DNA of 64,000 nucleotides. It comes from Heliocidaris erythrogramma (Eukaryota; Echinodermata; Echinoidea; Camarodonta; Echinometridae). Position numbers and translations under genes: made by a program. This document shows, one piece after another, positions 1 through 64,000 of this stretch (its first letter is position 1; each line of letters opens with the position of its first letter). The notes below the pieces were generated by a model. It ran no database searches and was not told the DNA's origin. It saw nothing but the letters and a program-made list of their open reading frames with translations. The DNA is taken from contig CM046863.1 in assembly GCA_025617745.1 (NCBI GenBank), positions 4,226,160-4,290,159 on the forward strand, written 5' to 3'.

Positions 1-540
1 CCTTTAATTAATGTAGAATTATTATGTTATTCATGTATTATGCATTAATCTATACATTAAGTATGTTTGTTTAATCAAATACTTCATCCTTTGATTATTA
101 CTTGTTTACATGTTTGTTTATTTGTTTGTTTGCTATTATTTACTGCTGTGCATGTAGTCGCTATTAATGTAATCTGTAGATTATTTGATTAAATAAAGTT
201 TGTAAGATTGTTGGTACATGTATTATTGCATTCCGCAATACCCTAGTTATTGACATGGGAAAATTATTGTTATTGTCATTGACACATAATGATCTAAACG
301 ACCTCGTATAGGAGGTGCATTGGGATTAAAATGAAATTACGAGCCTTCGACGAACTTCGGAGACTCAAACAAATTAATGCTCTCAGTCGAAGACAATTTT
401 TTATGCATGAATATTCTTTAACTTACGTTTGTAAATAATAAATCATTTGTATATTCGACATACTTTCGTCTTCATTGTTTATGCTATGCGAATTTTCCAT
501 GACGATAAGATTGCAGAGAAAAAAGAAAGACATTAAAGGA
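1..540. other. Non-coding flank, nothing recognised
   Basis: AT-rich sequence with short GTTT runs near 110-135. No exon with matching splice signals, RNA gene or clear repeat boundary was seen. Confidence 0.4.
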
Positions 541-1069
541 AAAGTCTGGTACTAAGTTGATTTGAATAAAAGCTGAAAATGAGAACAACAAATTAGTGAA
601 AGTTCGAGCAAAATCCGATAAGAAATAAGAAAGTTATTATTTTCAAATTTGTAATCAATCGCACACAAAACTGGCAACTCCGTGAAGTATCTTGCGAAGC
701 TCCTCTCCCATTTGCCCTGTACCCAAAATTCCATAAATTTTTATTTTTTTAGTTTTTGATGAACGAATAAATTTGTTTCATACAGGTTTTGTGTGAACAT
801 ATATGAGCAATGATTATATTGAAGGTGCATGTATAATTGAATATTTTCTTAAGAGAAAATGAAATTAATGATTTTGGGGGGTATAGGGCAAATGGGAGAG
901 GAGGTCGCAAGATACATCACGGAGTTGCCAATTTGTGATTGATTGCTTACAACTTTAAACATTTATAAATTTCTTTTTTCTTATCGTATATTGCTCAAAT
1001 CTTCACTGATCTGTTTCTTTAATTTTTCTGCTTCTTTTAAATCCAACTTCTAATCAGGATGGACTTTCT
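541..1069. repeat. Foldback element with long inverted arms
   Basis: The left arm (about 541-731) and right arm (about 880-1069) are diverged inverted copies. The arms meet around the string GGGCAAATGGGAGAGG near 886-902 and its complement near 705-720. The outer ends AAAGTC and GACTTT also match. A related single-arm fragment appears at about 14680-14810. It has no coding capacity and looks like a non-autonomous foldback or MITE-type element. Confidence 0.6.
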
Positions 1070-1107
1070 CTTTAATACAGAAAAGAAGAAGTAAGACATC
1101 CCCTCCC

Positions 1108-1109
<2 letters not shown>

Positions 1110-1141
<32 letters not shown>

Positions 1142-1291
1142 ATCTCCTATCTCCTCCCCCCCCCCCCCCCCCCCTTTTGTCTCTTTTTCTGGGAGGCTCT
1201 TCCTTTCCCATGCCTCTATCTTCTTTCCTCTGTCTTATTTCTTTCTCTAATAATTCTCCTCCCCTACTCCCCCCCCCCCCGCCTCTTTCTT

Positions 1292-1327
<36 letters not shown>

Positions 1328-1345
1328 CCTCTCTCTCTCTCTATC
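1110..1345. repeat. (CT)n and poly-C simple sequence
   Basis: CT dinucleotide runs alternate with two homopolymer C tracts (near 1156-1174 and 1269-1280). Open frames here encode only Ser, Leu and Pro repeats and are artefacts. Confidence 0.85.
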
Positions 1346-1589
1346 TATCTATCTTTCTATGTGCCTTCTTCATTGTCTTTATTGGTCGTTCTATCTATAA
1401 GCTCACTATGCCCTTATTATCATTTGTTGTTTTTTTTTAATCGGAAACATGGTATGGTTATTACTTTTTTTGAGCGGAATTATTGATGAGAGACATACAC
1501 ATAGAACTGCGAAATGCGTTTGAGCCCTTAATGGTAGCCTGTTCCGATTAAATGTAAAATGAAGCTACAATCACCCATGCAATATAGGT

Positions 1590-1880
1590 ATTGAAGATTT
1601 ATGAGATTTGTAAGATTTGTCAGATTTATAAGATTTATAAGATAAAGGATGGGGGAAGTAATGTAGATGAAATACCTTGCTTCTAAGGGTGTCACTGCCA
1701 CGAGGTTCGAACCTATGACCTTTGGCACCCTGATAGACTTCAACCACTCCACAACTACTGACCTTTATATAAAACCCTCCCCGTACATACGTGTCGTCTC
1801 TCTCTGAAAGGGCGTTACCAGTACGTATACAGCAAGGTCCAGTGCTGAGTGTGACGGATACAAATATGTACCGTTTGACC
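1590..1880 (-). mobile_element. tRNA-derived SINE with short tandem-repeat tail
   Basis: Read on the minus strand it has a tRNA-like head with a perfect B-box core (GGTTCGAACC near 1707-1716) and an A-box-like GTGGAGTGGTTGAAG upstream of it. It ends in a degenerate tail of 9-10-bp ATAAATCTT-type units (about 1595-1645). The head lacks a full cloverleaf, so a SINE is preferred over a working tRNA. Confidence 0.6.
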
Positions 1881-2117
1881 AATAGACCTGTTTACTAAGT
1901 GATTCAAATCTATGGATGTTTCTTTCCTGGGGACCTAGTAACGAGGTATTCCATTAACCTGTTATTAATGAATGAACTACAATACTTGGAATCCAGTTTG
2001 CATACATTACTTGTTGCTATGTCTGACAAGCCTCTGGCAAGCTTTCAGGTTGTCAAGAACAACCTTTGTTTCAAAAGTATGCATAAAATTTGAATAACTT
2101 AGTAAACAGGTCTATTG
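1880..2117. mobile_element. MITE, TIR CAATAGACCTGTTTACTAAG
   Basis: Perfect 20-bp terminal inverted repeats bound a 238-bp element without coding capacity. Relatives lie at 33846-34084 and 59566-59787 and share the internal CTTGGAATCCAGTTTGCA-like segment and the AAGAACAACCTTTGTTT block. A more diverged relative may lie at about 26440-26660. Confidence 0.8.
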
Positions 2118-2528
2118 ACTAGTTATAGGGCGTAATTACCGTGATATACCAGTCATCTATTAAGGGGTAGTGTCAATAACATATACAATGACAAGGTCCC
2201 AATCTAAATATGACAGATAAAAATGGACCCATACTACTTCAAGTTGTCCAAGATTATATTAGAGGGGAATACCGTACCTACATGGAGGCACAGGGGTCTC
2301 CCCTCCCCCTCCACCCTCCCCAACTCTCCCCCTCCCTCTCCACATCATGTTTATCATGAATACAGGGTATTCCGAATGACGTCATAGCGAGCAATGAAAC
2401 TTTGAAATGAAGCCGTTATATAGAAATGAATGTACATTTATATTTTTGGATTAACAGACCATGGCCCTGGACCACAAAGGTTTGCAAGAAATCGCAAATT
2501 TGAAACAACCATTTTGATTGGTCCAGGA

Positions 2529-3036
2529 TCACCCTTTTACATCACCCAAAAGTCGCGGCCAGGCCGCGACTCAGCCACGGCCTGGCCGCGACTTTGGGTG
2601 ATGTAAAAGCAAAAGGGGCCAGGCCCGAGGCCAGGCCGCGGCCAGTTTTCGAACCAGCTCAGGAGGTAGTCTGAGCCCGGGCTGAGCCGCGGCTCGGCCA
2701 CGACCCGAGGTAGTGTAAAAGCAAACGGGGCCTGGCCGTGGCCGTTTATGCTAATGAGGTGCGTGCAACGTCACATTTTGAGCGATGACTTCATTCTTTC
2801 CCCGCACGCCCGACATAGTTTTATCATCGTCAATCATTTTATTCTTCGTTTGTTTACAAGTAGAGCGCCACAAACGGCGCATTCACGGAAGCGGGGCCAG
2901 GCTTGGCCGCGACCAAGCCGTGTAATGTAAAAGGGTGAATCGTTTGGGTGAGGCGAGTACCACCCACTGTGTTGGTTGGGGCCTGGCCGCGGCCGAGCCA
3001 CGGCCAGGCCTCGCGACTTTAGATGTAAAAGGGGTC
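2529..3036. repeat. GC-rich palindromic element
   Basis: A locally GC-rich block in AT-rich surroundings. It is built from repeated and inverted GGCCTGGCCGCGGCC-type motifs, with TTTTACATCACCC or its complement at several points. The ends read ACCCTTTTACATCA and GATGTAAAAGGGGTC, so they are inverted. No ORF in it looks genuine. It probably is a MITE or foldback element. Confidence 0.55.
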
Positions 3037-3088
3037 TTTGAGATTGATTGTAAATCTCTGTGTCATATATTCAGATTACAAGTACTTA

Positions 3089-3373
3089 AAGTGGCATTGA
3101 ACTGGTAAATATTGAACAGCGCCAATTAAGATTATAATTTGAAAATTAATTCCATTTTATTCTGAATTTTGACAAACAGCTAATTTGGATAAAAGGCACA
3201 TTTGATATTTCATAGTATTATTTTTGACTTTTCAAATGTGTAAGATTGCCTACAGGTACATTCTAAGCTTCTACAAACGAGAATGGGGCATGATTGGAAA
3301 ATGAGAGGCACAGACACTTTTCAAATACTGCTAAAAGATAGCACCATTGGGAAATTCAGTTTACTGTCACTTT
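3089..3373. mobile_element. MITE, TIR about TTAAAGTGACAGTAAA
   Basis: An inverted copy of the element at 39267-39574. Shared segments include the CCATTCT/GCATGATGGG block, the TTCTAAGCTTCTACAAAC block and the GACACTTTTCAAATC block. The ends are TAAAGTGGCATT and ACTGTCACTTTA. It is non-coding. Confidence 0.7.
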
Positions 3374-3713
3374 AAGACCTGCACATGGTATAGGATATGA
3401 CCTGTCGATATAGCAGGAAGTTCCCAAATGTTAATGATGTGCTATTCACCTTTGTAAGCACTGTGAATGATTAACAATATACCAAGTAAAATGTAGAATT
3501 ACTGATTAACCTTCGTGCATGCAACTCGGAATTTAATTACTCGTATATTTCTTGTCAGTTACATTCAGTATGTCTCTTGTGTCTTGCACTCATCATTGTG
3601 CGTGCACTTGGCACGTAAACAGTGTAATATTACAGGAAAGATAGCATTGCAAGAGCAAAGGGGAAAATGAACAAAATTGACATAATGGAGACCGCCGCCC
3701 GAACCCCCTCCCA

Positions 3714-3768
<55 letters not shown>

Positions 3769-3982
3769 TTAATTTTCCACCCTCTCTCTCTCGCTCTCTC
3801 TTCTCTCTGTCTCTGTCTCTCCCTCTCTTTCGTTCTCTCTCTGTTTCCTTCAGGTAAAATTCAAATCTGTCTGTGCCACTCCCCCAGGCTTTCTCTGTGT
3901 TTGTCACCTTTTCATATGTTTATTTCCATCTCACTCTGTTTTTATTTTCCCTTACCTCTTAATTTCTCCTCACCCCCCCCCC

Positions 3983-4014
<32 letters not shown>

Positions 4015-6900
4015 TTGTCGTTTTCTCTCTCTTTTATGGGTCTGGCGAAGAGAAGGATAAATAAATAATAAGAGGCATATAGAGTATGTCCCAAAAGAAA
4101 TTACAATCGACATTTGGGTATCGAATATGAACGATACTTCATCACTTGGATGTTCTTAACAACCACATAACATGTTTGTGCAAAATACAATTTTATGCCC
4201 TTATTGGCAAAAACAATAACAAGAACAAAAACGATGGTCACTATAAGATAAATGAAGCATTTCCATAACAATTACAGTAGACAAGAACAAGAAAGAAACT
4301 TCCTTTTCAAACTACATGTATTGAAAAGGAGTGTGGAATTGTTCATTGTGCTTTGTGAGTCTCCTTTCCGTCAAAATTGAATGGAAGAGAAATAGGAAAT
4401 ACATTATAATATTCTTTATTTCTTCATAACGACTGGACCAAATCGGGCGGGGTCTTCACTGACTGGTAAAGAACTAGTTACAATTTCAATTTTTCATAAT
4501 CCTGTTGTATGACTTTCTATTTTGCACTTTGATATATTTTGTAATCGATGCCCAAACGCTAATTGTATTTTTTTCTGGGACATACTGTATGATTATAGTT
4601 ATTTTTTTCTCAAAATAACGAAGGAGATTCATTTTAAGCGACCATTATCCCATCAACGCTATAACAACTCACCCCGATTTAGGAAATAAATTGCAATAGC
4701 ATTGAATATGGGCATTTTCACAAATAAAATCTACCTGTTTCAGGTTCTCAACAATAAGGTTGTGGTGTGCCGTCGGCCTTATACCCGGATTAAGAGCCAA
4801 ATCAGTTTCGAATCGTAGACAATCGCAGGACTGCTCTGACGTCACTACGACTCGGAGCCGACTGGCCTTTATTCCGACTAGAAGACTCGTATTAGGCCAT
4901 CATTTCGATTTTCCTATCGATAGCACTATTCAGAACCTCAATCCAAAATAATGTATGTGCTTTAAAAATGTTTATATCAAATGCTATTACATTTACTTCC
5001 GAAATATCGGATCGCAGACCGATCGTATATAGTGTGCGGCGGACTTAAGGAGATAGATGAACGAGAAAGTGAAAGAAGGGAAAGGGTGGGGGCAAGAAAA
5101 GAGAAAGAGGAAGCTGGGAATAAATAGGATGCGACAGAAACGGAGACAGGATGAAATTAAAGATATTATTTCTTTGTACATGACTTTTGTATGTGAAACA
5201 ATTTTGCAAATTTAATTTTGTTAACGCTATTGAAATTTGAGACACAGAGAACAGAGATCTATAACAATGATACTAGTAATAATGCTTTATTGGTACTCAA
5301 GCTAAAGTAGCAAATGCTTGTAATTGCCCCCCCCCCCCCCAAAAAAAAACAACAAACAAACAAACAAACAAACAAACAAACAAACAAACAAACAAACAAA
5401 CAAACAAACAAAACAAAACAAAAACAAAAACAAAAACAAGAAAAAAGATTCATATTTTATACAGAGATAAGAATATTTCGACATTTTCGCCTCTCCCTTG
5501 AAAATAATCTTTTGGATTACCATCTCCCAGTGGCGCACAAAGGATTTTTTTAAAGGGGGTGTTTATTACTCCAAAATTCTATGACAAGCCCCCCCCCCCC
5601 CCCCCAAAAAAAAAAAAAAACAAAACAAAACAAAACAACAACAACAACAACAACAACAAAAAAGTTATCAGCAATTTGAAAGGGGTGTTTAACATCGAAT
5701 AACACCAAATGGGGGTATTTGAACACCTAAAACACCCCCCCCCCCTTCTACAAAAGGGGGTTGTTTGAAGACCCAAAACACCCCCCGGTACGCGCATGCC
5801 CTTTCCCCCATGAAAGCAGCCCCCCCCCCCCCCCAAAAAAAAAAAAAAAAAAAAAAAAAAAAGAATAATGATGAGTTGACTCAAGTCAAGACAAGTAATC
5901 GTCGTCCCTGCCATGCAAAAGATCTATATCTATACAAATTCATGACGTACCGTATACGTAGGCCTAATTACGTAAATAGCTAATGATTTAGTGCGTTTAC
6001 ATTACCACACTTGGGTCGAAGGCTAAAGACACTTGAAAGTAACATAATTCTTGATCCGCTACTGAACTTGTACTTATTACTACAATGCTTAATTACCGGG
6101 GGTATACCCCCCCCCCCCCCCCCTCCCCACACACACGCGCACACACAAAAATGAAAAAGTGCAAAATAGATTAAGGTAATAATTTTCTTAGTACCACGGT
6201 TTTATACACTCTAAAAGCAATTTAGTCAAATAAAATTTAATCAGATTTGACTAGAATAACTATTCCTATGGACACCTTCACTGTTACAGTGAAATCTACT
6301 AGTTTCGGGTTTAAGTGAACAGAATCCTGGTCAAAATGACTAGAATATGATTAAGAAAATGTGACCAGGCGATTTGGTTAAAAAAATGACCACGTTTTTC
6401 TAAAGTAGGTTCTGCAATGGATTGGAATGTCAAGTTTCAATATCATCAAAACGCATTATTTAAACCGGTCGTTACCCTACATCTCAAAATAACATTTTCG
6501 AGCATTATTTCCAGGCCTCCGCACACACACAAAAATATATTTCAGGAGCCCCCATCCTCTCAGAAAATAAATTAGATATTCCGCTGAATGATTACCATGC
6601 ATAGGGGTGTATGATCGTTCAAATTTCAAGTGCATAATTTTTACAGATAAGATTGTGTTAATATCGGCCAAGAGGTAAGCCTAAGAACGTCACTTAGATA
6701 AGAATATTAATTATGACGTATTGGCTTCGTATATTTGTCATGGGGATTGTGTATTAAAAACACCGCTATAGAAACACCAGTCATTAGGTCTTTGAAGTCG
6801 ATGAAGGGTAGCTCAAAAGCAGAAGCTGCGAAAGGATTATTATAATATTTCTTAATAAGCTTCATTACTAAATTTAATATCTAGGTGGATTGAACGGTCT
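3374..6900. other. Intergenic stretch dominated by simple sequence
   Basis: It contains (CT)n/(CA)n at 3714-3768, CT-rich sequence to about 4040 with poly-C at 3974-3993, and the poly-C, poly-A and (AAAC)n cluster listed separately. Another poly-C followed by CACACGCG lies at 6109-6145. No exon of a recognisable gene was found. The 5-prime UTR of the CD225 gene may begin near the end of this stretch. Confidence 0.5.
5325..5862. repeat. Poly-C/poly-A junctions with (AAAC)n and (ACA)n arrays
   Basis: Three times within 540 bp a run of 14-17 C is followed directly by a run of A (about 5327-5349, 5589-5620, 5820-5862). The first two continue into (AAAC)n (5350-5420) and (ACA)n (5625-5660). The segment at 5680-5790 repeats GGGGTGTTT/AAACACCCCC motifs in both orientations. 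Confidence 0.8.
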
Positions 6901-6986
6901 ATTGTAACCTGCCAACTTGGATATATTTTTCATCAGATTTTTTTTTCTTTCTAAAAGCCTACGACTTGAAGCGAAAAGTGGACACA

Positions 6987-9519
6987 ATGGCCGGTAAGCT
7001 ATATAAGCAGATATAAGTTGTTTTTACTTCAGAGATATGAGCATTAATTGCGTTGATTTTATTATACCAGGCACGGTAATTGTTTGTTTAGGGCTTGTCT
7101 GGTAAACTAATTTTGTTATGCCTCTGTCCTATTATACAAATGTCCTTTTGTTCTTCCATGTTATTTACTAATGTTAATGCGTATTTTATTTGGTGGCAGC
7201 TCTTTATAAAACATTTTGTTCTTTCTTGCTGTCTCTATGTATAATATATTTACTCTATTTTTAATTGTATTTTTATCTTTGAGTGGAATAAATGACTAAA
7301 TGAAATGAAATGAAATGAAATAAGAAATGTGTATTGTTCAGCTACTTGTTTATGTCCGGTCTCTACCAGTAGCGTTTTCTATGTCGTTGACTTATAGAAA
7401 TATTAGTCGAAATACATTATCAGATTACACAAGTCATGCATCAGCATAACATTTATATTATATATTTTGTATCATGCTACCTGTTTTGTATTTCTTTATA
7501 CCTAGGTGATCATGTTTTAACAGCAAAAACTGCTTTCGAAAAATCAACTTAAGGCAATTTTAATAGTCTATCATCTTTACAAATGTGTGAACATGACAAG
7601 GGCGTATTACGTAATCCGGACATGATTTCTATGGCCAGTACAACAAGCTTTTGAAATTTTCCTTGAGTTAATGATTCGAAAGTAGTTGTTATCGTGTTCA
7701 GTGTTGTTGTTTTATTCGATTTTTAGATATGTTTATTGGTCTTACACAGCAAAGACAGTATAAGGGTTAAATTATATCAGTATGTAAGGATTTATTTTGT
7801 TTAATCGTTTTAACGTTGACTGTGCCATTGCAGCTATTTTGAACATACTCTACACATATCCAATAGAACATTATTTTATGTGCCACATATTAATAATTCT
7901 CTATGTCTATTTTTCATGTTTTTTCTCTGCTCTCCCAATCTCTTCTCCCCTCTCTCTCCCTTTCTCACCCCCCCCCCCCCCCTCTCTCTCTCTCTCTTTC
8001 TCTGAGATACAGAAAGCAAAGTCAGCCCCTATCCCTCCCCCAATGCGGCTTATAACAACGCGGCTTACAACACGGCGTACAACAACGCGGCCTATCCCAG
8101 CGGCCCTAGTGCCCCAATGGATGGGGGTGCACCCCCTGCATATGATGCCGGAAACGCTGCACCTGCACCCGTACTCGCGCCCGCACCCGTACCTGTAGTC
8201 CAAACGCAAACGGTTACTATGGGGGTAAGTATATTAATACTGTAGTAAGTATTACTATGTCCCTAGCTAAAGCACTAAAGATAATAATCTGTATATTTGA
8301 AATATTATATCAAAGACATAAGTCTACCCCACCCCCCCCCCCCCCCAAAAAAAAAAGGGGGGGGAGAAGAATTTTATTAGCACAATAGTGTAAACTAAAA
8401 AATAAATTTAAAAAAAAATTGTGGAAAACCTCCAATGTTTTCGATTTTTAATGCCTCTTTCTTGATATGGATATGAAAATGTAGTATTACATACGACCTT
8501 TTGTAATAACATTTTAGGTGAAACCGAAAGAGGTTAATGCTGGCATTATCTACATACTAAACACAGTTTAGCAAAGTTTTAAAAAGGAATGATCATAATG
8601 TCTTGGTTCTACTCTTTTCTCTTTGTAGGTACCTGTGACCACCCAGATCTATATAGACAAGCGCTCCCATGTCTCAGGCGTATATCTTATATAATGTCTT
8701 GGTTTTATTCTTTCTCTATAGGTACCGATGGTGAACACCCAGATCTACAGACAAGCCGTTCCCATGCCTCAGACATATATCTTACATAATATCTTGATTT
8801 TATTATTCTGTTGTCTTCTGTTCGGAATCATCGGCATTGTGAAAGGTTCCCAGGTGAGATTAATTCCAATGGTCCTAAGCGCCATCGCTCCTACATTCCA
8901 AATCATTTTCCCATAAATTCCTTTAAGAAAAAGTAGAATTATTTTTTGTTGAGTTAATAACTCATGCACCCCTGATCTTTTATAATTAGTATCTATTATG
9001 TCGTATCATGACATTTTTTGTTTTTGTTGCTGATTGTTGATATGAATTTGGAGTTATCCGTAGACATGGTAGAAAGGCCTATGCTTACTCCTCCTCTTCA
9101 TTACTCAGTCCTTTTAGTGAGGCTATAATTATTGTCCCTCCTAAATGTTTTTGGGTCGACATATTTTGCATGATATTCATTTATATGTAAATCATGTTTA
9201 TGTATCTATTTCTTATTGTTATACATTTCATATTATAACAAAGTGGAAATAAATAAAACTTGAAACTACATTGGATCATTTTTACATCAAAGTAATCATC
9301 ATTCTGTCAATTATTCCATTTTTTTAACTATTGATACCATCACTGTATTGATTGAATTTTTCTCTCAATTTAAGCACCACCCCCCCCCCCCCATCACCCC
9401 CCACCCCTCTCTCTCTCTTTCTCCCCTCCCTCTCCGACTCTCCCGTTCCCCTTTTTCTTCTTACCTCATTTCTACCCGTATATTTATATCCGCCATCCCT
9501 TTCTCTTCTTTCTCTCTCC

Positions 9520-9550
<31 letters not shown>

Positions 9551-9901
9551 AATATAATTTATTTCTCACTCTTCTCTATGCCCCCCTCTCTCTCTCTATT
9601 TCTCTCACACACGCACACGCTTCGCCTCTCTTTCCCTATTTCTGTCTGCCCCTCTCTCTCTCTCTCTCTCTCTCAACTTCCATCCCCTTTCCTTCCTTCT
9701 GTCCATCCCTTCCCTTTCTAAATAATTTCTCAACCATTCTCTTTTATTCTCCAGGTGGATAGTCTGTACATCCGGGGGAACTACGCTGCCGCTGAGCAGG
9801 CGTCACTCTCAGCCAGGAAGTGGTATATATGGGGTCTCGCTTTTGGGTGTGTCTTATACGTGACTTTTTTCGTTTTATTCATGTGTCTTCTGTTCATCTA
9901 A
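6987..9901 (+). CDS. CD225/dispanin-family two-helix membrane protein
   Basis: Genomic span including introns. Coding exons are 6987-6993, 8013-8224, 8722-8853 and 9755-9901. All have GT-AG introns and compatible phases, giving 165 residues. The start ACAATGGCC has a good Kozak context. The N-terminus (about 1-75) is rich in Ala, Tyr, Asn and Pro, with NNAAY-type repeats near 13-30. The CD225 domain follows: a first hydrophobic helix with CCLLFGIIGIV (double Cys, a probable palmitoylation site), the loop signature DSLYIRGNYAAAEQAS, a basic ARKW and a second hydrophobic helix ending at the stop. The family includes IFITM, PRRT and SynDIG proteins, which associate with membranes and shape membrane fusion or trafficking. 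The sequence does not show which subgroup this is. A damaged copy of exon 3 lies just upstream of the good one. Intron 1 carries a LINE-like 3-prime tail near 7260-7321. Confidence 0.9.
7120..7321 (+). mobile_element. LINE 3-prime end relic with (GAAAT)n tail
   Basis: The sequence has the typical end of a CR1-like element: TTTGAGTGGAATAAATGAC followed by short ATGAA-type tandem units. It lies in intron 1 of the CD225 gene. No reverse-transcriptase coding remains. Confidence 0.45.
8331..8365. repeat. Poly-C, poly-A, poly-G run
   Basis: A C tract directly followed by A and then G runs, in CD225 intron 2. It is another example of the C-to-A homopolymer junction seen elsewhere in the window. Confidence 0.8.
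8595..8694 (+). pseudogene. Degenerate tandem copy of CD225 exon 3
   Basis: About 95 bp that duplicate the acceptor region and first half of the real exon starting at 8722. The copy keeps a 3-prime splice site (TTTGTAG at 8622-8628), starts with GTACC and holds ACCCAGATCTA, CCCATG and TATATCTTA in the same order. In the reading phase set by exon 2 it runs 21 codons to a TAA (8692-8694). Use of this acceptor would truncate the protein before the first membrane helix. Confidence 0.75.
8960..9262 (+). repeat. CD225 intron 3, LINE-like 3-prime tail
   Basis: AT-rich intron sequence ending in AAAGTGGAAATAAATAAAAC, which resembles the terminal segment of the CR1-like relics at 7290 and 32870. No coding sequence is visible. 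Confidence 0.3.
9380..9752. repeat. CT-rich tract feeding the exon 4 acceptor
   Basis: About 370 bp of almost pure pyrimidine on the + strand (poly-C, then (CT)n) end at the CCAG acceptor of CD225 exon 4 (exon starts at 9755). Apparent ORFs here are low-complexity artefacts. Confidence 0.85.
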
Positions 9902-11560
9902 ACATGAAAAAACAACATAAAAAGAGAGATTTTATTACTCAAGGATCATAGGCTTTGTAAGTGCATTCCTGGACCCGTCGGCTACGTTGGGATTGTGGTA
10001 TAACAGTTAACACACACTTTCCATGTAGCGTGAGATAACACTGTCACACACAAAAAACTAGAATGTTATAGTAAATATGGGACAAAGGGGCGAAAGTTTT
10101 TTAAAGATTGCTGGGTTGTATCTTGACTTACAGTTTAGTGCTGAAATTATCTTCATTTTGAAAAACGCTGTTCGCCATTTCAAGCGTTAATTTAACATTG
10201 TGCACTTTCTGAAATACATATTCATTATGACTTGCTGACATGTGCATTAATTCTGTTTTTAATTGATAAGAGAGTGGGATTAGAAAGGTTTAACATTAAA
10301 TCAGCCACAAATTGCAGTGCGATAGCTGCATGTCGTATGCTACAGTGCATAAACGTATATAGACAAACATACGCAAAACGCTATACATATACCTGCTGTA
10401 GATTTCCGACTTTCTTGAGGAGCATCCCCTCATAATATTATCCAGCTCGTCTTCTTCAGTTGTGTCTATACCTAGTCCGTCTATACTATTCAACCGGTCT
10501 ATCATGTTGTCTACCCTCTACAAAGCTACGTCTAAAACATAAACGTATACTTTATAAAAATGTTGAGAAAACTTTGTGAGAATAGACGAAAAAGAAAATG
10601 AAAAACAGTAAGTCCATTACCGTCTTTTTTACCGACATTAAAAGCATGGTATATTCGATATTCCAGGTGAAATGTATAGGCCCATATATTATGTTTTAAC
10701 TTACTGATCGAGTGCGAGATATGACAAATACATTGTACTATACATATTTGTATATATGTAAGGTTCCATAGAATACTTGTACAGTATAAGTTTTAAACTT
10801 ATTTTCCCCCATCGTATAAGGTGGATGATGCCTATAAAATACACTTGAAGTGTAGATAGTTATATTAAACTCTATATTGGTTTAAAAGTTTGTTAAATGC
10901 TTAAAGAATGGATTTTAAAAAATTGATAATATTGTGTGTAAATAGGTGATAGCTGTAAATTTGAATATTGCTATTTTTCACTAATTTGTTACACAACTAC
11001 CGTTCTTTAAAATTAAGCAGAAATTCAATTATTCGATTCAATAAAGTATTACAGTTATAATTATGTTTTGCATAAACATTTAAACATTGTAAATGATGAC
11101 TATTGATACTTTTTGAAGTCTGAATATACAGAGTTCTTGGGGAAGTAGCCATAATTATATCCTGTACTCAAATTAAGTTGAGATGAATATTCCAAATGGT
11201 TTGACAAAATGTGATAAGTCACGTTATGCCCTTTGGCCCAATATGAAAACGTCTGCGATACCACGGTAGATTATTAATAATAGGCATGTAAAATTACTAA
11301 TTAACCAATCTGTTTAGATATTGTGTTTACATAATGTTTCGAAGTTCGGTTATTTTATCATGTTTATTTTTAGAGTGAATTTTAATATTTTATTATATTG
11401 GAAAAATGATACAGAATAACGCAGGCAATTTATATACATTTTGTTTTCATGTTTTGTATTGTTATTGGATAAATAAAGTTCAAGCAGGCAATTTGTAGTG
11501 GAAATTATAATGGAGATATTTTAGTAAAGAAGTAAATAGTTAAATAATTTCTTGGTACTA
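9902..11560. other. Region downstream of the CD225 stop codon
   Basis: AT-rich, with no recognisable exon. AATAAA-type signals near 11040 (CAATAAAG) and 11470 (AAATAAAG) could end the CD225 transcript; which one is used cannot be told. The latter also resembles a LINE tail. Confidence 0.4.
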
Positions 11561-11563
11561 CAA

Positions 11564-11808
11564 AATTTCAATGTGGCACGAAAAAGAGACATGATAACGA
11601 AATTTTCGACCTGCACTCATCAGGTTATCACGCAGGTATATAACAAATTACTTGAAATCAACTATATTATACTCGGTAAACCCGGACGCAACCTAGACGC
11701 CGTAATTTCAGAACAATCGCAAAGCTTGGACGAACTCCTGCGTGATAACCTGATGAGTGCAGGTCGAAAAGCTTCCTTATCATGTCTCTTTTTCGTGCCA
11801 TATTGAAA
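11564..11808. mobile_element. MITE with long inverted repeats
   Basis: The ends match as inverted repeats over some 70 bp: CAATGTGGCACGAAAAAGAG at the left and its counterpart CTCTTTTTCGTGCCATATTG at the right. The segment CCTGCACTCATCAGGTTATC is also inverted. There is no coding capacity; the open frames in it are palindrome shadows. Confidence 0.75.
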
Positions 11809-11894
11809 TAAATAGTTACAATATGTTTACAACAAAAATTATATTTACATTTTTTACTTCGGGATGTACATGAATGACACAGCATTAAGTACTG

Positions 11895-12720
11895 CCCCCC
11901 CCCCCCCCCCTCTCTCTCTCTGAAACTAGATTTGTAAACAATTTAGTGTGAACAACTTAGGAGGAGAAAGAGAGGACTGTGTTGGCGAAGGAGAGAGGCA
12001 GAAAAGGAGACATGAGATAGACGGTGTAGAAAGAGAGAGTGGGGAGGGGTAGAGTAAGAGAGAGAGAGAGAAAGAAGGAGAGAGGAACAAAGAGAAGAAG
12101 AGAGGGAAAGAGAAAGGAAGAGAGAAGGGCAGAAAGAGGAGTGAGGGAGAGAGAAAGAGAGAAGGATAAAAGGACAGTGGAGAGAGACTGAGAGAAAGGA
12201 AATGACAGAAAGAGAGGAGAAAGCTAAAGGAAGAAAGAGAGAAAATATAGAACAAATAAAAAGAATCAATTGCTCAACCGATGACCGAAAGAATGTGAAA
12301 TAGTTTGATAGGTATAATATATTACGCATTGACGGATACAGCATTCTCTTGAAGGGGGTCCGGGCCCCGGGGGCACAAGTCTGACATAAATCTCCACCCC
12401 CCCCCCCTTAAATACAAACGTTTCAAGATAAAGTTTCTCACACTTTTCTTTTTTCAGGGCTATTTTTCACATTTTATTGAAAGGCAAAAACAAAACAACG
12501 TTTTTCACGTCTCCAGGCCCCCCCCCCCCCTCAAGGTGTTTTGGGGCTAAACTTTTTTTGCCATAGTGGGCCAACATACCCAATTTGGTGTAAATTGTGC
12601 GTGTGTGTGTGTGTGTGTGTGTGTAGTGAGGAATGCCATGAAGGTTTGATCTTGCGGGGGGGGGGGGGGGGGGGGGAGGGGATGCCCCTTGAGTCAACCC
12701 CCCCCCCCCCCCGAAAAAAA
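11895..12720. repeat. Simple-sequence block: poly-C, (AG)n, (GT)n, poly-G
   Basis: It contains poly-C plus CT at 11895-11921, GA-rich purine sequence at about 11958-12245, poly-C at 12396-12408 and 12517-12530, (GT)n at 12599-12624, poly-G at 12655-12677 and poly-C then poly-A at 12699-12719. No gene is supported. Confidence 0.8.
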
Positions 12721-12901
12721 GGGGGGAAAAAAGGGATTGATGATATCAGCCCAAGTAGCATAAATTTGGGCCCATTTAATGAAATCCTGTATTAAAGCTC
12801 CTGATTTGATACGATTTCATTTTTATTTATTATTCATGTCAGAAAATAGTCTTAGGACAGGAAAATAAAGAGTTGTAAAACCCGCAAGTCTACTTCCAAG
12901 A

Positions 12902-14490
12902 TAGTTTGTTTGTTTGTTTGTTTGTATTTATTTCCGTATTAAGAAAACGACATACATTTCATAAAATACAACGTATACATGAGCTTAAAAAACGGAGGAT
13001 GACCCAAATTCAGCAGTATTTACAAAATGCCGCTGTTCTTCCTTGGGGTCCCACATAGCATTATATATTAAAAATTATATCATAACACAATTATATAATA
13101 AAAAAAACAACATCAAAAAAAGAGAAACAAAATAATAAAAAAAACACAAATCAATCAAATTTGCAAACTACAGTCAAACCAAGTTACAAATTAATAAAAT
13201 GAAAATGACTATACCCGAACCCAGACAACCCCCCCCCCCCCCCCCCACTTATATGCTCATTTATAATATTGATTCAATAGCATTTTAAGGGATCTAATAG
13301 ATGTTGCACTTCGAATTTCATTGGGTAGTTGGTTATAAATGGAAATTCCCCTGTAGAAAAAAGTTCTTTTACAATGATTAGACTTTGGCTTTGGGAGATA
13401 TAAATTCTGATTAGAGCGGAGTGTGTAATTGGAAGTTCTTATTGTGATATTGTCAGACATATAATTTGGGGTGAAATTATGCAAAATCCTATAAATCATT
13501 GTACACATGTGTTTGTTATAGCGGCAATCAAGAAGGTCGCAACCCAATTTGTCGTGAATATGTTGATTTGATGTATGAGAAAAAGGATTGATTTTCATAA
13601 TGATGCGACCCGCTCTGTTTTGGATTTTTTGCAAAGGTGAAAGAAAACTTTTAGGAGCAGATTGCCACACAACATCTCCATAATCGAAATGTGGTATAAT
13701 GACCGATTTATAGATTAAATTTAAACTTGATTCATTTACAATATGTCTTAATCGACCAAGGAAACCGACAAGCTTGCTAATTTTTTGACACATGTTATTT
13801 ATATGAATATCCCATTTCAATTCCTTATCAATATGAAGTCCAAGGTATTTAGTAGTTTCAACCTTTTGTAAGATCATATTATTTACTTTCACATTAAGGG
13901 TATTATACTTTGCTAATATGTTACGCGTGCCAATGAGCATGCTATCAGTCTTCGTATAATTAATCAATAATTTGTTTTGAGAAATCCATTTGTCCAAAAC
14001 CTCCATCTCGGTATTTAGAGCAGATTCTACGACATTTGGATTTTTATGAGAAAAATAGATTACGGTGTCGTCTGCATAGAGATGAACTTGGCACAATTTA
14101 AAAATGTCAGGGAGATCGTTGATAAATATACAAAACAATAAAGGTCCTAAAATGGAACCCTGAGGTACACCGTGGGTTAACTGTTTTTCTTCCGATAAAG
14201 AATTATTGACCTTTGTTACTATTCTCCTATTAACTAAATAATTCTCAAACCACTTAAGGGTTAAACCCCTCACTCCAATGTCAAACAGTTTTTGTAGCAG
14301 CACTTTGTGATCGACAGTGTCAAAAGCCTTCTTTAAGTCGACGAATATTGCACCAGTATATTCGCCCTCATCCATGGCCATCATCCAGTCATCCAGCACT
14401 TTCACAAGCGCCGTCACAGTAGAGTGCTTAGCCCTAAACCCAGACTGAACTGATGAAAGTATATTGTTTTCTTGAAGGAAAACAATAAAA
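12902..14490 (-). mobile_element. 5-prime-truncated CR1/Jockey-like LINE, RT domain
   Basis: An open frame (complement 13257 to about 14480) encodes a non-LTR reverse transcriptase. It shows AFDTVDH (first catalytic Asp), GVPQGSILGPLLF, the catalytic YADDT box and a C-terminal thumb with WNxLP-type ending NQLPNEIRSA. The stop is the TGA at 13257-13259. The 3-prime UTR (about 12930-13256) ends in a (CAAA)n tail at 12902-12925, as is usual for CR1/L2-type elements. Homology begins around ILSSVQSGFRAKHST; upstream residues come from another repeat that contains poly-C (about 14540-14553), so the 5-prime part, including any endonuclease, is missing. The frame is intact over about 400 codons, which suggests a fairly young insertion. 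Confidence 0.9.
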
Positions 14491-14499
14491 GTGACAACA

Positions 14500-15170
14500 A
14501 AACTCAAGTCAAGATCCAGGGGCAGATCCAAGGGGAGCCCCCCCCCCCCCCCCTTACAACATCCTGGATCCACCCCTGAGATCATATTGCACAAAGGAAT
14601 ACATACACAGATTTCTAATGTATAAATGTGACGGTGCGTAATATATTTGTTAGAGGGAAATCCAACCGTAATAACAAGTTGCTTCAAATGAAAGAAAGAG
14701 AAAAAAAATCAGAGAAGCAGATTGGTGAAATCGGACGAAATCGGACAAGCCATAAGAAAGTTATGAATTTTTGAAAGTTGTAATCACTGTTGTGGGAATT
14801 TCAAATTGGCCGAATAGGTAATGTCACTGCGATGTACTTGATCTTTGAAGGTATAGAGGTTTGCATGGTGATACTGATAGCGTTGAAAAGGTTTACGGTT
14901 CACCATGTGGTTAGTCCATGAAAAGGACTCTTGAGTAAGAAGAAGAAAGTGGAAAAAAGTTGAGAGGAGAAGAAATGGAAAGGCGAGAGAGAAATTCAGA
15001 GATTGTAGAAGTAATCTTTCTTGAAAGTGTGAAGTCTTGAAAAGGACTGGAAACAAGATGAGAAGGCCGATAGTGGAGAAGACTCGACGTTTCGGACAGG
15101 TTGACTGTCCGTCATCAGGAGAGCCGTCACACTCCATCCTTGCCCCCTTCAAGTTCAGTTATCTTCTTCT
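14500..15170. other. Non-coding, repeat fragments
   Basis: It holds a poly-C-bearing repeat (14510-14580) that extends the LINE frame artificially, then a fragment related to the foldback at 541-1069 (about 14680-14810). No gene is supported. Confidence 0.4.
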
Positions 15171-15182
15171 TACTTCTATACT

Positions 15183-15300
15183 TGACCCCTTTTCTTCTTC
15201 TTCTGATCTTCTTCTTCTTCTTCTTCTTCTTCTTCTTCTCCTCCTCCTTCTTCTTCTTCCTCTTCTTCTCCTTCTTCTTAATTCTTCTTCCCTATTTTCC
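15183..15300. repeat. (CTT)n microsatellite
   Basis: Imperfect CTT/CTC repeat. It has poly-Leu, poly-Phe and poly-Ser shadow frames only. Confidence 0.9.
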
Positions 15301-15784
15301 ATTTCTGTTCTTCTTATTATTGTTTTACTTAGTCAAAATAATAATACATGTATAATAATAGCATTTTATTCACATTATGTGATAATTCATAGGATATGAT
15401 GGGGGGATGTAACTATCATAGAGGGATGATAAACTGCATGCAATATAATTATAGTCATTTAATTATAACGTTTTGAATTTGCTTGAATTTTGTTCGAGGT
15501 TTTTGCATTATTGCCGGAGAGGGCTGGCACAGCTGACAACTTAGTCGTTTCACAAACAGAAACGTAAATATGACTAGATTTCACAGACTAATATTATTCG
15601 TTGTAACTTTCCATTTTTAGGCCAAATACCATCAAAATACCTTCTAAATTTAAAATTTTAATTTATTGTATCTTCTGCTCGATGCACATGCATTTATTTA
15701 AAACAAATGAAGTACATTACTCTTTTTAAGAAAGAAAATACTATATGAAAATAGTGAAGTCTGATTAGTAAGCTAGCTCTAGAG

Positions 15785-15880
15785 TTCCTTGGCCAATCAT
15801 CGCACAGGAGATAGGTGACGTAAACTTATTACTCACCGCGCGCAAATTCGACATTCATTCTGTTCTTCCGGGGTTCCCAT
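15785..15880 (+). promoter_or_regulatory. Putative Myb promoter-proximal region
   Basis: Just upstream of the presumed first exon lie a CCAAT box (15793-15797 in GGCCAATCA), a CRE-like TGACGTAA (15816-15823) and an E2F-like GCGCGCAAA (15838-15846). No TATA box is apparent. CCAAT and E2F-type sites are known in promoters of cell-cycle genes such as vertebrate B-Myb. The assignment rests on motif matches and position only; the transcription start is not visible. Confidence 0.4.
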
Positions 15881-15928
15881 TGACTTTTGTACAGGCTTTG
15901 TATTTACACGTAGCGTCTACGATCGACT

Positions 15929-16000
15929 ATGGCAGCCGCCCAATTTGTTTACGTGCATTTCTCATTCATTCATTCGGGAACCATTGTTTGCGTGTGGTAG
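15929..16000 (+). other. Upstream ORF 1 in the Myb leader
   Basis: ATGGCAGCC starts a 23-codon frame that ends in TAG at 15998-16000, about 110 bp before the main start. It exists only if the leader extends this far upstream. Confidence 0.35.
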
Positions 16001-16101
16001 CATCTGGCATCCAGGAATGCAGCCATTTTCGGACGAGAAATACCCTTTTCCCTTACCAAAATCATTGCTTTTTGCATCAGTTGGATGTCCCTGAGATATG
16101 C

Positions 16102-16131
16102 ATGAATAATGAACTCGAGAAGATTAACAGG
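16102..16131 (+). other. Upstream ORF 2 overlapping the Myb start
   Basis: This ATG lies 7 nt before the main ATG in another frame, with a poor context (T at -3). It reads ten codons to the end of exon 1. After splicing, the next codon is TGA, the first three bases of exon 2. Confidence 0.5.
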
Positions 16132-19100
16132 GTAAGGCAATGAATTGTGATTAAAATGTATTTTAGAGAGCTTTTTGAGGTCGAGCTTTTTTTTTGGCAC
16201 AGCCACAGCGTCAGTAGGTAGAGTCGACACTGCACTAAGCTGATCGACATAGTCATAGTCATACAGTCAAACAGTGACCTGTCTCAGTCAGTGTCTGTCA
16301 TTGTCAACACGGCTAGTTGGATCTTCATGATATAGATCAACTTGGTTTCAACACACACGAGTGAGAATGGGGGCAAAAAGTAGATTAAGAATAATGGTCG
16401 TGGATAATCATGATAAAACATGGTTGGGAGTGCGTTGGTCATGTTGTTGTGCGATTTGGCAACACTCACCTGGCTGAACATGCGAGGCGCAAGCCGAGTG
16501 TGTTTGACACCACGATAAAACCTGCGTGTTGCCAGATCGCACTAACATGACTAACGCACGAACTCACAACCATGACATGTATTAATAGTTTTATAAAACG
16601 GGTTGGCAATATGATTATGAAGTTTATAAAACTGGTACGAACCCAGAAATGCCAAGAGTCGCACAGTCCTGGATGACATCACAGAAGCGCAGCCAACAAA
16701 AGTCATGCGCGTTCAGTGCATGCATGTAATCCCTGCGCTAAAGTAAAATGACAAACTACGCAATTTCATTGCGTTTTAAGTTTGCACGCACCAGAGGTAC
16801 GCGCAGCTCATCCATGCTTTAGCATGTTTAGAACCTTTTTGTTGTATGTTATTACTTTTTTTGCAAGGTTAGTGGTGTTGTTATTTGACTAATCAGGATG
16901 GCTACATTCTTGAACCCGTTATATAATGGTGAATAACAAGCTTAACGTTAGTACTAGGCCTACTTAGTAGTAGTCCTACCGTAGTTCCATAGCAAGAAAG
17001 TGGCAGAAAAATCACTCAGCTTGTCATGCTTGCGCTTGTTCAATTGTTCATTTGTTGATTGCAGTCGCTCAAGAAGAAGAGCCGCCCAAGAGGAGTAGAA
17101 CTTAGTTAACGCCACGGTTAGCTGAGAAGAATGTCATCATCATCTGGTCGAGGATGAAGGAGTTAGCCTGTAATTCCCGGTCTCTTAATCTGAAATTGTC
17201 ACATAACTAGTTGTTTGTGCGGTTATAATTATTTGTCATTCAATGTTTCAAAATTCCTTTGTTCTTGCTCAAATTTGGATGACATTTTTGACACAATTAC
17301 TCATTGGAATATCATTATCAGGAATAATACCAAAAAAAATAGACATTAGAAGAATATAAAATAATTTCCTGTTCAATTTCAAGTCAAATTTCAGGTGTGC
17401 AGACGTTGGACTCCCAATCATACCCCTCACTAAAATTGAAGAAAAATATATGTAACTGGTGTAGAAATATGTTCCATAGAGGGTTAGTGGGGGTACATAT
17501 TCTCTTTCCAATCAACCCAGTTAAAATAAAAATGTCACAAACAATAGCATCCAGGGAATCAATTACTAACTAACTATTCATCTCTCTTCCATTATTGTTG
17601 CCAGGATGTTAATAGTTATTGAATTTTAAAGGTAATGACCAAATATGATGTAGTCACAAACACAGTTAGGTCACACAGCCATATACTCTACAGGGCCCTG
17701 TTTCATTTATAAACTTGTTATCGATGACAAAATTAAATTACAATAACTGTTATAAGCTACTGAAATGGTTTCATTTGATTGGCTGTGAGCAAATTTGTCA
17801 TAAGTATTGTTATTGATAAGTTTTATTAAACAAGGCCCAGATGTAGTGTGTCTGGAGTCTCTGGACAGTTGCCAGCTGGACATGCCACACAAGTTAAGCT
17901 CAAGTGTGTTGTTGACAAATTAATTGAACATCTAAATCAATATCATATATTGTCTCTAGACGTATAAAATGATGATTTTCAAGTTAGCTTCTTGGATTTG
18001 ATTAGTGATTACGATGATAAATTTGCAACTTTCTTTCTTTGATTTGGTCAGTGATTACGATGATACGGACAGCGCTAGTGATGGAGATGATTTCACAGAC
18101 CAAGACATGAGTGACTCGTCTCATTCATCATCATTCTTCTCTAGGAAAGAGATTAGTAGAGCAAGATGGACTAAAGATGAGGTTTGACCATGTCTTCTCT
18201 CTTTTTACTTCTCCTTTTACTACTTCTTCTTTTTCTCCTTCTTCTCCTCCTTCTCCTTCTTCTTCTTCTCCTTCTTTTCTTCTTCTCCTTCTTTTTCTTC
18301 TTATCCTTCTTCTTCTTCTTCTTCTTTCTTCTTCTTCTCCTTCTTCTTCTTCTTCTTCTTCTTTCTTCTCCTTCTCCTTTTTATTCTTCTCCTTCTTTTT
18401 CTTCTTCTTTTTCTTCTCCTTTTTCTTCTTCTCTTTCTTCTTCTCCTTCTTTTTCTTCTTCTCCTACTTTTTCTTCTTCTCCATCTCTTTCTTCTTCTTC
18501 TTCTTCTTCTTTCTTCTCCTTTTTCTTCTTCTCCTTCTCTTTCTTTTTATCCTTCTTTCTTCTCCTTCTTCTCCTTCTTTTTCTTCTTCTTCTTCTCCTT
18601 CTTCTCCTCCTTCTTTTTTTTCTTTTTGTCCTTCTTTTTCTTCTTCTCCTTCTCTGTCTTCTTTTTTTTTTCTTCTTCTTCTTCTTTTTCTCCTATCTTT
18701 TGATTAAATCTTTTTAAAAGGTTATTTTAATGTTTTTCTTGTATCCTTAATTACCCAAACTGTCATTACTTCCACAAATGTTTCAAAATATTACCTATTA
18801 CCTTTTAATCATATAATGGCTTTCTCTGCTTGTCAAATAACAAGCTCTTGTCAGACGATCTAATCAATTCTGTCCAATCCTCGTTCCCTAGGATGACATG
18901 TTAAGACAAGCCATTGAAGTCCATGGGACAGTAGACTGGAAACTCATTGCTAGCTTCTTCCCAAACCGATCAGAGCTCCAATGCTTCCATCGCTGGCAGA
19001 AGGTTCTTAATCCTGACCTGGTAAAAGGTCCCTGGACTACAGAGGTAAGGTCAAAGGTCACTAGACAGGTCAAAACAGAGAACAGTATGGTGGTAGTATG

Positions 19101-22100
19101 AAAAATTGTTTTATCTTTATTATAGTGAAACAATATTAGTTTCATGATTGAAAGGTAATGTTTTCACAGTGTTACATGCAGAAGATACCAAATTCCAGTG
19201 AAAGGTTGCAATTCATTTAGACATTTAAAGCCATTTACTAAAGTATAGATTAAAGGATTTTCAGAATATACCGCACCATCTAGTGTATATCCTTCCAGTT
19301 TTATTGGGTCTTTCATTTTCAGACGAAACATAAAATAAACAATATCATGAACCTATTGTCTTCTATTATCCTTTTTTTTTGTTTATAGGCCTATTTCAGT
19401 CAAATATGACTATTTAAGCCGAATGAGAATAGAATGAGAGTAGTCACTAGTCAGTTGGTTAAATATATGGTACCATTCTGTCATACTTTAATGTCTATAA
19501 GGCAAGTCTATAAGTATAATTACACTAAACCTGTCTATAAAGACGACTCAAGGGAGACAAGAAAAGCCGTCTCTATGAGCAGGTGGTCTTTATGTACAGG
19601 TTCCTTAAGTACGCATTACGCATAGACAGGTGGTCTTTCTAAATAGGCGGTCACTAAAGCAGGTTTGACTGTATCTGAAAAGAATATTATGAAAGGTTGT
19701 TCAATGCGTGTACCTTACACCCATTTTCAAAAGCCTGGATTTTGCTGCATGAATACTATATACAGTGTTATATCAGGGTTAAAAACTAGAATACAGAAGG
19801 GTTGGACTGTGAAAATCACCTTGTTATAATGAGAGTTTGTTGTAACAGTGTTCTTTATAACAAGATTTTACTGTAGTGAGCATCATACATGTATAGGCCC
19901 GAATTCACACAGGTGGTAATAGATTTGTACCATGGTGTTTGCAAATTTTGTGGTATAAGTGCGCTTGATTTCGTGTGTACGCTTAGAAAGATCCAATAAT
20001 GAACTCGCGTGATAAGCAAAGTGCGCAAATTTCACGCTAGTTGCCATGGTTAGACCATGGTTTATATAATTAGTTGAAATAAACTGCGTAAATTTACATA
20101 AACCATGGTCTAAACCATGACAACTAGCATAAAATTTGCGCACTTTGCTACCAAAGCACGTTCATTATTGGATCTTTCTAAGTGAACGCGCGAAATAAAG
20201 CGCACTTATACCACAAAATCTGCATAAACCATGGTACAAATCTATTACCACTTTTGTGAATTTGGGCCATAATGTATTGAATTGGAGTCTGAAGAAAAAA
20301 AATTGTTAGAGGATTTTAACCTGGCATATGAAATTCAGATTGCAAATATCCTGTATACATTCTGCGATGAGACTGGTAATCATTTCTCAATGAATCAGGA
20401 GGACTTGTTAATCAGGCAGTTAGTGGTAGAGCTAGGCAACAAACAGTGGTCAGTTATCAGTCAGCATATACCAGGTAGAATGGGAAAACAGTGTCGGGAA
20501 AGGTAAGATTTTAATAAGTTGAATATCGTTTGTTGAGATCCATACTTGTTTTATATATCAGTTTCTGTTATAAACGCTTTTTGTTCTCAGCAGGCGATAT
20601 GTTCAATTGTTCTTATGTGTTCATCGGTTTTATTGGGTTCTATTTTTGTTTTGTTATTGTTCTGTTCTACAACATTTCTATTTTGTTGTTGTTGAACTAA
20701 TCTAAAGCAGAAACTTTTGCTACTTTAACTTTCAGAAAGTGTTAGTGGCTAGAAGTTTATAAGAGCGGCAGAAGTTCAGTATCGTAATTCAGTTATTACA
20801 CAGCATGAAAACATTCTGAATTTAAGAGACCACTTTCAAAATTTCTGAAAGTTAAAAGCTTCTGTTTCTCAGTAGATTCCATTATAATTCAGTTATTATG
20901 ATTGTTTTCTGCATGTTATGGTTGTTTTTTTCCTTTCAAACATTTGTTGTAACCTGACACAGGAGGATGAGAGAGTCGTTGAGTTGGTACGTGAGCATGG
21001 CCCTAAGAGGTGGTCTCTCATCAGCAAATATCTATTAGGTCGCACAGGCAAGCAGTGCAGAGAGAGGTATGGTGTCTTCAAAGATATGATGACTGAAGCC
21101 TCATTCATTTATTAGCTAAAGGGCGGATCACATTTGTCCGATAATGATAAGATTTTCAATTAAAGGTACAAGCTACGATATGGTGGGTACATGCGAGTAT
21201 GCTTGTGTCTGTTAATAGCAGGGCAGTTCTAGGGTATACCTTTAATGGAAAATGTTATCGTTATTGGACAAATGTGAGCAGCCCTTTAGTATAGTGCACT
21301 TGATATTTCTGTGTCTGATAACACACAGGTAAAATAGGCCTTAATTTGACAACGTATGAGGTTTTGACGATACCTATGTAACGCTGGTATGAGAACTTTA
21401 TTACACATGGAAGATGAAATCATCTGATGAATTTATGCAATGAATACAGTATTGCCCAGCCAGAATCATTCCTGTTTAACTTGCTACTCTTTCAAAGCTT
21501 AGCTTAAAGTGCATTTCTTTTTTTACCACCATTACATGGACATCACATTTATATAACATTACATACTATTTTGGTCTGCCATATTGATTCACTATGAAGC
21601 TAGAGTACTTCTCAACATAAGTGGCCATGCTTTTTACGCTGAACTCAATGTTAGCAAACATTGTTATGGTTGATAGGAGACATAGTTCCTCACTTCTTGT
21701 ATGTCACAAAATCGCCTGTGGAATGACCCATGAACAAGCCAACAAGGCTGTATGATCAACTGTTTGATAAATCACAGATATAATTAGTAAATTCCAAGTA
21801 CCTGGGAAGCGTTTCATCAAGCGTTTTGTCAGTGATTTTAATGGCAAATTTGCTCTCGGCCAATCAGAGGCAAGGATTTCAGTAGCTTATAACAGTTGTC
21901 GGTAAAGAACACTGATGAAACGCTCCCCTGAATAAACAAAAGAATTAGAATGTAAAGAACCAAATAGAATGGAAGAAAAAATTATTTATAGTGAAACAGT
22001 TAGTTGCGTGTACTTCTTTTGAAACATGGTTAACTTGGTTGGTGTTTCACTGGTAATTATTTGTTTTCAATTTGATTTGGTTTTGTTGTTTTGTTGTATT

Positions 22101-23456
22101 ATGATTTTAATCAGATTGTTTGTATGCATTATTTGATTTTAAACTGTTGGTTAAAATTGTTTATTAAATTCTTTTTAATTAAATTAGTTGAATGAAATGA
22201 TTTTCTGTTCATATTTTTTAAGTTGGGAGAAAGGAAGGGCAAAAAATAAATAAGATGTGAATTAACCTTCATAGAAAATCAATGTACTGTACCACAGTCT
22301 TTTATTTTGCTTTGAACCATTTAATTATTTATTTTTATTTCTTTGAATAACATGACAGTCATTAATATTTGGGATTGATATTTTCCTCTTCTAGATGGCA
22401 CAATCATCTAAACCCTGATATTAAGAAGTCAGCATGGACCAAAGAAGAGGACTGTATTATATACGAAGCTCATAAGAAACTAGGCAACAGATGGGCTGAG
22501 ATTGCTAAACTTCTACCCGGAAGGTATGAATTCATCAACATTCACATATGCCATTGTTTACCATTTTAGGGTTTGTGTTTTTCTTCAAGGAAATGGCAAG
22601 TGGGGTTGAAAAAAAAAATTAAAAAATAATGTCTTGTTAGTACCCAGGGTAGCCTCATCAGTACTAAATACTGTTCTCCCTGAGGGCCCTGCATATTATT
22701 ACCCCGGATTTAGCATGGCAAACGTGTAGCGCTCAGTGCATTCAAGGAATAAAATCCTACCAGGTACCCACTTACTACACCTGGGTCGAGTGTGGCAAAT
22801 GTAGATTACTTTATTGCGAAAACACGTTAGTGCCATGGCAGGGAATTGAACCCCGTACATTGTGATCTGCAGTCAGGTGACTTATCCATTAGACCACAGC
22901 ACCTCTACAAAAAATGTAGCTGTGCGCAACAAAGGTCCTTCATGTACTCACTTATCTGTGTTATTAGATACACAAATATGAAGTGCACTCCGCTTGAAAA
23001 AAACCCCTGCAGTTTACTGTCGTATATATGTGAACCCACCTTGACAATGCCCACCTCTCTACATCAAGGTCACCTTAGAATAAATGTTTTAGAACCTCTC
23101 TGCAGTGGATACATTTTCTATTTCACTTGAGGGACTTTTTTAGACAATATGATATAATAATAAAAATAATAATGATGATGATAATAATAATATATCTTGT
23201 TTATCCAGGGTAGCCTCATCAGTATTATATACTGTTCTCACTGTGGGCCCTGCAATGTTTATTATTACCCTGGCTTTAGCCGAGCGACCATGATAAGGCG
23301 CTCAAGCATTCAAGGAATTTCTTCCTACCAGGTACCCATTTACATCACCTGGGTGGAGAGTGGCAAATGTAGATTAATGTCTTGCCAAAGGAAAATATAT
23401 ATCTGTTAATGTAATTTGAACCTTATTAATGTTTAAAGGTTATAGTTTAGATGTTT

Positions 23457-23490
<34 letters not shown>

Positions 23491-24065
23491 CTTTGACCAT
23501 TTTCTACAGGACGGATAATGCCATCAAGAACCATTGGAACTCTACAATGAAGAGAAAAGTAGAGACCTGCAACCCGTACACTCCCAGCAAAATGTATAAG
23601 ACTCCACATTACACACAGACTAGTGATAACCAGGTAAGGTCACTGCCTTTAATCTCATGGTGCCCTTGCAGTTCCGAAGGCGGTTCTTGGACCCAAAAAT
23701 TCTGATATCGTATCTAATAGTTTGGGGTTCCATACTGGTATATAATAAAAGTATCAGCTTCAAATTGAAAGTAGCTGATTAAAGCAGTTTACCGTTTATT
23801 TTTCTCCAGTTATTTTATTAAATTACAATTCTACACTTTGGGAGCAATCGCCATTTTACAGGTTCATGCATGCTAATCAATGTTTCATCAAACCACAATT
23901 ATGTTTGAGATTCAAAGACTTGTCTTTTTTCTTACTATAAGAAATGAGTTCATGGTTTTTGATGTTTGATATGATAGAACAATGTTTTTGTATGAAAATG
24001 AATGATGTCAAAACAAAAAAAAAAATCACAATTGTTAACCCTGTCTTTTAATTTGTTAGTTCCCA

Positions 24066-24108
<43 letters not shown>

Positions 24109-27100
24109 AGGGGTGAGGAATTCCCCCCCCCCCCCCCCGACATGTTCCAGGATAATTTCTTTTTGCGCCCCGAGCTTTTAGGATTAATTGCCTACAGTCT
24201 TTTTACTAACGGGTACAGCGCAGCTGTATGTGTACTGTACACAATGCATCATATTCAATTCGCGAATATGTTAATAATCAATTAGCGATAATTAAAAACC
24301 CATTTGAGATATAGATATGAAACTTTACAGGATTATTATTTATAAGATACTCTTATGTGTGCGCACAGTTGCAGAAATGTTCATCACTCCACGGCCGAGA
24401 TCCCAGGGGGTGGTAGTTCATGCCTTGATTTCATCCCGGTTGGATTTTGGAAATGCCCTTCTTGTCAATTTACCCCAGACTTTACTATCCAAGCTCCAGA
24501 AACTGCAAAATGCTGCAGCACGCATTGTGTCGTTATCCTCCAAACGCATTCACATTACTCCAATTTTACGCTCCTTACATTGGTTACCTGTAAAGGACCG
24601 CATCACCTTTAAGATTCTGCTGCTTACCTTTCATTGTATTCATGGCACTGCTCCTCAATATAATATTTCACTTATTAAGCACTACACCCCAACAAGATCA
24701 CTTCGTTCTTCCTCTTCTGGCCTTCTCAATATACCCAAAGTATCTAAAACCTGGGGGGAACGATCATATTCATTCACAAGCCCGACCTTTTGGAATAGCC
24801 TACCTGAAGACATAAAAACTTGTTCGACCTCATTGTCCTTTAAAAAACTTCTAAAAACTTTGCTATTCTCTTCTTAGCTACTTTTCTTCTTGAATGCGCC
24901 TTGAGCACTCCACAGAGTGGATTTGGCGCTATATAAATCACATTATTATTATTATTATTATTATTATTATCCCCCTCCCGGCTGAGAGAATGCCAAAATA
25001 ACCCGTCCTTTTAAGGGTTAAACTGTGATTTGAATTCTAGATTGGCTATTGTTTAGTAAAGGGAACTGAATGAATTGGATATCACCCTTTATATACATGT
25101 ATATATATTATGGAACTGAAATAATATTGCATGATGTAAAGGCAATATGAATATGTGTACCCTCTGATTCAGAATATTGCTCGTGATCATGACTGTAACT
25201 TGTAAGTTGTTTCCATCACATTTGCTCCTGTGACAATTGCTCCGTTCTAACTTAGCCATGTTAACCCTATTTTAACTGGGATATTTGACCCCCTGTTTTT
25301 ACTGGGGGGGGGTCATTTTGACCCCCCCTAAGATCTCGGAGATCGATAACCCGATTCACACGAAATTTTGCACGGAGGTACATTGAAGTGTTAACTCTAA
25401 GTTCATGTGTTTTTTTTAATGAAAAAATCTTAAATATGCAAATTACACGCATATTAATTAAAAAAGTACGCTAAATTATGCTAATTTTTCTAATTTTTGA
25501 AAAAAACATAGTAAAATGTATCAAATTGACTAGAAATTTCAGGGTCATTTTTGAATTTCTTATGTATTCCTTTGTTTTTATTTCTTTTATACTCTTGATC
25601 TTGCTATATTACCTCCCTTTTCAATATGAATTGATAACTCACACGCACACATACAATTACAGAACATATGAGCAATAATTACCAAGTATAAATAGTATTT
25701 AGATGATTGTGTTATAGTTTCTTATGTATTCCTTTGTTTTTCATTTCTTTTGTAATCGATTGTTTGTATTTTTTATGTTTTATATTATCTTGACAATCAT
25801 ATTAGATGTGACAATCAAAAAAATAAAGAAAGCATACACTTTCATAGTGGAAATGGGTTGTTATAACAAGTTTCACAAAATACTCCATTCTATTATACAC
25901 ACATGTATGGAAAAGTCACTGTTTTGGCATGACCTTTGACCCTTAATTGTCATGTGACCTTTTAACGCTTAGTCCTATCTTTGCAAATTTGGTACCAAAA
26001 GTTGCGCAAGACTTCAACGAAAAAACTCATGAAAGGACAACTCGATATCTGCTGCGGTTTTGGAGTAGTCGCAAAATTTCGACAGGGGGGGGTCAAATTG
26101 ACCCCCCCCCCAGTTAACACAGGCATGTTAATCCTATACTTAAACCCAACCATAACCCCAATCCTAACGCTAATCCTAATCTTCACGTTGTCCTGAACAA
26201 AGAACCAAATCTTGACGTTAACCTTTGACCTCTCAAGATATGTACGTTGGAGCAAATGTCGAAGGAGCAAATGTCATGTTACCCTGTAAGTTATTATCGT
26301 CTTGTTTGACAGGTGCCATCTAGCAGTAGTTCAAAGATATACACACCAGATAGTGATTTCATGAATGCTAACTCCATTAGAGGTATGTAGACTTGATTAT
26401 AAATAGGTTTCGTTGTATCTGTGTTTCTGTACATCTATGTTTTCTTCTTTCCCCGGAAATTTTGCAACGGACCTGTTAACTAATGTATTCCAATTCATGA
26501 GTTTTCTCCCCAGAATCCTTAGCTACCAACTATTTAGTGCACCTGCTATGCATTATGGCATCTCTATGGATTTTGCATACATTATAATGTTGCTATGTCA
26601 GGCAAGCTTCTATCAAACTTCCTTGTGGTCAAGAGAAACTTTTGTTCAAGAAGCATGTGTAAGATTAGCTGTTTGCCTCATAAATGGTTGTCTAATAATA
26701 ATTTACTCACAAACTTTCTGCTTTTACAATATTCATCCCAAAGTTAATTTTATGGGATGAAATTTACAATTTGTATCCAGTGTATGAATTGGATGAATTC
26801 CATTTCTCATCTCTTCTTCCAGACGCTCTTAGGATGAGAGGCCAGGGTCAGCGAGTGGTGCGAACCCTCTACCCAATGGGGCATGACACCTTGGGTCAGG
26901 ACGGAGGTGAAAGTTCAAAGGTCAAACCGGACACCCCTCAGAAATGGTTTGTGATGGACAACGCTGGTGAAGTATCACCATTCAGGTAAACACATTGGCC
27001 CATATTTTAAACTCCAGTTTAACTAAAACCATGGTCTAAATGTATGGTTTAACTATGGGTAGCCAATAATGTCAATACTTTGTTTACATTGTTACTGGAT

Positions 27101-30100
27101 TCTGGTCTCATGCTTTAACGGTCAAGAAATATATTGTACCTACCATTCCCAGACAGTTTTTAAGAGTTTGAGTACCAAAAATGCTGATATATTGAATATC
27201 TACTGTTAGAGATTTGTGTCACATCTGGCTGCCCATAGTTAAACCACACATTTAGACCATGGTTTAAGTTAAACCGTAGTTCAGAATACAGGCCATATGA
27301 TTTGATTTTGATTTATTTTTTATTTTTATTTCTCTTTATCTTTTTTGTATCTTCCAACATATTTTACAAACTGATTACAACATAATAAACAAATATTAAT
27401 ACATTATCAAGTAAAGTAATTACACTGTATAATAAATGTAAATGAATCATAAAGAAGGATTGACACATTATAAGCAAAGCTTGATGGTGTGGCTATCCTT
27501 TACAAAAGATAGGAAATGCTAAAGTCTCTGCTTTGTGATCCACAAACCATGACAAATTCATACGGGAAAGGTCTTTCTCATACGCAGCCACTATTTTGTG
27601 GAACAAATTGCCAGAACATCTCAAAATTATAGGAACCTATGACACCTTCATCAGGACCTTGAAAACATATTTTTTTACCACTTATGAGTAGTCAGAAACA
27701 TGAACCCAGTGCATTTTTCCTTTTCTTGTACAAACTTCTCGTTTTCTATTCTTAAAGTGCATAGAGATATGCAATTTTGCCTATGTGTTATGCGCTATAT
27801 AAAAATGTATTATTATTATTTAAAAAAAAGAAAAGAAAAAACTTTTCATTGTATTCAAAGTAATAGAAGTCAATTAAGGATGGGGATAAGATGAGATGTA
27901 TGGAGAAAGAAAACATAAATAAGAGAGGATGGCAAGTAGAAAGGTAGAGATATTAGAGACATTGGCCCTTATTCTGAACTCCAGTTTAACTTAAACCATG
28001 GTCTAAATGTGTGGTTTAACTATGGGCAGCCAAATGGGACACAAATCTTTAACAGTAGATATTCAATTTATCAGCATTTTTGGTCCTCAAAATTTAAAAA
28101 ACTGTCTGGGAATGATAAGTACAATAGTTTTCTTGACCATTAAAGCATGAGAACCAGAGTCCAGTGAACATAAGGAACATACAGTGTAAACAAAGTTTTG
28201 ACATTTTTGGCTACCCATAGTTAAACCACAGATTTAAATAAACTATGGTTTAAGTTAAACCGGAGTTCTGAATACGGGCCATTGTTTATAAATTTATCCA
28301 TGATGACATGGAAAAACTGAATGCACACAGGTGGGTTTCATAGGTGGGTATACACAATCTTTTTCAAGTGACATTGCTGATATAACACTCTTCCAAAAAG
28401 TAAGCACGAGGAAAGCTCACCAATAATGGTACAAATGACCTTGAAATGACCCCAATTTGTACGCGCACGCGCATCTGTTTAACAGGTAAAATCATACTGG
28501 CGCGCCCGTCATGGTGCGCACAAAAATAAAGGTCACTTGTGCTCAGTACAAATGACCTTTATCTGCTCATGTGTAAATTGTAATTACGAACTAGCGTATT
28601 ATGCTGGTGCAGACTAACCCTGCCCAGAAAATCAATGGTGAACTACATGTTTGAACTAGTAATTGGAGTTTACTTTGAAGTGGAAACAAATACATGTATA
28701 TTGTGAAATTTGTCCCCAAGGAAGATAGTTTAGGCTTGATCTGACAACAAAATAATGAATTGAATTTAAGTGGTTTGGTGTTTTCATCACGGCCAATGAC
28801 TGAATTACGAAATCTTTTAAAGAGTAAAAAACCTGATTTACAACAGTCATAAAGTAGGCATACAAATAATCCTAGAAAAGCATAAATATATAAGCCAAGC
28901 TGGGTACAAATTATACTGTATGAGGCAGATGCAGGTGTACTGTAAAAGTGGAAAATTTGGCGCCTTTATTTTTTTGCGCTCGGCTGAGTAAAGTGAATTT
29001 CATGTGTTTTTATTTTCGCCAACGCGCTGGGCTCATGGGCAATAATAATACATAAGCCCAAATATTTGCATGTTTTTATTTTTGCGCACATTTCATGCTG
29101 CGCGAAATGCGCGAAAAATTTCCACACCGCGAAATATTCCACGTTTACAGTAGTCATTGGTTGGATGTTACAATACTTGTTGATAATAGAGTGGAACCTC
29201 ATTATAAAGAACAATGTTATAACAAACTCTCATTATAACAGTCTAATTTTGCTGGTCCCACTTCTTTGTATTCTATTGTTTTTAGCCCTGATATAACAAG
29301 GTTTCAATATAAAGAGGTAATTTCCTTGGTCCCAAGGAGTTAGTTATAACGAGGTTCCACTGTATAAATCTTACACTTGAAAACTACAGAGTTCATTAAA
29401 TGATATTACAATAGTTAAGTGGAAAAGTCATGAATGATACAAAATGAAATGATACTCAAAATTGACTCTATGATTTTCCTGTTTTGAACTGGTAGCACAG
29501 TAGGGATCAACGTTATCTTTATTTTCTTTTAGATTATGTTTGATTTTGTATGTGAGAAGTAGGATCTTGAAAGTAATGTGAAAATGGACCGGTAGCCCCT
29601 TTCCGTTCATCTTCCTCTCTCCAATTATCTTATGGCCCACGTACAAAAACCCGGTATGGCGACCGAGCCTTTTCGTCCATTGCCCCCACCCTTTGGAACA
29701 AACTCCCATCCCATATTCAGAATGCCACATCTATCAAATCATTTAAAATCCTCCAAAACCAACTTTTTAAGCAGTTGTAATTTTATGGAGGCGCATACAT
29801 GTAGTTATTGTATTGCTTTTATGTTATTGTGTTTACTATATTACTTAACTCAGACAACCCGTGCAGTTAGAAACACCTGTATAAAGCGCCATATAAATGC
29901 AATTATTATTTATTATTAATATTATTATTTCTGTCTTACCTCTGCAGAGATTTTCCTGAGTTGATTGAGACCAGTGCTCATCCCTTTGAAGTTACTGACA
30001 AGGACAATGGGATATCAACCTTTGACCTTGCACTTGGGGTCAACTCCAGTACTCCCATCAAGTTCACACACATGAGCACCAAAGGATCCATCGGTAGGTT

Positions 30101-33100
30101 TTTTTTAATTCTTCTTCTTCCTTTTCTTTATTGCCGTTTTGTTCTCATTTCTTCATTTTCCTTCTTATTTATTCAGGAAACATGAATATGCATGATTTCA
30201 TTATTAAACAATGCATTTAAAAAAAATTATTTAGTTATTTTCCACACATGGGCTGGATCACCCTCTTCAGCCAGAGGCTGTTCTGAGGGATCCAGATATG
30301 TGATATGGCCGAAGTCCAACTTATATTGTCTAGTCGTTTCGTGCCGAGGAAATAATAGTAATACGATTTTGAAAAATACATTTGTTCTATAAATATGATT
30401 CATTTATTGAATATCTCAAATTCTGTTTACAAAAGTGTAAAGAGAAGTAGAAATGTTGTTGCATGAAAGCTAAAAATAAAGGGAAGTGGATAGGTGGGAA
30501 AGAGTTTTTAATATTTTTTTTTTAGATGAAATATTCCCAAAGAGTAGGGAGAGAGAGAGAGAGATTGTAAAAGTCCAGATTTTATCACCTAACCTCATTC
30601 TCCACCTGAATGTCTTTCAACCAATTGGATATGATTTGATTTTGGTATAACACGTATCCACAGACATCACCACAAGTTACATGTATCTCAGGGCTAGTGT
30701 TTACAGGGCTAATTTGATCATATTTTGTTCTTCAAATTGGCAACAATAGTATTTTTCTTTTAGTTCTAAATGGTTGTAATAAGGTGTAAATGTCTTTGAA
30801 AACAATATACATGGTTAGATATTTTGTTGAATAGTTAAAAAAGTTGCCAATTTTTATTCAAAACAATGATTTTGAACCGCTTCATGTGTTTAGAATTTAA
30901 GGATTTTAAAGCTTATTCTCGTTTTTGAACTTCCTGGCATCAAACAGAATATGGTCATGCAACAAAATTGGACACAGTGTGTGCATAAATTTTGCTCTTA
31001 AATCATCTACTCGTATATATTGAGCCAAACCACAAAATGTGGTCAATTGTCTCGAAAAGGTTTAAAAGTAAGTTAACTACAAACTTGTGAATCTACCTAT
31101 CCTTTTAATATATTTCAACCGGCAGACTACCGTTTTGATGGCCAGGCGCTGCTAGATATCTCCCGTGAGTCATCCGGTGGTCTTATACCCATCACATCAC
31201 CGGTCACTTCCAAGTTTAGCACTCCTCCTACCATCCTTAGGAAAGCAAAGCGTAAGGTAAGGACAATTGGAGAAGCACCAACAATCTTTTGAAAACATGA
31301 AGGTCCGAATTCACAAAAGAGGCTTATCTAACCCATGGTTGAAACACTTCCAAAGGTGTAGTAAGCGCATATTCTCATGTCCAATGGGAGGATAGTAATG
31401 CACTTAAATACGCTTATTTACACTTCTCTTAGTCCACGGCGGAGGTTTAAAGTGATTTGGTAGCTTTGTAGAGGCTTGATAAAATCTGAACTGCCTGGCC
31501 TTACATGCTATTAGTGTATGTAATATGGTGTAAAAGTGAAGCCCAGGAAAAAAAAAGCACTTCTAAATCATCATGTGCTTCGCAAAAGTAAACATATGCA
31601 AGTGACCGGAAATGCCAGACTCATTTTCTCTCATAGACTCAATCGGGTTCAGTATTCAGTCATAGATATTTTAATAATAACATATATTTGAAAACATAGA
31701 TATTTTATGCCTGGCTATTCATTAAATCCTTCTGAACATCAAAATCAATATTCAACAATTTATTAAATCAAGCCTCCACAAAGTTACCGAATCCCTTAAA
31801 CCATGGTTTAGATCATGGGTTAAAATAAATCTCTTTAATGAATTCGGGACAAAGAGTTTCAAATTTTATCATTTGTATTGAGTTTTAAAATGAATTTTTT
31901 ATTAAAGCCTTTGAACATATCTGCCTTTTATGTATCAATTCAATTGAAAGTATAATTTCTAAATGAATGATGCTTGTGTCTTTCATGTTTCCAAGTGACA
32001 AAATTACGAAATATATTCCCTTTGATTGTGTATGATTTTCAAAGCACTTTAGAAGTGCAGTGAATTTCTTAGGTGCCACAAATGCGCATACTATTGTCAT
32101 TATTATGAAATGCTCATGTGTAATTTTGTATGCGTAAGCCTCGTTATGAAAACACAAATTAAATTCTTAGATCATTGGATACCATGTCATGTAATGATGA
32201 CTTGAAAGAACATTGTTTATCAAAGAATTCAAGGAAAAAACCCAGTTCAAATATTTTGTGCTAATGTAGTAGTCTGCACACCATCCTCTTCCTCATACAG
32301 AGAGCTCGGACAAGCTCCTCCTCCTTTGATGTTTCCATGGATACATCATTAAGCTCCACCCTCAACACACCCAACACCACGAGGTACATAATAGGAGAGA
32401 ATAAGACACCCCAGGGCACACCCATTAAGACCCTACCATTCTCGCCATCACAGGTAAGCACAATGGCCGTCTACAATGATTACTTTGTTCATATTTAAAG
32501 CCTTTCACTTGCTGGCGGTTGTCTAGATGTAGGCTTAAATCCTTCATAAGTTTGTGGAGCTGGTGCATTGATTGATGAAGTACCAAGAGTCGGATTCTTT
32601 AGCCCATAACAATTATTATTCTGTATGTACATTATTACGATAATAATGCCAACATGAAATTGATTTCTTATTTTCACGTAGTGACTTTATTCTTTCATTT
32701 CTTCCTTTATATTATTATATTGTATGACTCTGTTAATTGTGATTTGTTAAATATGTATTTTTTCTTAAGGGATCATTTCTACCAAGCCTTCTTGAGCTTT
32801 TCATGATCCCGCCACTATTATTTATCACAATGAATTGACAATGATTTTTGTAATGTGTTTTTTAAAAGTGGAAATAAATTTGAATTGAATTGAATTGAAT
32901 TGAATTTTCTTAATCCAAAAAGGACCGAGGGCCGAATCTACCCCCACTCCACTGTTTTGCAAAAAGTTTGTGGAAATTTTGTTTCATTGCCTGGATGAGC
33001 TTTCCCAACTTGACAGACTGAAGTCCTTAGTTTCATTGTCAGTCTTGTCATATTTATGGAACAATTATTTCTTCATTATTTTCACAATTTGCCTGATATC

Positions 33101-36100
33101 ACTTGTCTCTTCAGTTTCTGAATGTGAGCACCCCGGCAACATGCTCCTCCTCCTTACTGCTGACATCCACTCCCATTGGTGGAAACCATTCACAAGCCAC
33201 ACCCACTATGCTCTCAACACCAGCTGGGTAAGCACTTAAAGGCAGTCATTCTGTGTTTGCGATTTTGGATTTTTGTTGTCTATGAAGTCGTTCTTAGGAA
33301 TATTCTTTTTCATGCAAATATTTCCTATTTCTTGGTGGAAAAAGTGATGCACATCCTAAAACTGAAACAATCCTAACACAAACAACAAACTCTTAATTAT
33401 GCATTTATATGTTTACCAAATTTGGGAGCTTAGGTAGCTTCGGTCCAGAACGCAAATCGCGCAATTGTATGTGATTGGTTGTGAATTAAAAGTTGTAAAT
33501 TGACATTTTCAATGACGATTTTGGTAATATTAAGCCTCAGCACGGTAGTAGAGGTATTTTTACCAGCTCTATGGCTCAATGATATGTCTCTACCTTCATG
33601 TATTAACATGATTTTCAACATTTTGCTTTCTGGACGCATCTTTTCGTACCTTAGGTTTTGCTAAGCTACCATAGTTATTTGTCACATTGAATTTTGACAA
33701 AGAATGATTAATAAAAATGGAACACTTCGGATTAGGATTTATGGTTAGAATTGTTTTTAGTAGTAGGATGTGCTTTAATCACCTTCATACCAAATATCGT
33801 TTTTCAGCTGTTCTTCATTTTCTCTCATTTATAACAAGATAATCACAATAGACCGCTTCTGTAATGTATACAAATTTACGCACTTGTATATTCTCTGAGC
33901 ACCTAGTGACGAGCTATTCCATGAACCAGCTTTTTATAAATGAGCCTCAATGCTTGGAAACCAGTTTGCACACATTATTTGTAGCTATGTCCGGCAAGCT
34001 TTCGTGTTGTCAAGAACAACCTTTATTTGAAAGGTATGCATAAAATTTGCATAAAATTTGCATACACTACCGAAGCGGTCTATTCTATAGGGCTGCAATA
34101 TTTTGCTGTTCTATGCAGGAGGAGTTGTAGGTAAATGAAAGGTGGAAGTTACCTTGAAGATTTGTTGCCTCAAAAGTTACTGATGCCATCTGACGGCTCA
34201 TTGATTAATCAATATTTGATCTAGTGAGTAAATAAGGAGTATTTTTCGTTTCATAATTTGTTTGCAAAGTGAGCCGAGGGCAGCAGCTGTGTAACATAAT
34301 TATGTCAATGAACAATGTTGTCTCTGGAATTTTTCCTACATCTGTCAACAAACTGAGTCAACTGGGATTGCTGCAATGCAGGGCTAATATGGGAGAATCA
34401 TTATTTTTACAGAGGTCTTCTTTTTTTTTCCTATTGTACTCAACATCCGCATTTATTACCAATCACAGGAGTACTTCCAGGGCTGCCAAGTCTCCCTGAT
34501 TTCGCAGGAGACTTCCTGATATCGAACACTTATTAACCCGTTTAAATGCCTCCTATCGAATAGTTTTCCTGATCATGGAAAAATTATTGCCATTAGGTTG
34601 TAAGCATTTAATAGACATCTCCCTGATTTCTAATAAAATTGCCCTAAATCTCCCTGATTGTTGAATTTCAATGTTGGCAGCTCTGTACTTCCCTTTGTGT
34701 TTCTCTTTCTAAAGTTATTCATGATATAATAATCACCGAGAGTATTATATACTGGTGTAAAAGCCTGTCTAATTTTTTATCTTCCTCCTGGGGGGTTGGT
34801 CACCCGACTTGCGCTCTGACTACATTTGCTCCCAAGGGCCAGGTTTTATTTTACATGACATTAACCCTAATATCCATCTCCATCTCTTCCCGTTACCATG
34901 ACAGCATGTTCCGAACTCCTCGGATTCGACGAGCCCTGATTGATACACCCAGAACACCGACTCCATTCAAGGAAGCCATCGCTGCATTTGAGAAAGCAGG
35001 AGGCCCTATTAGGAAAATGGTGAATATGGCATGTAGAGAGCTGGGGGGTGTTAGTTAAGTTTGACTTAAAGTCAATGCGCATACGGTATTAAAACGTGGA
35101 ATCTCATTGGTAGATTACCCAATAGCGTGCGTCCCCTGGCATGATCTGACCAATACGGTAATGCGTAATATACAGCACGCAACTAGGAATTTAAGTGCTA
35201 CTTATAGTCAAACTTAACTCTTTGTGAAACACCCTCCCTGTCCCATTTGATTAATAATATGACATGATGTCAAATCATGCCATTGGGTGGGTGGGGGGGG
35301 TAAATGCATCCCAAACAAAGTCAATACTCATTAAATAATGTAGTTGTTTTCCTAGAAACTTTCCAGTATGACACAACACATTCATGCAGAAATATTATGT
35401 GTAAGAGAAACTTGACAAAAATGTCAAACACAATTGCCTTTTTTTCTATTTTGTAAAACATCTTTTTACAGAAGTATTAAATGCATTTGAAGCTGATACA
35501 TGTAGTTCAAGATATTTTACCTTCATGGAACCTAAAACATACAAAATATATAAATAACTTAAATAATTTAATAACATCAGAGTGATAAATTCTCTCTTCT
35601 TTTTTTTCCAGCCACATACCCCTAACCAGCTTTCTGATATATCAGAGATCATAGCGCGAGATGAGAGGGAAGGTCAGAAGAAAATTGAGATTAACAGATT
35701 AAAACGCGCCAATTTACAGAAGGTACGTATCATTGTGTGATGAATAGTAACCTGTCTTTTTCAAGAGTGTTGCATGACATACTCTTTGATCCATTCATTT
35801 CTTGAAAATGAAAAATCTTATTAAATGACCATTAACTAATGGAAGTGATTCCAGAAATAACCATATTATATCACATATCCCTCATCGTAAGATTGTTGCA
35901 TTAGGAGTGTACACAACAAGAAAATGAATGAATGAATGAATGAGTTTATTACTAAATCACAATGATACATCTTGGTAAAAATCACAATAACGTCTTGATA
36001 AAGGGAGCTAACAAATAGCATATGCTTATCGAGGTTAGCCCCATAAAATTGATTACATAAATCAATAGTTAGCAAATTAATTGAAATGTACATCTCATAT

Positions 36101-38938
36101 ATCTTCTTTTTTTTTTAAATAACACATATACATTATTTACAATCAATAAAAGTAGTGATTACAGTACAACAACAACAACAATAATAACAATAATAACAAA
36201 TATCAAGTGAGCTTAAAATAGTAAAATGAATGATAATGATCTTCATGAACATTCTAAAATTGATTTTCAAGTTGGTATTCTGCAATTATGTTTTCTTATA
36301 ATACCCGTCCAAATTTTCTGCGACCGGTTATATTCCTTAATTCTTTTGGCAAATTATTCCATATAACAGGTCCTTAATATGAAATCGATTGTTTCCCCAG
36401 ATTGGTATTACTGATTGAAAAATTCAAATCAGATTTCTCTATGTTTCTGGTATGATAGTTTTACCAGAAAAGCCGTTTCCTGCTGTGTACTTTTCCTGCT
36501 GACGTCATCGAATAGTTCATTTTTCCCGCCTCACCAGAGGGAAAAGGTGAACTATCGATGACATCAGCGGGAAAAAATTAACTATTCGTTTTTCCTGTCA
36601 TTGATTTCGTAAAAATGTTTTCTTCTGCATATATCTGGTAAAATGATGGCCACATCGATAGTTTTGTTCTTTTTTTTTTTTCATGGATAACTTTCTTCAA
36701 GTAGCTTTAAAAGCTTTTAAGAGAACAACATAGGTCAGGACTATCTGCCCAGCCAGACAAATTTATTTTTACCTTTAAATACCCTGCTCTTGTTTTGGAA
36801 AAACTAATACTTGGTTATCTAAATTTCTCAATTTGAATGAAATCTTATCTGCCCATTTTTCTCTCATAAATTTTATTTTCAATCATTATTCTTTGTTCCA
36901 GACTGAATCAATATCACCTATGAAGAGAGTACGGAAGTCATTGTCCAGCTGCATGCAGAGAGAAAAGGAGAATATGACTGGAGAAGAGACTAGGCCAGAA
37001 GAATTAGATGTAAGTTACTTTTGATGAGAAGTATATCAATAAATATTAATTTTGTAATGTGATAATACCAGAAGTGGCATGAATTTCAGAGAGGGGGGGG
37101 GGTTGTTTTATTTTTTACATAATTCCATAATTTATCAGCATTTTGAATATGACATCAAACAGCCCCTGCAATCAAAACGGGCTTAAAATTGAAAAAAAAA
37201 AGACTACTGAAATCTCTCTGAGGCCCGTATTCTGAACTCCGGTTTAACTTAAACCGCGGGCTAAGGGTGGTTTAAACTCATTCTAAAACTGCCCTTTGAA
37301 CCATAGTTTTGGAAAATTACATTCTGAAATCCAGTCTAGTATGGCTTAACTTTGTACAGCAATTTAGACTGGACTTACGGTTTTAGTCAGTTTTGATTAA
37401 AGCTCTGGTTTAACTTAGACTGGAGTTTAAGTTAAACCGGAGTTCAGAATACGGGCCTGAGTGTTTAAATGTTGCCGGTTAGGTTTTAAATAAGGAAAAT
37501 GTTATATTTCTGGTAATTTGTGATTAGTTTTCTTTCATGAAAGTAGGAAAATACTTTTCTTTTTCTTTGTTCTCTGTGAACAGGAGAGTATTCTTGCTTC
37601 AAGCCTCTTGATGTCACCCCCTCTAGGCAGTAAGGGTCAGGGGTCAATACTAGGTGAGATGAGTATGAGGGCTCTCAACGAAGCTTTCAACATGCCTTCC
37701 ACCCCGTCCCCCGTTGCCCCCGCAAGGTCAAAGGTCAAAGTTGAGCCAACCAACAGACCTGTATTGCAAGCCAAGGTGAGTAGCTGATAAAGAACATTTA
37801 AATTTGTACAATAAGGAACTACTTTATTTATATACATTCTCAATACAGATATTTATTCCTACTAACAGCCAGAAAGAACATTTCTTTTTTCTTTTTTTGT
37901 TTTGTTTACATTTCTTTTTTTTGTTCATTATTACATATTTCCCGTAGAGCATATTTCACTCCTTTTTTTTGTTTTACAGGGGCTCTGCAAATAGATTATT
38001 TGTGAATTTATACAATAAACGAGAACGAGGCTAACACCTGTAATTTCAGAAATTGACCTCTGTGACGTTGACATTTGACCTACGTACCACTAAATCTAAT
38101 CAGATTCAAATCAGATTCTTCCTATGGTGATACATACTAGCACCAAGTTTGAAGTTCATAACTCAAATGGTTCTCGAGTTATCGCGAGAACGAGGCTAAC
38201 ACCTGAAATTTCAGAAATTGGCCTCTGTCACCTTGACCTTTGACCTACGTATCCCAAAATCTAATCAGATCATCTTCCTATGGTGATACATACTAGCACC
38301 AAGTTTGAAGTTCATAACTCGTGTGGTTCTTTAGTTATCGCTAGAACAAGAGAGCGGGACGGACGGACGGACGGACGGACAACCCGAAAACATAATGCCT
38401 TCGGTGGGCGGAGGCATAAAAAATAAAAAATTAAAGATTTTTTGGAAGTTATGAATAATTTGGGCTTGAATGTATGTAAACATAATTATATAGTCAAATG
38501 ATAACACATGTTATTTCTTTTTGTAGATGTCTTTTAACTATACAGTGGGACCATTTTATAAAGAACACTTATAACAAACTCTTATTAGAAGAAGGTAATT
38601 ACATGTACAAGGTACATTGTAATGCAGGCATTTCAGGCAAAGAAAAGGTGCAACTGGCTTTCTAGGATAAATTCTCAGCTCATCAGGACTTTTCTTTGAC
38701 AGAAAGGCACTTGATACCATAATGTTGTGTTGTTTTTTTTCCTTTTATTTTTGTGTTGATAATTACATTTCTATCATTAACCGGTATTTTGTTCTTTCTA
38801 TTTTCACCCTTCCAGGGATCTCGAGACAAGGAATGGTGGCAGATCACCCTAGGACAAACAAAGGACCAGCAGTTCATGAGCGGTCAAGCACGACGGATGG
38901 TCCTACGGGATCACGTACCAAGGTCACTCGTCCTCTAA
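16109..38938 (+). CDS. MYB: B-Myb-like R1R2R3 Myb transcription factor
   Basis: Exons: 16109-16131, 18052-18181, 18892-19044, 20399-20502 OR 20963-21066, 22395-22523, 23510-23633, 26313-26382, 26823-26985, 29948-30093, 31126-31256, 32301-32453, 33115-33227, 34905-35019, 35612-35722, 36902-37009, 37584-37775, 38816-38938. All phases agree; the product is 695 residues, near vertebrate B-Myb. An acidic N-terminus leads to R1 (Trp 47/67/86), R2 (99/119/138) and R3 (151/170/189). Then come [12 protein letters not shown], a Ser/Thr-Pro-rich region with [15 protein letters not shown] and [12 protein letters not shown], the MKRVRKSL basic patch, and a C-terminus like the B-Myb segment that binds LIN9-LIN52 of MuvB. 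The nuclear product should activate G2/M genes and be a Cdk target (family knowledge). The start is the ATG giving MNSRR, the only one in phase with exon 2. R2 is encoded by one of two alternative exons. Confidence 0.95.
16385..16930. repeat. Dispersed repeat in Myb intron 1, second copy at 41205-41667
   Basis: The two copies are in the same orientation. They share TGGTTGGGAGT, AACCTGCGTGTTGCCAGATC, GACATCACAGAAGCGCAGCC, TTTCATTGCGTTTTAAGTTT and GGATGGCTACATTCTTGAAC. The left part is itself an inverted repeat (the TGGTTGGGAGT and ACTCACAACCATG ends). Confidence 0.75.
17691..17840. mobile_element. MITE of the GCTACTGAAAT-core family, variant ends
   Basis: The ends CAGGGCCCTGTTTCAT and AAACAAGGCCCAG are roughly inverted. 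The core holds CTGTTATAAGCTACTGAAAT and GATTGGCTGTGAGCAAATTT, shared with 21802-21930, 56295-56435 and the element interrupted by the Harbinger. Confidence 0.6.
17991..18016 (+). promoter_or_regulatory. Duplicated upstream 3-prime splice site (decoy)
   Basis: GGATTTGATTAG followed by TGATTACGATGATA, 46 nt upstream of the real acceptor (GATTTGGTCAG followed by TGATTACGATGATA). The copy is in the same phase. Using it would read GDYDD and then eight more residues to a TGA before any Myb repeat. Confidence 0.6.
18184..18715. repeat. 530-bp polypyrimidine (CTT/CTC) tract
   Basis: Nearly uninterrupted pyrimidine on the transcribed-RNA-like strand, starting within 10 nt of the exon 2 donor (GTTTGA at 18182). 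The long poly-Ser, poly-Phe and poly-Leu frames across it are artefacts. Confidence 0.9.
19896..20273. mobile_element. Long palindromic MITE in the intron before exon 4a
   Basis: About 375 bp fold back on themselves. GGCCCGAATTCACACAGGTG at the left matches CACTTTTGTGAATTTGGGCC at the right. AAAGATCCAATAATGAAC and the ACCATGG segments are mirrored too, and the centre is near 20085. It ends some 125 bp before the alternative exon at 20399. Its GGCCCGAATTCAC ends relate it to the elements at 31306, 52711 and 54273. Confidence 0.8.
20399..20502 (+). CDS. MYB: Alternative Myb R2 exon, version a
   Basis: A 104-nt exon with phase-0 acceptor (AATCAG) and strong donor (AAAGGTAAGA). It encodes residues 103-136 plus two bases of Arg137. 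It has the second R2 Trp (119), the turn PGR and GKQCRER, the start of the DNA-reading helix. It matches version b at 20 of 35 residues, with differences mostly in helices 1 and 2. Its NKQW resembles vertebrate B-Myb at that spot (from memory). The polypyrimidine tract is weak, suggesting regulated use. It lacks any stop or splice defect. Confidence 0.85.
20706..20880. promoter_or_regulatory. Inverted repeat between the two R2 exons
   Basis: TTAACTTTCAGAAA (20725-20738) and its perfect complement TTTCTGAAAGTTAA (20842-20855) form the core of an imperfect stem. It extends outward (GCAGAAAC with GTTTCT) and inward (AGTGG with CCACT). The downstream arm ends about 80-90 nt before the acceptor of exon version b. 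It could be a splicing-control RNA structure or a decayed foldback element. Confidence 0.5.
20963..21066 (+). CDS. MYB: Alternative Myb R2 exon, version b (canonical)
   Basis: A 104-nt exon with the same phases as version a. Its acceptor has a good polypyrimidine tract (TTTTTTTCCTTTC about 25 nt upstream, then GACACAG) and the donor is AGAGGTATGG. It encodes the same part of R2, with GPKRWS typical of vertebrate A-Myb and c-Myb and the invariant GKQCRER. It is probably the default exon. Confidence 0.92.
21119..21291. mobile_element. MITE, TIR AAAGGGCGGATCACATTTGT
   Basis: It has inverted ends of about 33 bp (the right end is complementary, ACAAATGTGAGCAGCCCTTT), total 173 bp. It begins about 50 bp after the donor of R2 exon b. 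Confidence 0.8.
21802..21930. mobile_element. MITE, GCGTTTCATCAAGC family
   Basis: The ends CTGGGAAGCGTTTCATCA and TGATGAAACGCTCCCCTG are inverted. The core has CTCTCGGCCAATCAGAGGCA and TTTCAGTAGCTTATAACAG. It is an uninterrupted relative of the MITE that hosts the Harbinger. Confidence 0.8.
22630..22910 (-). mobile_element. tRNA-derived SINE
   Basis: On the minus strand the tRNA-like head (GTGCTGTGGTCTAATGGATA, then GGGGTTCAATTCCC) is followed by a body with GGTACCTGGTAGGA and a tail with TGAGGCTACCCTGGGTA. It shares head and body with the SINE at 58027-58303 but has a different tail. Confidence 0.75.
23190..23402 (-). mobile_element. SINE fragment lacking the tRNA head
   Basis: It has the same body and tail as the SINE at 22630-22910 (ACCCAGGTGATGTAAATGGG, CTACCCTGG). 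It ends at the internal TGGCAAGACATTAATC segment, so the tRNA-derived promoter is gone. Confidence 0.65.
24069..24140. repeat. Poly-G tract (about 37) followed by poly-C
   Basis: A long G homopolymer, a short spacer and a C homopolymer, able to pair with each other. The exact lengths may be assembly-limited. Confidence 0.85.
24400..24972 (+). mobile_element. CR1/L2-like LINE 3-prime fragment
   Basis: The frame ending at the TAG at 24875-24877 encodes the C-terminal RT end: [44 protein letters not shown]. Then come GCGCCTTGAGCAC, GGCGCTATATAAAT and (ATT)n. The 5-prime part is absent. The tail matches that of the SINE at 58027-58303. It lies in a Myb intron. Confidence 0.85.
25270..26120. repeat. 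Element with inverted GGGGGTCAAxTTGACCCCC ends
   Basis: The left end (AACTGGGATATTTGACCCCC, then GGGTCATTTTGACCCCCC) and right end (GGGGGTCAAATTGACCCCCC, then CAGTTAAC) are inverted. Inside, TTTCTTATGTATTCCTTTGT occurs twice (about 25557 and 25718). No coding sequence. Confidence 0.5.
27000..27297. mobile_element. Palindromic MITE, GGCCCxTATTxTxAACTCC ends
   Basis: The ends are inverted (GTTTAACTAAAACCATGGTC against GACCATGGTTTAAGTTAAAC). The interior matches the element at 27963-28283 in opposite orientation (CTCATGCTTTAA, ACTGTTAAAGATTTGTGTC). Confidence 0.8.
27500..27835 (+). mobile_element. LINE 3-prime fragment
   Basis: RT C-terminal coding [19 protein letters not shown] runs to a TAG at 27688-27690, then a GCGCTATATAAAAATG and ATTATTATT tail. 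It lies between two palindromic MITEs in a Myb intron. Confidence 0.75.
27963..28283. mobile_element. Palindromic MITE, second copy
   Basis: The ends TTCTGAACTCCAGTTTAACT and GTTAAACCGGAGTTCTGAAT are inverted. It is the same family as 27000-27297, interior reversed, with a third relative at 37220-37458. Confidence 0.8.
28290..28935. other. Myb intron sequence, nothing recognised
   Basis: Non-coding. It includes an uncharacterised segment with repeated ACAAATGACCTT strings (28430-28560). Confidence 0.3.
28937..29155. mobile_element. MITE, TACTGTAAAAGTGGAAA ends
   Basis: TACTGTAAAAGTGGAAAATT at the left is inverted against AATATTCCACGTTTACAGTA at the right. The interior is rich in TTTTTATTTTCGC and GCGCGAAA. 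Confidence 0.75.
29188..29367. mobile_element. Tigger/pogo-like MITE
   Basis: Its ends AGTGGAACCTCATTATAA and GTTATAACGAGGTTCCACTG are inverted, of the CAGTGGAACCTC type seen in pogo/Tigger elements. The 180-bp element is non-coding. Family assignment is from the end sequence. Confidence 0.6.
29440..29930 (+). mobile_element. LINE fragment with inverted 5-prime half
   Basis: 29630-29780 (+) encodes [20 protein letters not shown] and runs to TAA, then a CGCCATATAAATG and ATT tail. Directly upstream, on the minus strand (about 29445-29600), lies the preceding part of the same RT region ([17 protein letters not shown]). Thus the 5-prime portion is inverted relative to the 3-prime portion, as produced by twin priming. 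Confidence 0.7.
30688..31062. repeat. Dispersed repeat, second copy at 43436-43826
   Basis: Both copies contain TTTTGTTCTTCAAATTGGCA, TACATGGTTAGA, TTCCTGGCATCAAAC and GAGCCAAACCACAAAATGTG in the same order and orientation. Non-coding. Confidence 0.75.
31306..31852. mobile_element. Nested MITEs in a Myb intron
   Basis: The outer element has the ends TCCGAATTCACAAAAGAGGC and TTAATGAATTCGGGA. Inside it, 31447-31801 is a second element whose ends GATTTGGTAGCTTTGTAGAG and CTCCACAAAGTTACCGAATC are inverted. The inner one has a relative at 54896-55308. Confidence 0.7.
32760..32908 (+). mobile_element. LINE 3-prime tail with (GAATT)n
   Basis: GTGGAAATAAATTTGAATTG followed by GAATT tandem units. 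It resembles the ends at 7290 and 59120. No coding part is left. Confidence 0.4.
33846..34084. mobile_element. MITE, TIR AATAGACCGCTTC
   Basis: The ends AATAGACCGCTTCTGTA and ACCGAAGCGGTCTATT are inverted. Same family as 1880-2117, with the interior sharing TATTCCATGAACC and AAGAACAACCTTT. Confidence 0.8.
34479..34684. mobile_element. hAT-like MITE with 8-bp target duplication
   Basis: The 206-bp element has ends AGGGCTGCCAA and TTGGCAGCTCT and is flanked on both sides by the direct repeat GTACTTCC (34471-34478 and 34685-34692). Eight-bp duplications are characteristic of hAT elements. It contains several TCTCCCTGATTTC repeats. Confidence 0.8.
35922..36480 (-). mobile_element. LINE 3-prime relic
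   Basis: On the minus strand a decayed RT C-terminus with [15 protein letters not shown] (near 36305-36370) is followed by 3-prime sequence ending in a (TTCA)n tail at 35922-35945. The frame has stops. It lies in a Myb intron. Confidence 0.6.
37220..37458. mobile_element. Palindromic MITE, GGCCCGTATTCTGAACTCCG ends
   Basis: The ends are near-perfect inverted repeats (CGGTTTAACTTAAACC against GTTAAACCGGAGTTCAGAAT). It is the third member of the family at 27000 and 27963. Confidence 0.85.
38016..38420. repeat. Two-unit 165-bp tandem repeat with (GGAC)n end
   Basis: The unit starting GAACGAGGCTAACACCTG occurs twice (about 38020 and 38186). It shares ATGGTGATACATACTAGCAC and AAGTTTGAAGTTCATAACTC, then comes GGACGGACGGAC (38357-38382). 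A related GTCC-repeat element lies at about 45597-45900. It lies in the last Myb intron. Confidence 0.75.
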
Positions 38939-38977
38939 GGTCAAAGGTCTATTTACCCCTCTTTACGTCTCCCAACA

Positions 38978-39130
38978 TTAATAATAATAATAATAATAAT
39001 AATATTGGTTATTTATATAGTGCTCATATCCACCATGAATGTTGCTCAAGGCGCTCCAATATTACCCCGGCTCTAGCTAGGCTACCTGCTCACAGCATTC
39101 AAGGAATTAATGCTTGGAATTCCCTATTAA
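38978..39130 (-). mobile_element. Truncated SINE in the Myb 3-prime region
   Basis: The (ATT)n tail, ATATAGTGCTCATATCCACC and CTCAAGGCGCTCCAATATTA match the tail half of the SINE at 58027-58303. The tRNA-derived half is missing. It starts 40 bp after the Myb stop codon. Confidence 0.7.
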
Positions 39131-39266
39131 TTGATACAAGATTGTTCCTTATCCATTTTCGAGAGACCAGGGCCCGTCTTATAAAAAGTTACAATTGATT
39201 TCAAATTAATCGCAACTTGATATCACTCACAGCTCTTTATAAGACAAGGCCATAGGCAGGAATTTA

Positions 39267-39574
39267 AAGTGACAGTAAATTGAAGCCCCTAATGGCGCCA
39301 TCTTTCAACAGGATTTGGAAAGTGTCTGTGCCTCTAATTTTCCCATCATGCCCCATTCTAGTTTGTAGAAGCTTAGAATGTATCTGTAGGCAATTTTCCA
39401 CATGTGCAACGTCAAAAATAATAGTTTAAAATATAAAATTAGCCTATTTTCCAAACAGCTGTTAGTCAAAATTCAAAATAACATGCAATTAATTTTCAAA
39501 TTATATAATCTCAATTTAGCAGTTACTGTAAGGTCGCGCTGTTCAAGTTTGGCCAGTTTAATGCCATTTTAATT
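39267..39574. mobile_element. MITE, inverted relative of 3089-3373
   Basis: The ends AAAGTGACAGTAAATTGAAG and GTTTAATGCCATTTTAAT are inverted. The interior has CATCATGCCCCATTCTAGTT and GAAGCTTAGAATGTA. Confidence 0.7.
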
Positions 39575-41200
39575 CTTCCTTTCCTGATGATGCTACTTAG
39601 TCAGAAAGTAAAGCATTCACCTGACCACATTGCTTCCATTCTATTAACCTGTTTTTATGAGTTTGAATAATGCTAATGAATTCCAGGGCAAGCATGAACA
39701 ATACAAAATGATGTTGGCTTGTAGCCATCACCAAACACCTGGCAGTTAAGAGCCATTCAGACATGGTAAAACATGGTTTATTAAACAAGCATGTTAAATT
39801 TTTAGTGTCAGTGAATAGGAGATGGCAATGTTGTTACAAGATAACAATAAGAAATATGAAGCCTACCATGCTTCAGTACTCATTTTATTTCCTCCCAAGA
39901 TGAATTTTGAAGTGGTTCTGAATAGACATTCAGTAAATGTGACACCACTCAATGTGAAAGCACCCAAGAACATATCGTACAGGTGATAAAAACCCCATAG
40001 ATATTGAGGAAAAGGAAGTCTACAGCATAAATGTAAAATAATAACTATAAGTTTTTGTATATTTTGCAATTAGAGATAGTGTGATATCGATATTCTAGCT
40101 CTTAATTTAAAGTTGCACCTAGTAACCGTGTATCATAAGACTTGATGTGTGCATTATACTGGGAAGTATCTATGTAATATACAATAAGAAGATCAGCTGT
40201 TCTGGGAGAGTATAATGTGTGGTATTCAGAGTTTTATTTTACCTTGATTTTTCAGAGATTTATTTTAGTGAAATTATTTCAATTGTCATAATAAAATGTA
40301 CACTTAGAGCACAAAATTGGTTAATGACTGCGCAAAAGTGGCTGCGTACGCGGAATTCATACGCGCATACACAAGGATATTTTGCAATTTAATGTTTGCT
40401 CTGAAAAATAAAATCTTTTCACCGGAATCAAGATAAAATAATTCTCAAGATACCACCTCAGGAAACTATACTAGGAAGTGATCTATGTAATATACAATAA
40501 TGAGGTCAGCTGCTCTAGAATGTTCAAGTAGTAGTGTCATTTGAGAGTGTCTACGTGTATTAGCGCCTCATCCTGCCATCTGCACGACAATTATGTTTGG
40601 AAATTACTTCAGAGTGAGACTGCTATTGCTTGCACAATACAGGGTGTGATTTACACCTGTCAAAAATATAGTGGTTGGTAAACAGTAACATGGAATCACT
40701 TGGCCAATGCGACCAAAATATGCTCACGGGAAATAAAAAAAAAACGGCGCCCTCAACCCTTGTACTCATTAAATATGTACATTATTTTGTCTATTTGCAA
40801 CCAAAAGGTATTAAATCACTGTTAGAGTATGTGAGTTAATGCCCTTTGGTTCTAAATTGATGATTTATAAAATTGGGGTAGATTGGTTTGCTACATGTGT
40901 TTAAAATGATGAGTTAAAATTGTACCAAGCCCTTGCACAAAAATGAATCTGAATTTTCCTGAAGTAGTCAACACCCATTATACAAAATATGAACAAAAGT
41001 AAATGATTATTGGTTTATCAAACTTTATTTAATCCTCTTTTTTTTCTGACCCATATACTTTTTAAGGATTATATATGATTTTAAACACAGAAAATATTGA
41101 AATTCATTCAAAACTACAACATACCAAGAGTTAATTCATATACATGTATACATAAATGTAATGTTTAATACTGTTGATCTTTGACAAGGTTTGATAATAT
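39575..41200. other. Intergenic region after the Myb gene
   Basis: No exons recognised. An element at about 40215-40455 (related to 44226-44441) is flanked by a roughly 42-bp direct repeat containing ATCTATGTAATATACAATAA (about 40169 and 40473). The rest is unassigned AT-rich DNA. Confidence 0.45.
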
Positions 41201-41204
41201 ACTA

Positions 41205-41667
41205 TTAATACATGGTTGGGAGTACATTGGTGGGATCTGGCAACACAAAGGTTTTTATTGTGGTGTACTTGACACCACGATAAAAACCTGCGTGTTGCCA
41301 GATCGCACTAATGCACGAACTCACAACCATGTATTAATAGTTTTATAAAACGAGTCGGCAATATGATTATGAAGTCTATAAAAATGGTTACGAAAAACAT
41401 AGAAGCGCCAAGGGTCGCACAGTCATGGAGGACATCACAGAAGCGCAGCCAACAAAAGTCAGTGCGCGCATGTAATCCCTGCGCTAAACTGACAGTTAAA
41501 ACCATGCGATTTCATTGCGTTTTAAGTTTGCACGCACCAGAGGTACGCGTATGCGCAGCTCATCCGTGCGTTAGAGCCTTTTTGCCGGATCACTTTTTTT
41601 TTTGCACGGTCACGTGGTGTTATTTGATTACTCAGGATGGCTACATTCTTGAACCCGTTTTATAATT
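41205..41667. repeat. Second copy of the 16385-16930 repeat
   Basis: Same order of shared strings as the copy in Myb intron 1, including AACCTGCGTGTTGCCAGATC and GGATGGCTACATTCTTGAAC. The 100-codon open frame across it is not a gene. Confidence 0.75.
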
Positions 41668-43435
41668 TTAGACAAAAGAGATGCATCAAACATTCGTGTA
41701 CCACTACACCATATCTTACTAATATCATAAAATCCTAAATCTGGAAAATAGATGTACCAAATATAAACCTTAATAAGAAGAGGGTACATGTATATGCAGC
41801 TGTAAGGAAAATAGTATACATGTTAGTACTCTAGATTCAGTTTGGAGTTTATAACATAGAAATAGAAACAACTTTATAACAGTTTCTGATGTAGAATTTC
41901 AGAATGTACCATATGTCAAAAAACCTTGGTATTATCTTTTTCTTCAGAATTTCAGGTGATTATATTTAATCATAAGACAACTGTGTGACGTGCTTTAAGT
42001 TAGAGTTATAAAAGGAATTTAATTAACGATTAAAGAATCAAGTAGATTACAATATAGGGTTACTGTTTTCAGATCATACATTTGGAAGGTAAGAATGAAT
42101 GAATAAAAACAAAAGAACCATGTCGACAGAAGTTTGATGTGAATCATAAAAAAGTTGACAATGTATCAAGGTATCATGCTTATCAAGAGAATTTGATAAA
42201 ACTACTACATGTAACTGGCTTGGGTAGGTATGTATAAATGATGTACATACTGTACGTGTAATAACAGCAAGCTATATAGAGTACAAGTTTGATTTAGTCA
42301 CTCCATTACTTCTAAATGATGGAAGTAAGATTTTGTTCTGCTTTTTTCTCCTTTTGGTGGTGATGTTTTGATGTGTATACTGTGTAAATATTGTATTTTC
42401 AGATTTTTTTTTATGAGTGCTATCGATTTAGGTTATGTTACTTACATACGTTGTATATTCCGCCCTATTTACGTAATGCGTTTGAGACTTTAAAAGAAAT
42501 TAACCAGTCTTTAAAGGGGAATGAAAGGTAAGAAACATTAGCCTACAATCATGTAGATAATTGGCAGCCTATTACAGATATCTTGAAATTACTCCTATTT
42601 GATTATTCAAGAAGGATAACAGTGTCTCAAAGTTGCAGTTTCCTTGCTAGACATTATCCCATGGGGGTTGCCATTTTCTTTCCAAAGTAATGTTAGAGCA
42701 ATTCTAGTCGTGAGATACCCACTGACCTATACACTAGCTACAATAACACTCATGATCACCTCTGGAATGTATGACACTGGATTTTCTCATAATACATGTA
42801 AAGCATTTTTGTAGTCATGTACATTCAAATGAAGATACTTTTACCCTGTCATATAACCTATTTGTGTCAAGATATTTGGTTCAGCTGTTTCTTTTGTTAA
42901 GCAGCATTGGCATGCACAAGTGGTTGTTTGGTCAGACAAAGGTTTTGTCAATTCTTCAAAGAAGTGACAAAGACCTACAACCGCTCTTACATGTAGATAT
43001 CCCCTGTGCGAGACAATGGGGGTACCAAGATGGCTGCCATTTTGCATTATGGCTTTAATTGTACAATAGCTATTCAATATGCAACATCATATCCATTGTG
43101 TACAAGTAAATGGACATATACTCATATGACATCACAGTTTTTCAAAATGGCAGCCCCCATGAGATAATCTTAAAGGAATCTGCAAACTTTAGATTGTTCT
43201 CTTTATTGAGTAATCATATCAGAGTATTTTCAAGATATTTTGAACAGGTTACCAATTTTCCACATGATTATCTGCTAATGTTCGTTGAGTTTCATTCTCC
43301 TAGTCAAAGACTGTATTGTACATAATTTCCGTACATTTGGTGAGTGTATAATTTCACAATATCTGTCATAGATTTCTATGTAGGAGTATAGCAAGAGCAA
43401 TGAAGTACAGTGCTTTTTAACCCTTTCAGGACAGG
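41668..43435. other. Intergenic, nothing recognised
   Basis: AT-rich sequence with several TACATGTA octamers. Open frames at 42771-43058 and 42841-43077 overlap on opposite strands and show no family signature. Confidence 0.4.
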
Positions 43436-43826
43436 AATTATTTCAGGGCTAAATTGATCACATTTTGTTCTTCAAATTGGCAACAATATTTTCTTTTAGT
43501 GCTACATGCTTCTAATAAGGTTTAATGTCTTTGAGAACAACATACATGGTTAGAAATTTTGTCAAAGTTGAACAAGTTGCCAATTTTTTGATGAAAAACA
43601 ATGATTTTGAACTTCTCAATGTGTTGCCAATTTAAGGATTTCAAAGCTTATTCTCATTTTTAAATTCCTGGCATCAAACGCATTATGGTCATTCAACAAA
43701 AATGGACAAGGTGTGTGCAGAAATTTTAGCTCTTTCTACCCATGCTTCTGGTATGTTTTTTAGAGTGCTGAATCAAAAGTTATTGAGCCAAACCACAAAA
43801 TGTGGTCAACTGTCTTGCTCCTGTAT
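43436..43826. repeat. Second copy of the 30688-31062 repeat
   Basis: Shares TTTTGTTCTTCAAATTGGCA and GAGCCAAACCACAAAATGTG with the first copy. Confidence 0.75.
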
Positions 43827-44117
43827 CTGTATTGGATTACGTAATGTGTGAAAATGAGTTGAATTGAATATCGCTTTTTCTAAATTAGCAGTCATTTGGG
43901 TTCGTCAATGATTGCCTTTTCTGTACAAATATGTACATGTAGGAATACATATAGATTATGACTTACAACAAATTTAAATGCGTGATAGTGTTGGTATTAG
44001 TGAAAGAAAACGTGCAACAATTAAAAAGGAAATTTTTGATGGAAATGTAAAAGTGATTACAGTCGTAGAATGAGACATATTGCTTTTCTATTTACAGAAT
44101 TAAATTTGTACTACAAT

Positions 44118-44530
44118 ATACAGTGGAAACTCTTATATCAGGAAACTCCTTATATCAGGAATCTCCTTATATCAGGAATCTCCTTATATCGGGGTAAACA
44201 AACCCAGAAGAACATGAAGACCTGGGGTGGTATTCTGAGATTTATTTTATCTTTATTTTAGTGGAATAATTTTAATTGTCATAACAAAATGTACGCTTAT
44301 GGCACATCATTGTTTAATTACTGCGCAAAAGTGGATGTGTACCCGGAATTCATCTGCGCAAACAGCAATGAAATGTTTGCAATTTGAAATTTGTTAAGAT
44401 AATTTCACTAAAATCAAGATTAAGTTATATCCGGAATCTCCTTACATCACGGTAAAAAACAGAAGAATATGAAGACCTGGGACCAGCAAAATTAGCTCGT
44501 TATATCAGGAATCTTGTTATTTCCACTGTA
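44118..44530. mobile_element. TIR element with a nested insertion and short tandem units
   Basis: The ends TACAGTGGAAACTCTTAT and TATTTCCACTGTACA are inverted, like the pogo-type element at 29188. Near the left end CTCCTTATATCAGGAAT-type units are repeated about four times (44140-44193). A second element (about 44226-44441, relative at 40215-40455) interrupts it. Confidence 0.6.
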
Positions 44531-44892
44531 CATACAAACTTGCTTTAACAACACCTTGTCTATATTGAAAACTGAATTTCATTGTTACATGTCAAAGCAA
44601 ACCAGGGGAGCGTTTCGTGAAAGGAAGTTGTCGGATATTTTATCCGACAACTGGGGGGCGTTTCATCAACATTTGTCCGCCGACAACTGTCAGCGCTGAC
44701 TAATTTGAGATTTCACTGACAATTGTCAGCGCTGACTAAATTTTCGTTTCATGAAGCACACTGACAATTGTCAGCAGTCTTTAATTCTTCAATCAAGTGG
44801 AACGAGGATGCTGACTAATTAGGCCACGCCCACTCCCCTAGGCGAGCTCCCCAAATCAACAAAAAAGCGCCGCGACGATCATCTTCAGCCTT

Positions 44893-47800
44893 ATGAAAGC
44901 GATGAAAATGAATGAGAATACGGAGAGTGAGATTACAGCGATGGAGGAGGAAGTGTCTGTAAGTAAAACCCTTCAAAGTATGTTGACTACTGTAGATGAA
45001 ATGTTGGAAATGATAAGTAGTGCCGTTGAGAAGATCAACAGGCAGCTAACCGACAGTCAACCCAATCGCAATACAGATTCTAGTACGGTCCCACATATTC
45101 GTTTCTGTGTCTGTACTACAACGCACGTACTCTTTCTTCTCCTGTTTTCACTGCCATGACTGCCGTTGTTAAAAGGTGTCAGTAATTATTCATTTCTCCT
45201 GCCGCTATTATAATTACTTTTTTTTTCTATACTAGACATATTTTCGCCCATGTAATCTAAAAGTGCACAAAAAAGTTATTTCTTATTATTATAATATTAA
45301 CCTGTTCGCGACAGCACTCTCAAGTCTCATCATCATGCTTTGACCAGTTGACCGAGTCAGAATTAGCCTAATTGTTGACGTTTTGTGGATTTCCTTCAAG
45401 TAACACTTTTTTACAAGTGCTTGTTCTTGACTGTGTACTACAGAGGACATTTGTCATCTACAAATATACATGAATGCCTAAAGTTTGAGCGAGTGTTTCC
45501 ATTTTGTTGATGTCTCTTTTAGTTTTTCTGAATCCTTTTAAACTAGTCTTCCTCATAAATTATTTCATATCATTTCCCCTTTATCTGCCTTTGTAGACGA
45601 AGTCTGGAGCTGGCATTAAGCGTTTCACCTGTCCGTACGTCCGTCCGTCCATCCCCAAATTGATTTCCACGTGATAACTTGAAAAATATTGGACAGATTT
45701 CAATAATTTCTGGTTTGTAGGAACATCACTGTAATAAAATGCAGGTAAAGTTCAAAATGAAAGTCTGCAGGTCAAAGGTGACAGCTCACTCTATCTGCAT
45801 ATTAGTACACGCAATAACATGAAAAATATTGGATGGATAAGAAATGTTCACTTCAGGTGGGATCATCGTGGTCATACCCGACATGTCTAGTTTATTTTTT
45901 TTTTCCAGCCCCAGCTTCTGATGGTCATTCATGAAAAATTTGTTCAAAAGAATTTGTTGACATGGACATTTCAGTTTATTTATTTATTTATTTTTTTCAA
46001 TTTGGTTTCGGGACAGGAAATATGAAAAACTACCTACAAGATCGCAACAGTCCAACTGATATCAAGTTACATCAAGGAGCACTATGGGGATCTCTATCCC
46101 ACTGCTGATAAACCTAATGTGAGTATTTATTCAATTTAGTTCAGAGCTATACCCTTGCATGGGATGTACATTTGCAACATCATATTATTGCTATGATTAT
46201 AAATGGAAATGCACCTAAAGTTAGCAAGCAGTTCATAGAAATCAGGAGTAAACTATTCAATCACTATGAAATAAAATTTTTAATGAAATATTTATGAAGT
46301 ATGTTCAGGAAGAGTAAGTGAGTTTTTGTTGTTTATTTATATAATGAAGTGCAGGTGTTATATCATGATAGGAATTATAAGGAACACTTCATTATCACAG
46401 AAAGAAAGGAAAATGATTCCTCTTTTATTTCATACTATATTTGAATCCATTTGGAATCACCTCAACATTCCAAATGACTTAATTGATCATGATTTCAAAT
46501 TGATCATGGATTCAAATCCAGCAAGGCATTGTTGATATTGGTACAGAAGAATTTCAGCAAGGGAAATCAGTGGACTAATTGAATTCATAATTGATTCTAT
46601 ACAAATGAGGTATCATAAGAATGGGGAATGAATAGTCTATTCAACAGCAATAAAATTTCATGTTGTATTCCATCACATACATGTATATTAGGATTCCAGA
46701 AGGCAAAAGTGTAGTGGCTTTACCAAGTAACCATATGACTTTGATTAAATGGGTTTGGATTCTCTTTCTTGCACTCAATTGTAACAGCAGAATGAAAGAA
46801 AAAAAGAAATACCAAACAGGCGGCAAACAGCAGTAGAATAATTAGTTCATTTGATCATCCTTTTTTAAAAATTGGCAGTTTAACATTTCTTGGCTGCTAT
46901 TCATTCAAGCATTTTGCTTAAGATAGCTGGCCCCTGCATTTCTGCCATTTCTACTTGTTTCATTTAGATTTATAATCATGTCTTTATTCTGTTGTCATTG
47001 TTATTTAACTGTCACATTTGTAATTTGAACAATTATATTGTACATTTATTACTATAATTGTTTGTAAATTTGTTATTTGATTTGACAATAAATGCAGAAA
47101 ATCCTGATTTGCAGGTTGTTATAAAGTAATACTCAAACATGAAATTAGAACATTTTTCATTACTCACTGTGTAAAGCTTTATAAGTCTTACATAGACGTG
47201 ATTTGTTTCAATCTCTAATTTCAGACTAAAGGAAGATTTCTGCATGCCTGGGAGAAGGCAGCCCTGGACCTTCAAAGCCAGGGTCTGCCCATCTCCCATG
47301 GCAAGAAGAGTGCCGTAACCCACCTGCATGACCTTTGGCAGAAGATGGTGTCGCGGGCCAAAAAATATCGCGACCAAAGAGTAGCGACAGGTAAAAATTA
47401 ATGTCATCATATTACTCACAAAATAATGTTTGATTGTCTTGGAAATGTGTGTAGCACAGAGGATATCAAGATCAGTAAGGACAATCTGGTATATGGCATT
47501 GCATTAACCATCAAAGTAATCCACTATTATAACTTTTAGTTATTTCATTATATACAAAATCATGATTAGCATGAGAATGCTTTCCCTTGCTAAAAACAAA
47601 CTTTACTGTGTTATTGTAAATTGTGTAAGAATGCATCCTTCTTTTTTTTTTATTACATTGGACAGCAAAAAAAAAACAACCTTGCATTGAGTTGAAGTAA
47701 ATAAGTCTGATTGTGTTAATGTATCGGTGTGCACATATCTTTTTTTCTATTCAGCAGCATTTCCTTTACTTAGTTTGACTTCAATCATTTAATGCATACA

Positions 47801-49313
47801 CACACTTAAATCTCACCCTCTCTATCTGCAGGTATATAGTTATGTGTGATTTCGTTTTTATACATGTATCCTATATTATATATCTTTATCACAATATTAT
47901 AAACTTAAACCCTTCATACCCCCTTCCCCACCCCCCCCCCCCTCCAAAAAAAAAAAAGTAAAGTATTGATGGAAAAATGCAATGTTTGTGAAATTATGCA
48001 TTTTATTTTGTATGAATATACCTATTTCAGAAATAATAACTTTGTGAAATATTGAAGAAAGCAATTTCAATATTATTTATTCCATGAGGTGGTGGGCCCC
48101 GGCGAAAATTCAGCGAGAGACATGAGCTGGTGCTGGAGGCCCTTCCTGCACCAGGCATTGAGGGATTTGGTGGGCCGGAAAAGGAGGCGGGAAATGTAAT
48201 ATCTTTGGTGAGTGAAACATTCTTAATTCTAAATCTGCACTACCTTGGCAAAAGGAAGTAAGTGACATTCCAACCAATGTTGAGTTATTGCTTTCATATT
48301 CGCCAAAATTTACTCTTCTTCCAGTCTAAATTTTATGCATAAACACTCATGTTAGTTAAGACATGACGATATTCCTTTAACGGCTGTAGAAATGACGCAC
48401 CCATTTTACTCTTTTCCAGAAAGTTTCACTTTTGTCACTTGCTTCTTTTTGCCAAAGTAGGGCAGAAATATCCAGACTTCCCATCTTTACTGTACTGTCA
48501 CCCCCCCCCCCAAAAAAAAAGAAGAAAAACCATCATGGGTGTGACATGACCAATTACCACACAGTCATTGGAAATTATGTAAAGATCTGAAACCATGATT
48601 AATTTTATTTTTAATCATGAAATATAATTATTACAATTTTGTGAATAAATGTATAAATCAGTTCATGGTAAATTAAGTTAAATCAGTAAGGTTAAATGTC
48701 ATAGCCTTTAAAAATTAAAACATTAAAAATTTATAGAAAATACATGTATGGAGAATTTCCAAATACTATGTAATATTTCAAACACCTCTGAAGTGTATCA
48801 AAGAAAATGTTCATATTACAGAGAATGATTTTTCATAAGTATTCTTGAAAATTTTTTTTTTTTTTTTTGAAAATGGGACTCTTTGACTTTAATTCATTTT
48901 ACTATGCTCAAGTCAAGATGCATTTTGTGAAATTAGATGATGGCATATGCCAAAGTATCATGCCAGCATTCCATTGCAAGAACAGATGGGCCTATACGAT
49001 ACTTTATGCATTTACTCTACTTGTTTTCATTTCATTTTTAAGTTAGTAACTCTAGAAAACATTCAAAAGACACATTCACAGTTTTTTGATTGATTTGTAT
49101 ATATTCTTTTAATGAATATACTGAAGAATAAGATAATGAGTAATAATAAGACAATGATCAGCAATGATAATGAAAGTACATTTAGAAATGATAATAACAG
49201 TAATAATTATACCAATAACATTTGAAGCTGATAATATTTCTTTACAATGACATGACATTAGCAATATAAATATGTATTCCATTTGCAGTTACTTCAATCA
49301 CAACAACATGAAG

Positions 49314-49347
<34 letters not shown>

Positions 49348-49666
49348 AAAGCAACAACAGCACCAGCCTCAACCAGAGCAACAACAGCACCGGCCTCAAC
49401 AGCAGCAGCAACAGCAGCAGCAACAGCAGCAGCACCATCAACCTCAACAGCAACCTGCACAACATCAGAGATGGCAGCAGCAACAGCAACCACAAGGACA
49501 AAAAAGAAACCGCACAGTTGATGGACAGCTGGAGCTGTTGGAGATTGAGAGGGAGAAACTTGAAATTAATAAGCAAAGACTTGAGGTTGAAAAAGAAAAG
49601 GTAAAAGTGATGAAGGATATTCTTGATACACTGAAACAGAGGTCTACACTTAGAAATGAACTGTAA
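44893..49666 (+). CDS. Harbinger accessory SANT/Myb-like protein with polyQ
   Basis: Four exons connect in phase: 46041-46118, 47225-47390, 48089-48207 and 49289-49666 (TAA), giving about 246 codons. Residues in order: TVQLISSYIKEHYGDLYP, a SANT-like helical segment (FLHAWEKAALDLQ, then LHDLWQKMVSRAKK), a Gly/Pro linker (GGPRRKF), a Gln-rich stretch of about 65 residues, and a charged coiled coil (LELLEIEREKLEINKQR). In this superfamily the SANT protein binds the transposase and transposon ends in the nucleus. The first exon is unsure; the candidate is 44893-44958, starting MKAMKMNENTES with donor GTAAGT, but a link to 46041 is not proven. The acceptor before 46041 is weak. The visible frame has no stops, whereas the neighbouring transposase is broken. 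Confidence 0.65.
47930..47957. repeat. Poly-C/poly-A junction
   Basis: A C tract with one CT interruption runs into an A tract in an intron of the SANT gene. A similar junction is at 48500-48520. Confidence 0.8.
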
Positions 49667-50504
49667 TTTCCTTCATTATTTGTAACTGCACTTTTTCAAC
49701 CTTCAATTTTCTTTTTTACTCAGTTTTCTTTGTTTACTCACACCTGTAATCAGAAGTAGCAGTAGTAATATTTCTATGCAAAATATTTCCTCGTGTTGAT
49801 ATACCTTTAGTTTGAAAACTCCACCTTCAAACAGTTGATGATGTAATGCCATGCACGTCTTTATCCAAAGACAAAATTGTGTGCTAAATGTCATGAGTAC
49901 TGCTCAGAAATGAAAAAGTACTTAAATCCTAAATGTTTTTATCTCATATCTTTCAATAACATGCCATTGCCATGGGTGCAGTGATTGAGGGAGGAAAAGT
50001 CTTCATTCAGAAACAAAGAATTGATGTGGAAAGAGAGAAGTTGTAGTTAATACTTTTAACAATCAAGGAAACATCCACATTTCAAATTGATTTGTGGATT
50101 TCCTTCATGTGCAAACAAGCGCATGCAGTGATGACATCTCCAGCCCTATATGGGAACATGTGCAGTCCAGAGCCTGTGAGACAGCGAAACTTACTCTTCA
50201 ATTGGCCATTGACCTGTTCTATGGCCACACGAGTGCAGCTATGAGCTCTGAAAGAAATTATTAGTAGAAATAATTATAATGTTTGAAAATTCTATAGCAA
50301 GATATCTACCAAACAAGGTGCTCAATTAATGATTAATCCATAGTGTATTAAATCCTTTTGTTTATTTGATTTTCAAACATTTAACAAAATAATGTCCTCA
50401 TTTGGAAGTGAACATCTAGAATACTTGGTAAATAGTATTCATATTCATTATATGAATCAATGCATTGAAGTTGTCAAAGCAATAAGGGAACTAGTCAAAC
50501 TAAA

Positions 50505-50595
50505 TCAATGCTGTGAATAATAATATATAATAACAATAATAATAATGATAATAATAATGATAATGACAATGATAATAATAACAATAATAATGATT
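50505..50595. repeat. (AAT/GAT)n low-complexity
   Basis: An ATAATAATGATAATGA-type array in the transposase intron. Confidence 0.85.
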
Positions 50596-50639
50596 TGCTA
50601 TGAATTAGTTAGTCGCACAATGAATGTACACATATACAG

Positions 50640-51186
50640 TGTGTGTTACGTATTGCTATGTCGTATTCGCACAGTTGTGCGTAAGGATGTATTGATGTAC
50701 CACGGATGAATGTTTTCGGGCACTCTGTTAATGAATTGTACAGGATGCGTAATTATTAGCGCCATGTAACAACACAACATGTTTATTTGGGCTAACTACT
50801 GTAGTTTACAGGTTATTACATATAGTTGAATTAAGGGCTTAGTAATTAGTTTCATGACCTAGTATCATTGTTGTGACCTTGAAGTACGTCAAGGTCACTG
50901 GTAGTTGTTATTCGTGGCAATGCTATTTATAGCAAAGGAATTCTTATTTAGTTAGTTTATTATGAACATGTTGAAGAAAGATAAACTTGTATTTAAGTGA
51001 ATATTGATGACATGTTGACATGATTGTTTATTGTCAATTGCATGATGATTTATTATTGTTTGTTTACATTCTGTATTAAATTGCAGATCGAACCTTGCTT
51101 CTATGGTGAACGGTAATCCACAAGCATGGTGTCTTTCTTGGGTGTCATTATTAGTTAGGCCTCTCGGGTCTTGGTGGTTCACACGC
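50640..51186. mobile_element. Probable solo LTR in the transposase relic
   Basis: A 547-bp insertion flanked by the direct repeat TACAG (50635-50639 and 51187-51191). It begins TGTGTGTTACG, ends TTCACACGC and has a TATTTATAG promoter-like motif (about 50921). Length and 5-bp duplication suit a solo LTR, but the 3-prime end is not the usual CA, so another element class is possible. It landed on the 5-prime splice site of transposase exon 1 (CTGTA on the minus strand). Confidence 0.45.
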
Positions 51187-51739
51187 TACAGTTGGAGATG
51201 GGCAGGTAGTGCCTGGCTACGCTTTGTTGGGTGTTCCAACTCCTGATTGAGCTCATTTATGATGTGTAATACTCCTGTCCGGTTGAATCGGTATTTCTTG
51301 AACATTTCTTGGTCATTATAAAGATCAAGGGGAAAAACGCGTTCCCTGCGCAGGGCAGCACCCCCTAAGATTTGCAGAAGTGCTGCCATTGTTCCACTTT
51401 TGGTTGCCAAGGCCATCAAGAGCCTGATTAGTCGGTGAAAATGAATCTGTCGGGACCTAAAAGGGCACCGACAGATTTCTTGAAATTAGTCGGTGAAATT
51501 CATGAAATTTGTCGGTGTTTTCCACCGACAGATTTTCATGAAATGGAAATTAGTCGGTGTCCGACTAAAACCAAATTTAGTCGGTAAAACCAAAATTAGT
51601 CGGTGAAAAGCACCGACTAAAAGTTTCATGAAACGCCCCCCTGTTGTAATCTACTGAAATCCTTGCATCTGATTGGCTGACAGCAAATTTGTCGGATAAA
51701 ATATCTGACAAGTCCTTTCATGAAACGCACCCCTGTATG

Positions 51740-52033
51740 TACTACCTGCCTAAAGCGACCATTTTGTCTTTAGAGGCAAGTTTGATTGGATAGCTTGTTA
51801 AGAATGTACATATACACGATATAGAATGAGCACACTAATTAGTTTCTTTTGATTTTGAGTAATATATCAATGTCCATTTCATTTTCTGTTTCTTTTTGAT
51901 TTCTTTTCTCCATTGTTTTTTTTTTCCTTCTCACATATTGTGATAGGATGATAATGTCACCAAATTCATAAATCTTTTTCTCATGCTTACTACTTCATAT
52001 TTGCTTTTTCTTAGAACAGTTTAAGTAGGAAGA
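51740..52033. other. Non-coding spacer
   Basis: Pyrimidine-rich AT sequence without recognisable features, between the Harbinger-hosting MITE and the next element. Confidence 0.3.
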
Positions 52034-52696
52034 ATATGTGACCCGACGCCTCAAAACCTACAATAAGTCGCCAAAATTATTATTTTCCTTTAATACATTT
52101 TCTGAAAGATTCTCAGCTTTCCAATGGTATATCACTTGCCTAGTTTACTCAATGATAACACCTTTAAATATCACATTTAGGATCAGTATGTAACCAGCAA
52201 TCAATAACTCCTATTCAGAGAAAATGGCCATTTAAGTTCGGAACAAAGGAGTGCTAAATTTTCGCTCTCTGTGTGCGCCCAAGTAAAAGTGGGTATTCAA
52301 ATGGCCATAGCAACCGGTGTGAAGGGATTATCAGATTAAGCTGAATTTTGGCACGCTGCTTCAGGAGGACCTATTCATTACTCACTCCAAAAATCAATTT
52401 AATACCTTTAGAGGTAAAGTAGTAATTTGGCAATGAATGAAAGTATTCCAAATTTCGGCGATTTCGACTTTTTAGCTCGACAGGTGAAAAAAGGAGTCAT
52501 TTTAAAATGCCCCCAAAACATATTTCTAAGTCGAATTACGACTCACAAACTTGAGACATGATAGAATGATAATGGAACTACCCATTTATATCAAAAACAG
52601 AAAATCGACTGATCCAAGCAATTTACTATTTTGGGCTGTCTGCTACGTTGTGGTCCGTGCGACTTATTGTAGGTTTTGAGGCGGCGGGTCACATAT
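52034..52696. mobile_element. 660-bp element with about 38-bp TIRs
   Basis: The left end has ATATGTGACCCGACGCCTCA then AAACCTACAATAAGTCG. The right end is complementary with GCGACTTATTGTAGGTTTTG then AGGCGGCGGGTCACATAT. No coding region; non-autonomous DNA transposon. Confidence 0.85.
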
Positions 52697-52710
52697 TGTA
52701 TAAACTCTGT

Positions 52711-52908
52711 GGCCCGAATTCACAAAGGTGGTTTAAACCTCCGTAAGCGTACTGAAATAGGCGTAAATAAGCGCACATTGCCCATGCGCGCATTCAAAGA
52801 AAATATATGATTGGATCGGATTCCGTGCGCACGTACGCACGTACGCTTAAAACCGCCAGGTGGGGGTTTAAACCATGGTTTAAACCAAACATCCTTTGTG
52901 AATTCGGG
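52711..52908. mobile_element. Palindromic MITE, GGCCCGAATTCACAAAGGTG ends
   Basis: The ends are inverted (GGCCCGAATTCAC against TGTGAATTCGGGG), with GTTTAAACC motifs. The interior TGCGCGCATTCAAAGAAAAT is shared in reverse with 54273-54470. Confidence 0.85.
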
Positions 52909-54272
52909 GTTGTATTTTCCCCGATTTTGATGTAATTAGGTTAAAATGTGACATATATGTATACAGTGTGTATGATGTGATGCAGAATAATAAAATAATC
53001 TAAGCAACAAATAGTCAACCTCTAGACATCATTTCTTTGTGTACAGTGAGCAGTAAAGGAAGAAACAAGATGTTATGAATCTTTCATGGATAGGCCCTAT
53101 GTTTTAATTTTTTTAAACCCGATACACATATATCTATTAATTAAAAACTAATTGAAAATCGCGGTAGAGGATGAGGTAGAATATGACAGTTTTACGAAAA
53201 ACCGAAAGATAGTAGATGAAAGCCAGAATGATGCAGGTGATTTACTAAGCAGAGAGAAGAAAATTGATAAATTAAAAATTAGGAGGAAAACTTGTGCATA
53301 TACTACCAAAAGGAGTGAGAGAGAGCGCAGAAGATAACCATGTTTTATTCTGAAACCAAAACAAAGAGATTCATTTATCACGATGCTAAATACATACTGA
53401 AGAATCAAGTAAGCCTACATTGAACAACTCTTGGTTGGTACAGGCATAATTCGAAGACTGGTTGTTACACTTTTGTAAGGTAAAAAGAGATTCTACACAT
53501 ACACTCAACAAAATTTAACAGCCTCTTCAAATATCCTTGGTAAATGTATTGTTTTTGGTGTAGATAATTACTGTCACATTTTTTCCCCCTCAGCAGCATT
53601 TTTGTCATCACAGTCTACATCAATTTATAAGTGATTGTGCCAACAATTCTTTGGCTACATATTATGGCAGGTCTAGACCCCAAAACAATATTTAGTTCGT
53701 GGATATGCTGACACTACGTCTGGCTTTTCCGAATGAAAAATATATATATACATGTATATATTGTCAATCAAAAAAGTAAATTCCCCTGACACTCTTTTAA
53801 ATATAATTCGAGAAACATTTGATGAAATTCGTCCATTCAAAAAGCAATGTATGTAGAATTGTATTACCCATCGTTTCATTGGTTATTTGCTAAAAATTGA
53901 TTGTGTTTTCATAATGAAATTATGGTTTTTAATGCAGTCGGTGCAAGAAAAAAATGATGCATTTTTCATTTTACAATGTAATGATGGATTTACATATGTA
54001 TGTAGGCCTACTCGTTTTAATTCTTGTCATCTTTTCGTCATGTAAAGACAATTTACAATTCAGATTCATGACACTGCACTAAAAATCACGATATTTATTC
54101 ATAAAGTTTCATGAATTTAGAATGCCAAGTTTTGAGTCTGTACATGAACAAAATTAATGAAGTGAATAGAGTATACATTGTACACTCTACATTGCATTAA
54201 GAAACGCAAAGTGCAACTTTTTGTCTCGTACTGACTGTAATACAAAACATAATTTCATTTTATAAACATACT
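52909..54272. other. Intergenic, nothing recognised
   Basis: AT-rich. The open frame at about 53152-53337, containing a basic stretch (RERRR), has no upstream signals or family similarity and is not called. Confidence 0.4.
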
Positions 54273-54470
54273 GGCCCGAATTCACAAAGGAGGTTTGGTT
54301 TAAACCATGGTTTAAACCCCCTCCTGGGTTTTTAAGCGTACGTGCGCACGGAATCCGAACCAATCATATATTTTCTTTGAGCGCGCGCATGGGCAATGTG
54401 CGCCTATTTACGCTTATTTTAGTACGCTTACGGAGGTTTAAACCTCACCCATGTTTAATGAAGTCGGGCC
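54273..54470. mobile_element. Palindromic MITE, reverse copy of 52711-52908
   Basis: GGCCCGAATTCACAAAGGAG at the left and GAAGTCGGGCC at the right. The interior is inverted relative to the first copy. Confidence 0.85.
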
Positions 54471-54895
54471 ATTCAGTTGCTTACTAATAACCAATTAAAA
54501 TGTCGGTAAGAAAATTCTGAAAACCTTGATTTAAGAATGAACAAATTTCATCTAATATTTATTGAGTTATATTATAAAGTGTCCAAGGGGGAACTTACTA
54601 TTTGGTTGAGAATATGTTACTGAACTCCTTCAACCAGTCGGACCTTTTCTGAATTTATGAAGATATTCCTTAAGGCATAAATAAGTTTATTCCTTTGAAG
54701 CTATGATACATTTGTAGCATCAAAGGTTAGTTACGTACGGCTTCAAAAAAATCTTTCTCGGTCTGTAACTGCGACCAATCCGGCTCAGGTGTTTCTAGCG
54801 GTAACGTCTACGGACTCAACTCTTTGTATTCCTCTACAAACTGACATTGATCGGACACAGTGACCTTAAAGGTCGGTCCCATACCTCAATAATCA

Positions 54896-55308
54896 TATTT
54901 TAAAGTGATTAGGTAACGTTGTAGAAGCTTGATAAAATCTGAGCTGCCTGGCCTTACATGCTATCAGTGTATGTAATATGGTGTAAAAATGAAGCCCAGG
55001 AAAAAAAAAAGCACTTCAAAATTATCATGTGCTTTGCAAAAGTAAACATATGCAAGTGACCGGAAATGCCAGGCTCATTTTCCACGATAGACTCAGTGTT
55101 AGACTAAAGCGTATGGCCATACGTTTTCGTAAATTGGAGTATTCAGTCACAAATATCTTAATATAGCATTATATATTTGAAAAACCTTATATGCCTGGCT
55201 ATTTATTTATCCTTCTGAACATTATTATACAAGTCCAAGACAGATATCAAAATTCAACAATTTATGAAATCAAGCCTCCACAAAGTTAACAAATCCCTTT
55301 AATTGATA
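54896..55308. mobile_element. MITE, relative of 31447-31801
   Basis: Shares GAGCTGCCTGGCCTTACATG, AAAGTAAACATATGCAAGTG and AAATCAAGCCTCCACAAAGT with the nested element in the Myb intron. The ends are inverted. About 30 bp of extra interior sequence (around 55100) is absent from the other copy. Confidence 0.8.
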
Positions 55309-55810
55309 CAGGTCTGTCAAAATTCAATTACACACACACGCGCGCGCACACATCATGTTTATGCTGGATACATCACATTCTTTGAAAAGTGCAAAGTGTC
55401 CTTAACAGCCACTGCTCCTCCGACATTCAATCACTGTGCCCTTGCACAAACGGAAACCATAAATCTTTTCTTTTAAAAGAGGTTAATTCTCTTTGGAAAT
55501 TCTTATGGTTTCCTCGGACATACATACCATCATCCGAATTCTCATCTCCCCGTCACATTAAAGTTTGACAAAAAGGAAGATCCATCTACATGTATAGGGC
55601 TTTGAGATCACCCTTAGATCACGGACAGTTGCTTGATAAAAGATTTACGATGATCCATAATTTAAACGCCATTTTTTTTCAACTTTAACGCAACATTTCT
55701 ATTCAAATGAGTTAAGCAGCCGTTTGTTATAAATAGAAAGAGTGCGAGCGTGATTTTCTTTCTTACATGACGGGACGTCCACCTGCAACTCTTTCTATAA
55801 ATATTCTAAG

Positions 55811-55917
55811 ATCACCACGTGATCACCACGTGATCACCACGTAAACATCACGCGAAGGTCACGCGAAGGTCACGCGAAAGTCACTCGAAAGTTACGTGAA
55901 AGTTGCGCGAACGTCGC
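55811..55917. repeat. 11-bp tandem array, CpG-rich
   Basis: Three units of ATCACCACGTG/A, a 3-bp offset (AAC), then six units of the type GTCACGCGAAG, decaying to GTTGCGCGAAC, and a half unit. All units are exactly 11 bp. The first block creates CACGTG E-boxes. It lies about 45 bp beyond the stop codon of the transporter gene, in its presumed 3-prime UTR. Confidence 0.85.
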
Positions 55918-55962
55918 AACTGCGAACGCTTCAAGGATGCCCTCACGCGATATCTTCAAGCG

Positions 55963-58900
55963 TTATACAGGCACTTCTGCTGTTGATAGAGGCTCCATTC
56001 CCTTACGTCTCCTACAAGCTGCTGCCACGAGAGGCGCTGTGATAAGAAGTCCACAGATGACGTCGATAAATCCTATCACGCAGAAAGATATGTTGTACGA
56101 TTTCGTCCTGTCGAAGATCCCACCTGAATATACAAATGAGAACAAAAGGGAAGGATAGCATTACAAGTATTATTTTTTTCAGCGATGCGATATGGTTTTT
56201 CATGACATTCTTTCAGAAAACAAAATACATAATTTTACCCCTCAGATTCCGTACGTTAAATCTTCGTCAAAACGAAATTTGTTTTGAGATGGACCTGGGG
56301 AGCGTTTCATCAAGCTTTTGTCAGTGATTTTTACTGACAAATTTGCTCTCAGCCAATCAGATGCAAGGATTTCAGTAGCTTATAACAGCTGTCGGTAAAA
56401 ATCACTGACAAAACGCTTGATGAAATGCTCCCCTGAATGTAAAACAGACTGAGTGAAACCATTGACTTGCATATTTGTCAAACAGCGATCACAAAGCTCT
56501 TCTCATTTATATTATGTGCTGACCACCAGTAATTAAAAAAATTCAATCGGCAAATCAGCAATTTTATAGCCTGTCGGCAAATTGCAAGAAATGACTTTGA
56601 GTGTTTTTGCATAAAAAGGAAATCTGGTCCGATATACCAAAACGGTCTGGCGACGGCTCTTTTTAGATTCGTAGCAAATGACACTATTCACCACAGAGAA
56701 AAACTCCATCCCTGTTTGTAACTCACCTAAGAGGGCACCACTGATAGGAAATCCAATACCAAGAGACACTAGTAGCATCGATACAGCTGCCTTGTACCGC
56801 TCTGTCGAGACTGCACCATTGACGATAATGAACTGCAGTGACGTCTTCGCTCCAAGAGAAAATCCGTTAACGAAAGACAGAAGGGACAAAAACCAGAACG
56901 TTGTGGCGCCATAGTTGACGAAAAATGCGACAGAAGAAAACATGTTCATTATAAGATAGGAAACCTCGTTGGGAATAAACTTCTTTGCTGTGAAGAATCC
57001 TATGCAGAACCGTCCGAATATATTGCCGACGCCTCCGGCTGTTGCGACGTAGACGGACATCTGCGAGTCAAAACCTTTTGCTTCTGCATTAGGAATGACG
57101 AAAAGTACCCAGCCATCGTAGGAGACGCCAAAGAGAATGGTCGCGAAGCAGATGCCGAAGAATACAGGGTAATCTTTGAAGAGATAGAGGTCGAATAACT
57201 CTGCAACACTATGACACCATCTGCCAAAACAAGTCCGATTCGTGTTGTCTTCGGGACAATCCTCAGCGGCAACTGCTTCTTTAACGGCTACGCTGTTAGA
57301 CGTGGTGTTGTACGATGCTACAAGTTCGTGATGGTGTTTGTTGTCAGAGGTTTCCACTTCAGACGCGAAGCTCGCAAAGCCATTTGGGGTTGCGTCCTCA
57401 GAGTTACTAATGCGGTGTATAATAACTTTGCTATCTGATTTACAGTTGGTGTTGGTGTTTTCCGAGTGTCTAAGATGACCGTTGCCCGTATGCCTTTGAT
57501 GTGGTATCAAGTCCTCTGTCTCACCTTGTGAATCAGCATCGAGAGAGGTCGCACCATTTTCTTCTTCACTCCCGTCTGTCCCATCTGGTGCCGACGAACA
57601 ATGACCGCTGTGCTCCCCTTCGACTTCTCCCCGCGTATCATCAAGAGGCACTTCTCCGGTTACCACTTCCTTCGCCTTTGGTACTGGCTCCAAGAGGGCG
57701 CCACTCACCAGAGTGTTCAAGTTAATGGCTCCTAGGAGCATCAAGGCACCCCTCCAGCCGTAGTTGGTGACAAAGACCTCGAATAGAAGTGGCAAGATCA
57801 TGAGACCGATCCCCCCTCCGGTCAGGTTGATACTGGAAGCAATTTCAAACAGGTCTGGGAAGTAGTCTACGGGACTGGAATTAGCTGGTAGGACTACCGT
57901 GCTGAAACCGATTCCTAAACCAAATAAAAAAAAAATCAGTTATTTCCTTTTCATCACCTATTGAAGGAAACAAAGAAATGTTATTTCCAGAAGAAGAAAA
58001 CAAATAGTCCACTTTACTACTCTTAATAGTAATAATAATATTGGGTATTTATATAGCGCTCGTATCCACCAATGGTGCTCAAGGCGCTCCAATATTACCC
58101 TGGCTTTAGCCGAGCTGCCCTATAAGGCGCTCAAAGCATTTCAAGGAATAAATTCCTACCAGGTACCCATTTACTACACCTGGGTGGAGAGTGGCAAATG
58201 TAGATTAATGTCTTGCCAAAGGACATTAGTGCCGCGGCGGGACTCGAACCGCGAACCATGAGATCCACAGTCCGGTGACGTATCCACTAAACCACGACGC
58301 CTCCACTCTTGAGTGAAATATTCCATCCATTGCGATTGTGCAGAGTTTTTTTTGGTTGTTTATACGGAGAGGTTTTTTAAGCAAGCATGCTAGATATCAC
58401 ACAAATATAAAAACATTGATAACACAAATAAAACCCACAAGAATGAACAAACATAAAATTTGCGCAGCATTGACAAGTTTTATTGAATTAACATGAAAAA
58501 GGAGATGTCGTTTCAACAGAATTAAAAACAAAACAAACGTTGTCTGGTTATTTCATGAAGTGTTTCCTGTTTCATTATCATTACGAGACTTTCCACCAAA
58601 AGATCTTACCTAAACCGAAAGCGGATACTAACTAATCCTGTTGGCAGGTGGCATATTACGTAAAGGTAATAACATGGTTAATTATTCCTTAACATCTTAT
58701 TCAAATATGTGTTACATTATCCAATGGCAAATTATGCCCCCCCCCCCCCCCCCCCCAAGCTTTACAAAGTCCTGGATCCGCTCCTTTGTTTCATTGAGGT
58801 TTTGCTTCTCTCTTCATCATTCCGTTATTTTGTTGTTGTTTCTTCTGAGGATATAAACATGCGAATATGGTTCTGATATAAATTTCCTGCTGTTGTCAAG

Positions 58901-61900
58901 GTTTTATTTCTATTCAATACATTGCTATCGTTTTTTGTTTCTAAAGAATACCTTCTTATTCAGTCAAGCATAATCTAAAAATTATGTACAACTTTGTTTT
59001 ACTGTAATGTGCCTTTACTTTGTTGAATTTTGTTCCTATAATTATTATATTCAGCATGCCTCCGTTTTGTTTTTTGTTTGATGATAACCTTATTATTATG
59101 TCATGATTTGATATCAATCAATAAATTTGAATTGGAAATAATATTAATAATAATAACCTTTTATTAACCCAGGGTAGCCACTTCAGTTATCAAACTGCTC
59201 TTCCAGCGGGCCCTGCATAGCATAATATGCTATTATTACCCTTCTCCATTCTAATATGCCGAGCGCCTAGCTCTAGGAGGCAGAAAGTCATATTTTTGAA
59301 GTCTTTGGTATGACTCGGCCGGGGTTCGCTCTAAGCAACTGAGCCAACATGCCCGCTTTGTGAGATTAAAAAAGCAGTATAGTTACCAAACATGAAGAGA
59401 GCAGCAGCAAAGTAAGGTCCAGTCATAGCAAAGGCGGACAAGATAAGCCCCAAGGATCCCACCAGACCACCGGCCATCACTACCTGACGAACAGAAAATC
59501 GCCTCAGAAGGGGGGTGTTCAGTACCGCTGTACGGGGAAATCAAGGCAGAGATCAGTCAATTTAGGCCGGTTCTGTAATGTATTCAAATTTATGCCTATT
59601 TTTTCTCTGAGCACCTATAATGACGAGCTATTCCATGAACCTACTTTTTATAAATGAGCCTCAATGCTTGGAATCCAGTTTGCATACATTACTTGTTGCT
59701 ATATCCGGCAAGTTTTCAGGTTGCCAAGAACAACCTTTGTTTGAAAGATATGTATAAAATTTGAATACATTACCGATGCGGTCTACAGCCCTGGAAAAAA
59801 TTATTAGACCAAGCTTCTGTAATAAAGGTAATATAATATGCATTCAAACTAATGAAAATAATTTGTTATGAATGAATAACAAATTCCAGCAACTGTACCT
59901 TGCTTTTATGATATTTTATTTCCTTCTTACCACAAATATAACACTTTCAATAACCATTCTTGGTTTAATACTTTTCCCATGGCTGTATTAAGAAAGGTGA
60001 TTTAAAAAAAAAATAATTGTACGGGCGGCACACAAATGCCGGGCTGTCAACTTTGGGGAAGTGCGGAGGGGGGGGGGGGGGGGGGGGGGGGGTGCGGAGG
60101 GGGGGGGGGGGGGGGGGGGGGGTATCAGATGTTTTCCTCCTCCATAATTCTTTGACTAGCAAAACATAAATAAATAAATTTTTAAAAATAAAGTTGTTTT
60201 TTTATCGGTTTTCTATATGTATACCCATAACTTTTGATTTTTTTTCAATGCAAAAAGAATCAAAATTAGTACTTTTATACATTGGCGTATCTACGGAGGA
60301 CACGGGGGGGGGGGGCATCGAATGGCGATAGAGCACGGGAGACATTGAAAGAAAGGATTAGCTGGAAAGGAACGGGGAAAAGAAGACGATAATCTGACCT
60401 TCTCCCACCGTTGCCGCCCCCTCCCCATGTTCCCAGTGCCCTATAGACACACGCTACGCCACTGCTTTTAATTTCAATGAAACTAGAGTTTGTTATAGTT
60501 ATAGTTTAGGACGGTCGAATCTTTGATACTTCCGATTTGATTTTGTCGGTCATACCCAAAACTACATGTACGTCATGAGCAATTATTCGGAATTTGACTC
60601 CACAGCGTCTTCCGATTCATACTGAATTTCATTCACAGTAATCATTACAATGCTTGTTTTTAGAAAAGTCAAGTGTGTCACGATTATTCATCGACAACTT
60701 GATACAATTAGCAGGAGCTTTCCCTAAATACTGATGTTGTGTTATCGATAGCCGGAACTAGCCAGAGAATTATACTGTCAGCGAAAAGAACGTGTCTAGA
60801 ATAATCTGTTCACATTCGTTAATCGGAGTTTTGAAAGTGAACTAGGGTTCATAATTCCGAAAATACATGTATAACAGGGTGCGTAAATCTGAAAATGAAG
60901 AATTATGACTTATAATTAGATTTTTTACTTTCCAGAATCGCGAACACTACTTCACTTTTCGGAAGTATATACGAACTTCGCAATATTAAACGGTAACATT
61001 AAACATTTTCGGAGTTCTGAACCTTCGCAAAATCGAGCATCTGAAGTTTACATTCATCATTTCTCGAGAATTCATCGGAATATGGGTGACAAAAATAACT
61101 CACTGATACTCCTTTCATTTCAAGATGTTTTCCTCATAATGCCAGATTTTGTATATTTCCCAAAAAAATATTTCGCATTATAACAAAGACACAAGTTTTC
61201 TCAAAGTGTTTTTCTTCGCCGCACCATGTGTGTTTATATTGATCCACTGACACGATTCAGAAGTCAAGAGGGAAATAGACAGTGATTTCCGTCGACTTTC
61301 AATGAACTTGATTTAACCATTCACCATCTGTTTCTAGAAAGCAAATACAAATAGTGCGATATCACTGAATTCCATTATTTATCGACTGCATCGATCAAAA
61401 TCCATGCTTCACTATATGGTATAGGCTACCTAACCACATGTAAGCTAGCTTAGTGTCGTCTAAAATTCACAATCGTTTCAGGATTAAGGGTCGCTGATTA
61501 AAATTAACTCATATAAGTATGATGTAAACTTCACAAAAGCAAAACACTCTATATTTGTGAATACCACAACCAAAACTTCTTTTTTTTTCAATTGATATTA
61601 CAAATTATTTTTCATAAAATCATATATCGTATTCAGAAACAATGTGTTGATAAAACTATGCGAGACTGAGATAATAATAACAATATTCCGCTTTTATATA
61701 GCGCCTAATACATCGGCGATGCCTCTAAGCACTTTACAGACTATTATTACCCCAGTCATCGGATTCTGTCATGCCTGCACACAGTGTAGGCACATTTGCC
61801 ACTCCCGGTATTGGGCCGTGGCGCTCACATTAAAGCAAACGACATTAACTTTCGCATCCTAACGGGTATTAGTAACACCTGGGTAGAGAGTGGCAACATG

Positions 61901-62919
61901 TAGATTAACGTCTTGCCAAAGGACGCTAGTGCTACGGTGGGATTCGAACCCCGGACCTCATGGATCACAGTCCGAGGACTTATCCACTGAGCAACAACAC
62001 CTCTACCTCGGCATGAGGTGAAACCTGATCATAGAGAGAGAGAGAGGGAGTGAGTGTGTGAGAGAGAGAGAGAGAGAGAGAGATTAGAGCTAGATGAAAG
62101 ACCGAGGGAGGAGTGAAAATAAGGTGGCGCGACAGAGAGAGGGAGAGGGAGAGGGGTAAAACAATGAGAGTTCGAGGGAGAGAAAGAAACACGAGACGTA
62201 GAGAGAAAGAGGGAGAGGGAGTGAAATGAAGAGAGATTGATGGAGATGCATGCAGAGACTAGAATGAGAGATAGATGGAAAGATTGTGCACGGTAGCTTA
62301 GCTAAATGCAATGGCGCATAAAGATAATAAAGAAATTTGCTAGTTTTGTTTGTGCTTCTAAAATTAAAACCTGGCATATCTGAATATAAACGTTTTCATA
62401 TATATTATTTTGCTTAAAAGTATTTAAAGAGGTAAATACTAATTCTACATCCTAATATTTTGGTTATGACTCTATTGAAATAAAATTTTGTTTTTTAATA
62501 ATTTTGTAAAATGCGTCTTTCCCGCGTTTTTACGCACCACGACCTTTTGCTATTTTAATGGCAAAACGTCGTGATGCGTAAAAACAATAGCTTAAGCAGA
62601 GATATATAATACTAAAAAGGTGAATGTGTGTTATAGAGGGAAAGATGGAGACAGAAAAGGTGAGAAAGAGAGAGGGGGGAGATATATATATAGAGAGAGA
62701 GAGAGGAATGAGATACTTACATAACCAGTACGTCGCTCCATGTGCCATGCCAATGATGGTCCCTATGTAAGCAGTCGATGTACCAAAGTCTGACGTCATA
62801 TCATTTAGAATGACCCCGAATGACCTCACAGTTCCGGTCTCCAAGAAGGAGACGAAGAACACACCCGTTAGGATGAACCATCGTTTGACTCCCCGAGTCA
62901 GCCGGTGACGAACCTCCAT
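55963..62919 (-). CDS. Monocarboxylate-transporter-like MFS protein (SLC16 type)
   Basis: Coding exons in transcript order: 62919-62721, 59527-59387, 57914-56727, 56123-55963 (complement). All GT-AG introns and phases agree; the product is 562 residues. The start is ATGGAGGTT; the ATG lies 21 codons into the open frame. The protein should have 12 membrane helices: six in the N-terminal half, including RSFGVILNDM, GMAHGATYWLS and the typical helix-5 motif YGWRGALMLLGA; a long acidic, Ser/His-rich cytoplasmic loop (about 190-360); then six more with GNIFGRFCIGFF and a last helix pair beginning IFDRTKSYNISF. MCTs move lactate, pyruvate, amino-acid derivatives or other small solutes across the plasma membrane, some with a proton. 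The usual first-helix DGGWGW signature is absent, so the substrate cannot be inferred and an orphan MCT-like carrier is likely. Confidence 0.88.
56295..56435. mobile_element. MITE, intact GCGTTTCATCAAGC family member
   Basis: CTGGGGAGCGTTTCATCAAG and CTTGATGAAATGCTCCCCTG are inverted. The core has CTCTCAGCCAATCAGATGCA and CAGTAGCTTATAACAGCTGT. It lies in the last intron of the transporter gene and serves as an empty-site reference for the Harbinger insertion. Confidence 0.85.
58027..58303 (-). mobile_element. Full-length tRNA-derived SINE
   Basis: On the minus strand: head GGCGTCGTGGTTTAGTGGAT (A box), GGTTCGAGTCCCGC (B box), then TGGCAAGACATTAATCTAC, GGTACCTGGTAGGAA, CTTGAGCACCATTGGTGGAT, GCGCTATATAAATACCC and an (ATT)n tail. 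It lies in a transporter intron. The tail matches the LINE at 24400-24972. Confidence 0.85.
58735..58757. repeat. Poly-C tract
   Basis: About 19 C followed by AAGC, inside a transporter intron. Part of a dispersed repeat with TCCTGGATCCGCTCC, like that near 14560. Confidence 0.7.
59145..59357 (-). mobile_element. SINE, different head
   Basis: On the minus strand, GGGCATGTTGGCTCAGTTGC and GAACCCCGGCC form a tRNA-like head. The body and tail have GCAGGGCCCGCTGGAAGAGC and TGGCTACCCTGGGTTAATAA, the second tail type. It adjoins transporter exon 2. Confidence 0.55.
59566..59787. mobile_element. MITE of the TAGACCGCTTC family
   Basis: The ends GGCCGGTTCTGTAATGTATT and ATACATTACCGATGCGGTCT are inverted. 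The interior TGCTTGGAATCCAGTTTGCA is shared with 1880-2117. Confidence 0.7.
60068..60122. repeat. Two poly-G tracts separated by TGCGGA
   Basis: Two G homopolymers of over 20 each with the same flank GTGCGGA, a local duplication in transporter intron 1. The lengths may be unreliable in assembly. Confidence 0.8.
60320..61660. other. Transporter intron 1, nothing recognised
   Basis: It is less AT-biased than its surroundings but holds no exon, repeat boundary or RNA gene that I can recognise. Confidence 0.35.
61665..62008 (-). mobile_element. tRNA-derived SINE, third tail type
   Basis: On the minus strand, GGTGTTGTTGCTCAGTGGAT and GGGGTTCGAATCCCACC form the head. TAATCTACATGTTGCCACTC and ACCCAGGTGTTACTAAT are in the body, and CTGTAAAGTGCTTAGAGGCA and GGCGCTATATAAAAGCGG lead to the tail. 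Confidence 0.75.
62032..62225. repeat. (AG)n-rich tract
   Basis: AGAGAG runs on the + strand, so a pyrimidine-rich stretch in the transporter transcript. A second such tract is at 62640-62705, close to the exon 1 donor (62720). Confidence 0.85.
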
Positions 62920-63119
62920 TATGACGTCACAATTAGTCAATAGTCACTATAGACACGTCAAAGAATGCTGAAAGAACAAGGGTAGAAAAAATATTAATTA
63001 CAGCGCATATTAAAGGACAATTAACCCCACGTGATATTCTAGATGCACCTATTGTCTGCTACGTCTTTCCATGGAGGCTGCCATTTTGTGCATGACACGG
63101 ATCATTAGGTACCATATGC

Positions 63120-63345
63120 ATTGATAATAGCCTACCTTTACAACAGACACGTCGCTTTGTTCTGATTGTATTACGATTGTTATTGGCCATGGGCCTAGAT
63201 AATTGACGACCCATGAGTTCTAATAGCCATCCTGTAAAGCAGATTCCTCGCTTTGTTTTTGGTATTGTTACGATTGTCTCCGTCCTTGACGTCAATTCTC
63301 CGTCCTTGACGTATATTTTTTATGAAGTATATTTTTTATGAACAA
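63120..63345. repeat. Local duplications upstream of the transporter
   Basis: Two diverged copies of a roughly 55-bp unit (about 63130-63185 and 63225-63280) share TCGCTTTGTT and TTACGATTGT. Then TCTCCGTCCTTGACGT occurs twice (63278 and 63298 region) and TATATTTTTTATGAA twice. TGACGTCA at about 63288-63295 is a perfect CRE. This may lie in the promoter of the minus-strand transporter, which is unproven. Confidence 0.5.
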
Positions 63346-64000
63346 ATTAAGACCTTTTAAAAAATATATAAAACTAAACTTACATTTCAGAATATGTGAC
63401 TTTATCTAATATATATTTGTCCTCTAAAAATCAATTACAAGTTAACGATGAAGGAAATTTTACTTGGGATGAAAAATATGTTCGTGTACACATAAAGTAA
63501 TGGCAGCCCCCTTATTATTGCTAGCAGACGATAACTTGGCTGGAAAATAGTGATTTATATCTATATCCTGTGTTTTTACATGAAATTGCATGTATCAAAT
63601 AAGAGGCATATACTACACCATTCAAAATAAGCTAATTCATACGCTGAGGTTAATTTCCCTTTAATATATCTCCATAAAATGTAATACTTCTCAAGTGATT
63701 TGATGTACAAGTACATGCATGTTTACCATCATCGTGAATAATCATTCATTTAAGATGATTTTTTATATACTCGCAATCATCACGGTATCTATATCGTTGA
63801 TAATGCTTTGGATTCAACGAATTTCTGCTTGCTGACTTGATGCACATTATTTTTTTCTCTCTCAAGATCATATCATATAAGATGACTGCAGCCCGGCTCA
63901 CATGCACGAGGCGTGATTTGCTGACGTTAGGCATGCGTCAGTGACTGCTATGTCTTTTGCGCTTAATGAAGGAGTCATATCCTTTAAAAAAAGTGATTGC

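Follow-up and report, generated by a model that had tools for sequence, protein, structure and literature searches.

The window analysed here, a stretch of 64,000 nucleotides from the echinoderm Heliocidaris erythrogramma, carries on its forward strand an animal-type Myb gene with three Myb repeats and a Cmyb_C domain. An exon upstream of the R1 core (18045..18181, with a provisional start and ending in RWTKDE) has an open frame with the start of R1 and a weak GT donor after 18181, and it is followed by a constitutive exon for the remaining R1 and the beginning of R2 (18892..19044, VKGPWTTE). Two alternative exons of R2 come next, which we call a (20399..20502, c-Myb residues 99-133) and b (20963..21066, canonical-looking), each of 104 nt and running from phase 0 to phase 2. 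Constitutive exons then provide the end of R2 (WHNHLNP) with most of R3 (22395..22523), and the end of R3 and beyond (23510..23633); these two and the exon at 18892 are delimited by AG/GT borders and frame. PF00249 of Pfam recognises three stretches whichever exon is used (168.9 bits with b, 167.3 bits with a), the closest solved structure of the exon-b version is c-Myb 1h88 (E 2.8e-76), and R1 was also aligned to 1h88.

Further downstream on the same strand, the Cmyb_C domain of the gene (PF09316, 34882..35025) was found with 49.1 bits in the peptide and 46.8 bits in the genome search, where it was the only Cmyb_C match. A candidate for the MuvB-binding motif of the C-terminal end (38834..38902, forward strand) came from tblastn of the window with a human B-Myb peptide, and its match of 43% over 23 residues (E 0.003) is weak alone; Pfam had no hit in the joined C-terminal peptide. 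A CT-rich tract of about 500 nt (18184-18700) lies in the intron inside R1, right after the weak donor GAG/GTTTGA, whose score is -1.55. Elsewhere in the window, on the minus strand, a 476-codon frame (13257-14687) resembles by eye a LINE-type reverse transcriptase, and two frames (56533-57801 and 62530-62940) resemble, also by eye, an MFS/monocarboxylate-type membrane transporter.

The genome searched comprises 1.064 Gb in 26 contigs, the window being situated in contig C11. Its mitochondrial COX1, on contig C24, makes sense only when AAA is translated as Asn (table 9); tables 5, 24 and 33, which were also tried, put Lys where Asn is conserved. A tRNA-Arg comes after COX1, with a tRNA-Ser on the minus strand and a tRNA-His further on, an order found in echinoderms, and this supports an echinoderm source, probably a sea urchin. 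A 102-residue Myb query gave six places from 15 candidates, five of which are exons of the Myb gene of the window, and the sixth is a 27-bit match in contig C17. Judged by appearance, the frame of this sixth match may be that of SNAPC4. As far as these searches see, the locus appears to be the sole animal-type Myb in the 1.06-Gb genome; a single animal-type Myb is described for many invertebrates (PMC7225089). An animal Myb gene was also sought in viral contigs (1 locus) and in genome contigs (11 loci, bacterial records), and judging by record titles none was present. Among these records, a 531-kb scaffold titled Endozoicomonas ascidiicola has an R2R3-like Myb match (L006:8001-8303, 53% over residues 3-102), and two Legionella records (L011, L012) have weaker Myb matches of 30%, which suggests that eukaryote-like Myb genes are possible in host-associated bacteria.

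The first-pass annotation described a and b as mutually exclusive exons, and its account of their geometry held in all respects: both exons are 104 nt long, lie 460 nt apart, have AG/GT borders, pass from phase 0 to phase 2 and stand at the coordinates claimed. They encode the same stretch of R2: 61/104 nucleotides agree, and of the 34 whole codons 19 specify the same residue, or 20 of 35 once the shared split Arg is included. The reading-frame argument was equally borne out when spliced frames were checked, as a and b together run into a stop inside b and omission of both leads to a TGA seven codons into the exon at 22395, while a alone or b alone stays open over the joined stretch of 170 residues, so that one exon at a time is needed for a full-length frame. 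Neighbouring homologues of like length and same phase, with an open frame for one exon only, are what mutually exclusive exons would look like in sequence.

With the a version as a tblastn query against the window, exon b was found with E 1.9e-10 and there was no third copy of the exon. At the genome level no third copy or retrocopy of a was seen either: exon a alone found itself, b, and one match of 38% that contains a stop (E 0.5). An origin of a from another repeat of the same protein was rejected, as a shares 11/34 residues with the gene's own R1 and 10/34 with its own R3, against 19/34 with b, so that a arose by copying of the R2 exon. Both a and b have Glu109 and Ser119, which are absent from c-Myb and B-Myb, as would be expected had the duplication taken place in this lineage, though these are two residues only.

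The swap involves 15 residues, at positions 101-105, 108, 110, 112, 114, 117, 120-123 and 126 in c-Myb numbering, and none within the part of the recognition helix that a and b encode (127-133), which is identical in both. It had been proposed that the exchange alters helices 1 and 2 and leaves the DNA-reading Lys, Cys and Glu as they are, and in our comparison the 15 changes precede helix 3, Lys128 and Glu132 being the same in both versions; they are among the R2 DNA-contact positions given in PMC4613820. Because these two residues are the same in a and b, the further proposal of two DNA-binding flavours, if understood as different base specificity, becomes doubtful.

According to PMC3240579, V103, I118, C130 and R133 line the R2 cavity, and the V103L replacement lowers flexibility, DNA binding and trans-activation. 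At this position the Val of b is replaced by Ile in a, a milder change than V to L that may affect function, and the changes in a also cover R114 and the outer face of helix 1. The v-Myb protein of AMV carries L106H and V117D (PMC7910556); Leu106 is kept in both a and b, and at residue 117 a has Val and both b and B-Myb have Leu. Counting K and R minus D and E, version a carries a net charge of +2 and version b one of +3. It would be logical to expect from these positions that the swap tunes the affinity of R2 or its partner contacts rather than introducing new base reading.

A resemblance of a to B-Myb, suggested from its KQW, did not hold up, as it comes to one shared residue: a agrees with c-Myb R2 at 19/34 positions and with B-Myb R2 at 18/34, and its R2 reaches 76.8 bits with B-Myb and, among the c-Myb chains listed, 74.3, 75.5 and 75.5 bits, which places it at much the same distance from the two. 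For b the c-Myb likeness survives as a weak lean, 23/34 against 21/34 for B-Myb, and b is in any case closer than a to both proteins (23 and 21 against 19 and 18 of 34).

The protein encoded by a carries marks of constraint. In neutral simulations b was taken as the ancestor and allowed to drift without selection until 15 residues differed or a set identity was reached. Of the 20,000 drifts to 15 replacements, none came up to exon a in BLOSUM score against c-Myb and B-Myb, for which a has 212 and the drifts a mean of 110.6, and 7,082 of the 20,000 stayed open. Where c-Myb, B-Myb and b all carry the same residue, exon a differs at 3/19 columns, as against new residues at 9/15 of the other columns (P 0.012), and no more than 3 of those 19 were changed in 2/20,000 drifts to 15 replacements. 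The fraction of drifts that reach the score of a depends on identity: 0/20,000 at 61/104, 0/5000 at 70, 1/5000 at 80, 17/5000 at 85/104 and 207/5000 at 90/104 (fraction 0.0414).

Substitution patterns between a and b were also considered. By the Nei-Gojobori method dN is 0.37 and pS 0.88, the synonymous sites being saturated beyond correction. Differences at codon positions 1, 2 and 3 amount to 15/35, 9/35 and 19/34; the third position differs from the second with P 0.015, and from the first and second together only with P 0.055. On these comparisons exon a is unlike a drifted relic, and Myb-like constraint at the protein level has acted on both a and b over the greater part of their history.

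The splice signals of a, as read from the sequence, are mixed, with a donor stronger than that of b and a pyrimidine-poor acceptor. By a scoring matrix its donor has 7.08 against 3.57 for b. Over the 17 bases before the AG both a and b have 10/17 pyrimidines, compared with 13-15 at four further acceptors of this gene; from -40 to -4 the counts are 19/37 for a and 23-32 for the five other acceptors, b among them with 25/37. Moreover, 22 of 107 other nearby YAG sites equal the acceptor of a over 17 bases, which we counted against its use.

Two repeats flank the exon pair, both on the forward strand. The intron before a contains a palindromic, MITE-like copy of a mobile element (19896..20268, 373 nt) with 156-nt arms that are 87% complementary and a predicted hairpin of -242.7 kcal/mol, and it ends 130 nt upstream of a; its family gave at least 84 match rows in the genome from 40 scored of 256 candidates, at 82-92% identity. 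A second palindromic repeat (21110..21295), with 60-nt arms 85% complementary, begins 43 nt after b in the following intron; it has 1118 candidates in the genome, and the 40 of them that were scored gave at least 93 match rows. The 460-nt intron between a and b (20503..20962) is single copy in the genome; within it lie a perfect inverted repeat of 15 nt (20724-20738 / 20842-20856) and, at 20910, a TGCATG.

Several ways in which splicing of the pair might be controlled were tried and rejected. Three introns were scanned for 8 splice-factor motifs; the a-b intron has two occurrences of GCATG (P 0.03) and one of TGCATG (P 0.095), neither of which holds over 24 tests, and no firm regulator emerges. 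Competing base pairing between introns was discarded, as there were local hairpins only, two of them from the repeats, and the long-range matches were short and weak. Rfam had no match within the window. Steric exclusion by intron length was rejected too, as 460 nt would leave space for splicing of a to b. Exclusivity would be enforced instead because 104 is not a multiple of three, and not by intron size.

We propose that the gene probably possesses swappable R2 exons, one per message, which would give a canonical Myb and an isoform with the same core site and altered affinity, stability or partners. Each mature mRNA would use either a or b, and messages with both exons or with neither would meet an early stop and be removed by nonsense-mediated decay. 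Version b would supply the canonical R2. The core site bound by isoform a would stay as it is, the difference lying in how tightly it binds, how stable it is or which partners it contacts, as in an attenuated or redirected Myb, and its unchanged C-terminal part would still be able to join the usual complexes. More tentatively, and with the balance of our judgement somewhat against it, we may suggest that an echinoderm with a single Myb switches by tissue or stage between the canonical protein and one with a remodelled R2 (V103 to Ile and the helix 1-2 face), a stand-in within one gene for the vertebrate Myb paralogues and a natural counterpart of V103L.

Exon a might on the other hand be a recently disabled duplicate, now unspliced and with a frame not yet eroded, which we find unlikely. 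Its pyrimidine-poor acceptor, the insertion of a palindromic repeat 130 nt upstream and its greater divergence from c-Myb and B-Myb (19 and 18 against 23 and 21 of 34) would all agree with such a loss. The simulations are compatible with a recent loss as well, since drift of up to about 14/104 bases, to 90/104 identity, remained unseen in 207/5000 runs. Against this reading, exon a has lost neither its frame nor either splice dinucleotide, and its intact donor surpasses that of b.

Another idea is that a is mainly a regulatory "poison" exon, whose combination with b lowers Myb output and whose own peptide is unimportant. The stop that arises inside b when both exons are joined speaks for that idea, yet a poison exon needs no protein constraint, and a keeps the Myb core (0/20,000 drifts) and retains the exact phase and length for replacing b, so we hold it to be quite improbable. 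Least credible to us, with very little probability, is that a belongs to a shorter transcript from the preceding intron, encoding a Myb that lacks R1 and some of R2. The frame is indeed open from 20273 with an in-frame ATG just upstream of a, but R2 would then be without the start of its first tryptophan helix, and an AG border with matching phase is that of an internal exon. The context of this ATG is poor. The swap of R2 exons, one per message, is the reading that we retain as probable.

Few transcription factors have been studied for as long as Myb, whose DNA-binding domain is highly conserved. If our proposal is true, exchanging the first two thirds of R2 while sparing the recognition helix would separate base reading from flexibility, affinity and partners in one organism, and would show how an animal with one Myb could gain several Myb activities without gene duplication. 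In the full-text literature, judged by titles and openings of abstracts and with most subscription papers outside it, we found no report of an animal Myb with mutually exclusive exons.

Related arrangements exist in other regulators. The closest is exons 18/18b of FOXP1 (16/16b in mouse), which are, like the proposed Myb pair, a frame-keeping and mutually exclusive swap of part of a DNA-binding domain (PMC11701043). That swap, according to the same paper, changes the preferred motif of the forkhead domain, as shown in cells, whereas the Myb pair, as predicted from sequence, leaves the base-reading residues unchanged and sits in an unrelated fold. In Arabidopsis, FLM/MAF1 is another transcription factor with a mutually exclusive exon pair, thought to switch protein-interaction motifs (PMC3266260), but there the pair lies in the I-domain of a plant MADS protein, a different family from Myb, and not in the domain that reads DNA. 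The alternative exons of vertebrate MYB lie after the DNA-binding domain and are not known to include an R2 swap. Vertebrate MYB too has several splice forms, the human gene having 15 normal and 6 alternative exons (PMC4276956). Vertebrates also have several Myb versions in one animal, A-, B- and c-Myb, but these are separate genes, and here there is one locus. The mechanism is already known in other regulators; the surprise would be the gene and the place, and not the principle.
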